Virus record (IMG/VR): IMGVR_UViG_3300020404_001158
Span: 1-48,185 of that record
Source: a virus
Length of the DNA: 48,185 bases
Reading direction: 5' to 3' (one strand)
Within the stretch, counting starts at the first letter, position 1. Each line of letters begins with the position of its first letter. Both the position numbers and the translations under genes were made by a program. This document shows positions 1-48,185 of this stretch, one piece after another. The notes under the pieces were generated by a model. It was not told the DNA's origin and made no database searches. It saw only the letters and a list, made by a program, of their open reading frames with translations.

Positions 1-299
1 TTAAGTGTGTTATAATATCTGTATAAAGAAGGTAAAAAGTATTATGATTTAATTTCTTATAAACGTTGATATCTTATGCCAGGTTAGCGAGCGTAGCATG
101 AAACGCGGAGTTTGTCAACCCACGGGTCGCGATTTCCTAACACACAGGGTCGCGAAGTACTTGTAGTCTTATAAGTACAATGTTACAGTATTGTAACAAT
201 GAGTCGTGGATAGGACATATATACTACTGTGATTTCTCGACGAGCTTGCATCTAGTCGAGAATAGTGCTATACTATAAGTATTCTAATTCATCTCGACT
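1..299. other. gene-free region with inverted repeats
   Basis: I see no convincing gene here. A TATAAT box at 11-16 followed by GTATAAAGAAGG resembles the promoters of the small-gene cassettes downstream. GGGTCGCGA occurs twice (124-132 and 148-156). GTACTT/AAGTAC (157-162, 173-178) and TGTTACA/TGTAACA (181-187, 192-198) are inverted repeats. TTCTCGAC/GTCGAGAA (234-241, 255-262) is an 8-bp hairpin built from the repeat word of the following array. A 22-codon frame at 98-166 was not accepted because nothing supports it. Confidence 0.6.
269..274 (+). promoter_or_regulatory. putative -10 box TATACT
   Basis: TATACT lies 25 bases before the ATG at 300, the same distance as in the downstream cassettes. 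It directly follows the TTCTCGAC/GTCGAGAA hairpin. No clear -35 box is visible. Confidence 0.4.
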
Positions 300-467
300 A
301 TGTACGACGATTTTTACGATTGGTGTGATCTCGACTATACTTCTCAAGGTGATCTAGACGAGAGTTCTCGATCCAATCAAGACTACCTACAAGATCTCGA
401 CGAGGAATGGTATTCTAGACGAGACACCCAAGATTTCTACGAGCTTTCTCTCATACATTACGCATGA
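300..467 (+). CDS. small acidic hypothetical protein
   Basis: The frame encodes 55 residues beginning MYDDFYDWCDLDY, very rich in Asp and Glu. Three repeat words read as LDE or LDY in this frame. It sits at a normal distance behind a TATACT box, and its stop overlaps the next start as ATGA (464-467). Those are the same layout rules as the better supported small genes further on. Against it, the frame lies inside the ATCTCGACGAG array, so the repeats themselves may create it. I recognise no family. Confidence 0.35.
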   Translation: MYDDFYDWCDLDYTSQGDLDESSRSNQDYLQDLDEEWYSRRDTQDFYELSLIHYA

Positions 468-679
468 ATCTCGACGAGAATGCACACATGCGTGAAGCGT
501 ATGCACGTGATCTAGTCGAGCGAGCCTGCACATACATAGGATCTCGACGAGTCTCTCCACAAACATCTCGACGAGCCTGTACACGTGACGCACATACATC
601 TCGACGAGCTCGCACCCGCATGCATAGTGCATATATGATCTCGACGAGCCTGAGCATACACGTATCATATTATACGTAA
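464..679 (+). CDS. doubtful small ORF across the repeat array
   Basis: The frame encodes 71 residues and starts in an ATGA overlap with the preceding small ORF. The first 25 residues look plausible, but the rest is Arg/Ser/Thr-rich (TSRRA repeated) because the repeat word is read in a shifted frame. It is probably a by-product of the DNA repeats. It is listed only because of the coupled start. Confidence 0.18.
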   Translation: MNLDENAHMREAYARDLVERACTYIGSRRVSPQTSRRACTRDAHTSRRARTRMHSAYMISTSLSIHVSYYT

Positions 680-778
680 ACTAGTTCGAGATTACATGTA
701 TACATCATAACATGTGTGACACATCGAGACTGGCACAGTGTGACACTTTGAAAATTGGATTTTTATACATACCTTTGT

Positions 779-934
779 ATGGTTTGTTCGAGATATTATA
801 CCATAAGACTGAGACGGGGCAACAGCGAGTGTGCCAGTTCGAGAATTGGATATGAGGAAAAGAACACAGAAATATTTCAAGGCAGGATGAGTGGCGAAGA
901 TATTAGAGAGCGTACCCCCGCTCTTTTTTTATAA
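779..934 (+). CDS. doubtful 51-residue ORF running into a terminator
   Basis: The frame encodes 51 residues beginning MVCSRYYTIR and ending RERTPALFL. The last codons are supplied by the terminator hairpin and T-run at 907-930. Several small genes in this window also end inside their terminator, which gives some support. No ribosome binding site or clear promoter is seen and no family is recognised. Confidence 0.25.
   Translation: MVCSRYYTIRLRRGNSECASSRIGYEEKNTEIFQGRMSGEDIRERTPALFL
907..930 (+). terminator. Rho-independent terminator
   Basis: AGAGCG (907-912) pairs with CGCTCT (919-924) around a TACCCC loop. A run of T residues follows to 930. Confidence 0.75.
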
Positions 935-1148
935 ATTGAGTTTCGAGGCAATTGTTCTCGGTTGATCTAGATCCGTCACCAGAAATGGAATTGGAATGAT
1001 CGGTTGAGGGTGGCAATGCCCCGATATTCTTATAATAACCGAATTCAGCTGGAATGCAGCGTGAAGTGTGACAGAAATATAAGTGGCACACATGATGCAG
1101 CATATGCCAACCCATGGTCTAGAATGTGGGTACATACAAAAAAACCCT
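935..1148. other. gap between terminator and first clear small gene
   Basis: No gene is visible. TATAAT at 1031-1036 could be a -10 box. TAGAAT at 1120-1125, followed by GTACATACAAAAAAACC, matches the cassette leader and is the likelier promoter of the gene at 1149. Confidence 0.45.
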
Positions 1149-1415
1149 ATGACTAACTTCAAAGAATTTATTGGTTACGTTTTTGATTTCTATGGTCCCG
1201 ACGGGTTATATCCTCTAGGTTGCACAAAAGAGCAAATCGCATATGCAACTTTGATGTATCTTGATGCCTGTGCACATTATGAGCAGCAAGATAAGAACTG
1301 GACCTCAGACTACAAGGTGATGGTATGGGGAGATGGTGATTCTCTAGATCGCGAGAGAGTCAGAGACTTCATGATTGAAATATTTAAATTAGATCCGTCA
1401 CCGTTACCAGTCTAA
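1149..1415 (+). CDS. conserved phage hypothetical protein
   Basis: The product has 88 residues and starts MTNFKEFIGYVFDFYG. An upstream in-frame ATG at 1083 exists, but the stretch before 1149 contains a -10-like box and the typical ACATAC-AAA leader, so 1149 is the better start. The protein is mixed acidic and aromatic, with no membrane segment or catalytic motif. It looks like the small accessory proteins of T4-like cyanophages, but I cannot give a function. CCAGT/ACTGG flanks its stop (1407-1422), and a strong terminator follows. Confidence 0.75.
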   Translation: MTNFKEFIGYVFDFYGPDGLYPLGCTKEQIAYATLMYLDACAHYEQQDKNWTSDYKVMVWGDGDSLDRERVRDFMIEIFKLDPSPLPV

Positions 1416-1431
1416 AAACTGGCACACATGA

Positions 1432-1450
1432 CCCCCACACGGGGGTTTTT
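1432..1450 (+). terminator. Rho-independent terminator
   Basis: CCCCC (1432-1436) and GGGGG (1441-1445) form a hairpin with loop ACAC. Five T residues follow. Confidence 0.85.
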
Positions 1451-1456
1451 CGTGTG

Positions 1457-1485
1457 TATACTAGGTATATACAAACACAAAACTT
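1457..1485 (+). promoter_or_regulatory. cassette promoter -10 and leader
   Basis: TATACT (1457-1462) is followed by AGGTATATACAAACACAAAA up to the ATG at 1486. This is the common start-of-transcript sequence of the cassettes. Confidence 0.6.
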
Positions 1486-1653
1486 ATGAATCAATTTCGT
1501 ATCGAGTGTTCAGAAATCAATTACTTCACAGTATTGGTTGATGCAGAGACTGAAGAAGAAGCAAGGGAACTTGCTCATGCTAACATCAATTCATTTCCAG
1601 TCGAAATGGAATATGTTTCAGAGTGGACGATTGAAACCGTGGAGGAGATCTAA
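1486..1653 (+). CDS. small protein with DpnD/PcfM-like pattern
   Basis: The product has 55 residues. The pattern YFTVLVDAETEEEARELA (residues 13-30) has a short beta strand, then an acidic turn, then a helix start. Small DpnD/PcfM-like proteins look similar, and the protein at 3696 has the same pattern (YFTVRAESLEEAKYEV). The function is unknown. It is the first gene of a cassette, and its TAA abuts the next ATG at 1654. Confidence 0.7.
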   Translation: MNQFRIECSEINYFTVLVDAETEEEARELAHANINSFPVEMEYVSEWTIETVEEI

Positions 1654-1788
1654 ATGAATCTAATTAATGTCAAACTTACCTACGATGAGAGGTATGAGTT
1701 TATTAAACTCTATGATATCCTACGGGATATGGATATGGAGTTAACCGATCTTCAACAAAAAGTATTTGAAAAAATTGAATCAGCATGA
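1654..1788 (+). CDS. small hypothetical protein
   Basis: The product has 44 residues beginning MNLINVKLTYDERYEF. It is largely helical, with LYDILRDMDMELTDLQQKVF likely forming one or two amphipathic helices. The start follows directly on the preceding stop, and its own stop overlaps the next ATG as ATGA (1785-1788). The tight packing between two genes supports it. I recognise no family. Confidence 0.65.
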   Translation: MNLINVKLTYDERYEFIKLYDILRDMDMELTDLQQKVFEKIESA

Positions 1789-2039
1789 AATTTTACGTAT
1801 CGAGCATTGAATTTGATTTCGATGATGATTACGCAGAGGACATCCGTGGTAACACTGATCATATCTGCAACAACGATTTGGATGCATTTTTTATTGCTTC
1901 TGAGATAGATCGAAAAGAAGTAACAGAAAGGCATCTAGGTGTCTGGGAGGCAGATGATGAAGATGACCTCATCGAAGAACTAACATGTGCATCTGGTTGG
2001 TGCATTAAGTCTATCGATTACGAGATCCAGTTGAAATAG
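1785..2039 (+). CDS. acidic hypothetical protein
   Basis: The product has 84 residues and many Asp/Glu clusters (FDFDDDYAEDI, EADDEDDLIEEL). It starts in an ATGA overlap and is the third gene of the 1486-2039 cassette. Its small, very acidic character recalls phage DNA-mimic or host-takeover proteins, but no specific motif supports that. The function is unknown. Confidence 0.75.
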   Translation: MKFYVSSIEFDFDDDYAEDIRGNTDHICNNDLDAFFIASEIDRKEVTERHLGVWEADDEDDLIEELTCASGWCIKSIDYEIQLK

Positions 2040-2076
2040 TGGCACACCCTTGGTAGAATTTTAAAAGGTGCCCGAC

Positions 2077-2082
2077 TATAAT
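2077..2082 (+). promoter_or_regulatory. cassette promoter -10 (TATAAT)
   Basis: TATAAT follows GGCACACC/GGTGCC, an imperfect hairpin around 2041-2072. The leader to the ATG at 2155 is longer than usual, about 70 bases, and ends with ACAAACACAAACATATGGAG. Confidence 0.5.
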
Positions 2083-2154
2083 GAATTTGTAAGGGATAAC
2101 AACCACTTCGCTGTCGGTGCAACCCTTACAAACACAAACATATGGAGAATTTTC

Positions 2155-2616
2155 ATGGAATTAGTAATTGGCGAATCAGTCAAGGAAACTAACAGAACTT
2201 TCATCAAGTCCTACACAGAAGATTATTGCAAAGCAATTACAGAAAACTATAGGCAGTATCATTTGGATACGCTCAACAGAAATCTACAAGGAAATTATCC
2301 AGACTATGCTCAAGAACAGTTAGATGCGATTGAGAACGGGACTGCAAACTTAATGAAGTTTGAGATCCGCGAAGGTAAGAAGTATTACAAGATCGTTCAA
2401 GTCGAATTTGATACTTTCCAGAATCGAAATGAATACAGGGACGCATCGGTCCATTCATTCGTGGATAAGAATACAGGCGATGTTTATAAACCCGCATCGT
2501 GGAAGGCACCACATACAAAGCACGTTAGATTTACATTCCAAAAACCAGAACATATTAGGTTCTTACTTACACCGAGTAATGTAGACTGGGCAGGAGGATA
2601 TCTCTACTTAAGGTAG
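2155..2616 (+). CDS. conserved phage hypothetical protein
   Basis: The product has 153 residues. A GTG start at 2068 is possible in frame, but it would place the -10 box TATAAT inside the gene. The ATG at 2155, with GGAGA nine bases upstream, is preferred. The N-terminal half is helical (KSYTEDYCKAITENYRQY). The C-terminal half is rich in aromatic and basic strands and ends GGYLYLR. No catalytic motif is seen. It is alone in its cassette. Confidence 0.75.
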   Translation: MELVIGESVKETNRTFIKSYTEDYCKAITENYRQYHLDTLNRNLQGNYPDYAQEQLDAIENGTANLMKFEIREGKKYYKIVQVEFDTFQNRNEYRDASVHSFVDKNTGDVYKPASWKAPHTKHVRFTFQKPEHIRFLLTPSNVDWAGGYLYLR

Positions 2617-2665
2617 ACAGTTGAAAAGGTGTCCACTTCGTACAGACAGTGGGCATCTTTCCCTT

Positions 2666-2699
2666 TATAATAAGAACATACAAACAAACAAGGATTTTT
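2666..2699 (+). promoter_or_regulatory. cassette promoter -10 and leader
   Basis: TATAAT (2666-2671) is followed by AAGAACATACAAACAAAC, the clearest copy of the shared leader. The -35 position (CAGACA, 2643-2648) is only a partial match to TTGACA. Confidence 0.65.
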
Positions 2700-2939
2700 A
2701 TGAAAAAGTCTAAGAAGAAAACCATTTCAGACATTGAAAGAGACGTCAAGTATTGTATTGATGTACTCAAGTTGAATGATGAACAGATGGGAATGGTTCT
2801 TCGTTGCACTGAAGAATTAGGAAACTTCTCCGTTCAGTATTTCATGGAAGAGTTCATTCTTGAAAATCTTGAATCCCCAGAAGAGATTCTCAGATATGCA
2901 GACCCAAACTACTTAAAAATCAACTGGAGGTTAAGTTAA
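2700..2939 (+). CDS. small hypothetical protein
   Basis: The product has 79 residues starting MKKSKKKTISDIERDVKY. A basic N-terminus is followed by an acidic helical body (DEQMGMVLRCTEELGNF, EEFILENLESPEEIL). A GTG upstream at 2649 is rejected because the -10 box and leader lie in between. The stop TAA shares a base with the next ATG (TAATG at 2937-2941), so it is probably co-translated with the Api92-like gene. Confidence 0.75.
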   Translation: MKKSKKKTISDIERDVKYCIDVLKLNDEQMGMVLRCTEELGNFSVQYFMEEFILENLESPEEILRYADPNYLKINWRLS

Positions 2940-3439
2940 TGCCAAACCATTGCCACAACAGAGTATCCTTTTATTCAGAGGATACAACATCAATTTTGAA
3001 ACTACACAAAATATTTTCAATCGCAAACAATCAAGATGATGATCGATCAGTGTTTGGGCAATTCGTGCCCGAACCAAACTGGATGGAAGTACCACTTGCT
3101 GAATCTCAACTTAAGGAATATTCGTTCTCAAGTGCAAGGGGCGAAGTCGGAGAACTACCAGTAAAGTCCGAAGATAAAATGAGAGGACTAGTATTTCCAA
3201 GCACTGGTGCACAAGATGATAGATGGTATTCCTGGCGAAATCAAAACTGGGGAACTAAGTGGGATTGCTATGAAGTCGAAATTGATGATAGCGAAATGCC
3301 CTATGGTTTTGAAGTTACGTTTGATACTGCATGGGCTCCACCCGAAGAAATCCATAGTGCGATTCAAGAGCAGTTTGATGATCTTTCTATGAGTTGGTTC
3401 TGGGATGAACCAGGTTGCGAGGAAGCAGGTTATCTATAG
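2939..3439 (+). CDS. Api92/YubB-like ferredoxin-fold protein
   Basis: The product has 166 residues. The N-terminus MPNHCHNRVSFY, the block NWGTKWDC (103-110) and TAWAPP (130-135) are the hallmarks of the Api92/YubB-like family found in phages and plasmids, which has a ferredoxin-like domain. The family has no established activity. It is the second gene of its cassette, starting in a TAATG overlap. GGACAGT overlapping its stop pairs with ACTGTCC beyond it. Confidence 0.85.
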   Translation: MPNHCHNRVSFYSEDTTSILKLHKIFSIANNQDDDRSVFGQFVPEPNWMEVPLAESQLKEYSFSSARGEVGELPVKSEDKMRGLVFPSTGAQDDRWYSWRNQNWGTKWDCYEVEIDDSEMPYGFEVTFDTAWAPPEEIHSAIQEQFDDLSMSWFWDEPGCEEAGYL

Positions 3440-3486
3440 GACAGTTTAATTACTGTCCACTAAATCCCCATTCGTTAAGAGTGGGG
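3439..3486 (+). terminator. double hairpin at cassette end
   Basis: GGACAGT (3439-3445) pairs with ACTGTCC (3452-3458). Then TCCCCA (3465-3470) pairs with TGGGGA (3482-3487). No long T-run follows, so termination is likely but not certain. Confidence 0.5.
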
Positions 3487-3488
3487 AC

Positions 3489-3516
3489 TATAATTAAAAC
3501 ATACACAGTTAAACAA
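3489..3516 (+). promoter_or_regulatory. cassette promoter -10 and leader
   Basis: TATAAT (3489-3494) is followed by TAAAACATACACAGTTAAACAA and the ATG at 3517. The -35 position falls in the second hairpin and does not match TTGACA. Confidence 0.6.
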
Positions 3517-3699
3517 ATGTCCAATTTAACTAACGAAACATTACTAGAGCAACTCTACGACGAAGCGTGGATTGATTATGCGGTAAAGCATAACCTAACT
3601 CAAGACCAACTCGACGCAATCGACCAAGATAGCGAACTAGGTTATCTACCAGAAATTGCAGATGAAGCACAACGCAGATTCGAGGAGTTGTGCCAATGA
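3517..3699 (+). CDS. small acidic hypothetical protein
   Basis: The product has 60 residues starting MSNLTNETLLEQLYDEAW. It is mostly helical. The start is set by the promoter and leader directly upstream; the frame extends 5' to 3415, but that part lies inside the preceding gene and the hairpins. The stop overlaps the next start as ATGA (3696-3699). It is the first gene of a five-gene cassette (3517-4436). Confidence 0.75.
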   Translation: MSNLTNETLLEQLYDEAWIDYAVKHNLTQDQLDAIDQDSELGYLPEIADEAQRRFEELCQ

Positions 3700-3896
3700 T
3701 CCACGAATTTTATGTAACACGCAAATGCACTAAGATGGAGTACTTTACTGTTAGGGCAGAAAGTTTGGAAGAAGCAAAGTACGAAGTGGAATGCGGCTGG
3801 GATTATTACAACTTCGATTGGGAAGAGTTGGATTATGAAACCGTCGAAATCAAAGAACAAGAAATCCCACAACAGCAATTAGTGTTAGCACTATGA
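3696..3896 (+). CDS. small protein with DpnD/PcfM-like pattern
   Basis: The product has 66 residues. YFTVRAESLEEAKYEV (about residues 16-31) matches the pattern in the 1486-1653 product, and two short strands with an acidic tail follow. ATGA overlaps occur at both ends (3696 and 3893). A GTG at 3690 is a poorer start. The function is unknown. Confidence 0.75.
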   Translation: MIHEFYVTRKCTKMEYFTVRAESLEEAKYEVECGWDYYNFDWEELDYETVEIKEQEIPQQQLVLAL

Positions 3897-3937
3897 TTAA
3901 ACTTATCGTTGTAATCCTTATCGTATTTTTCCTATGA
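3893..3937 (+). CDS. 14-residue hydrophobic micropeptide
   Basis: The frame encodes MIKLIVVILIVFFL, a single hydrophobic segment long enough for at most a short membrane helix. Its start overlaps the preceding stop as ATGA (3893-3896), and its stop overlaps the next start as ATGA (3934-3937). Without it, the two flanking genes would be separated by 37 bases, which is unusual for this cassette. This is either a real membrane micropeptide or a coupling ORF that carries ribosomes to the next gene. Confidence 0.55.
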   Translation: MIKLIVVILIVFFL

Positions 3938-4149
3938 ACCTTAATACACAACATAAAGTCACACTAACTGAATCTCAAATATCAATCGTTCTTTATTGCT
4001 TAGAAGATTATATGTCAAGAGATAAATCAAATGACCCTGACTTACCCGCAGAAGTTGATGCTATCTTTGAAGAGTTAGAGGGTTCAGTTGACAAATACTA
4101 TGATAAGATAGAAAAAGCAAAAAGTAAACAACCAGTTGCAGAATGGTAA
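3934..4149 (+). CDS. small acidic hypothetical protein
   Basis: The product has 71 residues. An N-terminal helix (ESQISIVLYCLEDYM) is followed by an acidic helical part (EVDAIFEELEGSVDKYYDKIEKAK). It starts in an ATGA overlap with the micropeptide, and its TAA overlaps the next ATG (TAATG). I recognise no family. Confidence 0.75.
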   Translation: MNLNTQHKVTLTESQISIVLYCLEDYMSRDKSNDPDLPAEVDAIFEELEGSVDKYYDKIEKAKSKQPVAEW

Positions 4150-4436
4150 TGGACAAAACCAAATTTTCACCCGAACTTATCAGCGAACTTAAATCATTCT
4201 TAGTTGAAAGAATAGTTGATAATATGGAAACTAAAGATTTAGTTTCTTATGTAATGGACGACCTAGATCGTTATTATGAAAAGCAATCTGATGTGGATTT
4301 CCTTGAAGATGCGTACAACTATTGGGAAGATCATTTTGATGATGTAGTTGAAGAGATCGAAGAGTATACTAACTGCAAATTCAAAAAAGATCGGAAAAAT
4401 GATCCAACCTATCTTGATTATATGGACAATAAATAA
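4149..4436 (+). CDS. acidic helical protein, related to 5370-5648
   Basis: The product has 95 residues from MDKTKFSPELISELK. An ATG two codons earlier (4143) is in frame, but the TAATG overlap at 4149 fits the cassette rule. The pattern F-S-E-L, then ER-IVDNMET--LVSYVMDDL, resembles the product at 5370 (LFSAEQIQDLREE, INDMNTEQMADWI). The two look like distant paralogues. The function is unknown. TGGACA (4423-4428), near the end of the gene, pairs with TGTCCA (4439-4444) after the stop. Confidence 0.75.
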   Translation: MDKTKFSPELISELKSFLVERIVDNMETKDLVSYVMDDLDRYYEKQSDVDFLEDAYNYWEDHFDDVVEEIEEYTNCKFKKDRKNDPTYLDYMDNK

Positions 4437-4474
4437 ACTGTCCACTATCGGTTGCAATCCTCTTCAATATCCCT

Positions 4475-4480
4475 TATATT
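4475..4480 (+). promoter_or_regulatory. cassette promoter -10 (TATATT)
   Basis: TATATT is followed by AAGAATG. The transcript would begin at the foot of the folded region 4486-4587, so that region would form the 5' end of the message for the gene at 4613. Confidence 0.45.
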
Positions 4481-4485
4481 AAGAA

Positions 4486-4587
4486 TGTAGAGAGCGGGGA
4501 TAGTGAAGAGGGAGACACCACGTAACTGGTCAGATGCATCTTAGTCCCACCCCTGAAAGCGGAGATCCGCCTTGAAGCATCTCTACA
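4486..4587 (+). ncRNA. putative structured leader RNA
   Basis: TGTAGAGA (4486-4493) pairs with TCTCTACA (4580-4587) to close a domain. Inside it, GC (4494-4495) pairs with GC (4577-4578), GGGG (4496-4499) with CCCC (4550-4553), GGGA (4510-4513) with TCCC (4545-4548), and ACCA (4517-4520) with TGGT (4527-4530). GCGG/CCGC (4559-4562, 4567-4570) forms a hairpin with loop AGAT. This is a branched fold of about 100 bases, without tRNA features, between the promoter and the ATG at 4613. Phage-borne leader motifs such as manA and wcaG RNAs are known from marine phages; I cannot match it to any by eye. Confidence 0.5.
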
Positions 4588-4612
4588 ATTCATTCTAAAA
4601 ACAAACACACTT

Positions 4613-5050
4613 ATGGCAACCCGTTCACGTATTGGTTATGTATTATCCGATGACTCTATTGTTAACGTTTATCATCATTGGGACGGTTATCCCGAATGGT
4701 TGGGTGTAACTCTAGAGGAACAGTATAACACAGATGAGAAAGTTAAAGAACTCATCGACGGTGGCAACATGAGCAGTTGCTATTCTGATTCAGAGTATGA
4801 CAAGGAACAAGAAAAATTCGTTGAAGTCGATCCCAGACCAAGTTACTACGGAGGAGACAACGAAGCACCTGTTTTATCAAAGAATCTTGATGAAATGGCA
4901 AAAATCGATTGCGGTGCTGAATTTCTCTACGTATGGTTAAAAGGTAAGTGGTATGCGTATGAAACAGACATCACACATGACGATGACTGGAACATAACAG
5001 GATTTTACACGAAACCCGTAGAAATCCCAAAGGAAACTAGGACAGTTTAA
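4613..5050 (+). CDS. conserved cyanophage-type hypothetical protein
   Basis: The product has 145 residues. The start MATRSRIGYVLSDDSIVNVY, followed by HHWDGYPEW, is typical of a small protein common in marine T4-like phages and also seen in bacteria. No catalytic residues are established for it. The acidic middle ends with a strand-rich block (EFLYVWLKGKWYAYE). It is the only gene behind the folded leader 4486-4587. Its last codons form the first arm of a 9-bp hairpin. Confidence 0.8.
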   Translation: MATRSRIGYVLSDDSIVNVYHHWDGYPEWLGVTLEEQYNTDEKVKELIDGGNMSSCYSDSEYDKEQEKFVEVDPRPSYYGGDNEAPVLSKNLDEMAKIDCGAEFLYVWLKGKWYAYETDITHDDDWNITGFYTKPVEIPKETRTV

Positions 5051-5059
5051 AAACTGTCC
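5040..5059 (+). terminator. perfect 9-bp hairpin at gene end
   Basis: GGACAGTTT (5040-5048) pairs with AAACTGTCC (5051-5059). A short pyrimidine stretch follows instead of a long T-run. Confidence 0.55.
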
Positions 5060-5089
5060 ACTTTCTCCCCATTCGTAGTTTTGGGGAAC

Positions 5090-5119
5090 TATAATTTGTA
5101 TATACCAAAGGGGTTCTAA
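5090..5119 (+). promoter_or_regulatory. cassette promoter -10 and leader
   Basis: TATAAT (5090-5095) is followed by TTGTATATACCAAAGGGGTT before the ATG at 5120. AAAGGGG may also act as a ribosome binding site. Confidence 0.6.
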
Positions 5120-5263
5120 ATGGACAACAAAGACAAAGAGGTTCAAGGTTTACTTGATCTCATCAAATTTGCAGACGACATCATCAAAAAAGAAGATGCA
5201 AAAGCAGATGCCTTAATCAGACAGATTAACGGAGAAAATGCGTTCTACTGGAGGAAGTTCTAA
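5120..5263 (+). CDS. small helical hypothetical protein
   Basis: The product has 47 residues starting MDNKDKEVQGLLDLIKF. It is almost all helix with alternating charges (ADDIIKKEDAKADALIRQ), possibly a coiled coil. The TAA shares a base with the next ATG (TAATG at 5261-5265). It is the first gene of a three-gene cassette. Confidence 0.65.
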   Translation: MDNKDKEVQGLLDLIKFADDIIKKEDAKADALIRQINGENAFYWRKF

Positions 5264-5373
5264 TGAAACTAACATCTCAGCAAATCTACGAAATCGTTTG
5301 GGGAAAGTCTACACCCGAACAACATTATCCAAGATGTCCTTACCCACGTAAAAGAATCGGAGCAAAAGCATGA
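5263..5373 (+). CDS. small basic hypothetical protein
   Basis: The product has 36 residues: MKLTSQQIYEIVWGK and then a short Pro/Arg-rich tail (YPRCPYPRKRIGAKA). It is overlapped at both ends, by TAATG at the start and ATGA at the stop, which supports translation. The function is unknown; the basic tail could touch nucleic acid. Confidence 0.6.
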   Translation: MKLTSQQIYEIVWGKSTPEQHYPRCPYPRKRIGAKA

Positions 5374-5648
5374 TCCAAGAATCACTATTCTCTGCAGAGC
5401 AAATTCAAGACTTGAGAGAAGAATTCGTTGAAATTTATATCAACGACATGAACACCGAACAAATGGCAGATTGGATTCGTACAACTTATCTTGCCGAATT
5501 GAACAGATGCACGGAAGATGAAATCAGAGATGAGATTGATGATTATGATGAAAACTTATATGAAAAACTTGCACCTATGATATTAGATGAAGAGAATGCA
5601 TATGAAGAATTACAAGAATTCATGCATGATAGGAGGGAGCAATTCTAA
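5370..5648 (+). CDS. acidic helical protein, related to 4149-4436
   Basis: The product has 92 residues and is strongly acidic and helical (INDMNTEQMADWI, DEIRDEIDDYDENLYEKL). The start lies in an ATGA overlap. It is a probable paralogue of the 4149 product, sharing the order of a Phe-Ser helix, N-M-x-T and an acidic helix. The function is unknown. Confidence 0.75.
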   Translation: MIQESLFSAEQIQDLREEFVEIYINDMNTEQMADWIRTTYLAELNRCTEDEIRDEIDDYDENLYEKLAPMILDEENAYEELQEFMHDRREQF

Positions 5649-5807
5649 TATGGGCAAGGATCTATGGTTGTCCCAGTTCAGCTGAGAAATTACGTCCTGT
5701 AAGTCCCGTATGGGTGTATGAGAGTTAATTCTAGATCAACATGCTTAATGGTAGTTCAAACATTTGCGTACTCAACTACCGCCCAACCAGTTTAAAAAGT
5801 GTCACAA
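5649..5807 (+). other. gap with hairpin and a doubtful reading frame
   Basis: No clear gene is present. GGTAGTT (5750-5756) pairs with AACTACC (5774-5780). CCC-GTAT-GGG (5706-5713) is a small hairpin. In the frame of the preceding gene, codons continue after its stop, meet one more TAA near 5700, and then give a 25-residue frame (5718-5795, start MRVNSRSTCLM). That frame ends CCA-GTT-TAA just before the cassette terminator, as real genes here do. It could be a decayed small gene or an RNA. Confidence 0.35.
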
Positions 5808-5829
5808 CCCCCTACACAGGGGGTTTTTT
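5808..5829 (+). terminator. Rho-independent terminator
   Basis: CCCCC (5808-5812) and GGGGG (5819-5823) pair around TACACA. Six T residues follow. Confidence 0.85.
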
Positions 5830-5835
5830 ATTCGT

Positions 5836-5847
5836 TATAATAAAGGT
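5836..5847 (+). promoter_or_regulatory. promoter giving a leaderless message
   Basis: TATAAT (5836-5841) lies only six bases before the ATG at 5848. The transcript would normally start 6-8 bases after the box, on or next to the A of that ATG. Confidence 0.55.
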
Positions 5848-6774
5848 ATGAAAAACACACACCTAGAACACCCAGAAGACACAATCCTAACAGGGGATTT
5901 ATCCGTGCTAGATTGGTTTACTGGTGGCGGTCATGTATCATTAAAATATGATGGTGCACCCGCAGTAGTATGGGGTAATCACCCAAAAACTCACAGATTT
6001 TTCGTGGGTACTAAAAGCGTCTTTAACAAAGTTAAAATCAAAATTAACTACTCTCACACGGATATTGACGCAAATCATGATGGAGAAGTTGCAAAGATTC
6101 TTCATGCGTGTTTAGACAACATACCACACCATCTAGGTTACATGGTTTTTCAAGGTGACTTCATAGGATTCGGGGGGAGTGACGAATATAAACCGAATAC
6201 CCTTACCTATAAATTTCCCGAAGTGGTGGAGCAGAAAATAATAATTGCACCCCATACCCAGTACATCACCACTCAATGTGAAGGCAATCTTGCAAATGCA
6301 GTCGCATACCCTATGAAGTCTTTCCCATATTATTACAACTGGGAAAAGATGGACGATTGTTTGTTTATTGGAACTAAGGTTAGAGAAAGGGAAGATGATC
6401 CGATTAGTAACTTGAAAAAGTCGATTGATTTTATTCGACATATGGCAGGAGGAATCCAGTTCGTGGATCAAAAAACTGCAAATGAGTTGAAGAAACAAAT
6501 AAATAAAGATTATAGAGAAGGAAGGGAAGTGGATCCTAAAAACTATGGGATTCATGGCAGATTGATAAATTACTGGAAGTTAGTGCAACAAACTAAAGCG
6601 GACGTTATGAGTAGATTGACTCACAGCGATCCAGTTCAAGCGTACTTAGATTATGATAAGCATATAGGCGAAGGATTCGTAATGACTAATAAGTTCGGTA
6701 TGTACAAATTAGTTTACAGACATATTTTCTCATATGCAAATTTTAATAGTGGACGCTTCGTGCCAGTTGGATAA
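5848..6774 (+). CDS. predicted ligase-fold nucleotidyltransferase
   Basis: The product has 308 residues. SLKYDGAPAVVWG contains the K-x-D-G signature (K33-Y-D-G36), which carries the covalent nucleotide in DNA ligases, RNA ligases and capping enzymes. HRFFVGTKSVF follows it. GYMVFQGDFIGF resembles the middle strand motif, EGFVM (E275) fits motif IV and YKLV (K287) fits motif V. This points to a covalent nucleotidyltransferase fold; the substrate is unknown, and no OB-fold or HhH domain is obvious. The start at 5848 implies a leaderless message. The frame extends 5' to 5764, but only through the terminator. TAGTGGAC (6747-6754), inside the 3' end, pairs with GTCCACTA (6777-6784). Confidence 0.7.
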   Translation: MKNTHLEHPEDTILTGDLSVLDWFTGGGHVSLKYDGAPAVVWGNHPKTHRFFVGTKSVFNKVKIKINYSHTDIDANHDGEVAKILHACLDNIPHHLGYMVFQGDFIGFGGSDEYKPNTLTYKFPEVVEQKIIIAPHTQYITTQCEGNLANAVAYPMKSFPYYYNWEKMDDCLFIGTKVREREDDPISNLKKSIDFIRHMAGGIQFVDQKTANELKKQINKDYREGREVDPKNYGIHGRLINYWKLVQQTKADVMSRLTHSDPVQAYLDYDKHIGEGFVMTNKFGMYKLVYRHIFSYANFNSGRFVPVG

Positions 6775-6810
6775 GTGTCCACTATTCGTTGAATTGGATT
6801 CGTAATCCAT

Positions 6811-6838
6811 TATAATAAGAACATACACACGGAGGCAA
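6811..6838 (+). promoter_or_regulatory. cassette promoter and leader
   Basis: TATAAT (6811-6816) has a fair -35, TTGAAT (6789-6794), at 16 bases. The leader AAGAACATACACACGGAGG ends with a good ribosome binding site. TGGATT-CGT-AATCCA lies in the spacer. Confidence 0.65.
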
Positions 6839-7105
6839 ATGCCAAAACCTGAAATTCATTACTCAGTTGCGTTCGGAATGGGATTCTGGATCGATGAAGA
6901 TGGAACTCTAATGAGTTGTCCCGCTTTTGAGAATGGTTCTTTTGATATTGAGAATCAGATACCCGTTAATGAATGGGGTAATACTGATGCCTATACACCC
7001 GACTATCTCTTAGTACTGGCAGAGATTGTCCAGATATGCACCCTTAAAAGGGACTATGTAAATATCGGTTACTATGCCGAAAAATTTGGGAGGGTCGCAG
7101 TATGA
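6839..7105 (+). CDS. small hypothetical protein
   Basis: The product has 88 residues beginning MPKPEIHYSVAFGMGFWIDEDG, with GGAGG upstream. A strand-rich N-terminus (GFWIDEDGTLMSCPAF) is followed by a helical C-terminus (YLLVLAEIVQICTL). The stop overlaps the next start as ATGA (7102-7105). I recognise no family. Confidence 0.75.
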   Translation: MPKPEIHYSVAFGMGFWIDEDGTLMSCPAFENGSFDIENQIPVNEWGNTDAYTPDYLLVLAEIVQICTLKRDYVNIGYYAEKFGRVAV

Positions 7106-7233
7106 ACCCTCTCACACCCGAAATTTACGAAGCATTGTTGGAAGAAGAAAGAATAAAAAGAAAACGGCTGAAAATCAAGGATGAGGATATTAGTTACCTT
7201 GATTCTCTTTTAACAACTGGAGTGGACAATTAA
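7102..7233 (+). CDS. small charged protein ending in its terminator
   Basis: The product has 43 residues: MNPLTPEIYEALLEEER, then a basic patch (RIKRKRLKIK) and an acidic tail ending TGVDN. The bases encoding GVDN form the first arm of the terminator (AGTGGACA, 7221-7228). The ATGA overlap supports the start. The function is unknown. Confidence 0.65.
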   Translation: MNPLTPEIYEALLEEERIKRKRLKIKDEDISYLDSLLTTGVDN

Positions 7234-7250
7234 AATACTGTCCACTTTTT
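7221..7250 (+). terminator. Rho-independent terminator overlapping gene end
   Basis: AGTGGACA (7221-7228) pairs with TGTCCACT (7239-7246) around a 10-base loop. T residues run to 7250. Confidence 0.8.
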
Positions 7251-7273
7251 TCCTATTCGTATTTAAAATCCTT

Positions 7274-7302
7274 TATACTAAGTATAACGAAACAAAAAAA
7301 CT
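7274..7302 (+). promoter_or_regulatory. cassette promoter -10 and leader
   Basis: TATACT (7274-7279) is followed by AAGTATAACGAAACAAAAAAA before the ATG at 7303. Confidence 0.6.
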
Positions 7303-7479
7303 ATGAGCAAATTTGTTTACGAATTAAACACTGATGAGGATCAAGTGTTATTGGATATGATCCAGTTCTTTGATGATATTGGTTTACCAGATCATATTGA
7401 TTCAGATGCTTTTGATTCGTTATCTGAAAAATTCTTCGCGAATAGCGATAACTACGACCCAGACAAAAGGAACTGGTAA
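7303..7479 (+). CDS. small acidic hypothetical protein
   Basis: The product has 58 residues starting MSKFVYELNTDEDQVLLDM. Its pattern, DEDQVLLDMIQFFDDIGL then DSDAFDSLSEKF, resembles the product at 8885 (GEESVLVKMAMYFVDLGWIDDDTEKDFDTLVEKI). The two are probable paralogues. The TAA overlaps the next ATG (TAATG at 7477-7481). The function is unknown. Confidence 0.7.
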   Translation: MSKFVYELNTDEDQVLLDMIQFFDDIGLPDHIDSDAFDSLSEKFFANSDNYDPDKRNW

Positions 7480-7670
7480 TGAAAGTAAAGGAACTAATTG
7501 AAACCCTATCAAACTACGATGGGGACGAAAGTATTACATTTTACTTTCTAAAGAATGACACTCTTACTAACTGTCAGTTAGAGAGCACTTGTTGGTATCC
7601 TGATATGGGTATTGAGTTCACTATACAAGAAACAAGTGAAGCATTCGCGGAGAGTGGACACTTTGAATAG
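7479..7670 (+). CDS. small hypothetical protein ending in its terminator
   Basis: The product has 63 residues starting MKVKELIETLSNYDGDESITF. A helix leads into strands in the style of small phage proteins. The last residues, ESGHFE, are encoded by the first arm and loop of the terminator at 7653-7682. The start is a TAATG overlap. The function is unknown. Confidence 0.7.
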   Translation: MKVKELIETLSNYDGDESITFYFLKNDTLTNCQLESTCWYPDMGIEFTIQETSEAFAESGHFE

Positions 7671-7682
7671 TGTCCACTTTTT
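7653..7682 (+). terminator. Rho-independent terminator overlapping gene end
   Basis: AGTGGACACT (7653-7662) pairs perfectly with AGTGTCCACT (7669-7678). The loop is six bases and T residues run to 7682. Confidence 0.85.
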
Positions 7683-7705
7683 AAACTATTCTATTTTAAA
7701 TCCAC

Positions 7706-7739
7706 TATACTTAGTATATACAAACAAAAAACAAAAATT
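7706..7739 (+). promoter_or_regulatory. cassette promoter -10 and leader
   Basis: TATACT (7706-7711) is followed by TAGTATATACAAACAAAAAA before the ATG at 7740. Confidence 0.6.
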
Positions 7740-7889
7740 ATGGAACCAATTTCATTATTCGTTTTATTCGGTGGAGCATACGCACTCTACACAGTAGGCA
7801 TGGCAATCGCAACCGAAATGGACTACAGAGCAGAAACAGATAGACTACGTAAAGAAAACGACAGACTACTTTCTAACCTTAAGAAGTAA
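7740..7889 (+). CDS. small membrane protein with coiled-coil tail
   Basis: The product has 49 residues. Residues 4-24 (ISLFVLFGGAYALYTVGMAIA) form one membrane helix or uncleaved signal anchor. The charged tail, TDRLRKENDRLLSNLKK, looks like a short coiled coil on the inner side. The layout recalls small phage inner-membrane proteins, but no family is recognised. The TAA overlaps the next ATG (TAATG at 7887-7891). Confidence 0.7.
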   Translation: MEPISLFVLFGGAYALYTVGMAIATEMDYRAETDRLRKENDRLLSNLKK

Positions 7890-8032
7890 TGACAGTTAAA
7901 CAGCAAATCAAGGAGTATGTTGACGACCATTACACACATTTTGGTTTCTATCCCTATGACGTTGAAGTTGACGGTCAAATTTACTCATACGGTGGTTACT
8001 GGGCAATTTTAGAAGATGATAGGTTTGATTAA
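7889..8032 (+). CDS. small hypothetical protein
   Basis: The product has 47 residues starting MTVKQQIKEYVDDHYTHF. A helix is followed by Gly/Tyr-rich strands (VEVDGQIYSYGGYWAIL). It is coupled on both sides by TAATG overlaps. The function is unknown. Confidence 0.65.
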   Translation: MTVKQQIKEYVDDHYTHFGFYPYDVEVDGQIYSYGGYWAILEDDRFD

Positions 8033-8211
8033 TGACAACTTGCGATAACTGCGGGATAACCGATTCATCACTTTACTACTACTGGGACGGTGATTTTATG
8101 GAGGAGGATTACAACTGGCGGGATAACTTCCCGCAAGTTGATGCAATGTGTGAGATTTGTTTTGATATTGCAAACTCAGAGAAGAAAATCAGCTGGCGAT
8201 GTGCCAGTTAG
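8032..8211 (+). CDS. small protein with two CxxC pairs
   Basis: The product has 59 residues. Cys4-x-x-Cys7 and Cys40-x-x-Cys43 suggest a four-cysteine zinc site, a zinc-ribbon-like knuckle pair. Between them is an acidic, aromatic segment (YYYWDGDFMEEDYNW). It is the third gene of its cassette. Zinc binding is inferred from cysteine spacing alone; partner and role are unknown. Confidence 0.7.
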   Translation: MTTCDNCGITDSSLYYYWDGDFMEEDYNWRDNFPQVDAMCEICFDIANSEKKISWRCAS

Positions 8212-8224
8212 AAAAGTGTCACCC

Positions 8225-8247
8225 ACCCTCTTCACAGAGGGTTTTTT
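8225..8247 (+). terminator. Rho-independent terminator
   Basis: ACCCTC (8225-8230) pairs with GAGGGT (8237-8242). T residues follow to 8247. Confidence 0.85.
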
Positions 8248-8252
8248 ATGAC

Positions 8253-8286
8253 TATAATAAAGGTATAGAAACAAAGTTTTAAAACT
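8253..8286 (+). promoter_or_regulatory. cassette promoter -10 and leader
   Basis: TATAAT (8253-8258) is followed by AAAGGTATAGAAACAAAG before the ATG at 8287. Confidence 0.6.
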
Positions 8287-8568
8287 ATGTACGATCCAAA
8301 CGATTTAAGAGAACTTACAAAAGACATCTTCTATACAAGAAGAGATATTCGCCCGAATGATGAGGTCGTAAGATATTACACCGAAAATGGATATGGTCTT
8401 TCAGTTGCGTGTCATGACCATTCTTACGGAGGTAAAGAGGGACTTTATGAAATCGCACTTTTAAAAGGAGATCAACTTCACTATGATGATCACGAGTGGC
8501 AAGACGTTAGAGGACATCTAACAAAAGCAGAGGTTTGGAACTGGTTAAAAATTGTCTCAGAGTACTAA
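8287..8568 (+). CDS. small hypothetical protein
   Basis: The product has 93 residues starting MYDPNDLRELTKDIFYTRR. The middle, GYGLSVACHDHSYGGKEGLYEIALL, is strand-rich with paired His residues. The end (TKAEVWNWLKIVSEY) is helical. It is alone in its cassette. The His/Asp cluster could bind a metal, but there is no family match by eye. Confidence 0.75.
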   Translation: MYDPNDLRELTKDIFYTRRDIRPNDEVVRYYTENGYGLSVACHDHSYGGKEGLYEIALLKGDQLHYDDHEWQDVRGHLTKAEVWNWLKIVSEY

Positions 8569-8596
8569 AGTGGACAGTTGACAAAGTGCACACTCA

Positions 8597-8617
8597 CCCC
8601 CGACAAGGGGGTTTTTT
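8597..8617 (+). terminator. Rho-independent terminator
   Basis: CCCCC (8597-8601) and GGGGG (8607-8611) pair around GACAA. Six T residues follow. Confidence 0.85.
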
Positions 8618-8622
8618 ATGAT

Positions 8623-8653
8623 TATAATAGATGTATAAACAAAAGGAGCACCC
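8623..8653 (+). promoter_or_regulatory. cassette promoter -10 and leader
   Basis: TATAAT (8623-8628) is followed by AGATGTATAAACAAAAGGAG, which ends in a ribosome binding site before the ATG at 8654. Confidence 0.65.
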
Positions 8654-8872
8654 ATGCAACTTACACCAATCGCATCCAACATGACCGAAGTTGAAACAAA
8701 TGACGCAAGGATTTTGTTTTCATACCGCACACCCGTTGCTGCTTACATCTTCGGAGAAGGATTTGTAAAAACAGAACAATTTTGGTCAGTAACAACTTCA
8801 AGACACATTAACAAGTGGGGTGCAAAAGATGGAAAGGAAGTTCCACAGTCAAGACTTGATTCATTAGTTTAG
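8654..8872 (+). CDS. conserved cyanophage-type small protein
   Basis: The product has 72 residues: MQLTPIASNMTEVETNDARI, then FSYRTPVAAYIFGEGFVKTEQFWSVTTSRHINKW. The block FSY-TPVAA followed by the T-T-S/T-RHIN-W pattern is familiar from small proteins of many marine phages and is well conserved, but the activity is unknown. AGGAG precedes the start. It shares a cassette with the 8885 gene. Confidence 0.8.
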   Translation: MQLTPIASNMTEVETNDARILFSYRTPVAAYIFGEGFVKTEQFWSVTTSRHINKWGAKDGKEVPQSRLDSLV

Positions 8873-8884
8873 GAGATTCTAACC

Positions 8885-9076
8885 ATGACAAAAGTAAAAT
8901 GGGAACGCAAATTAGACATGACCGAGGGCGAAGAATCCGTCCTCGTGAAAATGGCAATGTATTTTGTGGATTTAGGTTGGATTGATGACGACACAGAAAA
9001 GGACTTTGACACACTGGTTGAAAAGATATGCGAACCCGCCCCATGGGACTATGACTGTTCGGAAGTAGACAGTTAA
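8885..9076 (+). CDS. small acidic hypothetical protein
   Basis: The product has 63 residues. EESVLVKMAMYFVDLGWIDDDTEKDF resembles the 7303 product, suggesting duplication. GGAG at 8872-8876 serves as ribosome binding site. The gene ends in CAGTTAAAG, the usual cassette-end sequence, just before TGTCCACT. Confidence 0.75.
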   Translation: MTKVKWERKLDMTEGEESVLVKMAMYFVDLGWIDDDTEKDFDTLVEKICEPAPWDYDCSEVDS

Positions 9077-9094
9077 AGAAAGTGTCCACTTAAT

Positions 9095-9119
9095 CCCCCA
9101 TTCGGGGGATTTTGTTTTT
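9095..9119 (+). terminator. Rho-independent terminator
   Basis: ATCCCCC (9093-9099) and GGGGGAT (9104-9110) pair around ATTC. TTTGTTTTT follows and runs into the -10 box. Confidence 0.8.
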
Positions 9120-9151
9120 ATAATAGGTATATACAAACAAAGGTTAATTAA
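9119..9151 (+). promoter_or_regulatory. cassette promoter -10 and leader
   Basis: TATAAT (9119-9124) overlaps the terminator T-run. AGGTATATACAAACAAAGG follows, before the ATG at 9152. Confidence 0.65.
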
Positions 9152-9409
9152 ATGAATCGACCACAAGCAATCGCAGACAGAATCAAATCAAACGACAACT
9201 TTGAAAACGTTGCCCATGTGTGTTGCGACTGGGAGGAGTTCGTTTTTGAAGTTGCGGAGTGGGGAGTAGATCATATTGCAACAGTTGATTTTGATGTTCT
9301 TACACCAGATGAAGTTGCCGAGTTAGACACCTTTATTGGATCATTTGGTTGCAGTCCCGAAGATCCACACCCTTGCAGTAAGTACGCAACCCCAAAGGTG
9401 GTCGGTTAA
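9152..9409 (+). CDS. small hypothetical protein
   Basis: The product has 85 residues starting MNRPQAIADRIKSNDNFENV. An acidic, aromatic body (CCDWEEFVFEVAEWGVDHI) is followed by a helix (TPDEVAELDTFIGSF) and a Cys/Pro-rich tail. Four Cys are present without a standard spacing. It is alone in its cassette, and the function is unknown. Confidence 0.75.
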   Translation: MNRPQAIADRIKSNDNFENVAHVCCDWEEFVFEVAEWGVDHIATVDFDVLTPDEVAELDTFIGSFGCSPEDPHPCSKYATPKVVG

Positions 9410-9423
9410 AAAACTGTCCACCA

Positions 9424-9445
9424 AGGGGGTTGTTTTTTACCCCCT
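9424..9445 (+). terminator. hairpin with T-run in the loop
   Basis: AGGGGGT (9424-9430) pairs with ACCCCCT (9439-9445). The T residues lie in the loop rather than after the stem, so this may be an insulating hairpin more than a standard terminator. Confidence 0.5.
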
Positions 9446-9451
9446 ACCCTT

Positions 9452-9482
9452 TATAATAAAAACATACAAACAAACGTACATC
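9452..9482 (+). promoter_or_regulatory. cassette promoter -10 and leader
   Basis: TATAAT (9452-9457) is followed by AAAAACATACAAACAAACG, nearly identical to the copy at 2666. Confidence 0.65.
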
Positions 9483-9911
9483 ATGAACTTTTCAGAAACA
9501 GAACAACTAGCAGTAGACACATTCGTTGAACTACAGGATCAGGTTAAGTATATGGGTTTACATAACTTTGAGAGAGAAGAGAGACTTTTATTTAAACAAG
9601 GAAGGCAACTATTGGAGAACGCGAAGAAGGTAGCATCTCAGAAGAAAACACCATATACAGACCTTGAAGCAGAGTGTTTATTAAATGCATACCTACTTAA
9701 TGGTGCGGACATGGAGAAAGCAAGGGGTGTATTCTTCAGACAGTACCCCAACACTAAGCATAGTAAAGCATCTGTATGGCAGAAGATCAGCAGAATCAGA
9801 ACTCTGGATAACCTATTCCCAGAGGACACCCAATGGGAGACAGATCTACAGATCAGAACCATGTGCAGAGAATACAACTACTACCACGGAGAGAAGAGGT
9901 TCGCAGTATGA
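9483..9911 (+). CDS. helical protein, possible DNA-binding
   Basis: The product has 142 residues starting MNFSETEQLAVDTFVEL. It is mostly helical. The central part, YTDLEAECLLNAYLLNGADMEKA then HSKASVWQKISRIRTLD, looks like a helix-turn-helix or Myb-like arrangement: a helix with conserved small residues, a turn, and a basic recognition-type helix. This is inference; no family is named. The start is fixed by the promoter and leader, and the longer frame from 9336 overlaps the previous gene. The stop overlaps the next start as ATGA. Confidence 0.75.
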   Translation: MNFSETEQLAVDTFVELQDQVKYMGLHNFEREERLLFKQGRQLLENAKKVASQKKTPYTDLEAECLLNAYLLNGADMEKARGVFFRQYPNTKHSKASVWQKISRIRTLDNLFPEDTQWETDLQIRTMCREYNYYHGEKRFAV

Positions 9912-10102
9912 GATTTGTAATGGCAAGCGACCTCAAGAGCAGAGGTCGCAGATGGATTACCTACAGCATAAGCGGAAAGATGATTCCTTTTGAGATTACC
10001 CCACCGCTTCCAACTGCTGAACTTGCAGACAGATGGAGTCCATACTACACAGGCGAACCCTATCCAAGATGCCCCATCTCTGGATACATATACGAACCTT
10101 AA
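9908..10102 (+). CDS. small Pro-rich hypothetical protein
   Basis: The product has 64 residues starting MRFVMASDLKSRGRRWITYS. A basic N-terminus is followed by a Pro-rich part (FEITPPLPTAELADRW, GEPYPRCPISGY). The start lies in the ATGA overlap at 9908-9911. It is the last gene of the small-gene block, and the function is unknown. Confidence 0.65.
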   Translation: MRFVMASDLKSRGRRWITYSISGKMIPFEITPPLPTAELADRWSPYYTGEPYPRCPISGYIYEP

Positions 10103-10288
10103 CAGAACCTATGGGTTAGTGGAGCAGCAGTTCCCTAACCTACGGATGGCGGTTGGTTGTAACCGTAACCCCCGTATATAAAATCGATAGGTACCATTAA
10201 GCTATAAACGACCCGAATCGAGAGGTAAATATCGAACATTATACATAAAGTCAAATACTCTACGAAATCCAATAAGATTTTTCATGAT
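10103..10288 (+). other. hairpin-rich gap after the small-gene block
   Basis: No gene is seen. GGTTAG-T-GGA pairs with TCC-CTAACC (about 10113-10141) as a bulged 9-bp stem. ACGG and CGGTT pair with AACCG and CCGT (about 10142-10177) as a second nested stem. Neither is followed by a T-run. TATACA near 10240 could be a -10 box for the gene at 10289. Confidence 0.5.
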
Positions 10289-10468
10289 ATGCAAAAAAAT
10301 TCCGCAGAAAATTTTTCGCCCATAGAGGTCGATCCCATAACTGGGAACTTTATGATCGATCTGCCTGAGTGGATGGTTAACGATCTTGACTGGTATGAAG
10401 GAACTGTGCTAGAATTAAAGTTATCCGATGAGGATGAAATAATTTTAAGAGAAAAAAGGGATGAGTAA
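10289..10468 (+). CDS. small conserved phage protein
   Basis: The product has 59 residues: MQKNSAENFSPIEVDPITGN, then FMIDLPEWMVNDLDWYEGTVLELKLSDEDE (with internal breaks) and IILREKRDE. The order of short strand, P-E-W, acidic turn, strand and charged tail resembles a small swapped-hairpin (AbrB-like) fold, but this is a guess from pattern. It overlaps the next gene by eight bases. Confidence 0.65.
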   Translation: MQKNSAENFSPIEVDPITGNFMIDLPEWMVNDLDWYEGTVLELKLSDEDEIILREKRDE

Positions 10469-10661
10469 CACAGTCTATCATTTCTATGCAAAAGATGAGT
10501 GCATCGTTCATAATGTGCCCTCAGAAGATTTTCAAGTTACATGGACTACACTCAAAGCAATGGTTGGTCTGATGCAGACATCTTATACAGAAGAAGACTT
10601 ATCATATATTAAATTACCTGAGAAGAAAGAAGAAAATATACTTGGTGACGATTCATATTAA
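10461..10661 (+). CDS. small conserved phage protein
   Basis: The product has 66 residues starting MSNTVYHFYAKDECIVHNV. A strand-turn-strand start is followed by a helix (FQVTWTTLKAMVGLM) and an acidic tail. It resembles small proteins found next to structural genes in marine T4-like phages. The start overlaps the end of the 10289 gene. No function is known. Confidence 0.7.
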   Translation: MSNTVYHFYAKDECIVHNVPSEDFQVTWTTLKAMVGLMQTSYTEEDLSYIKLPEKKEENILGDDSY

Positions 10662-10690
10662 TTGACAAGCACTATATAATAGTGTATGAT
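10662..10690 (+). promoter_or_regulatory. sigma70-type promoter with embedded palindrome
   Basis: A perfect -35 TTGACA (10662-10667) and TATGAT (10685-10690) are separated by exactly 17 bases. The spacer holds CACTAT-ATA-ATAGTG (10670-10684), a perfect inverted repeat placed like an operator. Confidence 0.7.
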
Positions 10691-10712
10691 ATGAATGTAA
10701 TTACAACACATT

Positions 10713-11612
10713 ATGGCAAAAGGATTTACAGTTAAAGCAAAGACTCCCGTCAAGTCCAAACCAAAGAAGGAAGAATGGGATTATGCTTTAGCAAGACAGT
10801 TAATAAAAGGAAAGACAGTCGTATTCTGTCTACCTGGTCGAGGTGTAAGTTATATCTTTTTAAAGTCATTCGTTCAACTATGTTTTGATCTTGTGCAGTC
10901 TGGAGCAAGTATTCAGATTTCTCAAGACTATAGTTCAATGGTAAACTTTGCAAGATGTAAATGTTTAGGAGCAAACGTTCTTCGTGGTCCTGATCAGATA
11001 CCTTGGGATGGAAAGTTAAAGTATGATTATCAGTTATGGATTGATAGCGATATTGTTTTTAACTCTGAGAAGTTCTATCAATTAGTATTGATGTCGATAC
11101 CAGAAGAAGCAATAACAAGAGAAGACGTAATACAGGAAATACTTGATGATAAAGGAAAACCAGTATTAAATGCAGATGGAGAACCTTCATCTCAAAAGGT
11201 TGGAGAGAAACTGATTGTTGATCCGAAGAAAGAAAGATCAATTGTAGGTGGTTGGTATTGTACTGAAGATGGTCAAACGACTTCAGTTGCACACTGGTTG
11301 GAGGAGGATGACTTCCGATCCAACGGTGGAGTTATGAATCATGAAACTCTTGAAACAATACAGAAGAGACGCAAACCTTTTACAGTCGATTATACAGGTT
11401 TCGGATGGTTACTGATTAAACATGGAGTATTTGAGCATCCAGAAATGCCTTATCCATGGTTCGCACCCAAGATGCAAGTCTTTGAATCAGGAGAAGTGCA
11501 GGATATGTGCGGAGAGGATGTATCATTCTGTCTTGATGCGAAAGAAGCAGGTTTTGAAATCTGGTGCGATCCTCGTATTCGTGTAGGACATGAAAAGACA
11601 AGAATTATTTGA
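10713..11612 (+). CDS. glycosyltransferase-like protein (GT-A type)
   Basis: The product has 299 residues. VVFCLPGRGVSYIFLKSF (36-53) leads into a Rossmann-like first half. YQLWIDSDIVF carries a D-S-D triad (111-113) at the position of the metal and nucleotide-sugar DxD motif. The second half has FTVDYTGFGWLLIKHGVF and a late GEDVSFCLDAKEAGF segment, as in GT-A enzymes of the GT2/Anp1 type. The protein begins with a Lys/Pro-rich tail. Its role could be glycosylating virion or host components; this is inferred. It is transcribed from the promoter at 10662. Confidence 0.65.
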   Translation: MAKGFTVKAKTPVKSKPKKEEWDYALARQLIKGKTVVFCLPGRGVSYIFLKSFVQLCFDLVQSGASIQISQDYSSMVNFARCKCLGANVLRGPDQIPWDGKLKYDYQLWIDSDIVFNSEKFYQLVLMSIPEEAITREDVIQEILDDKGKPVLNADGEPSSQKVGEKLIVDPKKERSIVGGWYCTEDGQTTSVAHWLEEDDFRSNGGVMNHETLETIQKRRKPFTVDYTGFGWLLIKHGVFEHPEMPYPWFAPKMQVFESGEVQDMCGEDVSFCLDAKEAGFEIWCDPRIRVGHEKTRII

Positions 11613-11748
11613 TATCAAGGTAGACGGGAAACTCGTCTACCAAAACTTAACTGAGGAAGAATACTTCGATACCATGATGGATCTTTCTCAGAAATTTTAC
11701 AGCGAGGGAACCCCTCGACCCGAATCACTCGAAACAATACGAAAATAA
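11590..11748 (+). CDS. small conserved phage protein
   Basis: The product has 52 residues starting MKRQELFDIKVDGKLVYQNL. A short strand pair is followed by a helix (EEEYFDTMMDLSQKFY) and a Pro/Glu-rich tail. It starts 23 bases inside the end of the glycosyltransferase-like gene. The conserved look and tight spacing support it; the function is unknown. Confidence 0.7.
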   Translation: MKRQELFDIKVDGKLVYQNLTEEEYFDTMMDLSQKFYSEGTPRPESLETIRK

Positions 11749-11751
11749 ACT

Positions 11752-11871
11752 ATGGCAAATAAACTTGAAACAAAACCGAAAAAATCTCGACAAGGAAGAG
11801 GTAAACACTCAAAATATACGTCTACATCGCGTAACTCGGCTCGTAAAAGATATAGAGGGCAAGGACACTAA
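11752..11871 (+). CDS. very basic 39-residue protein
   Basis: The frame starts MANKLETKPKKSRQGRGKHS and ends in an Arg/Lys-rich segment. Thirteen of 39 residues are Lys or Arg and there is no acidic cluster. It probably binds nucleic acid or is packed with DNA, judging by composition only. The stop is immediately followed by the next ATG at 11872. Confidence 0.65.
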   Translation: MANKLETKPKKSRQGRGKHSKYTSTSRNSARKRYRGQGH

Positions 11872-12603
11872 ATGTCTACATTAATTACGAATCTTCCTTC
11901 TTATGAGGTATGGGTAAGAAAAGAGTATCTAACTGATCATAAGAGTGGACATGGCGAATTTGTAAAGGGTGTATGGGTATCGGCCAAGAGTATTCCTGGT
12001 CGTGCCTTTTATTTTGAGACGTATTTACCCGAATATGCTGCCATGTTCGATAAATTACCAATTTCCGCGTTTCTCTCGTCTCCAGAAATACCAGATCCTG
12101 ATATGACACTCCATAATTTACAGTTTTGGAACTGTATGGACTATGGAGTAGTTGCAGTTCAGAAGCAATTTATCGGTTCAATGCACTACGAAGTCTATAC
12201 AAGAGACTTTGGCAACCAAACAGGCACTTATATTTGCACTTTAGACAATTATCATGAGAGTGTTGATGCAATTGACTACTCAACGAGCGAACAACCTGCT
12301 GAACATAAGTCTCATAACCTGTTAGAACTGGATAATGGGCAATTTTGCCTCTATCCGAACAACAGAATGAGGATTTACGACAACAGTATTACTCCAGAAA
12401 CACCAAAAGTGCCCGATTTTAAGGTTTCTACCGTGTATTATCAGGTTGAGAACGGTCATGATCGCGATGGACTCGGTTCAGAGGAAAATTATTTCTGGAA
12501 AACGGCAAAAGAGAGGAAAAATACCGAAATTGGCGATGTTGGAGTCGGAAATACTGCAATAACAGGTAATGTAGAGATTGATATTGAACCAGAATTGGGA
12601 TGA
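11872..12603 (+). CDS. conserved phage hypothetical protein
   Basis: The product has 243 residues and begins MSTLITNLPSYEVWVRKEYL. The first two thirds are aromatic-rich strands (GVWVSAKSIPGRAFYFETYL, TLHNLQFWNCMDYGVVAV). The last part is polar and ends EIDIEPELG. No membrane segment or catalytic motif is seen. It lies directly before the tail genes and is probably conserved in related phages; the function is unknown. It overlaps the next gene by ATGA (12600-12603). Confidence 0.75.
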   Translation: MSTLITNLPSYEVWVRKEYLTDHKSGHGEFVKGVWVSAKSIPGRAFYFETYLPEYAAMFDKLPISAFLSSPEIPDPDMTLHNLQFWNCMDYGVVAVQKQFIGSMHYEVYTRDFGNQTGTYICTLDNYHESVDAIDYSTSEQPAEHKSHNLLELDNGQFCLYPNNRMRIYDNSITPETPKVPDFKVSTVYYQVENGHDRDGLGSEENYFWKTAKERKNTEIGDVGVGNTAITGNVEIDIEPELG

Positions 12604-13115
12604 AAAACCTACTTTTCATATCAGAAGACAAAGAGAGAGCATTAATACAGGAATTAGTGTATAAAATGAAGATGGCAGAGTTGCCTATTCATCCAAAAGA
12701 CACTTGTTTCCTGTCAATTGCTCCTGATTACTCAGGAATTGCAACACAAATCCTCTCTCATAGTCTTTCTATGGAAAAAGAGATATTTAATATAGAATCA
12801 GTTAATGTTCCATACCCAGATGAGGACAAAAGAGAGTATTTAACTGAATTTACACAGAATTTTATGAAGTGGCAGAGAAGATGGGATAAATTTGTATTAA
12901 TCCAGTCGGGTGTAGTGTGGGGAGATAATTTAATGGAGTTATGTAACATAATGACAAGGGCAGCAGGTGCTGAAATCTACGCTGTAGCACTTTGTGAGAG
13001 TCAACATAGTCGTTTTAAGTGCAATTTAGTGTCTTTACACTACGATAGCGACCAATTTGACCTCCATTTTTGGTGGGAACAACCAAATATTCATTATCCT
13101 TGTAACTTATTGTAA
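12600..13115 (+). CDS. hypothetical protein, PRTase-like segment
   Basis: The product has 171 residues. FVLIQSGVVWGDNL (98-111), then AAGAEIYAVALCES, resembles the PRPP-loop region of type I phosphoribosyltransferases (hydrophobic strand, D/S-G-x-x-x-G-x-x-L, then G-A-x-x-x-V-A). The two acidic residues usually seen before the loop are replaced (IQ for DD), so an active enzyme is doubtful. It may keep only the fold. It is the last gene before the late promoter of the baseplate operon. Confidence 0.65.
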   Translation: MKNLLFISEDKERALIQELVYKMKMAELPIHPKDTCFLSIAPDYSGIATQILSHSLSMEKEIFNIESVNVPYPDEDKREYLTEFTQNFMKWQRRWDKFVLIQSGVVWGDNLMELCNIMTRAAGAEIYAVALCESQHSRFKCNLVSLHYDSDQFDLHFWWEQPNIHYPCNLL

Positions 13116-13124
13116 AAAACGTGC

Positions 13125-13131
13125 TAAATAT
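13125..13131 (+). promoter_or_regulatory. late promoter CTAAATA
   Basis: CTAAATA lies 20 bases before the gp25 ATG in a clear intergenic gap. It matches the late promoter word reported for T4-like cyanophages. Confidence 0.6.
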
Positions 13132-13151
13132 ATTGAAGAAGTATTGTATAA

Positions 13152-13565
13152 ATGCCAGCCTACGACTCCCAACAACTAAGATCACGTGAATTTAGAGATA
13201 TAAGTCTGTCTTTTGAACCACATCCCGTTACAAAAGATATACCTATGTTGAGAAATACTGCGTGTATTCGTAAGTCAGTAAGTAATATCGTTCAAACTAT
13301 TCGTGGAGAAAGATTTTTTGATAGTCTCTTCGGATCAAATGTTCGTAGATCTTTATTTGACTTTGTTGATTTTGCCACAGCATCAATAATTGAACGTGAA
13401 ATTACAGAAGCAATACTTAACTTTGAACCAAGAGTCAATGATTTAACAGTTAGAGTGGATGCTGATCCAGATGAAAATCAATTTGAGGTAAATGTAAACT
13501 TCAGTTTGATCGGAGAATCTGCACCAACACAAGATTATACGTTCCTATTAGAAGCAACAAGATAA
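13152..13565 (+). CDS. gp25: baseplate wedge subunit gp25
   Basis: The product has 137 residues, close to T4 gp25 (132). GP25/gpW-like features are ITEAILNFEPRVNDLTVRVD (about 88-107), with the conserved E-P-R-V, and an N-terminal segment that places it in the wedge core. In T4-like phages gp25 binds gp6 and gp53 and helps anchor the sheath to the baseplate. Here it directly precedes gp6, the usual marine arrangement, whereas in T4 it lies elsewhere. Confidence 0.93.
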   Translation: MPAYDSQQLRSREFRDISLSFEPHPVTKDIPMLRNTACIRKSVSNIVQTIRGERFFDSLFGSNVRRSLFDFVDFATASIIEREITEAILNFEPRVNDLTVRVDADPDENQFEVNVNFSLIGESAPTQDYTFLLEATR

Positions 13566-13566
13566 T

Positions 13567-15465
13567 ATGCCTTTTACTAAATTTACAAACTTAGATTTTG
13601 ATCAAATCAAGACACAGTTAAAAGATTATTTGAGAGCAAATTCTACTTTTACTGATTTTGATTTTGAAGGATCCAACTTTTCGGTTCTTTTAAACACTTT
13701 AGCATATAATACTTACATTAACTCCTTCAATGCGAACATGGTTGTTAATGAATCTTTCTTAGATTCAGCAACTTTGAGGGAAAATGTCGTATCTTTGGCA
13801 AGAGGAATTGGATATGTGCCTCGTTCCAGAACTTGTTCAAGAGCAAGTATAAGATTAGATGTAGAATGTTCGGCAAGTTTAGCAACACTTACACTTGAAG
13901 CAAGAGGACCTGTATGTGTAGGTGCTACAGATGATAGTTCTTACATATTTTCAATACCAGAACCAATTACTACAGCAGTTGTAGATGGTAAAGCAAGTTT
14001 TGGTACACTTGAAGATCCAGTTTTAATATATCAAGGAGCACTTTTAAAGAAGAAATTTACAGTTGATGGTAGTTTAGATCAACGTTTTCTACTTGATAAC
14101 CCATTTATAGACATACAAACTATCGTTGTTAAAGTAAAAGGTACAGGAGAATCGGGAACAGGAAGAGAATATTCCCTTGTAGATAATATTATTGGTGTTG
14201 ACTCTGATTCGGAGATATATTTGATACAAGAGGTGCAAGATGAAAAATATGAACTACTCTTTGGAGATGGTATTTTTGGTAAAAAATTAGAAAATGGTGC
14301 AGAAGTTACAGTAACCTACATTGTTACAGATGGAGGATTGGGTAATGGAGCTGCTAATTTCTCATTTGCAGGTACCTTTATAAACAGTTTGAACAACCCT
14401 GTTACTGTTCAATCAGTAAATCTAACCACAATTACCAAAAGTACCAGTGGAACTGATATAGAACCCATAGAATCAGTTAAATATTTTGCTCCAAGACTGT
14501 ATGCTGCACAATTTAGAGCAGTTACAGCAAGAGATTATGAGGCAATTATACAAAATATCTACCCAAACACTGAATCTATATCAGTTGTTGGGGGTGAAGA
14601 GTTAGAACCACCCGAATTTGGTACTGTTAGAATCAGTATTAAACCAAAAAATGGAGATTTTGTCTCTGATTTTGATAAAGACTTCATTTTAAGTAAATTA
14701 AAGAGTTTTGCATTAACAGGAATTAACCAAAAACTTGTTGATATTAAAATTCTTTATGTTGAAGTCGAATCTTCAGTTTATTTCAACTCATCTCAGGTTA
14801 CAAACGTCGATAATTTGAAGACAAACGTTGCAAATTCACTTCAATCCTATTCAGATTCAGTAGATTTGAGTAAATTTGGAGGAAGATTTAAATATAGTAA
14901 GGTCTTGAACGTAATTGATGATGTAGATCGTGCAATTACCTCTAATATTACGAGAGTTAAGATTAGAAGAAATCTAAGAGCACTTATAAATCAAGAAGCA
15001 CAGTATGAATTGTGTTTTGGAAACAGATTTCATGTTAACTCAGGTGGATTTAACATAAAAAGCACTGGATTTACTATTATTAATGAACCAGACATTGTTT
15101 ATCTAACAGATATTCCTAATGCAGATGGAAGAACTGGTGTTCTTTCAATAGTTAAACCTATTGAGGAAACTGGAGAGAATAGAGTTGTTATTAAATCTGC
15201 AGGTATTGTAGATTACATAAAGGGAGAAGTTATTCTAACCACAACTTTGATAACTAGTACTGTTTTAGCAGATGATATAATTGAAGTTCAAGCATTCCCA
15301 GAATCCAATGATGTAGTTGGATTAAAGGATCTATATCTTGAGTTTGATGTTTCAAAAAGTACGATAAATATGGTTAAAGACACTATATCTTCAGGTGAGA
15401 AGATTTCAGGAGTTGGATTTAAGGTAACATCTAGTTATAGCAATGGAGAGCTAAAAAGAGGATAA
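13567..15465 (+). CDS. gp6: baseplate wedge subunit gp6
   Basis: The product has 632 residues (T4 gp6 has 660). The N-terminus MPFTKFTNLDFDQIKTQLKD, then GSNFSVLLNTLAYNT and SFLDSATLRENVVSLARGIGY, is the typical start of gp6 / baseplate J-like proteins. gp6 dimers link the wedges into the baseplate ring and drive the change from dome to star. It starts one base after the gp25 stop. Confidence 0.92.
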   Translation: MPFTKFTNLDFDQIKTQLKDYLRANSTFTDFDFEGSNFSVLLNTLAYNTYINSFNANMVVNESFLDSATLRENVVSLARGIGYVPRSRTCSRASIRLDVECSASLATLTLEARGPVCVGATDDSSYIFSIPEPITTAVVDGKASFGTLEDPVLIYQGALLKKKFTVDGSLDQRFLLDNPFIDIQTIVVKVKGTGESGTGREYSLVDNIIGVDSDSEIYLIQEVQDEKYELLFGDGIFGKKLENGAEVTVTYIVTDGGLGNGAANFSFAGTFINSLNNPVTVQSVNLTTITKSTSGTDIEPIESVKYFAPRLYAAQFRAVTARDYEAIIQNIYPNTESISVVGGEELEPPEFGTVRISIKPKNGDFVSDFDKDFILSKLKSFALTGINQKLVDIKILYVEVESSVYFNSSQVTNVDNLKTNVANSLQSYSDSVDLSKFGGRFKYSKVLNVIDDVDRAITSNITRVKIRRNLRALINQEAQYELCFGNRFHVNSGGFNIKSTGFTIINEPDIVYLTDIPNADGRTGVLSIVKPIEETGENRVVIKSAGIVDYIKGEVILTTTLITSTVLADDIIEVQAFPESNDVVGLKDLYLEFDVSKSTINMVKDTISSGEKISGVGFKVTSSYSNGELKRG

Positions 15466-15468
15466 AAT

Positions 15469-18400
15469 ATGATACAAACTGGTATCGAATCGAGAGTAAA
15501 GGTTCACCAACTGATAGAGGGACAATTACCCGAATATATTTTAGATCAAAGTCCCAAGACAGTAGACTTATTTCAGCAATACTACCGTTCACAGGAGTAT
15601 CAAGGAGGTCCTATTGACCTAGTTGATAATCTTGATCAGTATTTAAGTCTTGATCAGTTAACACCGCAAGTTATTGTAGGTGTTACTTCTCTTACTGCAG
15701 CTTCTTCTTCTACTGATGATACAATTTCAGTCGTTAGTACAAGAGGATTTCCTAATGAATATGGTCTTCTTAAGATTGATGATGAAATAATTACATACAC
15801 TGGATTAACTACAAACACTTTTACAGGTTGTGTACGTGGTTTTAGTGGAATAACATCATACCGAGATGTACTTGATTCAGAAGAACTTGTATTTAACACT
15901 TCAGTTAGTGCAAATCATGATAATGAATCTCCTGTACAAAACTTAAGTTCTTTATTCCTAAAAGAATTTTACAAAAAGATAAAGTATTCATATACACCTG
16001 GTTTAGAAGATGTAAATTTTGTACCTGAAGTAAATGCAGGTAATTTTATCAAAGAAGCAAGATCTTTCTACCAAGCAAAAGGTACAGAGGAATCTTTCAG
16101 AATATTATATAAAGTTTTATTTGGTGTAACACCATCTGTTATTGATTTAGAAACATATTTGTTAAAACCATCTGATGCAGAGTATATCAGAAGAGAAGTA
16201 GTTTTAGTTGAAACAATATCAGGAAATGTTAATAATTTAGTAGGACAGACAATTTATAGAAAAAACAATTTTAGAACAAAAGCAGCAGTTTCTGAAATTG
16301 AAATATTAACTAGAAATAATAAGACATATTATAAGTTAGCACTCTTTATCGGATATAGTAATAAAGATCTAATTGAAGGAGATTTTGCAGTAACTCCAAA
16401 TACAAAATCTATAACTAATGTTTCAGCTGGATCTTCAGTAATTACAGTTGATTCCACTGTTGGGTTTACTCCAACTGGAACTATTCTTAGTGGTATTAAT
16501 ACCATAACATATACTGATAAAACATTAAATCAGTTTTTAAATTGTTCTGGAATAAGTGCTAATATTACTGCAACTGATGATATTAGATCAGATGATACTA
16601 TAATTGGTTATGAAAATGGAGATCTTACAAAACCAGTTGAATTAAGAGTAGCATCAATTATATCAGATATAAATCTTGCAAAAGATGCGGGTCTTTCATT
16701 AGTTAATGAAAAAATAACGGTAAAAGAATTAGGAGATATAATTGATAATCCTTCATCTGCTGCAGAAAGAACAGATAAAGAAAGATTTGCTAACTCTTTC
16801 ATCTATAATACTAGTTCAAGTTTTGAGTGCTCTGGTATTAATACAAGTGCAAAACAGTTTACTTTAAAATCTTCAATTGATAAAGCAAGTTTAAGATTAA
16901 ATGATCGTGTTGATATTATAAACGATAGCACTAAAGAAGTGCAATTAACAAACGCTAAAGTTACCGCTATTGATTTTGTAGATAAACAAGTAACATTACA
17001 ATATACAGGATTTACTACCGATACAAGTATCCCACATTCGATTAGAAGGGTTCCAAAGAAGGTTACAAGTAAAATTGTACCACTACAATATTCAGACCTT
17101 TTTGCAGACGTACAGAACACTTATAGCGAAGATCTTGATTTTGGTTTTTATGGTGAAGAGTTCATGTATGTGGCATCTAACTCTCTTCCATCTTACACAT
17201 TTAGACAAGATACCGTACCATCAACACCATCTATAGTGGTTGGTACTGCCATAACATTTATTGGTGCAGGTACCACTGAAAGCAATGCATTATTAACCGA
17301 TACAGGAGAATTAGCATATTCTATTATTAATTTTCCAACAGAAGTTCCATTTTTAACTGGAGATGAAGTTGTTTATGAACCAGAAAGTACAGCGATTACA
17401 GGATTAGATACTGGAAAAACATATTACGTTAGAGTATTACCAAATAAACAACAAATTAAATTATATTCATCTAATTCCTTTATTCAAGGAGATTTAAATT
17501 TAGAGTTTGAACCTTTAAGTGTTGGAATTGGAGGTAAACATACATTTTCTCTATTATCTGTTTACAATAAACAAATACAACCACAAAAACTTCTTAGAAA
17601 GTTTCCATTAATACCTAGACAAAATGATGGATTAGATACCACCACAGAAACTGTTGGTATGATGGTAAATGGAGTTGAAATTAAGAATTACAAGTCCCAA
17701 GATAAAATTTATTCAGGTCCTTTAACATCTGTAAACGTAGTAAACTCAGGAACTGGATATGATGTAATAAATCCACCAGTTGTTGAGGTTTCTAATACTG
17801 GATCAGGAACAACAGCACTTGTACAACCTGTTCTTAGTGGATCAGTTGAGAAAATTTTAGTAGATCCTCAAACAAAAGAATTAGACAAAGTTATTTCTCT
17901 CAGTATAACTGGTGGAGGACCTGGTAATGGTGTTGCTTTAGAACCAGTTGTTGAGCAATCATTCTTAAGTGCTAGTTTTGATGCTAGATTATTAACATTT
18001 GGTGGTGGTATAGGAGAATCTGCAGAAACTATCACATTTTTAGGAGATCATAATTTTGCTGATGGAGAAGAGGTTGTATATCGAACAAATGGTAATGCTG
18101 CATTAGGAATAGGAACATTTGCAGGATCAGATGCAGATCAAAATAGATTCTTAGTAGAAAATACAAGATACATTGCAGAATTTGTAAATGCACAAACAAT
18201 TAGATTATATTTTTCTGAAAATGATTTTAGAGCTGGTATTAACACAATTGGATTTACAACTACCTCTAATTCTGGTATTCATAGATTCAGAACCTTTAAC
18301 GGTAAAAAGACTCTAAAATCAGTTAGAGTTATAGAAGGTGGTTCTAACTATCAAAATAGAGAGTTAAACGTTAAACCAGTTGGTATTTCAACTATAGATC

Positions 18401-21400
18401 ATCTTGTTAACTTTAATAATCATGGATTTAAAGAGGGAGATTTAGTTGAATATCAAAATACAGGAACTGTTATATCTGGATTAGTTACTACTCATCAATA
18501 TTATATCTTTGAGAAGAGTAGAGATCAATTTAGAGTTGCTGATGCAGGTATAGGTGGAACTATCAGAGATAATTTTGATAGTAGACTTTATATTAAATTG
18601 GACTCTGTTGGGTCTGGATTCCACCAATTTAAATATCCAGATATAAAGTTAAATATTAATGTTTCGTTCGGTGCAGCGGGTACAGGGGTTATCACAGCGA
18701 CACCTTATGTTAGAGGTAGTATTGTTGATGCTTATCTTTATGAAACTGGAACTGGTTATGGAAGCACAACATTAAATTTTGAAAAATCACCTAGTGTAAG
18801 TGTTAAAAATGGTAAGGGTGCTTCATTATATCCTGTTGTGGTTGGTGGTAAACTCATTAGAGTTGATGTTAGATCAAGAGGATCAGAATATTTTTCTGTT
18901 CCTGAAGCAGTGGTTACTGGCGATGGTAGTGGTGCTGTTGTTCGTCCTATTATTAGAGATGGGCAACTTATTGAAGCAGTTGTTATATCTCAAGGAACAA
19001 ACTATACACAAGCAAAAACTAGCATTAGTGTTACATCAGCAGGTAAAAATGCAATTTTATCCAGTAGTGTTAGATCTTTAACATTAAATGATGCTGAGAG
19101 ACATGGATCTGAATATCTCCATCCTACTCTTGATAAAGGTTTAGAGTATGTAAATATTTCATATTCAAATGAAATAGCATCTGGAGAATTCAATGATACA
19201 GGAACAACACACTCTCCTATAATTGGATATGCTTATGATGGACACCCAATTTACGGTCCTTTCGGATTTAGTGATCCTCTTGATCCTACATCAGGAGTAA
19301 GACCATTAGAAACAGGTTATAAATTAGATCCTTCTATTGTTGTAGATCGTCCAAGCGGATTTTCTGATGGATTCTTCATAGAAGATTACACATATGATGC
19401 AACTGGAGATTTAGATGTTCATAATACAAGATTTTGTAAAACTCCAGAATATCCAAATGGAACTTATGCATACTTCGCAGGTATAAAAACAGATGGATCA
19501 TTTACTCCACAATTCCCATATTTTGTAGGAAAAAGATATAGATCTTTAAATCAATTAGACAGCAAAGATCAAACTTTTGATTTAAATGCATCAGAATTAG
19601 TTAGAAATACATTTCCTCATCAATTAGGTGTAGATGGATCAAGAAATGATTTCATTATTGAATCTCAAAGTTTCTTCAGCCAAGAATCATCAGTTGAATC
19701 AGTTTCTAAAGGATCAATTACTAGTGTAGATATTAGAAATGCAGGAGTAGATTATAAAGTTAATGATGTAATTAATTTTGATGATACTAATACTAATGGT
19801 GGTGGTGCAGGTGCAATAATTTCTGAAATAGAAGGTAAAACAATAACTTCTATTGCATCATCTGTTTCAGAATTTACTGATTGTACTTTACTTTGGAGTA
19901 ACAATAGCATAACTGTTAAAGTTGATCCTTTCCATACATTTAATACTAATGATGTAATTTCTATAAGTGGATTATCAACTTTTGTAGATCAAATTGCAGG
20001 ATTAAGAAGAGTTGCAATATCTACAGAAAACTTCAACATATATCAAGAATTACCTGCGAATGGTTCTTCTGGTATCATGACAGACATTTATGTTTCTAGC
20101 ATACCACAATCATTATCAATAGGATCTACAATTGGTATTGGAACAGAAGTTTTATCGGTACTGAATATATTTGCTGAGAGAAATATAATTAGAGCAAAAA
20201 GAGGTGTAACTGGTACATCACATTCAACCTCTACTAGAGGATTTGTTTTCCCTAATTCATTTAAGATTGATATTGAATCTCCTTTCTTTGAGTCTTCATT
20301 GAATGAAAAAGTATTCTTTAATCCAACAGAATCTGTTGGTGTTGGATCTACTGCAGGTATTGATAATAAAATAGAATATCCTATAGGAGATAAGAATTAT
20401 GATATTTCAATTCCTAATCAAAGTATATTCTTACCTAATCATCCTTTCCGTACTGGAGAAAGAGTAATTTTAAGAAAGAATGCAGGAGGTAGTTCTATAT
20501 CTGTAGCAAATACAGAATCTTCTGCAACATTTGATATTGGAGATACAGATCAAAATCTTTTTGTTATTAATAAATCTTCAGACCTTATTGGTATTGTAAC
20601 TCAATCTGGATTAACTACATCTACAAATGGTTTATTCTTCTTTAATAATGGTTCTGATAATTATGAATATTCTCTAGAACCCACTAAAAATAAAATCATT
20701 TGTGTAGTTCAAAAAAATGATTGTGTAATATCAGTATCAACTGCACATTCCTTAAATGTAGATGATAAGGTTTCATTAACTGTTGTTCCTAACAGATCTG
20801 TTGGAATAGGAACTTCCACTCAAGTAAGAGTTAAGTATAATTTTGATATAGAAAAACTTGTTATTGATCCTATCGGATTTACTTCAACTTCGATTGATAC
20901 TTTAGATAATATTATAACTCTCAATAATCATCCATTTGTAACGGGAGAAAAAGTTTATTATAATGCTACTGATGAGGTAGCAACTGGATTAGAACCTGGT
21001 CTATTTTATGTTTACAAGATTGATAAGAATAGATTCCAACTTTCTCTTACATATGAAGATTCTGTTGCATCTCCTCCTAAAACTGTTTCTATAGGATCTA
21101 CAGGTGGAGCAGAACAAGAGTTCTCTGCTATAAACCCAAGATTATTCCCAACCAAAGGTAATGATGTTGTATTTGATTTATCTGATCCTACATTACAAGG
21201 ATTTAAGTTTAATTTATATACAGATCAATCATTTGAAAATCAGTTTGTATCTGTTGCAAATACAACGACATTCTCAACTTCAGGTGTTGGAACTGTTGGT
21301 GTAACATCAACTGCTTCATTTACTTTAACTTATACTGATTCTTTAATTGATGTTGTACCTGATCCTACACAACCATTATTCTATAACGTAGAAAGAGGTG

Positions 21401-24400
21401 GATTTATATCAACTGCAGATTCTACAGTTATTGATTATAATCAGATAACATTTGATAATAGTAGGTATGATGGAACATATTCTGTTGTTGGTGTAGCTAA
21501 TACTTCATTTGTTATATCATTACTTCAAGATCCTGAGTTAGAAGTTTATACTCCAGATAATACTAGCATAATGAGGTATTCTACTAACTCTAAGAATGCT
21601 TCTGGTTCGATTTCTAAAGTACAGATTATTTCTGAAGGTAATGATTATAAACAATTACCTGGTATTTCTAGTATAACAACTTTAAATGGATCTGATGCAA
21701 TATTATTTGCTCAATCTTCAACAGTCGGTAAGATAAAAGAAATAAGAGTTATTGACCAAGCATTTGAATATAACACAGACAAATCACTTAGACCTGAAGC
21801 AAATGTAGCTCCTACACTTGAGTTAAGATCTAATTTAACAATAACTGATGTAGATATAATTGATGGAGGAGATAATTATACAACACCACCTGAAATTGCT
21901 ATTGTAGATTCGGTTACTGGAGAAAGAATTGATGATGGTATATTAACAACTGAGGTTCAATCTAGTTCAGTTTCATCTGTTAACATATTTGAGCAACCAT
22001 CAGGACTCAACTTTAATAGTAAATCATTATTTGCTGTTAAGAACAGTAATGGTGTTGGTATATCAACCATACAAACATCGTTAAGTGGTATAGTTACATG
22101 TTTCTTAACCACACCCCTACTAGGATTTAGTACTTCTATCTTTACTGTTGGAGAACAAATATTTGTAGAGGGAATTACTAAAAATGGAATAGGTGGTAGT
22201 GGATTTAACTCTGAAGATTATGGATTTAGATTCTTTGATGTAATATCTTATGAAAATGTAATTCCTGCAAAACTTAAGTTTAGTGTTGCGGGTTTAACAA
22301 CTAATCCTGGTTTGGCAGATACTACTCAAGGATCATTTGCAACGATTGTTAAGAGATCTGAATATCCTGTATTTAAAGTTACTCAAGACAAGAGTAAATT
22401 TATTCAAGGAGAACAATTATTTGTTGAAGGTTTACCAACAGATTTGAATGTAACCACTGTTTTACCAGATTATATTAAAACTTCTGGAAAATTTGAAGTA
22501 AAATCTGGAGATACTATCAGAGGAGTACAATCTGGTTCAACTGGAACTATATCAAAAATTATTAAGAGCGATGCTAAATTTGATATTGGTTTCTCTGTAA
22601 GAACAAATAGAGGTTGGAAGAAAAATACAGGACAACTTAATAACGATATTCAAGTTTTAGCTGATAATGATTACTATCAAAATCTATCATATTCAGTTAA
22701 GAGTCCTATTCAATTTAAAGATTCAATAGATGTAATTAATCGTTTAGTTCATACTACTGGTTTAAAAAACTTTGTTGATGTTGGATTAGCAACTAATACT
22801 TCAATTGGTATTGGATTAACAACCGTAAAATCTTTAACATTTACAGATTTAATAGGAGATTCTAGAGTTGATACAATTTATGGGTTTGCTCAAGCAAGAG
22901 ATGCTGATACACAAATTATAGAAAATAGAAATTCCTCTAAATTCCTTGAGTTTAGATTTAAGAGTTTTGTTGATAGTGTTATTTGTAAGACAAACAGAGT
23001 TCTTGTAATTGATGATGTAAGTAAACAATTTACAAATAAAGAAAACGTAAATGATTCATTCATAGATTTGGATGAATCTGGAAAAGACTTTGCAAGATAC
23101 TTAGTTCAAGTTAGAAGTACTGATAATACACAAAATGCTATTCATGAAATAATTGTATTACATGATCCTCAATTTGAATCAGCATTTACTCTAAGAAAGG
23201 GTTACTTATCATCTGCAAGTGAATTAAGTCCATACTCTGGCAATGAATATAATTGGGTAGAAGATGAGTTTGCAGAAATAACAGGTAATGTTGATCAATT
23301 TGATATTTTATCTTTAAGATTCACTCCTGAAGACGTATTCAATATTGATTATGATATCAAATTTATTAAAGATACATTTAACGGAAACGTAGTTGGATTA
23401 GCATCTACATCTATTGGTTTGATTAAAAACCAATCAACAAATGCTATTGTAGGAGTTGGTTCTACTAATACAATACTCGAATACAGTTCAAATGTATTTG
23501 ATGCTATGCATGTTCATTTACATTTAAATGCAAATGATCTCCATACTCAAAATTATACAGAATTATACATTCATCATGATGGTACAGATACTTACGTATC
23601 AGATTACTATTTTGATTCTGATAGTTCTCCATTTAGTGGCAATGATTTCTCAAACTTTGATGCAGGTATTACTACAGATGGAAAACTTAGATTATCATAC
23701 ACAAACCCACTTTCTGTTCCAGTAACTGTTAGAGCGAATGCTGTTGGATTTGGTGCTACATCTTATGCATATTCAGTAGTTGTTGCTAGTAAGACTTCAG
23801 AACATTACTACTTTGGACAAGGATCAGGTAAAGGTTATTATATTACTGGTGGGCAATACAATACTGTTACTCAAGCACCAGTTCTTGAATTTGTTCGTGG
23901 ATTAACTTATACCTTTGAACAAAACGACACTTCAAATAATACTCATGCAATATACTTCAGCGAAGATCCAGATGCATATGGTGGTTCTAATAGATACGAA
24001 ACTGGTGTAGTATATCGTCTTGATGGAGTTGTAAAAACTTACTCACAATATGTTATTGGATTCATTGCTGCTACAACTCGTAGCGTAAGTATAACAGTTG
24101 CAGAAGATGCACCTGATTCACTTAATTATGCATGCCAAGCACATGGATATATGGGAGCTCCTATTAATGTTATTGGAAATGCATTAAGATTTAAGATAGG
24201 TTCTTCTCAACCAGATGGAGATGAAAGAAGTGCTTTCTTCTCAGGTAATTCTTCAGTTGGAGTTGGAGAAACAACAATCTTCAGTGCAAATGCTTCTTTA
24301 ATAAACAGCATCAAATCATTAGTTAGTGTAAGTTATGGTGCAACATTTGCTTTACATCAAATATTAACATTAAGTCCTGATACTACAAATACATATTCAA

Positions 24401-27400
24401 CACAATATCCTTTCTTATCCGTAGGAAGCACAACAGGAATAGGAACATTTGGTGCAATCGTTGATGGTTCAGATGTTGCAGTTAAATTCTATCCCGATTC
24501 TTCGATATCTGGAATTGTTACTATCAAAGCATTTAACGAAGTATTTTATGAAGAATTAGATCAAGAAAATGATTATGTAGATATTTCTTATGGTGCAATA
24601 AAAACTCAAGAATTTGGAATTGGTTTATTTGATGCAACTAACAGTTCTAGAATTAATAAAACATCATTCAGAATGGATTATAAGGATACTCCTATATTCC
24701 AAAAATTCTGGGATCCTGCCGATACTACAGTTTTGAATAAAGAAACTGGTGAATTTACAATAAACAATCATTTCTTTGAAACTGGAGAAGAATTAATTTA
24801 TAGAACAGGAACATCAATAGCTGGTATTACATCTACATCTATTGGTATTGGACAAACTGCTGATTCTGTTGGAGTTGTAACTACTAAATTACCATACGTA
24901 GTTTATGCGATTAGAAACACAAATGAAAAATTCCAAATCGCTACAAGACCTGAATATGCATCTGCAGGAATTGCAGTAACCTTTACAGACGAAGGAACTG
25001 GTAATAAGCATTCATTTGAAATGGTTAAGAAGTTGGAGAAAGCAGTAATTGCTGTTGATGATGTAATTCAATCTCCAATTGCTTATACACCGATTGTTTA
25101 TGATTTAGAAGCAAATGGTGGGCAAATAGGAACTGCAACAACAGTGTTCTCAATGAGTGGTATTTCTTCAATATCAAATGGAGATATACTAAAAATTGAT
25201 GAAGAATTTATGAAAGTTGGTGGTGTTGGTTTAGGAACAACATCAGTAGGACCGATAAGCGATGGATCAGTAAAACTTGTTGAAGTTGTAAGAGGATATG
25301 TTGGTACTGCAGCTACACTTCATACTGATGGATCATCAATAAGAATTTACAGAGGTTCATATAACTTCTCTGGACAAAATATATTCTTTACTGATCCACC
25401 AAAAGGAAGTGGTTTGTTAACTGTTAATGAAAGTAATCTACCTAAAGGATTCTCTGAATTTAATGGAAGAGTATTCCTAAGAAAAGATTATACAAGTAAT
25501 TTAATATATGATGATATTTCTAATGAATTTACAGGTATTGCTCAAACATTTACAGTTAGAAATTCAGGAGTTAATACAACAGGTATAGAAACTGGAAGTG
25601 GTTTAGTTCTATTAAATGGAATATTCCAAACTCCAACAACAGATAATAATGCAGGAAATAATTTCTTCTATAAGGATGATGGGACACAATCTGATATCGT
25701 ATTTACTGGTATAACATCAACTGATGGTACTCCTGTAGTTTCATTAGAAGATCCAAACCAAAATGCTTTCCCTAAAGGTGGATTGATTATTTCTCTAGGT
25801 TCTACAACTGGTTTAGGTTTTGCTCCTCTATTAGGTGCTGATATACTACCTGTTATTGGTGCAGGTGGTTCTATTTCAGGAATAATTGGTATTCCAACCT
25901 TCACTACACCTGGATATAACATAAGCACTGCTTCATTTGATTATCAAACTGGAATATTAGATGTAACTACATCAAGTGCTCATAATCTTAATGCTCAGAA
26001 TGAAGATGTTTACCTAGACGGTATGAAATTTACCAGTGCAGTGGGTATTATAACTTATGGTAATTCATCTCAAGGAAATATATTCCCAATTACTCAGATA
26101 GTTGATACAACTAGAGTTAAAGTAAAATTAGGAATTAGTACAGTAGATCAAACTTACGTTGGATTTGGAACATTATATCCATACTATAATTCTACTTCTA
26201 GAGCGTTTGGATCAGGTTATAATGGAAGAGTTGCAATCGGAATCAGTGTATTTGAACCTGGACACACAGGAGATACAGCAAATATAACTGCAGAGGTTCT
26301 TACTAACGAACATAAGTTCTGGTATAGCACTCCAAATAACATTCATTATGGTGGACAATACTTACATACCTTTGATTCTGCATCTACAGGTGCTGTAAAC
26401 GTTCAAAGTGGTTCAGAAGTAGGTAATCAGAAAACACCTAATGGTGCTTCATATGATCCAATATCTGGATTACTAACATTATCATTCGCAGGTGCACATG
26501 GAATGAGCACTAATGATACTATTACTCTTGATGAAGGTAGTATTAACTTTAAGTGTGCAAGAGATCATTTTGCCACTGTTCATGCTTATCCTCGTCCTCA
26601 TGATCCAATTGCAGGAGTAACAACTGCAGTTACTGTAACTTCAACAACTGCATTTACTCTTAATGTTGGTGCAAGTTTAAATTCTAGTGTATCAATATCT
26701 ACAGCATCTTATGAACCATCAACAGGTGCCCTTGTATTAAATCTTGGAGCAGGACATGGATTTACAGCTGCAGGAATATTAACAACCAGTAGTGCCTCTT
26801 ACAATGCCTCTACAGGTGTTCTAACAGTTAATACAACCACTAATCATGGAATGGTTACTGGAGAAAGAGTTAGATTTAATACTGAATCATTTAGATTTAC
26901 TCGTGCATCTGATAATAATTTAAATGCTTTAGATTTACCCACAGAACTTGATATAGCAGCTACAAGATGGTTAGCAATTACTAAAGTTGATGCAGATACA
27001 TTTACTGTTAATGCAAACTTTGATACTGATACATCTGCACATACATTTGTAAGTGTACAACCTGCTAATATTAGAACTGATGGTCCGAATGGTTCAATTG
27101 GTATTCATACAAGAAGTTTAACCTTTACTTGTGCACAAGATAATCATGCAACATTCCATTCTTACCCAAGAGCAACTGATCCAATATACGAAGCAGTTTT
27201 AGGTATAGGTGCGACAACAACAGATACAATTACAGTAAATGCAGGAACATCTGTAAACGGAACAGGTGGACAACTTAAATTTACTATCGTAGATGGTGGT
27301 ACTGGATATGTTAATCCTGATGTATTAGTTGATGAACCAACATATACTGACTTAGATATCATTGGAATTTCTAGAAGAGGAATAGGACAAACTAGCGAAA

Positions 27401-29637
27401 CTGGTATAAACGAATTAATCAATCTTAAATTAGGTCCTAATTCTGCTCCAATATTTGCAAATAGGTTTGCAGACGCTGCTGATTTAATCGAAGCAAATAA
27501 AGAATTTATTGCTGACGTTTCTGTTGGAGAAATGTTAGATGTATATCCAACATTCAGTGTTCCTGGCGGAAGTCAAAATTGTAAGGACGATGTTATTGAT
27601 GTTCTTGAAGCAGTTGCATTTAACTTAAGGTTTGGTGGTAATGATGAAACATGGAATGCTGCTAATCTGTATATTACAGGTGCACATGTTGCAGGAGAAG
27701 AGGAAGAATCAATATTTGTATTCCATGCTGCTCGCGATTTAGCAGGTAAGGTTATTAATAACGTAGCGATTGGTAAGTCTGATTACACAACAAGAGATCA
27801 GGTATTTGATCTAACAATTACAGCAGATCCTGCTGTTGGATATAACACAGATCCTAATGGTTGTGCTAACGTAAGATCAGCAATTAATTCATTCGTTGGT
27901 ATTGTTACTAGTGCTATCGGTTTTGGTACAGTAACATCTAAGAAATCATTTGCTCCTGCTAAGTTCTTTGAAGTTTCTGATTTCTCAATTAAAGGTGCAG
28001 GATATGCATTCCAACTTGGAGACACATTTAGACCTGTTGGATTAGTAACAGCAAAAGGACTGAGAGCACCACTAAAACAATTTGAATTGGAAGTTGTTGA
28101 GACATTCTCTGATAAGTTTGCATCTTGGCAATTTGGACAATTAGACTTTATTGATCCTATTAGCAATCTTCAAGATGGTGTTAGAACAGTATTCCCACTA
28201 TTCTATAATGCTGAGTTGGTTAGTTTCCAAAAAGATACTAATGATGTAGATTCATTACTAATTGATATTGATGCTGTATTAATAGTATTCATTAACGGAG
28301 TTTTACAAGAACCTTCAAAAGCATATCTATTTGATGGAGGATCTTCTATACAATTCCTTGAACCACCAAAAGTAGAAGATAATATTTCTATATTCTTCTA
28401 TAATGGAACTAGAAATATCGATAGTGTAGAAACTGATATCTCAGAAACAATAAAAGTTGGAGATTCTCTAACTGTTAGAAAGGCAACAGGTGTTTCAACA
28501 TCTGTAAATCAGTCTGAAGATAGAATTGTTTATGATATAGCAGCTTCAGATAGAATTGAAACCAATGTTTACAGTGATGTTGGTATTGATGAGTTCAATG
28601 ATAGAAATGTTAATTGGACTAAGCAGAAGAGAGATCTCTTCATTAATGGAAGAAAAGTTTCCAAAGCAAGAGATTCTATTGAGGGAATGGTATTCCCAAC
28701 TTCAAGAATTATCAGAGATGTTAATATTGGAGATACTGATATTCTTCTTGATAATGGACAATTCTTTAATTATGAAGAAAATGAATCTAGTGTAGTAACC
28801 GCATACGTAGATGCTGTTGTATTAGATGATATTAATACTGTTTCTGCTGCTGCAACTGCAACAGTTGATTCAAGTGGAAAGGTTACTGCAACAACCATAA
28901 CTAATACAGGTTTTGGTTATACAACAGCAACTGTTGATATTAAATTCTCATCTCCTAAGTTTATCGGAGTGGGTATTGGTACAACAGCAACAGGAACTGC
29001 TACCATTACAAATGGATCGGTTTCATCAATAAGTGTTTCTAATGTAGGTCTTGGATACACAAACTCACTTAATTTGCCTGTTGCTCCTCAAATCATTATA
29101 CCTCAACCAAGACCATTAAATGAGGTGGTAGGAAACATTCAAACTGTTCAAGGTAATACTGGTATCATAACAGGTATTTCAACAGTCGCAGGTATTGGAA
29201 CTGATTTAGCGATCAAATTCTTTACCGATCAGACTCTTGATTTACAAGTTGGTTATCATATTGTTGTTACTGATACAACAGTTGGAAGTGGAGTTACCTC
29301 AATTTACACACATAATAATGATATTATCGGAGTAGGAACAGAATTTGTTGATAACATTTATAGGGTTCATCAAATTCCTGTTGCAAATGAAATTGTATGT
29401 AATATTAAGTCTGATACAGTAACTACTGGCATACAGACACTTGGAACTTCGATATATAATCCTAACGGATACTATTCTTGGGGAAGAGTTGCCAATTTGG
29501 TAAGAACTTCTGAACCTATTGCAATAGGAATCTCTGGTAGAACTGTTACTGCAGGTCTCTCAACATACCCTCTAATTCAAAGAAGAGGTTACGGTTTGAG
29601 AGATAATGGAGCGATCAGAAAAACTCTCCCAGATTAA
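15469..29637 (+). CDS. giant baseplate/virion protein at gp7 position
   Basis: The product has 4722 residues without a break, and AGAGG before the start serves as ribosome binding site. Synteny (gp6, this, gp8) places it where T4 has gp7 (1032 residues). The N-terminal 250 residues include a helical block (KEFYKKIKYSYTPGLEDVNF, about 165-185). The rest is mostly beta repeats: five copies of a TGE-x-V-Y module (near nt 17350, 18060, 18440, 20940, 24780), GxGY repeats, a YHYH domain (about 1240-1340), a cupredoxin-like domain (about 2780-2905, ligands H2826, C2889, H2892, M2895), and a Y-x-x-x-TG-x-L-x-L series (nt 25920-27260). The C-terminal region repeats INGVLQEP-type modules. It is probably a wedge arm or fibre-like baseplate component. 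Exact equivalence to gp7 is inferred. Confidence 0.8.
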   Translation: MIQTGIESRVKVHQLIEGQLPEYILDQSPKTVDLFQQYYRSQEYQGGPIDLVDNLDQYLSLDQLTPQVIVGVTSLTAASSSTDDTISVVSTRGFPNEYGLLKIDDEIITYTGLTTNTFTGCVRGFSGITSYRDVLDSEELVFNTSVSANHDNESPVQNLSSLFLKEFYKKIKYSYTPGLEDVNFVPEVNAGNFIKEARSFYQAKGTEESFRILYKVLFGVTPSVIDLETYLLKPSDAEYIRREVVLVETISGNVNNLVGQTIYRKNNFRTKAAVSEIEILTRNNKTYYKLALFIGYSNKDLIEGDFAVTPNTKSITNVSAGSSVITVDSTVGFTPTGTILSGINTITYTDKTLNQFLNCSGISANITATDDIRSDDTIIGYENGDLTKPVELRVASIISDINLAKDAGLSLVNEKITVKELGDIIDNPSSAAERTDKERFANSFIYNTSSSFECSGINTSAKQFTLKSSIDKASLRLNDRVDIINDSTKEVQLTNAKVTAIDFVDKQVTLQYTGFTTDTSIPHSIRRVPKKVTSKIVPLQYSDLFADVQNTYSEDLDFGFYGEEFMYVASNSLPSYTFRQDTVPSTPSIVVGTAITFIGAGTTESNALLTDTGELAYSIINFPTEVPFLTGDEVVYEPESTAITGLDTGKTYYVRVLPNKQQIKLYSSNSFIQGDLNLEFEPLSVGIGGKHTFSLLSVYNKQIQPQKLLRKFPLIPRQNDGLDTTTETVGMMVNGVEIKNYKSQDKIYSGPLTSVNVVNSGTGYDVINPPVVEVSNTGSGTTALVQPVLSGSVEKILVDPQTKELDKVISLSITGGGPGNGVALEPVVEQSFLSASFDARLLTFGGGIGESAETITFLGDHNFADGEEVVYRTNGNAALGIGTFAGSDADQNRFLVENTRYIAEFVNAQTIRLYFSENDFRAGINTIGFTTTSNSGIHRFRTFNGKKTLKSVRVIEGGSNYQNRELNVKPVGISTIDHLVNFNNHGFKEGDLVEYQNTGTVISGLVTTHQYYIFEKSRDQFRVADAGIGGTIRDNFDSRLYIKLDSVGSGFHQFKYPDIKLNINVSFGAAGTGVITATPYVRGSIVDAYLYETGTGYGSTTLNFEKSPSVSVKNGKGASLYPVVVGGKLIRVDVRSRGSEYFSVPEAVVTGDGSGAVVRPIIRDGQLIEAVVISQGTNYTQAKTSISVTSAGKNAILSSSVRSLTLNDAERHGSEYLHPTLDKGLEYVNISYSNEIASGEFNDTGTTHSPIIGYAYDGHPIYGPFGFSDPLDPTSGVRPLETGYKLDPSIVVDRPSGFSDGFFIEDYTYDATGDLDVHNTRFCKTPEYPNGTYAYFAGIKTDGSFTPQFPYFVGKRYRSLNQLDSKDQTFDLNASELVRNTFPHQLGVDGSRNDFIIESQSFFSQESSVESVSKGSITSVDIRNAGVDYKVNDVINFDDTNTNGGGAGAIISEIEGKTITSIASSVSEFTDCTLLWSNNSITVKVDPFHTFNTNDVISISGLSTFVDQIAGLRRVAISTENFNIYQELPANGSSGIMTDIYVSSIPQSLSIGSTIGIGTEVLSVLNIFAERNIIRAKRGVTGTSHSTSTRGFVFPNSFKIDIESPFFESSLNEKVFFNPTESVGVGSTAGIDNKIEYPIGDKNYDISIPNQSIFLPNHPFRTGERVILRKNAGGSSISVANTESSATFDIGDTDQNLFVINKSSDLIGIVTQSGLTTSTNGLFFFNNGSDNYEYSLEPTKNKIICVVQKNDCVISVSTAHSLNVDDKVSLTVVPNRSVGIGTSTQVRVKYNFDIEKLVIDPIGFTSTSIDTLDNIITLNNHPFVTGEKVYYNATDEVATGLEPGLFYVYKIDKNRFQLSLTYEDSVASPPKTVSIGSTGGAEQEFSAINPRLFPTKGNDVVFDLSDPTLQGFKFNLYTDQSFENQFVSVANTTTFSTSGVGTVGVTSTASFTLTYTDSLIDVVPDPTQPLFYNVERGGFISTADSTVIDYNQITFDNSRYDGTYSVVGVANTSFVISLLQDPELEVYTPDNTSIMRYSTNSKNASGSISKVQIISEGNDYKQLPGISSITTLNGSDAILFAQSSTVGKIKEIRVIDQAFEYNTDKSLRPEANVAPTLELRSNLTITDVDIIDGGDNYTTPPEIAIVDSVTGERIDDGILTTEVQSSSVSSVNIFEQPSGLNFNSKSLFAVKNSNGVGISTIQTSLSGIVTCFLTTPLLGFSTSIFTVGEQIFVEGITKNGIGGSGFNSEDYGFRFFDVISYENVIPAKLKFSVAGLTTNPGLADTTQGSFATIVKRSEYPVFKVTQDKSKFIQGEQLFVEGLPTDLNVTTVLPDYIKTSGKFEVKSGDTIRGVQSGSTGTISKIIKSDAKFDIGFSVRTNRGWKKNTGQLNNDIQVLADNDYYQNLSYSVKSPIQFKDSIDVINRLVHTTGLKNFVDVGLATNTSIGIGLTTVKSLTFTDLIGDSRVDTIYGFAQARDADTQIIENRNSSKFLEFRFKSFVDSVICKTNRVLVIDDVSKQFTNKENVNDSFIDLDESGKDFARYLVQVRSTDNTQNAIHEIIVLHDPQFESAFTLRKGYLSSASELSPYSGNEYNWVEDEFAEITGNVDQFDILSLRFTPEDVFNIDYDIKFIKDTFNGNVVGLASTSIGLIKNQSTNAIVGVGSTNTILEYSSNVFDAMHVHLHLNANDLHTQNYTELYIHHDGTDTYVSDYYFDSDSSPFSGNDFSNFDAGITTDGKLRLSYTNPLSVPVTVRANAVGFGATSYAYSVVVASKTSEHYYFGQGSGKGYYITGGQYNTVTQAPVLEFVRGLTYTFEQNDTSNNTHAIYFSEDPDAYGGSNRYETGVVYRLDGVVKTYSQYVIGFIAATTRSVSITVAEDAPDSLNYACQAHGYMGAPINVIGNALRFKIGSSQPDGDERSAFFSGNSSVGVGETTIFSANASLINSIKSLVSVSYGATFALHQILTLSPDTTNTYSTQYPFLSVGSTTGIGTFGAIVDGSDVAVKFYPDSSISGIVTIKAFNEVFYEELDQENDYVDISYGAIKTQEFGIGLFDATNSSRINKTSFRMDYKDTPIFQKFWDPADTTVLNKETGEFTINNHFFETGEELIYRTGTSIAGITSTSIGIGQTADSVGVVTTKLPYVVYAIRNTNEKFQIATRPEYASAGIAVTFTDEGTGNKHSFEMVKKLEKAVIAVDDVIQSPIAYTPIVYDLEANGGQIGTATTVFSMSGISSISNGDILKIDEEFMKVGGVGLGTTSVGPISDGSVKLVEVVRGYVGTAATLHTDGSSIRIYRGSYNFSGQNIFFTDPPKGSGLLTVNESNLPKGFSEFNGRVFLRKDYTSNLIYDDISNEFTGIAQTFTVRNSGVNTTGIETGSGLVLLNGIFQTPTTDNNAGNNFFYKDDGTQSDIVFTGITSTDGTPVVSLEDPNQNAFPKGGLIISLGSTTGLGFAPLLGADILPVIGAGGSISGIIGIPTFTTPGYNISTASFDYQTGILDVTTSSAHNLNAQNEDVYLDGMKFTSAVGIITYGNSSQGNIFPITQIVDTTRVKVKLGISTVDQTYVGFGTLYPYYNSTSRAFGSGYNGRVAIGISVFEPGHTGDTANITAEVLTNEHKFWYSTPNNIHYGGQYLHTFDSASTGAVNVQSGSEVGNQKTPNGASYDPISGLLTLSFAGAHGMSTNDTITLDEGSINFKCARDHFATVHAYPRPHDPIAGVTTAVTVTSTTAFTLNVGASLNSSVSISTASYEPSTGALVLNLGAGHGFTAAGILTTSSASYNASTGVLTVNTTTNHGMVTGERVRFNTESFRFTRASDNNLNALDLPTELDIAATRWLAITKVDADTFTVNANFDTDTSAHTFVSVQPANIRTDGPNGSIGIHTRSLTFTCAQDNHATFHSYPRATDPIYEAVLGIGATTTDTITVNAGTSVNGTGGQLKFTIVDGGTGYVNPDVLVDEPTYTDLDIIGISRRGIGQTSETGINELINLKLGPNSAPIFANRFADAADLIEANKEFIADVSVGEMLDVYPTFSVPGGSQNCKDDVIDVLEAVAFNLRFGGNDETWNAANLYITGAHVAGEEEESIFVFHAARDLAGKVINNVAIGKSDYTTRDQVFDLTITADPAVGYNTDPNGCANVRSAINSFVGIVTSAIGFGTVTSKKSFAPAKFFEVSDFSIKGAGYAFQLGDTFRPVGLVTAKGLRAPLKQFELEVVETFSDKFASWQFGQLDFIDPISNLQDGVRTVFPLFYNAELVSFQKDTNDVDSLLIDIDAVLIVFINGVLQEPSKAYLFDGGSSIQFLEPPKVEDNISIFFYNGTRNIDSVETDISETIKVGDSLTVRKATGVSTSVNQSEDRIVYDIAASDRIETNVYSDVGIDEFNDRNVNWTKQKRDLFINGRKVSKARDSIEGMVFPTSRIIRDVNIGDTDILLDNGQFFNYEENESSVVTAYVDAVVLDDINTVSAAATATVDSSGKVTATTITNTGFGYTTATVDIKFSSPKFIGVGIGTTATGTATITNGSVSSISVSNVGLGYTNSLNLPVAPQIIIPQPRPLNEVVGNIQTVQGNTGIITGISTVAGIGTDLAIKFFTDQTLDLQVGYHIVVTDTTVGSGVTSIYTHNNDIIGVGTEFVDNIYRVHQIPVANEIVCNIKSDTVTTGIQTLGTSIYNPNGYYSWGRVANLVRTSEPIAIGISGRTVTAGLSTYPLIQRRGYGLRDNGAIRKTLPD
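19150..19478 (+). other. YHYH domain within the giant protein
   Basis: Residues about 1240-1340 read SPIIGYAYDGHPIYGPFG (1249-1266), a later FFIEDYTYDATGDLDVHN and then TPEYPNGTYAYF (1325-1336). These are the signature blocks of the YHYH family, known from secreted bacterial proteins. The function of the family is not established. Confidence 0.8.
23790..24180 (+). other. cupredoxin-like domain within the giant protein
   Basis: Residues about 2780-2905 contain LEFVRGLTYTFEQ, NNTHAIYF (His2826) and then NYACQAHGYMG (Cys2889, His2892, Met2895). His plus Cys-x-x-His-x-x-Met is the ligand set of a type 1 copper centre. Confidence 0.65.
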
Positions 29638-29639
29638 TG

Positions 29640-29648
29640 TAATAAATA
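29640..29648 (+). promoter_or_regulatory. late promoter TAATAAATA
   Basis: TAATAAATA lies in the short gap before gp8, 19 bases from its ATG. It is one base away from T4 TATAAATA. Confidence 0.55.
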
Positions 29649-29667
29649 GAAAGAAAACTGTCAAACA

Positions 29668-31245
29668 ATGTCGGCAATAATTACTGACCAATTTAGAATA
29701 TTAAACGCGAACAATTTTATTGAGTCGGTAGGTAATACCAGTAACTCATATTATATTACCGTGGGTTTAGCAAATCCAGCTGATGCAGTTGGTTTTGGTA
29801 GAGCAACAAACTGGGATAGTGCAACACCTGATCCTACAGATAATTTTAGTTATATTAATCATTCACAAGATACTATTCTATTTGGTAAAAAACTCGGTAC
29901 TTCTAATATTAGAAGGTTAATAAGAAGAGTTAACTGGAAACGTGGAACCACTTATGAAATATTCAGACACGATTATAGTGCTGATAATAAGTCTCCTGAA
30001 ACTTCCTCAACAAGACTTTATGATGCAAAATATTATGTAATGAATAGCGATTTCAGAGTCTACGTTTGTATTAACAATGGTTCCTCTGGTATCAATTCCA
30101 CTGGTAAAGGTTCAGAAGATGAACCATTCTTCACTGACTTAGAACCATCTAAAGCAGGAGAAAGTGGAGATGGATATGTATGGAAGTACTTATTCACTGT
30201 TGCACCAAGCGATATTATTAAATTTGATTCTACAGAATATATTTCTGTTCCTAATGATTGGTCAACTTCAACTGACTCTCAAATTCAAGCAGTAAGAGAG
30301 AATGGTAATTCAGATTTGAATGAAAACCAAATAAAACATATCTTTATTGAAGATCCTGGTGCGGGTTATGCAGGAGGAGAAGTTCCTATTGTTGGCGATG
30401 GTACAGGTGCAAAAGCAGTTGTAACCGTAGATAGTCTTGGTAGGATAACAGATGCTATTATTTCATCTGGTGGTAAAGGTTATAGTTATGCAATGGTTGA
30501 TTTAGGAACATTACAACCAGTAGGTAGTATACCTAACCCTGCTAAGTTAATTCCTATTATTCCACCATCAAAAGGACATGGACATGATCTCTATAAAGAA
30601 TTAGGTACTGATAGAGTTTTATTATATGCAAGATTTGATGATTCTGATAAAGATTTTCCAACAGATACCGCATTTGCACAAATTTCTGTAGTTAAGAATC
30701 CTTTAAGAGCAAATTCCCCTAACGTTTTCAATGAAAATCAGTTTTCTGGAACAAATGCTATTAAATTATTAGATGACGGAACTATTACGGGAGAAAATTT
30801 CCTAACTATTGGTAAAAAAATAACTCAAAGTGTAACAGTTGATGGTAATAATGTTACTGCTGAAGGGTATGTTGCATCATATGATGAAACTACAAAAGTT
30901 GTTAAGTTTTTCCAAGACAGATCTCAAAACTTCCATCCAACAACATTTGATCAACAAGATTATGTTGGTGTAAGTAGCGAAGGTAGGAGATATTCCTTTG
31001 ATCCTGATGGTCCAACTGTTTTTACAAGCGATGGATTCTCTGGAAAAATTGATAATGGATACACTGGAATTACCACAAACCCATCTGGTAATAAGAATAT
31101 CAACCTTGGAATGCAATTTACGAAGGGACTTGCCGAACCTGAGATAAATAAAACGTCGGGTGATGTAATTTACTTGGATAATAGACCAGTAGTTACTAGA
31201 GATGCAAGGCAAAAAGAAGACATTAAGATTATTCTAGAGTTCTAA
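29668..31245 (+). CDS. gp8: baseplate wedge subunit gp8
   Basis: The product has 525 residues, longer than T4 gp8 (334), as is usual in marine relatives. The N-terminus MSAIITDQFRILNANNFIES, then YYITVGLANP and the block GDGYVWKYLFTVAPSDIIKF, is diagnostic. An insert with two GxGY repeats (IEDPGAGY, SSGGKGY, near nt 30350-30490) explains part of the extra length. In T4, gp8 dimers join gp7 and gp10 in the wedge. Confidence 0.9.
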   Translation: MSAIITDQFRILNANNFIESVGNTSNSYYITVGLANPADAVGFGRATNWDSATPDPTDNFSYINHSQDTILFGKKLGTSNIRRLIRRVNWKRGTTYEIFRHDYSADNKSPETSSTRLYDAKYYVMNSDFRVYVCINNGSSGINSTGKGSEDEPFFTDLEPSKAGESGDGYVWKYLFTVAPSDIIKFDSTEYISVPNDWSTSTDSQIQAVRENGNSDLNENQIKHIFIEDPGAGYAGGEVPIVGDGTGAKAVVTVDSLGRITDAIISSGGKGYSYAMVDLGTLQPVGSIPNPAKLIPIIPPSKGHGHDLYKELGTDRVLLYARFDDSDKDFPTDTAFAQISVVKNPLRANSPNVFNENQFSGTNAIKLLDDGTITGENFLTIGKKITQSVTVDGNNVTAEGYVASYDETTKVVKFFQDRSQNFHPTTFDQQDYVGVSSEGRRYSFDPDGPTVFTSDGFSGKIDNGYTGITTNPSGNKNINLGMQFTKGLAEPEINKTSGDVIYLDNRPVVTRDARQKEDIKIILEF

Positions 31246-31249
31246 GAAG

Positions 31250-34200
31250 ATGCCACAAAAGACCAATTTAAATATAAATCCATATTATGATGATTTCGAT
31301 AAGGCGAATAACTTTTATCGAGTTCTCTTTAAACCAGGATCCCCAATCCAAGCAAGAGAATTAACGACTTTACAATCAATACTGCAAAGTCAGATTGAAT
31401 CATTTGGTAGCCATATTTTCAAAGAAGGATCTATGGTAATTCCTGGTGGAGTTACATATGATAGATTCTTTGAGGCAGTAAAAATTAATCCAACACATTT
31501 TGGATTAGATTTGAACATATATTTAAATAACTTTATTGGTAAAAAAATATCTGGTGGAACTTCTGGTGTAACTGCAACTATTCAGAAAGTTGTATTTCCA
31601 CCAACTGATGGCATCGAATTTCCAACAATTTATGTAAAATATTTAAATTCTAATAGAGATTTTCAATTCAGACCATTTTCTGATGGAGAAACTTTAATTG
31701 CAGAGGATGCAGTAACTTATGGAAATACTACAATAAGTGCAGGAGATAGTTTTGCTTCTGTTCTTGATCTAAACGCTACAGCAACTTCATCAGCAGTACA
31801 TGTTTCTAATGGAATATATTTTATTCGTGGGGTATTTGCTAGTGTTCAAACTGATACAATTGTATTAGATCCATATAAGAATGATTCATCATATAGAGTT
31901 GGATTAGTTGTAAATGAAGAATTAGTTTCTGCAGGAGACGAAGCAAGTTTATATGATAATGCTAGAGGATTTTCTAACTTTGCTGCTCCAGGTGCAGATA
32001 GATTAAAATTAACTGCAAAATTAGGCAAAAAAGCAATAACTGATTTTGATGATAAGAATTTCGTAGAATTAATAAGAATAGTTAATGGAGAAATAAAGAA
32101 ATTACAGGATAAATCGACATATTCTGTAATTAGAGATTACTTTGCGAAGAGAACTTTTGATGAGTCTGGAGATTACACAGTAAATGATTTTACAATCGAT
32201 GTTGAAGAATGCTTAAATGATAAGATAGCAAATAATGGAATATTCACTGAACAGCAAAAGACAGAACAACTCAATGAACCTAGAGAAGATTTAGCTTGTG
32301 TTAGAGTTTCGTCAGGAACAGCATATGTTAGAGGTTATGATGTTGATTTTGCAGGAACTACGATTTTAGATGTAGATAAACCTAGAGATACAACTAATCT
32401 TCAAGGAGCATCTGTCCCATTCAAAATGGGTAATTTATTGAAAGTTAATAATGTTCAAGGAGTACCTTTTGTTGGAATCAACAATACTAATAATGTAGTA
32501 ACCTTACAAAGTCGTAGAAAAGAAGGTGGAACAGGTGCGGATGGATTTACTATAGGACAAGCAAGAGTTTATAATTTTTCATTATCAGATATTTCATATA
32601 CTAATGATAGTTCTATATTTGATCTCTACTTATTTGACGTTCAAACATATACAACGCTAACATTAAACACTGAAGTTGCAGTTGGATATTGTCCTGCTTC
32701 AACTTATGTAAAAGGTTTAAGTAGTGGTGCTACAGGTTTTGTTGTTTCTTCTCCAGGTGCAGGAAACTTACAAATACAATTAACTCAAACTTCTGGACAA
32801 TTTATTGTTGGAGAGCAAATTACTCTTAACGATAGTTCAGAGCATAGACGTACAATTGCTGCTATTGATGCAAAAAATGTAAAAGATGTTAAATCAATAT
32901 ATCAAACTTTTTCAACTGTAGGTGGTATAACTACTGATTTCTCAGCAGATACTGTTCTTGAAAGTATTACACCAAGAAATTTCTCAGTTACTGATAAAAT
33001 TACAATTTCACCAACAGGAATTGCATCTTGTGCAGGAAAAACATTTAGTGGAATATCAACTAACTCTATAGTTCGTTATCAAAGAGATGGATTTACATCA
33101 GAAACTTTTGCTAGAGTAGTAGGAGTATCAAGCGATCTTCAATTCTTAACTTTAACTGGTGTATCTACAGTAACTGGAGTTAATGATGGTGGAGTTGTTG
33201 GTATTGATACAGTTACAACTACATTTTCATTAGGAGAACCAAGTATTAGAAATGAAAAAGATGCTTTCTTATACTCTAAACTATCTTCTCCAAACGTTGC
33301 ATCTGTAGATCTAAGTGACTCTACTCTTACAATAGTGCATCAGGAAACAGGTAAAAGTACAAGTGGAACTGGTGTATTAAGTTTGAATACTGGTAATATA
33401 GGTTTTTCAAGTGCATTTTTTGAACCATTTGAAAATAAATCTTACAGTATTGCTTATACTGATGGTACATTTGAACCACTAAATTCATCTCAAATTAGTT
33501 TTGGATCAAATGGAACTACAATTACTTTCTCTGGTCTTAGACCAAGTCAAAGTGATGTAACAATTACCAATACAATTAAGAGACTAGGTATACAAAGTAA
33601 GCAAAAAATATATGATAGAAGTCATCAAATTGTTATAGACAAATCTATTTCTGGAGTTAGTACATCAGTAACTGGATTATCAACTACCTTCTACTATGGT
33701 TTAAGAGTGGAGGATAGAGAAGTATCTTTAAACACACCAGATGTTGTTAAAATAATTAAAGTATATGAATCTCTAAACAAACAAACACCAACTTTAAATA
33801 CACTTCAATTTGTTAGTGGTTTAGGATTGGATGTAAATGCTATTGTTGGAGAAAAAATAGTTGGTAGTAAGAGTAATGCTGTAGCACAAGTTGTACAAAA
33901 ACAATCTACAACTGAAATTGGTTATGCTCCTTTAAATGCAAATAATTTCCAAGTTGGAGAAACAGTTACATTTGAAGAATCTCAAATCGTAACTTCAGTA
34001 CAATCTATGACACAAGGTAGTTACCTTGATATTACTGATAGATTTACTCTTGATAGTGGACAGAAAGAACAATATTACGATTATTCAAAACTTATAAGAA
34101 ATAATCAAGCACTTTCACCTTCCAGAAAATTATTAGTAATTTGTGATAGGTACGTAGTTCCTGCTAATGACAATGGAGACTTCTATACTGTTAATTCTTA

Positions 34201-37200
34201 TCCCGAAGAAAGATATAGTAAAGACATACCAACATTAGTAGATGGAACTAGATTAACAGACATACTTGATTTCAGACCAAGAGTTGCTGATTTTAGCACC
34301 GCAGCTCCTTCTGCATCTCCTTTCGATTTTGCAAGTCGTACATTTGGAACATCTAGTGTAAATACAACATTAGTTTCTGCACCAAATGAAAGTTCAGTAT
34401 TAGGTGTTGAATATTACTTAGGAAGAATTGATAAAATCATTTTAGATGTTGAAGGAAATATTTCTGTTGTAAAAGGAACATCTGCTGAAAATCCAAAAGA
34501 ACCATCAAGCATTAATGATGCGATGACACTTGCGGTTATTCAATTCCCACCATATCTTTTCCATCCTGATGATGCTCAAGTAAATGTAATTGATAACAAA
34601 CGATTTACCATGAAAGATATTGGTAAAATCGAAGATAGAGTTAAGACTCTAGAAACAGTTACATCATTAAGTTTACTAGAATTAAATACATCTACTTTAC
34701 AAGTTCAAGATGCTCAAGGTTTAAACAGATTTAAATCTGGATTCTTTGTTGATGATTTTGCTGATAATCAAAGAATGGAAATTAGAAACTTTGATGCAAA
34801 AGCAGATGTAGATGGTGGAAGAAAAGAATTAAATACTCCAATTGATGTATACTCTTTAGAATTAGAACCTGCATTTGCATCTAATGTTAATACTTCAACT
34901 GCAGATCTTAGCGAAGATTTAACTTTACTTGATTCTAATGTACAAAAAACTGGAGACTTAATTACATTAAGATATGATGAAACTAACTGGTTAGAGCAAC
35001 CACTAGCATCTAGATCTGAAAATGTTAACCCATTCAACATGGTTGAGTTTGTTGGAAGAGTTGTCTTAACTCCTGCAACAGATAATTGGACAAGAACTGT
35101 TATTGTACCTGGTGGAGAAAGAAGACAAACTGGAAACACAGCAAGAACATTCTTAGAGGATATTTTTGTTAGCAGTTTACCTGATACTTTCATGCGTTCA
35201 AGGAACGTTCAGTTCCAAGCTGGAGGTTTAAGACCTGTTTCAAGATTCTATCCGTTTATGGACGGAATATCAGGTATCGATGTTGTACCTAAACTTATTG
35301 AAGTTTCAATGGTATCTGGCACATTTGCTGTTGGAGAAACTGTAGAGGGATTTGTTGGATCTGAAAAACTAATAACATTTAGAACTGCAAGACCTGATCA
35401 TAAAGAAGGTCCTTATAACGATCCAAATGTAACATATAATGCAAACCCATATAATACTTCTGAAATATTAAGTACTCAATACTCAGCATCAGGAACTACA
35501 GTTAACGTTGATACACGCTCTCTTGCTGCAAATGCACAAGGATCTTACTTTGGGTATATAACATCTGGAATGACTCTTGTAGGGGCAGACAGTGGTGCTA
35601 CAGCAACTGTTAGCGATGTAAGGTTAGTTACTGATACATTTGGAGACTTAGTAGGAACATTCTTCATTAGAGATCCAAATACAACTCCACCTCCAACAGT
35701 TAGAATTAAAGCAGGAGATAGAACATTTAGAGTAACTACAAGCATTTCTGATGCTGAACAGTTACCTGGTAGTATATTGATAAGTCATGGAGAAGGAAGA
35801 TACTCTGCAAGTGGAATAGTTGAAACCTTTAGACAAGATACTGTTATCCAAACAGTTCGTCAACGTCGTAGAAGAAGAAGGAGAGGTGGAAAAGATCCAC
35901 TAGCACAATCATTTACAGTGGATGAATCAGGAGCATTTTTAACATCTGTAGACTTATTCTTCTCAAGTAAGGACGAAAATGAAAAAGTGTTTGTTGAAAT
36001 TAGAGAAGTTGAACTTGGAACTCCAACAGACAGGTTAGTTCATGAATATGCTAGAGCAGTTTTATATCCAACTGATATAACAACTTCTACTGATGCTTCC
36101 GTTGCAACAAATGTTAAATTCCCATCTCCTGTTTATTTACAGCAGGGAAGAGAATATGCAATCGTTGTTCTTGCACCTACAACAAATAATTATGAAGTCT
36201 GGATTGCTCAGATGGGAGAAAGAACTGTAAACGGACAGAATCTACCTGATGCCGAAGCAGTTATGGTAACTAGACAGTATATCGGTGGTAGTTTATTCAA
36301 GTCTCAAAATGGAACTATATGGACTGCTAGCCAATTTGAAGATATGAAGTTCAAACTTTATAAAGCGAACTTTGTACCAAATTCAGGAACAGCATTCTTC
36401 TATAATCCATCATTAGAAACTGTAAATGAAAATGTACCTAGATTACAACCAGATGCAGTTAAAATTTATCCTAGAAAGATTGATGTAGGTATCACTAGTT
36501 CAATACTACCTGCTGTTGTAAATCAATTAGTACAAGGTGCAAGAGTTAAACAAAGTGCATCTCTTGCAAATGGTTTTATTGAAAATGTAGGTGGAGGTGT
36601 TTCATTTACAGGTATTACAACTGCAAACGTTGGAACTGGTTATTCTTCAGGAACATATACAGATGTTGGTTTATATCCAATAACAGGTAGAGGAAGAAAT
36701 CTTAGAGCAAAAACAGTTGTCTTTAACGCAGATGGAACTCTAAATGGAATTGTATTGAATACATTAGGTATTCAAACTGGAAATGGATGGGCAGTCGGAG
36801 ACTCTGTAGGAATCGTAACTGGTGATGTAGGAAACAAAGGTTCTGGAGTACAAATGTCTATTAGAGATGTAATGGACGTTGATACTCTTTATCTAACCAA
36901 TGTTCAAGGAGATAACTTTACTGTTGGTGGTAACTTACAAATATATGTAAATGACACACCTGGTGTATCATTAGCAAGTACTCAAGTTACTAGTTCTACT
37001 GCTGTTGGTGGATTGTTTAGTGGTAATGTTGTAGAAGTAAATCATTATAATCATGGCATGAGTGCTGATAATAATATAGTTGATATTAAGGGAGTAGCAC
37101 CAGATACTTCACCAACAACTCTTTCAGTTGATCTTGAAATAACTGACACTCAAATATCTCTTGCTGATACAACTTCATATTCAACCTTTGAAGGTATAAC

Positions 37201-38344
37201 AACTGCTTCAGGATATCTAAAAGTTAATAATGAAATTATTTTCTATAATAGTATCGGAAGTGGACAACTTGGAATTGCAACTCGTGGTGTAGATGGAACT
37301 GCAATACAAAAACACTTTATAAATGATCCTGTTTACAAATATGAAGTTGGAGATGTTTCCTTAACTCGAATAAACACTCAGCATAATATGGCAAGTGGTT
37401 TATCTAACTTCAGAGACATTGATACTTATCATGTAGAGTTTGATAGAGGTGGTAGATCAAGTGGAGAAAGAACTCTTAACTTTAGAGATGAATCTCAAGT
37501 GGGAGGAAAAGATATTAAAGTATCAAGAAACATTCAATTCAATAGAATTCAACCTCAATTTGATATTATTACACCTGGTAGATCATCTAGTGTTACTGGA
37601 ACTATTAGAACTGTTAGTGGAACAAGTGCAGGTGGTTCAGAACCATCATTCATAGATCAAGGTTTTGAAGCAGTTCAAATAAACACTGCGAATGATCTTG
37701 CTACTACAAGGATAGTTTGTTCACAGGTAAATGAAACTACCAGATTAACTGCACTACCTAAGAATCGTTCTCTAACTGTTGGAGTCTCTATGTCTAGAGA
37801 TCCAGATGATCCTAATCTATCTCCTGCGATTGATACACAAACAGCATTTGCAATCTTTGGAAGAAATCGTTTGAATCAACCAATTACAGATTATGTAAAT
37901 GATTCTAGATCAAATCAACTTAGTGGAGATCCACATGCAGCAGTTTATATTTCTAACAGAGTAAGTCTTGAGCAACCTGCAACTTCTCTTAAAGTATTCG
38001 TAGCAGCATATAGAGATGCGTCTGCAGACTTTAGAGTTCTATACAGATTATTCAAAGCAGACTCTAGCGAAGTAGAACAAAGTTACATACTATTTCCTGG
38101 TTTTGAAAATATGAATGATACTGATTTAGATGGATTCGGAGATACAGTAATAGATATCTCTAAAAACAGTGGAAGATCAGATGCACTTGTTGCACCAAGT
38201 AATTTGAATGAGTTTAATGAATATCAATTTAGTATTGATAATCTTGAACAGTTTACAGGATATCAAATTAAGATCGTTATGAATGGTTCTAATGAAGCAA
38301 GAGCACCTAGATTTAAAGACCTCCGTGCAATCGCGTTAGCATAA
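31250..38344 (+). CDS. DUF4815-type baseplate/fibre connector protein
   Basis: The product has 2364 residues. The N-terminus, NLNINPYYDDFDKANNFYRV followed by QARELTTLQSILQSQIE and SHIFKEGSMVIPGG, is the DUF4815 domain of marine T4-like phages. The position after gp8 corresponds to T4 gp9/gp10, so a role joining the wedge to fibres is inferred. Residues 1539-1545 are seven consecutive Arg, followed by a GGKDPLAQSFTV domain. Late in the protein is one copy of the L-K-V-N-N-E-I-I-F-Y / RGVDGT module that also occurs in the giant protein. The C-terminal half is beta-rich. Confidence 0.8.
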   Translation: MPQKTNLNINPYYDDFDKANNFYRVLFKPGSPIQARELTTLQSILQSQIESFGSHIFKEGSMVIPGGVTYDRFFEAVKINPTHFGLDLNIYLNNFIGKKISGGTSGVTATIQKVVFPPTDGIEFPTIYVKYLNSNRDFQFRPFSDGETLIAEDAVTYGNTTISAGDSFASVLDLNATATSSAVHVSNGIYFIRGVFASVQTDTIVLDPYKNDSSYRVGLVVNEELVSAGDEASLYDNARGFSNFAAPGADRLKLTAKLGKKAITDFDDKNFVELIRIVNGEIKKLQDKSTYSVIRDYFAKRTFDESGDYTVNDFTIDVEECLNDKIANNGIFTEQQKTEQLNEPREDLACVRVSSGTAYVRGYDVDFAGTTILDVDKPRDTTNLQGASVPFKMGNLLKVNNVQGVPFVGINNTNNVVTLQSRRKEGGTGADGFTIGQARVYNFSLSDISYTNDSSIFDLYLFDVQTYTTLTLNTEVAVGYCPASTYVKGLSSGATGFVVSSPGAGNLQIQLTQTSGQFIVGEQITLNDSSEHRRTIAAIDAKNVKDVKSIYQTFSTVGGITTDFSADTVLESITPRNFSVTDKITISPTGIASCAGKTFSGISTNSIVRYQRDGFTSETFARVVGVSSDLQFLTLTGVSTVTGVNDGGVVGIDTVTTTFSLGEPSIRNEKDAFLYSKLSSPNVASVDLSDSTLTIVHQETGKSTSGTGVLSLNTGNIGFSSAFFEPFENKSYSIAYTDGTFEPLNSSQISFGSNGTTITFSGLRPSQSDVTITNTIKRLGIQSKQKIYDRSHQIVIDKSISGVSTSVTGLSTTFYYGLRVEDREVSLNTPDVVKIIKVYESLNKQTPTLNTLQFVSGLGLDVNAIVGEKIVGSKSNAVAQVVQKQSTTEIGYAPLNANNFQVGETVTFEESQIVTSVQSMTQGSYLDITDRFTLDSGQKEQYYDYSKLIRNNQALSPSRKLLVICDRYVVPANDNGDFYTVNSYPEERYSKDIPTLVDGTRLTDILDFRPRVADFSTAAPSASPFDFASRTFGTSSVNTTLVSAPNESSVLGVEYYLGRIDKIILDVEGNISVVKGTSAENPKEPSSINDAMTLAVIQFPPYLFHPDDAQVNVIDNKRFTMKDIGKIEDRVKTLETVTSLSLLELNTSTLQVQDAQGLNRFKSGFFVDDFADNQRMEIRNFDAKADVDGGRKELNTPIDVYSLELEPAFASNVNTSTADLSEDLTLLDSNVQKTGDLITLRYDETNWLEQPLASRSENVNPFNMVEFVGRVVLTPATDNWTRTVIVPGGERRQTGNTARTFLEDIFVSSLPDTFMRSRNVQFQAGGLRPVSRFYPFMDGISGIDVVPKLIEVSMVSGTFAVGETVEGFVGSEKLITFRTARPDHKEGPYNDPNVTYNANPYNTSEILSTQYSASGTTVNVDTRSLAANAQGSYFGYITSGMTLVGADSGATATVSDVRLVTDTFGDLVGTFFIRDPNTTPPPTVRIKAGDRTFRVTTSISDAEQLPGSILISHGEGRYSASGIVETFRQDTVIQTVRQRRRRRRRGGKDPLAQSFTVDESGAFLTSVDLFFSSKDENEKVFVEIREVELGTPTDRLVHEYARAVLYPTDITTSTDASVATNVKFPSPVYLQQGREYAIVVLAPTTNNYEVWIAQMGERTVNGQNLPDAEAVMVTRQYIGGSLFKSQNGTIWTASQFEDMKFKLYKANFVPNSGTAFFYNPSLETVNENVPRLQPDAVKIYPRKIDVGITSSILPAVVNQLVQGARVKQSASLANGFIENVGGGVSFTGITTANVGTGYSSGTYTDVGLYPITGRGRNLRAKTVVFNADGTLNGIVLNTLGIQTGNGWAVGDSVGIVTGDVGNKGSGVQMSIRDVMDVDTLYLTNVQGDNFTVGGNLQIYVNDTPGVSLASTQVTSSTAVGGLFSGNVVEVNHYNHGMSADNNIVDIKGVAPDTSPTTLSVDLEITDTQISLADTTSYSTFEGITTASGYLKVNNEIIFYNSIGSGQLGIATRGVDGTAIQKHFINDPVYKYEVGDVSLTRINTQHNMASGLSNFRDIDTYHVEFDRGGRSSGERTLNFRDESQVGGKDIKVSRNIQFNRIQPQFDIITPGRSSSVTGTIRTVSGTSAGGSEPSFIDQGFEAVQINTANDLATTRIVCSQVNETTRLTALPKNRSLTVGVSMSRDPDDPNLSPAIDTQTAFAIFGRNRLNQPITDYVNDSRSNQLSGDPHAAVYISNRVSLEQPATSLKVFVAAYRDASADFRVLYRLFKADSSEVEQSYILFPGFENMNDTDLDGFGDTVIDISKNSGRSDALVAPSNLNEFNEYQFSIDNLEQFTGYQIKIVMNGSNEARAPRFKDLRAIALA

Positions 38345-38547
38345 TGTCTGATTTAATTAGAGTTGAAGGTGAAAAGAATTTATACAGAGATGCAAATTCT
38401 GGTGCAATAGTAAATAAAGATACACAGGGTTATTCTCAGTATCTTTCTGAAAAGAAAAGAAGAATTAACGATAAAAAAGAACTTGAAGAAGTAAAGAATG
38501 AATTAAGTGAAATAAAGAAACTACTAAGTGAATTGACTAAAAACTAA
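38344..38547 (+). CDS. small coiled-coil structural-operon protein
   Basis: The product has 67 residues. MSDLIRVEGEKNLYRDANSG is followed by QYLSEKKRRINDKKELEEVK and a leucine-heptad tail (ELSEIKKLLSELTKN), a coiled coil. The start shares a base with the preceding stop (TAATG). The small size and place among virion genes suggest a structural or assembly role; not proven. Confidence 0.75.
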   Translation: MSDLIRVEGEKNLYRDANSGAIVNKDTQGYSQYLSEKKRRINDKKELEEVKNELSEIKKLLSELTKN

Positions 38548-38550
38548 ATA
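38544..38550 (+). promoter_or_regulatory. late promoter CTAAATA
   Basis: CTAAATA overlaps the stop codon of the previous gene and lies 33 bases before the ATG at 38584. Confidence 0.5.
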
Positions 38551-38583
38551 ATTACAACTAGAAATTATATTTAAGTATATTCA

Positions 38584-38946
38584 ATGGCAGTATATGTTGC
38601 TAATCTCGTGATCAATCAAGGATCTGATTTTTATCAGACATTTAACCTTGCTAATACACAGGGAGATTCCGCTTTTGACTTAACAGGATATTCAATAGCC
38701 GCTAAGATTAAAAAACATCCTGCAGCTACTGATTATTATTCAACTTCATTTACTGCGACCATTGAAAATGCTACTAACGGACTTATATCTCTTGCACTAA
38801 CTGATACTCAAACAAGAGCATTAAAAGCAGGAAGACAAGTTTATGACGTTGTTATAGCAAAAACCTCATCTCCTTATGAAAGAACAAGAGTTATTGAGGG
38901 AAGTGCATTAGTAAGAGAAGGAGTAACTTATGGTTACTCTCCATAG
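38584..38946 (+). CDS. virion protein candidate, beta-sandwich-like
   Basis: The product has 120 residues: MAVYVANLVINQGSDFYQTF, then DLTGYSIAAKIKKHP and LISLALTDTQTRALKAG, ending with an RTRVIEGSALVREGVTY strand pair. The pattern (N-terminal I-x-Q-G-x-x-F, then D-L-T-G-Y) resembles small immunoglobulin-like domains attached to phage fibres and baseplates. The role is inferred from this and from context. Confidence 0.7.
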   Translation: MAVYVANLVINQGSDFYQTFNLANTQGDSAFDLTGYSIAAKIKKHPAATDYYSTSFTATIENATNGLISLALTDTQTRALKAGRQVYDVVIAKTSSPYERTRVIEGSALVREGVTYGYSP

Positions 38947-38966
38947 TTAGAGAAGGAGTAATTTAA

Positions 38967-39284
38967 ATGTCAAGTATCAGAGCAAGAGTTGGAGCAACTA
39001 ATGCTATCAAGGTTATTGCATCAAATTCATTGGCTGGTTCAGGGAGTAAATTATCAGATGTGTCTGATGTAGATACCACTACTCAAGCACATAGATTCGT
39101 TCTAACATATAATGCTAACACTCAAAAATATGAATTTGTAGATCCAGATGTTGTTTTAACATCAGCAGCTTCAACTATTGGAACAGTAATTGGAAGCAGT
39201 GGATTACCAGATGCGTTCTTAGATGCATTAGATACAGATACTAGCAGAAGTGCTAATATTGATATGGATGGTGGTGTTTGGTAA
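38967..39284 (+). CDS. small virion protein candidate
   Basis: The product has 105 residues starting MSSIRARVGATNAIKVIASN, with GGAG at 38953 as ribosome binding site. LSDVSDVDTTTQAHRFVLTY and YEFVDPDVVLTSA form a short motif often found in cyanophage fibre-region proteins, and the tail reads ANIDMDGGVW. Its role may be a fibre-associated adaptor; the evidence is context only. Confidence 0.7.
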   Translation: MSSIRARVGATNAIKVIASNSLAGSGSKLSDVSDVDTTTQAHRFVLTYNANTQKYEFVDPDVVLTSAASTIGTVIGSSGLPDAFLDALDTDTSRSANIDMDGGVW

Positions 39285-39291
39285 ATTATCT

Positions 39292-39299
39292 TATAAATA
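39292..39299 (+). promoter_or_regulatory. late promoter TATAAATA
   Basis: This is an exact match to the T4 late promoter consensus. It lies in the 75-base gap before the tail fibre gene. Confidence 0.7.
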
Positions 39300-39359
39300 C
39301 ATTTTAGATTAAATGCATAAAGTGAAATAAAGACTATTATTACGCGAGGGCATAATTAA

Positions 39360-41510
39360 ATGGCAGCCGCTGTTATTCAGTTTAAACGAGGTACGTATGC
39401 AGGTTTACCTGCGTTAAATGCGGGTGAACCAGGTTTTTCTACTGACAAATACGATTTCTATGTGGGTTTGGATGGAACCTCAAATGGAAATAAATTCTTA
39501 GGAGCGTCAAGATATTGGACTAGAGAAGACGGTATAGATTCGTTAAGATTAAATTTAGTAGATAGAGACGGAATTAATAGAATTGCATTAAGAGCACCGA
39601 ATACTTTATCAGGTGTTACTACATATGTTTTTCCAGAAACACCAGTAGATGGTGGAACTCTAGTAACAAACGCTCAAGGTACTCTTTCTTGGTCTAGTTC
39701 ATTAACACAGACTACTTTAAGTGCTTTATATGTAACAGGTTTATCAACTTTCCAAGGTGCAGTTAATATTACTGATACCACTAATTCATCAGACAAAGAT
39801 ACAGGTGCATTAAAAACTGAGGGTGGTCTTGGTGTAGAGTTATCAGCAAATATTGGTTCTAACTTAAAAGTTGGTGGAATTGGTACTTTTGTTGGTGCTT
39901 TAAACATAGATGATACTACTGCCTCATCTTCATCACAAACAGGTGCTTTAGTTGTTGATGGTGGTGCAGGAATTGCAAGAGATTTGTATGTTGGTGCAGG
40001 ATTAAGTGTTACAGGTATTACAACATTTGCAAGTAATCAACAGACAAATGCTTTAGGAACAGGTGCTGTAGATATTAAAGGTGGATTAAGTGTAGGACAG
40101 AACGCATATATTGGTGCAGGATTAAGTGTTACTGGAACATCTACTTTAGAAGGTGCAACAACCATTAATGGTAACGTAAATCTTGGTAATGCTGAGACAG
40201 ACGTTGTTACTATAAATGCAGATATTTCAGGAGACATTTTACCAGAAACTGATAATACCTTTAATCTTGGTGATCAGTCTGCAGGTAAGACATTTGCTAA
40301 TGCTAGTTTAAGTGGTATTGTTACTGCTACAAATGGTGGTGATTTTGGAACTGTTCAGGTTGCTGTAACTTCAGAACGTACAATTTACTCTGATAATGGT
40401 CCTTTAATTCTTGATGCTCAGAATAATGAAGTTATTGTTGATGCTACACAAGAAATAAAAGGTGCTCAGACTGTAAGAGGTAGTCAGGTAGTTACAGGTA
40501 GTGCAACCATTAAAGAAGTTCAAATTGGTGTTGTTGATAACACAACAATCAATACTTCTGCAGGAAATCTAAAATTAGATGCCTCTTCTAATACTATTGA
40601 TATTAGTGCACAGCAGAATGTAACAGGAATGTCTACATTTACCAATGGTATTACTGCTACACACGGACCTGGAAAGGGTATTGTTGCAGGTAATATCGGT
40701 ATTGCTACAGTAGATGCTAATACTATTAGTACAAATTCTGGAGATTTATATTTAAGAGCTGCTACTGGAACTGATGTTGTAAGAGTTACATCTGATTTGA
40801 TAGTTACTGGACAAATTAACGGTACTATTTCAGGTTCTATTTCAACTGCACAAAGATCAAGTTCTATTGATGTTAGTTCTGTTTCAGATTCAAACGATAG
40901 ATACTTATCATTTGTAAACGCATCTGCAGGAGATTTATCAGCAACAGGTCTTGGACAGACTATGTTCGTTGATCCACAACTTAAGTACAATGCAAACTCA
41001 GATACTTTAAGTGTTCCAACTATACAAGCAGGTGCTGTTAAAGCAGCTGATGGAAGCGATGCAATATCACTTGCTGATAGCACTGGTAATGTAAGTTTTG
41101 CAAGTAGTGTTACAGTTACTGGAGATATTACAGTTTTAGGTTCTCAGTTTATTGTTAACACTGAAGCACTTAAAGTTGAAGATCCAATAATCGAACTTGG
41201 ACTTGTTAATAGTGGAGGAAACTTAGTAGCACCATCTACAGATAGTAACCTTGATGTAGGTATGATAATGCACTACTACACAGGTTCTACTGCTAAAACA
41301 GCAGCAGTATACTGGGATGATTCTGCTCAGAGAGTTGCAGTTGCATCATCAGTTACTGAATCTGCAAATGTTATGACAGAGATTGTTTACGCAAACTTTG
41401 AAGTTGGTGGATTATTTGTTAATGATGCTGCAGGGCAGTCTGCTGTAATTGCACACGATGGTAGTAATAGAGTTTTACAGAATATAACCGTTGACGGGGG
41501 TTCATTCTAA
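39360..41510 (+). CDS. tail fibre protein with beta repeats
   Basis: The product has 716 residues. The N-terminus VIQFKRGTYAGLPALNAGEP, then GFSTDKYDFYVG, resembles the attachment domain of Mtd-type and other fibre proteins. Repeats of about 40 residues follow (TGAL-x-GG, then YVGAGLSVTGITTF), partly preserved at DNA level: 22 identical bases at 39991-40012 and 40111-40132. DILPETDNTFNLGDQSAGKT and IVNTEALKVEDPIIELGLVN are common cyanophage fibre modules. No peptidase-chaperone domain is seen at the C-terminus. The role is likely host recognition. Confidence 0.8.
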   Translation: MAAAVIQFKRGTYAGLPALNAGEPGFSTDKYDFYVGLDGTSNGNKFLGASRYWTREDGIDSLRLNLVDRDGINRIALRAPNTLSGVTTYVFPETPVDGGTLVTNAQGTLSWSSSLTQTTLSALYVTGLSTFQGAVNITDTTNSSDKDTGALKTEGGLGVELSANIGSNLKVGGIGTFVGALNIDDTTASSSSQTGALVVDGGAGIARDLYVGAGLSVTGITTFASNQQTNALGTGAVDIKGGLSVGQNAYIGAGLSVTGTSTLEGATTINGNVNLGNAETDVVTINADISGDILPETDNTFNLGDQSAGKTFANASLSGIVTATNGGDFGTVQVAVTSERTIYSDNGPLILDAQNNEVIVDATQEIKGAQTVRGSQVVTGSATIKEVQIGVVDNTTINTSAGNLKLDASSNTIDISAQQNVTGMSTFTNGITATHGPGKGIVAGNIGIATVDANTISTNSGDLYLRAATGTDVVRVTSDLIVTGQINGTISGSISTAQRSSSIDVSSVSDSNDRYLSFVNASAGDLSATGLGQTMFVDPQLKYNANSDTLSVPTIQAGAVKAADGSDAISLADSTGNVSFASSVTVTGDITVLGSQFIVNTEALKVEDPIIELGLVNSGGNLVAPSTDSNLDVGMIMHYYTGSTAKTAAVYWDDSAQRVAVASSVTESANVMTEIVYANFEVGGLFVNDAAGQSAVIAHDGSNRVLQNITVDGGSF

Positions 41511-41513
41511 TAC

Positions 41514-41521
41514 TATAAATA
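41514..41521 (+). promoter_or_regulatory. late promoter TATAAATA
   Basis: This exact late consensus lies within the palindrome TACTATAAATAGTA, 20 bases before the ATG at 41542. Confidence 0.7.
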
Positions 41522-41541
41522 GTACAACTGAATAATTAGTC

Positions 41542-41847
41542 ATGCCAAATAATGAATTGGATTATCAGGTTTTGTTGCAAACTTATCAACGAAAATCTGC
41601 GGATTTACTTGCTCAAGTGATAGCACTCGAAGCACGAGTTACAAATAATAATAATACTATTGAAGTTCTCAATAAACAAGTTAATGACTTGCTTAAAGAG
41701 TTAGAACATGCAAAAGAAGTCGTAGTAGAATTAAAAAGAGCAGAGTTGGAAAGGACACAAAAAGAAGAAGAAATAGTTACTTCTCCTAAATCAAAGTCTA
41801 AAACTAAACCAAAAATAATAAATAGTGTGGATGAAGGAGATTTCTAA
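41542..41847 (+). CDS. coiled-coil hypothetical protein
   Basis: The product has 101 residues. Residues about 8-75 form a long coiled coil (LLAQVIALEARV, IEVLNKQVNDLLKELEHAKE). They are followed by a Lys/Ser/Pro-rich linker (SPKSKSKTKPK) and an acidic end. It is placed between the fibre and neck genes. The role could be assembly or fibre attachment (T4 has the fibritin gene wac in this position), but length and sequence do not show fibritin. Function is open. Confidence 0.7.
   Translation: MPNNELDYQVLLQTYQRKSADLLAQVIALEARVTNNNNTIEVLNKQVNDLLKELEHAKEVVVELKRAELERTQKEEEIVTSPKSKSKTKPKIINSVDEGDF
41816..41824 (+). promoter_or_regulatory. late promoter TAATAAATA inside gene end
   Basis: TAATAAATA lies in the 3' end of the coiled-coil gene, 26 bases before the gp13 ATG. 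AAGGAG at 41836-41841 follows as ribosome binding site. Confidence 0.5.
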
Positions 41848-41850
41848 CTA

Positions 41851-42684
41851 ATGGCAAAGCCCGCTACCAAACAAGAGTTAATAGATCATTGCTTGAGGAG
41901 ACTTGGTGCACCTGTTCTTGAAATTAATGTATCAGACGAACAACTTGATGATATTGTAGATGATGCAATTCAATATTTCCAAGAAAGACACTTTGATGGT
42001 GTCGAGAGAATGTTTTTAAAATATCTAATTACGCAAGATGATCTTGATAGAGGAAGAGCAAAACCTCCAGGTGGAACTGGCATGGCATCTACAACTGGAA
42101 CTGCTAAAGGAGGTTACGGAAGTAGCACTTGGTATGAAAATGCAAATTATATAAATGTTCCAGATTCTGTAATTGGTATAGAAAAAATATTTAAATTTGA
42201 TACTAGCACCATTTCTGGAGGTATGTTTAGTATTAAATATCAATTATTTTTAAACGACTTATATTTCTTCAATTCAGTTGAATTGCTACAGTATTCAATG
42301 ACAAAGAGATACTTAGAAGATATCGATTTCCTATTAACACCTGATAAGCAAGTAAGATTTAATAAAAGACAAAATAGATTATATCTTGATATTGATTGGG
42401 AAGCTCAGGATAAGGATCAATATATTGTCCTTGATTGCTACAGAGTATTAGATCCTTCAACTTTCACTAATGTTTTCAATGATAGTTTTTTAAAGAGATA
42501 TTGCACTGCCCTTATCAAAAAACAATGGGGACAAAATTTAATTAAATTTAGAGGAGTAAAATTACCTGGTGGAATAGAATTTAATGGTAGAGAAATATAT
42601 CAAGATGGTGTCCAAGAAGTTAATGAACTTAGAGAACAAATGTCATCAACTTATGAGTTACCTCCATTAGATTTGATAGGATAA
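41851..42684 (+). CDS. gp13: neck protein gp13
   Basis: The product has 277 residues (T4 gp13 has 309). The N-terminal LIDHCLRRLGAPVLEINVSD, then QLDDIVDDAIQYFQERH, and the C-terminal NELREQMSSTYELPPLDLIG are typical. In T4, gp13 and gp14 form the neck that closes the filled head and joins it to the tail. It directly precedes gp14, as in T4. Confidence 0.92.
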   Translation: MAKPATKQELIDHCLRRLGAPVLEINVSDEQLDDIVDDAIQYFQERHFDGVERMFLKYLITQDDLDRGRAKPPGGTGMASTTGTAKGGYGSSTWYENANYINVPDSVIGIEKIFKFDTSTISGGMFSIKYQLFLNDLYFFNSVELLQYSMTKRYLEDIDFLLTPDKQVRFNKRQNRLYLDIDWEAQDKDQYIVLDCYRVLDPSTFTNVFNDSFLKRYCTALIKKQWGQNLIKFRGVKLPGGIEFNGREIYQDGVQEVNELREQMSSTYELPPLDLIG

Positions 42685-42688
42685 TATA

Positions 42689-45600
42689 ATGCCTTTAAAT
42701 CCATTTTTCCTCCAAGGATCTGCATCAGAACAAAGACTTGTACAAGATCTCGTCAACGAACAGTTGAGGATGTTTGGTATTGAGGTATATTATTTACCAA
42801 GAGAGATAAAAAATAGAAAACAAGTTTTTCAAGAAATACAATCTTCAGAATTTGATGATAATTTTTTAATAGAAGCATATGTAAACACATATGATGGATA
42901 TACTGGTGGTGGAGATGTATTAACTAAGTTTGGAATGCAACTTAAGGATGAGTTAGTTGTAACTATATCTAAGGAAAGATGGGAGGATTATATTGCACCA
43001 TTTTTAGCAGAGGGAGATGCGTACGAAACAGAACTTGCACATAGACCTAGAGAAGGAGATCTAATTTACTTTCCGTTAGGAGGTAGATTATTTGAAGTTA
43101 AATTTGTAGAGCATGAAAATCCATTCTATCAATTACAAAAGAATTATGTTTATGAACTGCAATGTGAACTCTTTGAATATGAAAACGAAGTTATTGATAC
43201 TGGTATAGAAACAATTGATAATAAAGTATCCAACATAGGAGAAATTATCAATCTTAAAATGATTGGTTTTGGAAATACTGCAACTATTGGAGTTGACATG
43301 GCAACTGGTTATGTAAGAGATATATTCTTAAATAATCAAGGATACGGATATCATTCAACACCAACAGTAACATTTTCTGATGCACCTGGTAGTGGTAGAA
43401 CTGCTAAAGCAGTTGCAATTACAACTTCTATTGGAGGTGCAAGATCAATAAAAGAAATTGTATTGACTGATGCAGGTAAAGGATATACAGAGGAACCAAC
43501 AGTTACAATTACTGGTGGTGGAGGTGTTGGTGCAGCTGCAACTGTAGGTATAGAAACCTTCAGACAAGGTATAAGTAGAGCAATTATTCTTTCTTCTGGA
43601 GATGGATATACTGATGTTCCTCTCTTAACTTTTGGAAGTCCTACATTTACTGGAGCAGCTGGAACAGCAGTAATCTCAAATAATATAGTTACTGGAATAA
43701 CTTTAAGTGATGGTGGAAGTAATTATGCACCACAAAGAAAAGTTGGAGTTACAATAACTCCCCCATCTGGTTCTGGATTTGTACAAGCAACAGCAAATAC
43801 AGCAATTGCAAATGAAAAATTAGTAAGTCTTTCCGTTAATAATGCAGGTATAGGGTATAGCGTAGAACCTGCAGTAACATTATCTGCTCCTACTGGAGTT
43901 GCATCAACTGCAGTTGTTTCTGCTACAATTAATTCTAATGAAAATTTAGAGACTGTATCTATTGCTTCTTCTGGACAATTCTATACTGGAAATCCAATAT
44001 TAACAGTTGATGCTCCTACTGGAATTGCATCTACAGCAACTGCAAGTACTTCTTATATTTCTAATCTAGGTATAACTACATTTTCTTATAGTTTAACCAG
44101 TGCGGGTAGATATTATCTAAGTCCACCAACTTTAACTATAAAATATCTCGCATTATCTGCAGGTTTTGATGCTACATCTCCAAAATATGGAAATGTTGCG
44201 TGGAAACTAATTGATGCTGATAATGATAAAAATTTAACACATCAAAATCAAACTACTCTTGGAGCTGAAGGTGTTGTCCAATTATTCTTTAAAACTCAAA
44301 GTTCTACAACAGGTATTTCGACATTTTTAGAATTAAATAAAAATACTAATGGCAGTAAAGCAGAAGATACCAACTTAAGGATAAATGTTAATGGAAATGT
44401 TGAATTAGGTATTGGAACAGTATCTATTGCATCTACTGTTGGTGGATCTGTAAGAGATGATGCTTGGCATTATGCTTATGTGGAATCAAAAAATGAATTT
44501 GGCTCTCAGAAAATTTCTCTATCAGTAGATGGTGGAGATTATTCAAGTGTATTCTTCCCATTAGCAGGAGATAAAGAACTTATAACTAATGCAAATTTAA
44601 CTCCACCTATTCTTAAGAATTCACTTAATAGTGGTATTGTTGTAGATGATATATTTTCAACTATAATTATTGGATCAGGATCATCTCTACCACCAACAAG
44701 TGGAATCGCTACTTATACTATAGATTCTAATACAATTACATATGATGATTTTGAAAATGAAATAGGTTCTGAACAAGAACTAAGTATTGATGCAACTATT
44801 GAAAATGGAAGAGTAGCATCTTTAGTTAATAGTAGTTCTACTTTAACAGGAATAGTAACTGCTATAAATTCTGCAGTTATAGACACACCTATTGGTGTTG
44901 CAACTAATTTTAGAGCAACAGCAACAGCAACAATCAGCGAGGGTTTTGTAAATAGTGTTTCTATAGGATCTTCTGGTTCAGGTTATTTGACAGTACCAAC
45001 CATATCAGTTGGTGCTCCAACTGGAACACCTGCTGAGTTTACAGCAACTGGTAGAGCTAAGTTAAATGGTTTTGGTCAAATAAGTGAATTTGAAATTCTA
45101 ACTATGGGTGGAGGATATCTATCCGCTCCTAGTGTCACTATTGATCCTCCACTTGGTCAAACTGCAGAAGGATTTGGAAATGTTAGTTCTGGTGGAGAGA
45201 TTATTAGTATAACATTTACTAAAACAGGTATTGGATATACTGTACCACCCACAGTAAGCATTGCTAATACTATTGGAGATAGAGATGGAGAGTCTGGATT
45301 TTCAACTGCTACTGGTGTTATCGTTCTTGATGATGCAGCTAATGATATTGAACGTGTTAATATCACCAGTCCAGGTGCAGGTTATCTTGGACCAGCAACA
45401 GTATTAGTACAAGATCCTGCAACACTTTCTGGAAATGTAGGATATGGAACATTCTGGTTCAATGAAGTTGTTATTGGTTCAAGTTCTAGCGTAAGTGCAA
45501 GAGTTAAGAATTGGGATCAGGATGAAGGAGTTTTACAAGTTGGACAAGAAAATGGAACATTCTTTGCAGGAGAGAAACTTATTGGACAATCTTCAGGTGC

Positions 45601-45754
45601 TATATATGTTTTAGATAAGTATATGCTACTCTCTGAAGTACCTGCAGCAGGATCAGTTCAAAATATAGATGATTATGATCAAAATGATTTGTTTGAGGGA
45701 GAGGCAGATATGATTTTAGATTTTACAGAAGTTAACCCATTTGGTGAAGTTTAA
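42689..45754 (+). CDS. gp14: neck protein gp14 with long beta-repeat extension
   Basis: The product has 1021 residues against 256 in T4. The first 190 or so (MPLNPFFLQGSASEQRLVQD, VYYLPREIKNRKQVFQEIQS, PREGDLIYFPLGGRLFEVKF) are gp14. From about residue 200 the protein carries roughly eleven GxGY-type repeats (such as DAGKGYTEEPTVTI, NNAGIGYSVEPAVTL). A probable LamG/concanavalin-like domain interrupts them at about 505-650 (GVVQLFFKTQSSTTG, RDDAWHYAYVES). The ending returns to a gp14-like tail (ADMILDFTEVNPFGEV). The extension probably decorates the neck, perhaps as whisker-like appendages; this is inference. Confidence 0.88.
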   Translation: MPLNPFFLQGSASEQRLVQDLVNEQLRMFGIEVYYLPREIKNRKQVFQEIQSSEFDDNFLIEAYVNTYDGYTGGGDVLTKFGMQLKDELVVTISKERWEDYIAPFLAEGDAYETELAHRPREGDLIYFPLGGRLFEVKFVEHENPFYQLQKNYVYELQCELFEYENEVIDTGIETIDNKVSNIGEIINLKMIGFGNTATIGVDMATGYVRDIFLNNQGYGYHSTPTVTFSDAPGSGRTAKAVAITTSIGGARSIKEIVLTDAGKGYTEEPTVTITGGGGVGAAATVGIETFRQGISRAIILSSGDGYTDVPLLTFGSPTFTGAAGTAVISNNIVTGITLSDGGSNYAPQRKVGVTITPPSGSGFVQATANTAIANEKLVSLSVNNAGIGYSVEPAVTLSAPTGVASTAVVSATINSNENLETVSIASSGQFYTGNPILTVDAPTGIASTATASTSYISNLGITTFSYSLTSAGRYYLSPPTLTIKYLALSAGFDATSPKYGNVAWKLIDADNDKNLTHQNQTTLGAEGVVQLFFKTQSSTTGISTFLELNKNTNGSKAEDTNLRINVNGNVELGIGTVSIASTVGGSVRDDAWHYAYVESKNEFGSQKISLSVDGGDYSSVFFPLAGDKELITNANLTPPILKNSLNSGIVVDDIFSTIIIGSGSSLPPTSGIATYTIDSNTITYDDFENEIGSEQELSIDATIENGRVASLVNSSSTLTGIVTAINSAVIDTPIGVATNFRATATATISEGFVNSVSIGSSGSGYLTVPTISVGAPTGTPAEFTATGRAKLNGFGQISEFEILTMGGGYLSAPSVTIDPPLGQTAEGFGNVSSGGEIISITFTKTGIGYTVPPTVSIANTIGDRDGESGFSTATGVIVLDDAANDIERVNITSPGAGYLGPATVLVQDPATLSGNVGYGTFWFNEVVIGSSSSVSARVKNWDQDEGVLQVGQENGTFFAGEKLIGQSSGAIYVLDKYMLLSEVPAAGSVQNIDDYDQNDLFEGEADMILDFTEVNPFGEV

Positions 45755-46575
45755 TGTTAGGAAGTCATTACTACCACGAAATAATGCGAAAGACAATTGT
45801 ATCTTTCGGAACATTGTTCAATAATGTTTATGTTAAACATTTTGATGGACAAACAGGTGCTCTTCTTGACGAAATGAGAGTTCCATTAGCATATGCCCCA
45901 AGGCAGAAATTTTTAGCAAGACTTACTCAACAATCTCAGTTGAATAAAGCAGTAGCAATAACTTTACCAAGAATGTCTTTTGAAATGACATCTTTAACTT
46001 ATGATGGAACTAGAAAAACAGGATTAACTCAGACTTTCAGAGCAGTTGATAAAGCATCTGATACAATGAGAAAAGTTTTTATGCCTGTTCCCTATAATAT
46101 TGGGTTTGAGTTAAATGTATATTGTAAATTAAATGATGATGCATTACAGATTGTAGAACAAATATTACCATTTTTCCAACCATCTCTCAATGTAACTATA
46201 GATTTAATTAGTTCTATCGGAGAAAAAAGAGATATACCTATAGTTTTAAATAATGTTTCTTTTGTAGATGATTATGAAGGAGATTTTGCTACAAGAAGAG
46301 CATTAATTTATACTCTAAACTTTACTGCCAAGACATACTTATTCGGTAAAATTGCTGATAATGCAACAGGTCTTATCAAGAAAGTTGAAGTTGATTACTA
46401 CACAAATACTGATCCTACAACTGCAAAGAGAGAAATGAGATATACAGTTACACCAAAAGCAGTAGAAGATAAGAATAATGATGGTGTTATAAACACTGTT
46501 GATGATGCATTACTTGGTCCAGGCGATGATTTTGGGTTCTCTGAAGGACTTGAATTTTTTCAGGATGGAAAGTAA
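45754..46575 (+). CDS. gp15: tail terminator / sheath stabiliser gp15
   Basis: The product has 273 residues, almost exactly the length of T4 gp15. MLGSHYYHEIMRKTIVSFGT, then LFNNVYVKHFD and LPRMSFEMTSLTYDGTRK, are diagnostic. gp15 caps the tail tube and sheath and makes the head-joining surface. The start shares a base with the gp14 stop (TAATG). Confidence 0.93.
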   Translation: MLGSHYYHEIMRKTIVSFGTLFNNVYVKHFDGQTGALLDEMRVPLAYAPRQKFLARLTQQSQLNKAVAITLPRMSFEMTSLTYDGTRKTGLTQTFRAVDKASDTMRKVFMPVPYNIGFELNVYCKLNDDALQIVEQILPFFQPSLNVTIDLISSIGEKRDIPIVLNNVSFVDDYEGDFATRRALIYTLNFTAKTYLFGKIADNATGLIKKVEVDYYTNTDPTTAKREMRYTVTPKAVEDKNNDGVINTVDDALLGPGDDFGFSEGLEFFQDGK

Positions 46576-47013
46576 ATGGAAGACACATTTGACGAATTAA
46601 ATAAAGCTCTTAACACTGCTTCTGATATTGTAAAGGCAGAACCTAAAGAGATGAAAATTGTAAAAACTCAAAAATCTGATGATAAAGATATTCAAAAAGA
46701 TTATGAGTACACAAGAGGTAATTTATATTCTCTAATTGAAAAAGGACAGGAAGCAATCAATGGAATCATGGAAGTTGCTGAAGAAGGTGCTAGTGCAAGA
46801 GCATATGAAGTAGCAGGACAATTAATCAAAAGTGTTGCAGATACTACAGATAAGTTACTAGATTTACAGAAAAAAATAAAAGATTTAGAGGAAGATAAAC
46901 CTAAAACAACCACAAATAACGTAACAAATAATGCTTTATATGTTGGTTCAACTTCGGATCTAGCGAAGTTACTAAAGCAAGGAATGATAAATACTAATAC
47001 ATCAGAGACTTAA
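46576..47013 (+). CDS. gp16: small terminase subunit gp16
   Basis: The product has 145 residues (T4 gp16 has 164). DYEYTRGNLYSLIEKGQEAI and the central coiled coil AYEVAGQLIKSVADTTDKLL (with DLQKKIKDLEE) fit the oligomerising helices of the small terminase. It recognises DNA and regulates gp17 during packaging. It follows gp15 without a gap. Confidence 0.88.
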   Translation: MEDTFDELNKALNTASDIVKAEPKEMKIVKTQKSDDKDIQKDYEYTRGNLYSLIEKGQEAINGIMEVAEEGASARAYEVAGQLIKSVADTTDKLLDLQKKIKDLEEDKPKTTTNNVTNNALYVGSTSDLAKLLKQGMINTNTSET

Positions 47014-47021
47014 ACTTACGC

Positions 47022-47543
47022 ATGAAATCCTGTAAGAAAGGTTATTACTATTGTAATACCGATGAAAAATGTAAGCCAATTCCAGAGGGTAGCATGGTAC
47101 AACCCGATGGATTATTAGTCAAAAAAGATGTCTCCGAAGAAAAGGAGAAAACAGATCACGAAGTTTCAATGGCACATAGGCAGTTATCTAGAACTGAAAG
47201 AAATGTTGCCAAATTGAAAAAAGCATTAGGCAAGAAAGAGAAAAATATACCTGCATGGGTTCAAGCAAAGATAACAACATCAACAGATAAAATGGATTCT
47301 GCTGCTAATTATATGCAGAAAGAAGAAATTAATTCTGTATCTGTAGAAGATGCTAATGGTAAGCATTATGCAGATTTTATAGATGTTGTTAGTACCGAAC
47401 CTTTAAAACCTTCAAAAGGGATAGGCAGTGATCTTCTTGCAAGTGAGAAACTTCAGTTATCGCATTACGACTGGAGAACAAAACTTGGACAAGAAAACAC
47501 AATCTGGCAAAGATGGACTGGATCCGAAAGTGAAGAATCTTGA
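47022..47543 (+). CDS. conserved phage protein with Cys-rich N-terminus
   Basis: The product has 173 residues. MKSCKKGYYYCNTDEKCKPI has four Cys in the first 17 residues, in a pattern common to small marine phage virion-region proteins. The middle, RNVAKLKKALGKKEKNIPAW, then VQAKITTSTDKMDSAANYM, is a helical block also common there. No enzymatic motif is seen. It lies between small and large terminase genes, and its 3' end overlaps the 47485 gene by 59 bases. Confidence 0.75.
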   Translation: MKSCKKGYYYCNTDEKCKPIPEGSMVQPDGLLVKKDVSEEKEKTDHEVSMAHRQLSRTERNVAKLKKALGKKEKNIPAWVQAKITTSTDKMDSAANYMQKEEINSVSVEDANGKHYADFIDVVSTEPLKPSKGIGSDLLASEKLQLSHYDWRTKLGQENTIWQRWTGSESEES

Positions 47544-47667
47544 AAAAAGGATTCAAAACTTGGAGAAAATGGTAAATCTTGCACAACAAACCATAGAGCA
47601 TGATAAACATGTTAATGGTTTACTTCCCAAAAAAGAAGTAAAGCATTTACCTAATGAAATGACATAG
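47485..47667 (+). CDS. small coiled-coil protein, TTG start
   Basis: The product has 60 residues beginning with TTG (47485), with GGAG at 47473-47476 eight bases upstream. No ATG lies at the N-terminal end of this frame. The body, DPKVKNLEKRIQNLEKMVNL, then AQQTIEHDKHVNGLLP, is a clear coiled coil. It overlaps the previous gene in another frame. Similar small coiled-coil proteins often precede the large terminase in marine T4-like phages. A frame-shifted extension of the 47022 product is the alternative. Confidence 0.6.
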   Translation: MDKKTQSGKDGLDPKVKNLEKRIQNLEKMVNLAQQTIEHDKHVNGLLPKKEVKHLPNEMT

Positions 47668-47675
47668 GAGTTACT

Positions 47676-48185
47676 ATGAGTGATAATGTATATTTGGGTA
47701 ATCCAAATCTGAAAAAAGCGAATACTCCTATTAACTTCACTGAAGAGCAAATTGTAGAATTTATAAAGTGTAGAGAAGATCCCGTATATTTTGCAATCAA
47801 TTATATAAAGATAGTAACTCTTGATCATGGATTACAACCATTTAAGTTGTACCCATTTCAACAAAAGTTATTAGAAAATTTCCATGGAAACAGATTTAAT
47901 ATCTGTAAAATGCCTCGACAGACAGGTAAATCCACAACTTGTGTATCATATCTTCTTCATTATGCAGTTTTTAATGATAACGTTAATGTTGCAATACTAG
48001 CAAACAAAGCATCAACTGCTAGAGATTTATTAGGTAGATTACAACTTGCCTACGAAAATTTGCCAACTTGGATGCAACAAGGTATAATATCTTGGAATAA
48101 AGGTAGTCTAGAATTAGAAAATGGATCAAAAATTTCAGCAAACTCTACGTCTTCATCTGCTGTCCGTGGTGGATCCTATAATGTC
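47676..48185 (+). CDS. gp17: large terminase subunit gp17, 5' part
   Basis: The first 170 codons are visible; the gene runs past the window end. PFKLYPFQQKLLENF (55-69) is the adenine-binding region, and MPRQTGKSTTC (79-89) carries the Walker A motif G84-K85-S/T. VAILANKASTARDLLGRLQ follows as in T4 gp17. The protein is the ATP-driven packaging motor and headful nuclease; the nuclease domain lies outside the window. AGGAG at 47666-47670 precedes the ATG. Confidence 0.95.
   Translation, partial: MSDNVYLGNPNLKKANTPINFTEEQIVEFIKCREDPVYFAINYIKIVTLDHGLQPFKLYPFQQKLLENFHGNRFNICKMPRQTGKSTTCVSYLLHYAVFNDNVNVAILANKASTARDLLGRLQLAYENLPTWMQQGIISWNKGSLELENGSKISANSTSSSAVRGGSYNV

Follow-up and report, generated by a model that had tools for sequence, protein, structure and literature searches.

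The question raised by this locus is what a cluster of short near-palindromic words, about 0.5 kb long, does for the phage that carries it. The cluster lies near the left end of a 48,185-base virus record (the window, analysed over its whole length). A block of small genes directly follows it, and large baseplate and tail genes start at about 13.5 kb. The open reading frames (ORFs) of the window and their matches place this fragment among the T4-like cyanomyoviruses. The initial annotation, made from the letters alone, had proposed an operator cluster, a replication or partition site, or a platform for a genome-organising protein. As judged from sequence comparisons, the array is real, conserved, and under selection, and in function it resembles known phage operator clusters. 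We consider it probable that the array is an early operator cluster of T4-like cyanophages, bound by a sequence-specific and probably repressing regulator.

Our census of the array (positions 234..648, no strand assigned) agrees with the six exact 11-mers and roughly eight variants first reported. Fourteen sites were found: six exact copies of ATCTCGACGAG, starting at 394, 468, 541, 565, 598, and 638, and eight plus-strand variants with one or two mismatches, starting at 234, 250, 291, 328, 352, 413, 433, and 510. The core CTCGNCGAG occurs seven times in the window, always within 236–648, against an expectation of 0.03 from dinucleotide-preserving shuffles (0/100 shuffles reached seven). The array is also the densest site, with only two variant words elsewhere in the 48 kb, and the words of relatives are clustered likewise. 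The dyadic core and the irregular spacing (13–110 nt) are both real. A search for helical phasing of the words gave no clear period, and the spacing peaks are probably common by descent. Where the initial annotation fell short was the length of the unit, which exceeds 11 nt: the logo from at least ninety-eight non-redundant loci reads approximately AAT-CTCGACGAG-ATT, and some relatives have the right half, (T)ACGAGAT, alone. Both orientations are present in arrays. Upstream of the small ORF described next, the matches listed include 224 sites with a central A and fifty-eight with a central T, a bias of about 4:1 towards one orientation.

A small acidic gene inside the array had been overlooked. 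This ORF of 55 aa (MYDDFYDWCDLDYTSQ...LSLIHYA; 300..467, plus strand) has words embedded in its coding sequence, most of them in one frame, a correction for the left part of the array (300–467) to the claim that copies fall in different frames. The start and end of the ORF are conserved in at least ninety-eight loci, at lengths from 129 to 216 nt, with the consensus MYDDYDLDY...LDEDYARD...LAYRHYA. It carries a net charge of about −13.5 for every 50 aa, and stops are frequent in the other frames. The conserved ends together with these stops argue that the ORF is real, and its homologue in P-SSM2 is annotated as PSSM2_098. The predicted structure is of low confidence (pLDDT 60), and we thus make no claim about DNA mimicry.

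A coding repeat alone was rejected as the source of the words, because they also occur in non-coding DNA, in a promoter spacer, and in both orientations, and because the choice of LDE codons is abnormal. When the window was aligned with two relatives (contigs L171 and L221), 82 per cent of word columns were invariant, compared with 46 per cent of spacer columns, and the spacers contained indels. The mostly non-coding part of the array 3′ of the ORF (468..692, no strand assigned) follows the same pattern, in that its words stay and its spacers differ. Words that are conserved while spacers drift indicate that the DNA itself is selected, as had been suggested. The tripeptide LDE in the acidic ORF is encoded as CTCGACGAG in 149/178 cases across all loci listed, and in 3/68 cases in other genes of the same loci. 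Because these loci had been fetched by CTCGACGAG, we recounted in the fifty-two loci whose fetching pair lay outside the ORF or that were found otherwise, and the figure was 60/85. It would be unusual for operators to lie within a gene and to dictate its codons. Just 3′ of the array, at 755–795 of the window, a motif (TATACATACCTTTGTATGGTTTGTTCGAG) is common to L171 and L221 and is partly present in S-SM2 and Bellamy.

The words also hold fixed positions on a predicted promoter. In the window, the sigma-70 promoter of the small ORF (TTGCAT-N17-TATACT; 246..274, plus strand) has the word CTAGTCGAG in its spacer at 252–260, and the word search found another, ATCTCGACTAT, overlapping the start codon (291..301, plus strand). 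Among the ninety-eight non-redundant loci listed, eighty-eight have a sigma-70 promoter (at least 8/12 matches) no more than 120 nt upstream of the ORF. The spacer contains a word in seventy-seven of these eighty-eight, whereas 2000 trials of random word placement gave a mean of 16 and a maximum of 28. Within the matches listed, the spacer word begins 0–2 nt after the −35 hexamer in 76/77 loci that have one, and another word ends 2–4 nt before the ATG in 76/98 loci listed. Repeated specific sites thus overlap a predicted sigma-70 promoter, as they do in phage operator clusters. A leftward sigma-70-like promoter, TTGACA-N17-TACGCT (90..118, minus strand), was read from the sequence; it points away from the array into AT-rich DNA. 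It is conserved among relatives as TTGACA-N17-TACGCT/TAGAAT, with an exact TTGACA in 42/90 loci listed. In the isolates examined, with and without the array, this promoter faces no gene, and the left-hand genes are all on the plus strand.

We scanned IMG/VR for paired words. The same cassette was found in at least 118 phage loci with a looser ORF pattern (at least ninety-eight after dereplication) and in at least ninety-seven with a strict pattern of the acidic ORF, from both marine and freshwater phages. Many low-GC contigs from the sea and from lakes have five to eight words per 600 bp among the matches listed. The order of the cassette is constant: an AT-rich stretch with the leftward promoter, words, the sigma-70 promoter with its spacer word, a word 5′ of the start, and the acidic ORF. 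The array lies upstream of the gp25/gp6 baseplate genes and, as the initial annotation had proposed checking, is kept at the same locus in many phages. Isolates with the array include S-SRM01, S-T4, S-SKS1, and P-SSM2, and it is also present in the single-cell phage AG-345-F15. The last two were chosen by their AbrB-like gene (see below) and not by the word, and both have a perfect TTGACA-N17-TATAAT with a word in the spacer. The named relatives P-SSM4, P-TIM68, Bellamy, and S-SCSM1 are without the array. The flanking promoters and ORF2, a small gene that follows the acidic ORF in some phages, are kept in S-SCSM1, Bellamy, S-SM2, and AG-345-O18. In the baseplate region of the window, positions 15469–29637 form a single ORF of 4722 aa, and single ORFs of similar size adjoin gp6 in Bellamy and S-T4.

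In genomes of 96–241 kb, copies of the exact word fall almost entirely into one to three clusters, which on long contigs lie within about 6 kb; nothing here points to a genome-organising protein or to a partition site. Further arrays occur within 6 kb in S-SRM01 and several contigs, some of them directly 5′ of start codons; in S-SRM01 and a second genome (G009) they lie near the starts of other small genes. Several words in secondary arrays have no obvious promoter. Contig L236 has secondary arrays between small genes at 10531–10663 and 13319–13416 (88.1 and 90.9 kb in S-SRM01), as do L277 and L279, and one such array ends a few bases 5′ of the start codon of a 62-aa gene (MQTASVIPISKKAKNRF...). 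A separate stretch with sixteen CTCGNCGAG words in 600 bp (L080, 4589–5190; GC 0.64) is not among the acidic-ORF loci and is probably unrelated.

An operator cluster is the best fit of the three roles first proposed, given the word in the sigma-70 spacer and the shared locus. The regulator would bind words of 9–15 bp (AAT-CTCG-W-CGAG-ATT, with half-site ACGAGAT). With one word occupying the interval between the −35 and −10 elements of a strong sigma-70 promoter of host type, and a second just 5′ of the start codon, binding would most likely repress the early promoter. Since near-consensus promoters should fire unaided, a protein bound in the spacer is more likely to repress than to activate. 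Repression would extend to the acidic micro-gene and to ORF2 in the phages that have it. The additional words, which flank the gene on both sides and also lie within it, could increase occupancy of the region or allow bound complexes to bridge; the leftward, divergent promoter may be another of their targets. The early promoter would be strong on entry and shut as the regulator accumulates. Early promoter activity, protein binding, and repression are steps that we infer. As a counterpoint, a symmetric dimer site would not need the orientation bias of about 4:1 among upstream words.

An origin of replication is a serious rival, although it is compatible with an operator role and concerns the left flank with or without words. 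In the form that we think rather unlikely, the words would serve as iterons in a cyanophage counterpart of T4 oriE, with RNA from the leftward promoter priming in the AT-rich stretch and an initiator bound to the words. Repeats, small genes, and a promoter of early mode are features of T4 oriE too (PMC3016281), and as far as sequence can tell the locus shares the oriE-type arrangement of an early-type promoter adjoining AT-rich, unwinding-prone DNA. AT content reaches its maximum, 74 per cent, at −400 to −300 relative to the ORF, immediately beyond the leftward promoter, which has no gene on its strand in annotated isolates. This peak is in the top few per cent of the genome in long contigs, and in the top 1 per cent in most. 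DnaA-box-like words are eight-fold denser in the left flank (0.51/kb) than elsewhere (0.06/kb), with clusters at the array locus in S-SKS1 and at the same locus in P-TIM68, and some left flanks have tandem repeats of about 20–22 bp. However, DnaA boxes are present at the locus in only 3/13 long genomes, and as a universal feature they were rejected, being found in a minority of loci. The turn in GC skew that the initial annotation had proposed looking for is lacking at the array: the skew is monotone in S-SKS1, S-SRM01, and S-T4, with no turn. The irregular spacing of the words is unlike that of evenly spaced iterons, and secondary arrays lie between ordinary small genes. Array-free phages retain the AT-rich/promoter part, and thus the words are not needed for it. 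The suggestion of a replication site keeps its AT-rich flank and occasional DnaA-box-like words but loses the skew turn. Repeats such as CTTATAAACCTTCTCTAATACT, along with TTATTGAGAAT words, were seen in the AT-rich left flanks of S-SKS1 (L237, 7880–7985) and contigs L155, L189, and L447.

If the words acted instead in the transcript, as a 5-bp hairpin with a GAC loop or as a protein site over the ribosome-binding region, the word that ends just before the ATG, the predominance of one orientation upstream, and the arrays that other genes of S-SRM01 and G009 have directly 5′ of their start codons would all make sense. We judge such RNA-level control quite improbable, because numerous words stand 5′ of the promoter or in its spacer, hence outside its mRNA, because both orientations occur, and because no Rfam family matches the array. 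It is less probable still that the array serves a host factor, as a platform or as a decoy titrating it, in place of a phage regulator. The array is found in phages of marine and freshwater picocyanobacteria and its promoter is of the host-type sigma-70 class, but the word is replaced between phages whose hosts are similar, and a fixed host protein is thus not an easy explanation. A packaging (pac) or recombination site seems hardly credible. The S-T4 record has a terminal repeat of about 9.5 kb containing the array, but word placement is tied to the promoter and start codon, and arrays are not enriched within 1 kb of contig ends (18 observed and 16.3 expected, an indirect test). In that record (MH412654) the repeat spans 1–9.5 kb and 171.6–181.1 kb, and the array is thus present twice, which may reflect an assembly overlap or real redundancy.

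What might bind the early operator cluster? The phage's own AbrB/MazE-fold protein, encoded 3–10 kb downstream, is the leading candidate for the regulator of the array, and we propose it tentatively. In the window it is a small protein of 59 aa in the phrog_661 family (10289..10468, plus strand, the start being set by family alignment). The family emerged from a comparison of eight array genomes with five others: among twenty-seven array-enriched families it is the only one present in all eight and in the window, and its single match among the five is a distant one, in S-CAM7. Where at least 9 kb of sequence was available, all of the array loci (16/16) have the gene downstream, and at a limit of 8 kb 21/22 do. 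When the search began from the protein, 9/10 loci with at least 8.5 kb upstream had an array (eight with the usual word, and L447 with a variant word). The array is present in P-SSM2 and AG-345-F15, two of four other phage records that encode the protein; in the remaining two, Sf-CH8 and ACG-2014f, and in L408 as well, the protein is present and no clear array was seen. In P-SSM2 the array occupies 66.03–66.17 kb and the AbrB-like protein is PSSM2_102. This association may stem from shared ancestry. Word usage covaries only weakly with the sequence of the AbrB-like protein (Mantel r 0.20), a signal confounded by phylogeny, and L434 uses a different word, yet its AbrB is close to that of L219. 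A scan of genome contigs with a single protein as query, made with a host or prophage origin in mind, found no relative.

The AlphaFold model (pLDDT 85.6) shows the swapped-hairpin AbrB fold, and the predicted beta-beta-alpha-beta-beta arrangement is the likeness to AbrB, MazE, and SpoVT. The best Foldseek matches are MazE/SpoVT/AbrB, with probability up to 0.99 though E is about 0.1. PF04014 is matched weakly by 9/18 members (best 9.7e-5), and the window protein scores under the curated cut-offs (14.6 against 24.7 for PF04014, 13 against 28.3 for TIGR01439). Unlike AbrB, MazE, and SpoVT it is acidic, and the basic residues with which AbrB contacts DNA appear to be missing; by inspection of the family alignment, an N-terminal K/R is the only conserved basic position. 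It is a candidate DNA binder.

The word itself appears to vary. In S-SKS1, L434, and L447 the array is built from TACGAGAT, which corresponds to the right half of the usual word. L131 (3830–4300) has about eight copies of another word, TATTAAC(ATATATG), in the same layout, with DnaA-box-like words, divergent promoters (the leftward one and TTGACA-N17-TATAAT), and an acidic ORF (MYYTISDLFDDEELALILDSL...). In L308 (2100–2400; 54.6 kb in S-CAM7), CGCAG[CT]ATA repeats with alternating purine-pyrimidine spacers stand directly before ORF2 and are perhaps another word class. A speculative reading, which we would not favour on a few cases judged by eye, is that a control module upstream of gp25/gp6 keeps its layout while its recognition word is swapped between lytic T4-like cyanophages. 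The forms would be CTCGACGAG, CTCGACTAG, and TACGAGAT, with TATTAACATAT (L131) and CGCAG[CT]ATA (S-CAM7) possibly unrelated. If true, such re-specification would resemble immunity-type switching, and phages infecting one cell together could thereby run separate early programmes or shut each other out.

We did not find a description of the array in the cyanophage literature searched (PMC3037559, PMC8557907). Little is understood of how the abundant T4-like cyanophages control their early genes, and the array offers a cis-element that is both concrete and widespread, together with a named candidate protein in P-SSM2, a model phage in culture. The locus is also a place to test where these phages begin replication, and it has relevance for the repeats of T4 oriE, whose role is unexplained.

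T4 oriE lies near gene 5/6. The likeness to oriE with repEA/repEB extends to direct repeats, but those of oriE are 12 nt long and evenly spaced, whereas the words here are irregular dyads, one of them in a promoter spacer; the T4 literature leaves the role of the oriE repeats unsettled (PMC3016281). A relation between repEA/repEB and the acidic ORF is a candidate at most. The PeSL cassettes of T4-like phages, as cited in PMC4503421, are small promoter units in shuffled gene blocks; going by that citation, they combine a promoter with a stem-loop where the array has words, and are otherwise alike as small promoter units. The operators and stoperators of Cluster A mycobacteriophages such as L5 and Bxb1 are many short sites for one regulator (PMC6550527). 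They number 20–30 genome-wide, whereas the array is one cluster with a few arrays nearby. The array phages are, as far as known, lytic and T4-like, the core of the word is dyadic, and the repressor is a candidate only. Like the array, Cluster A stoperators have some sites in the early promoter and a motif that varies between related phages, and they lie mostly in one orientation (PMC6550527); one orientation relative to transcription likewise predominates among the words here.
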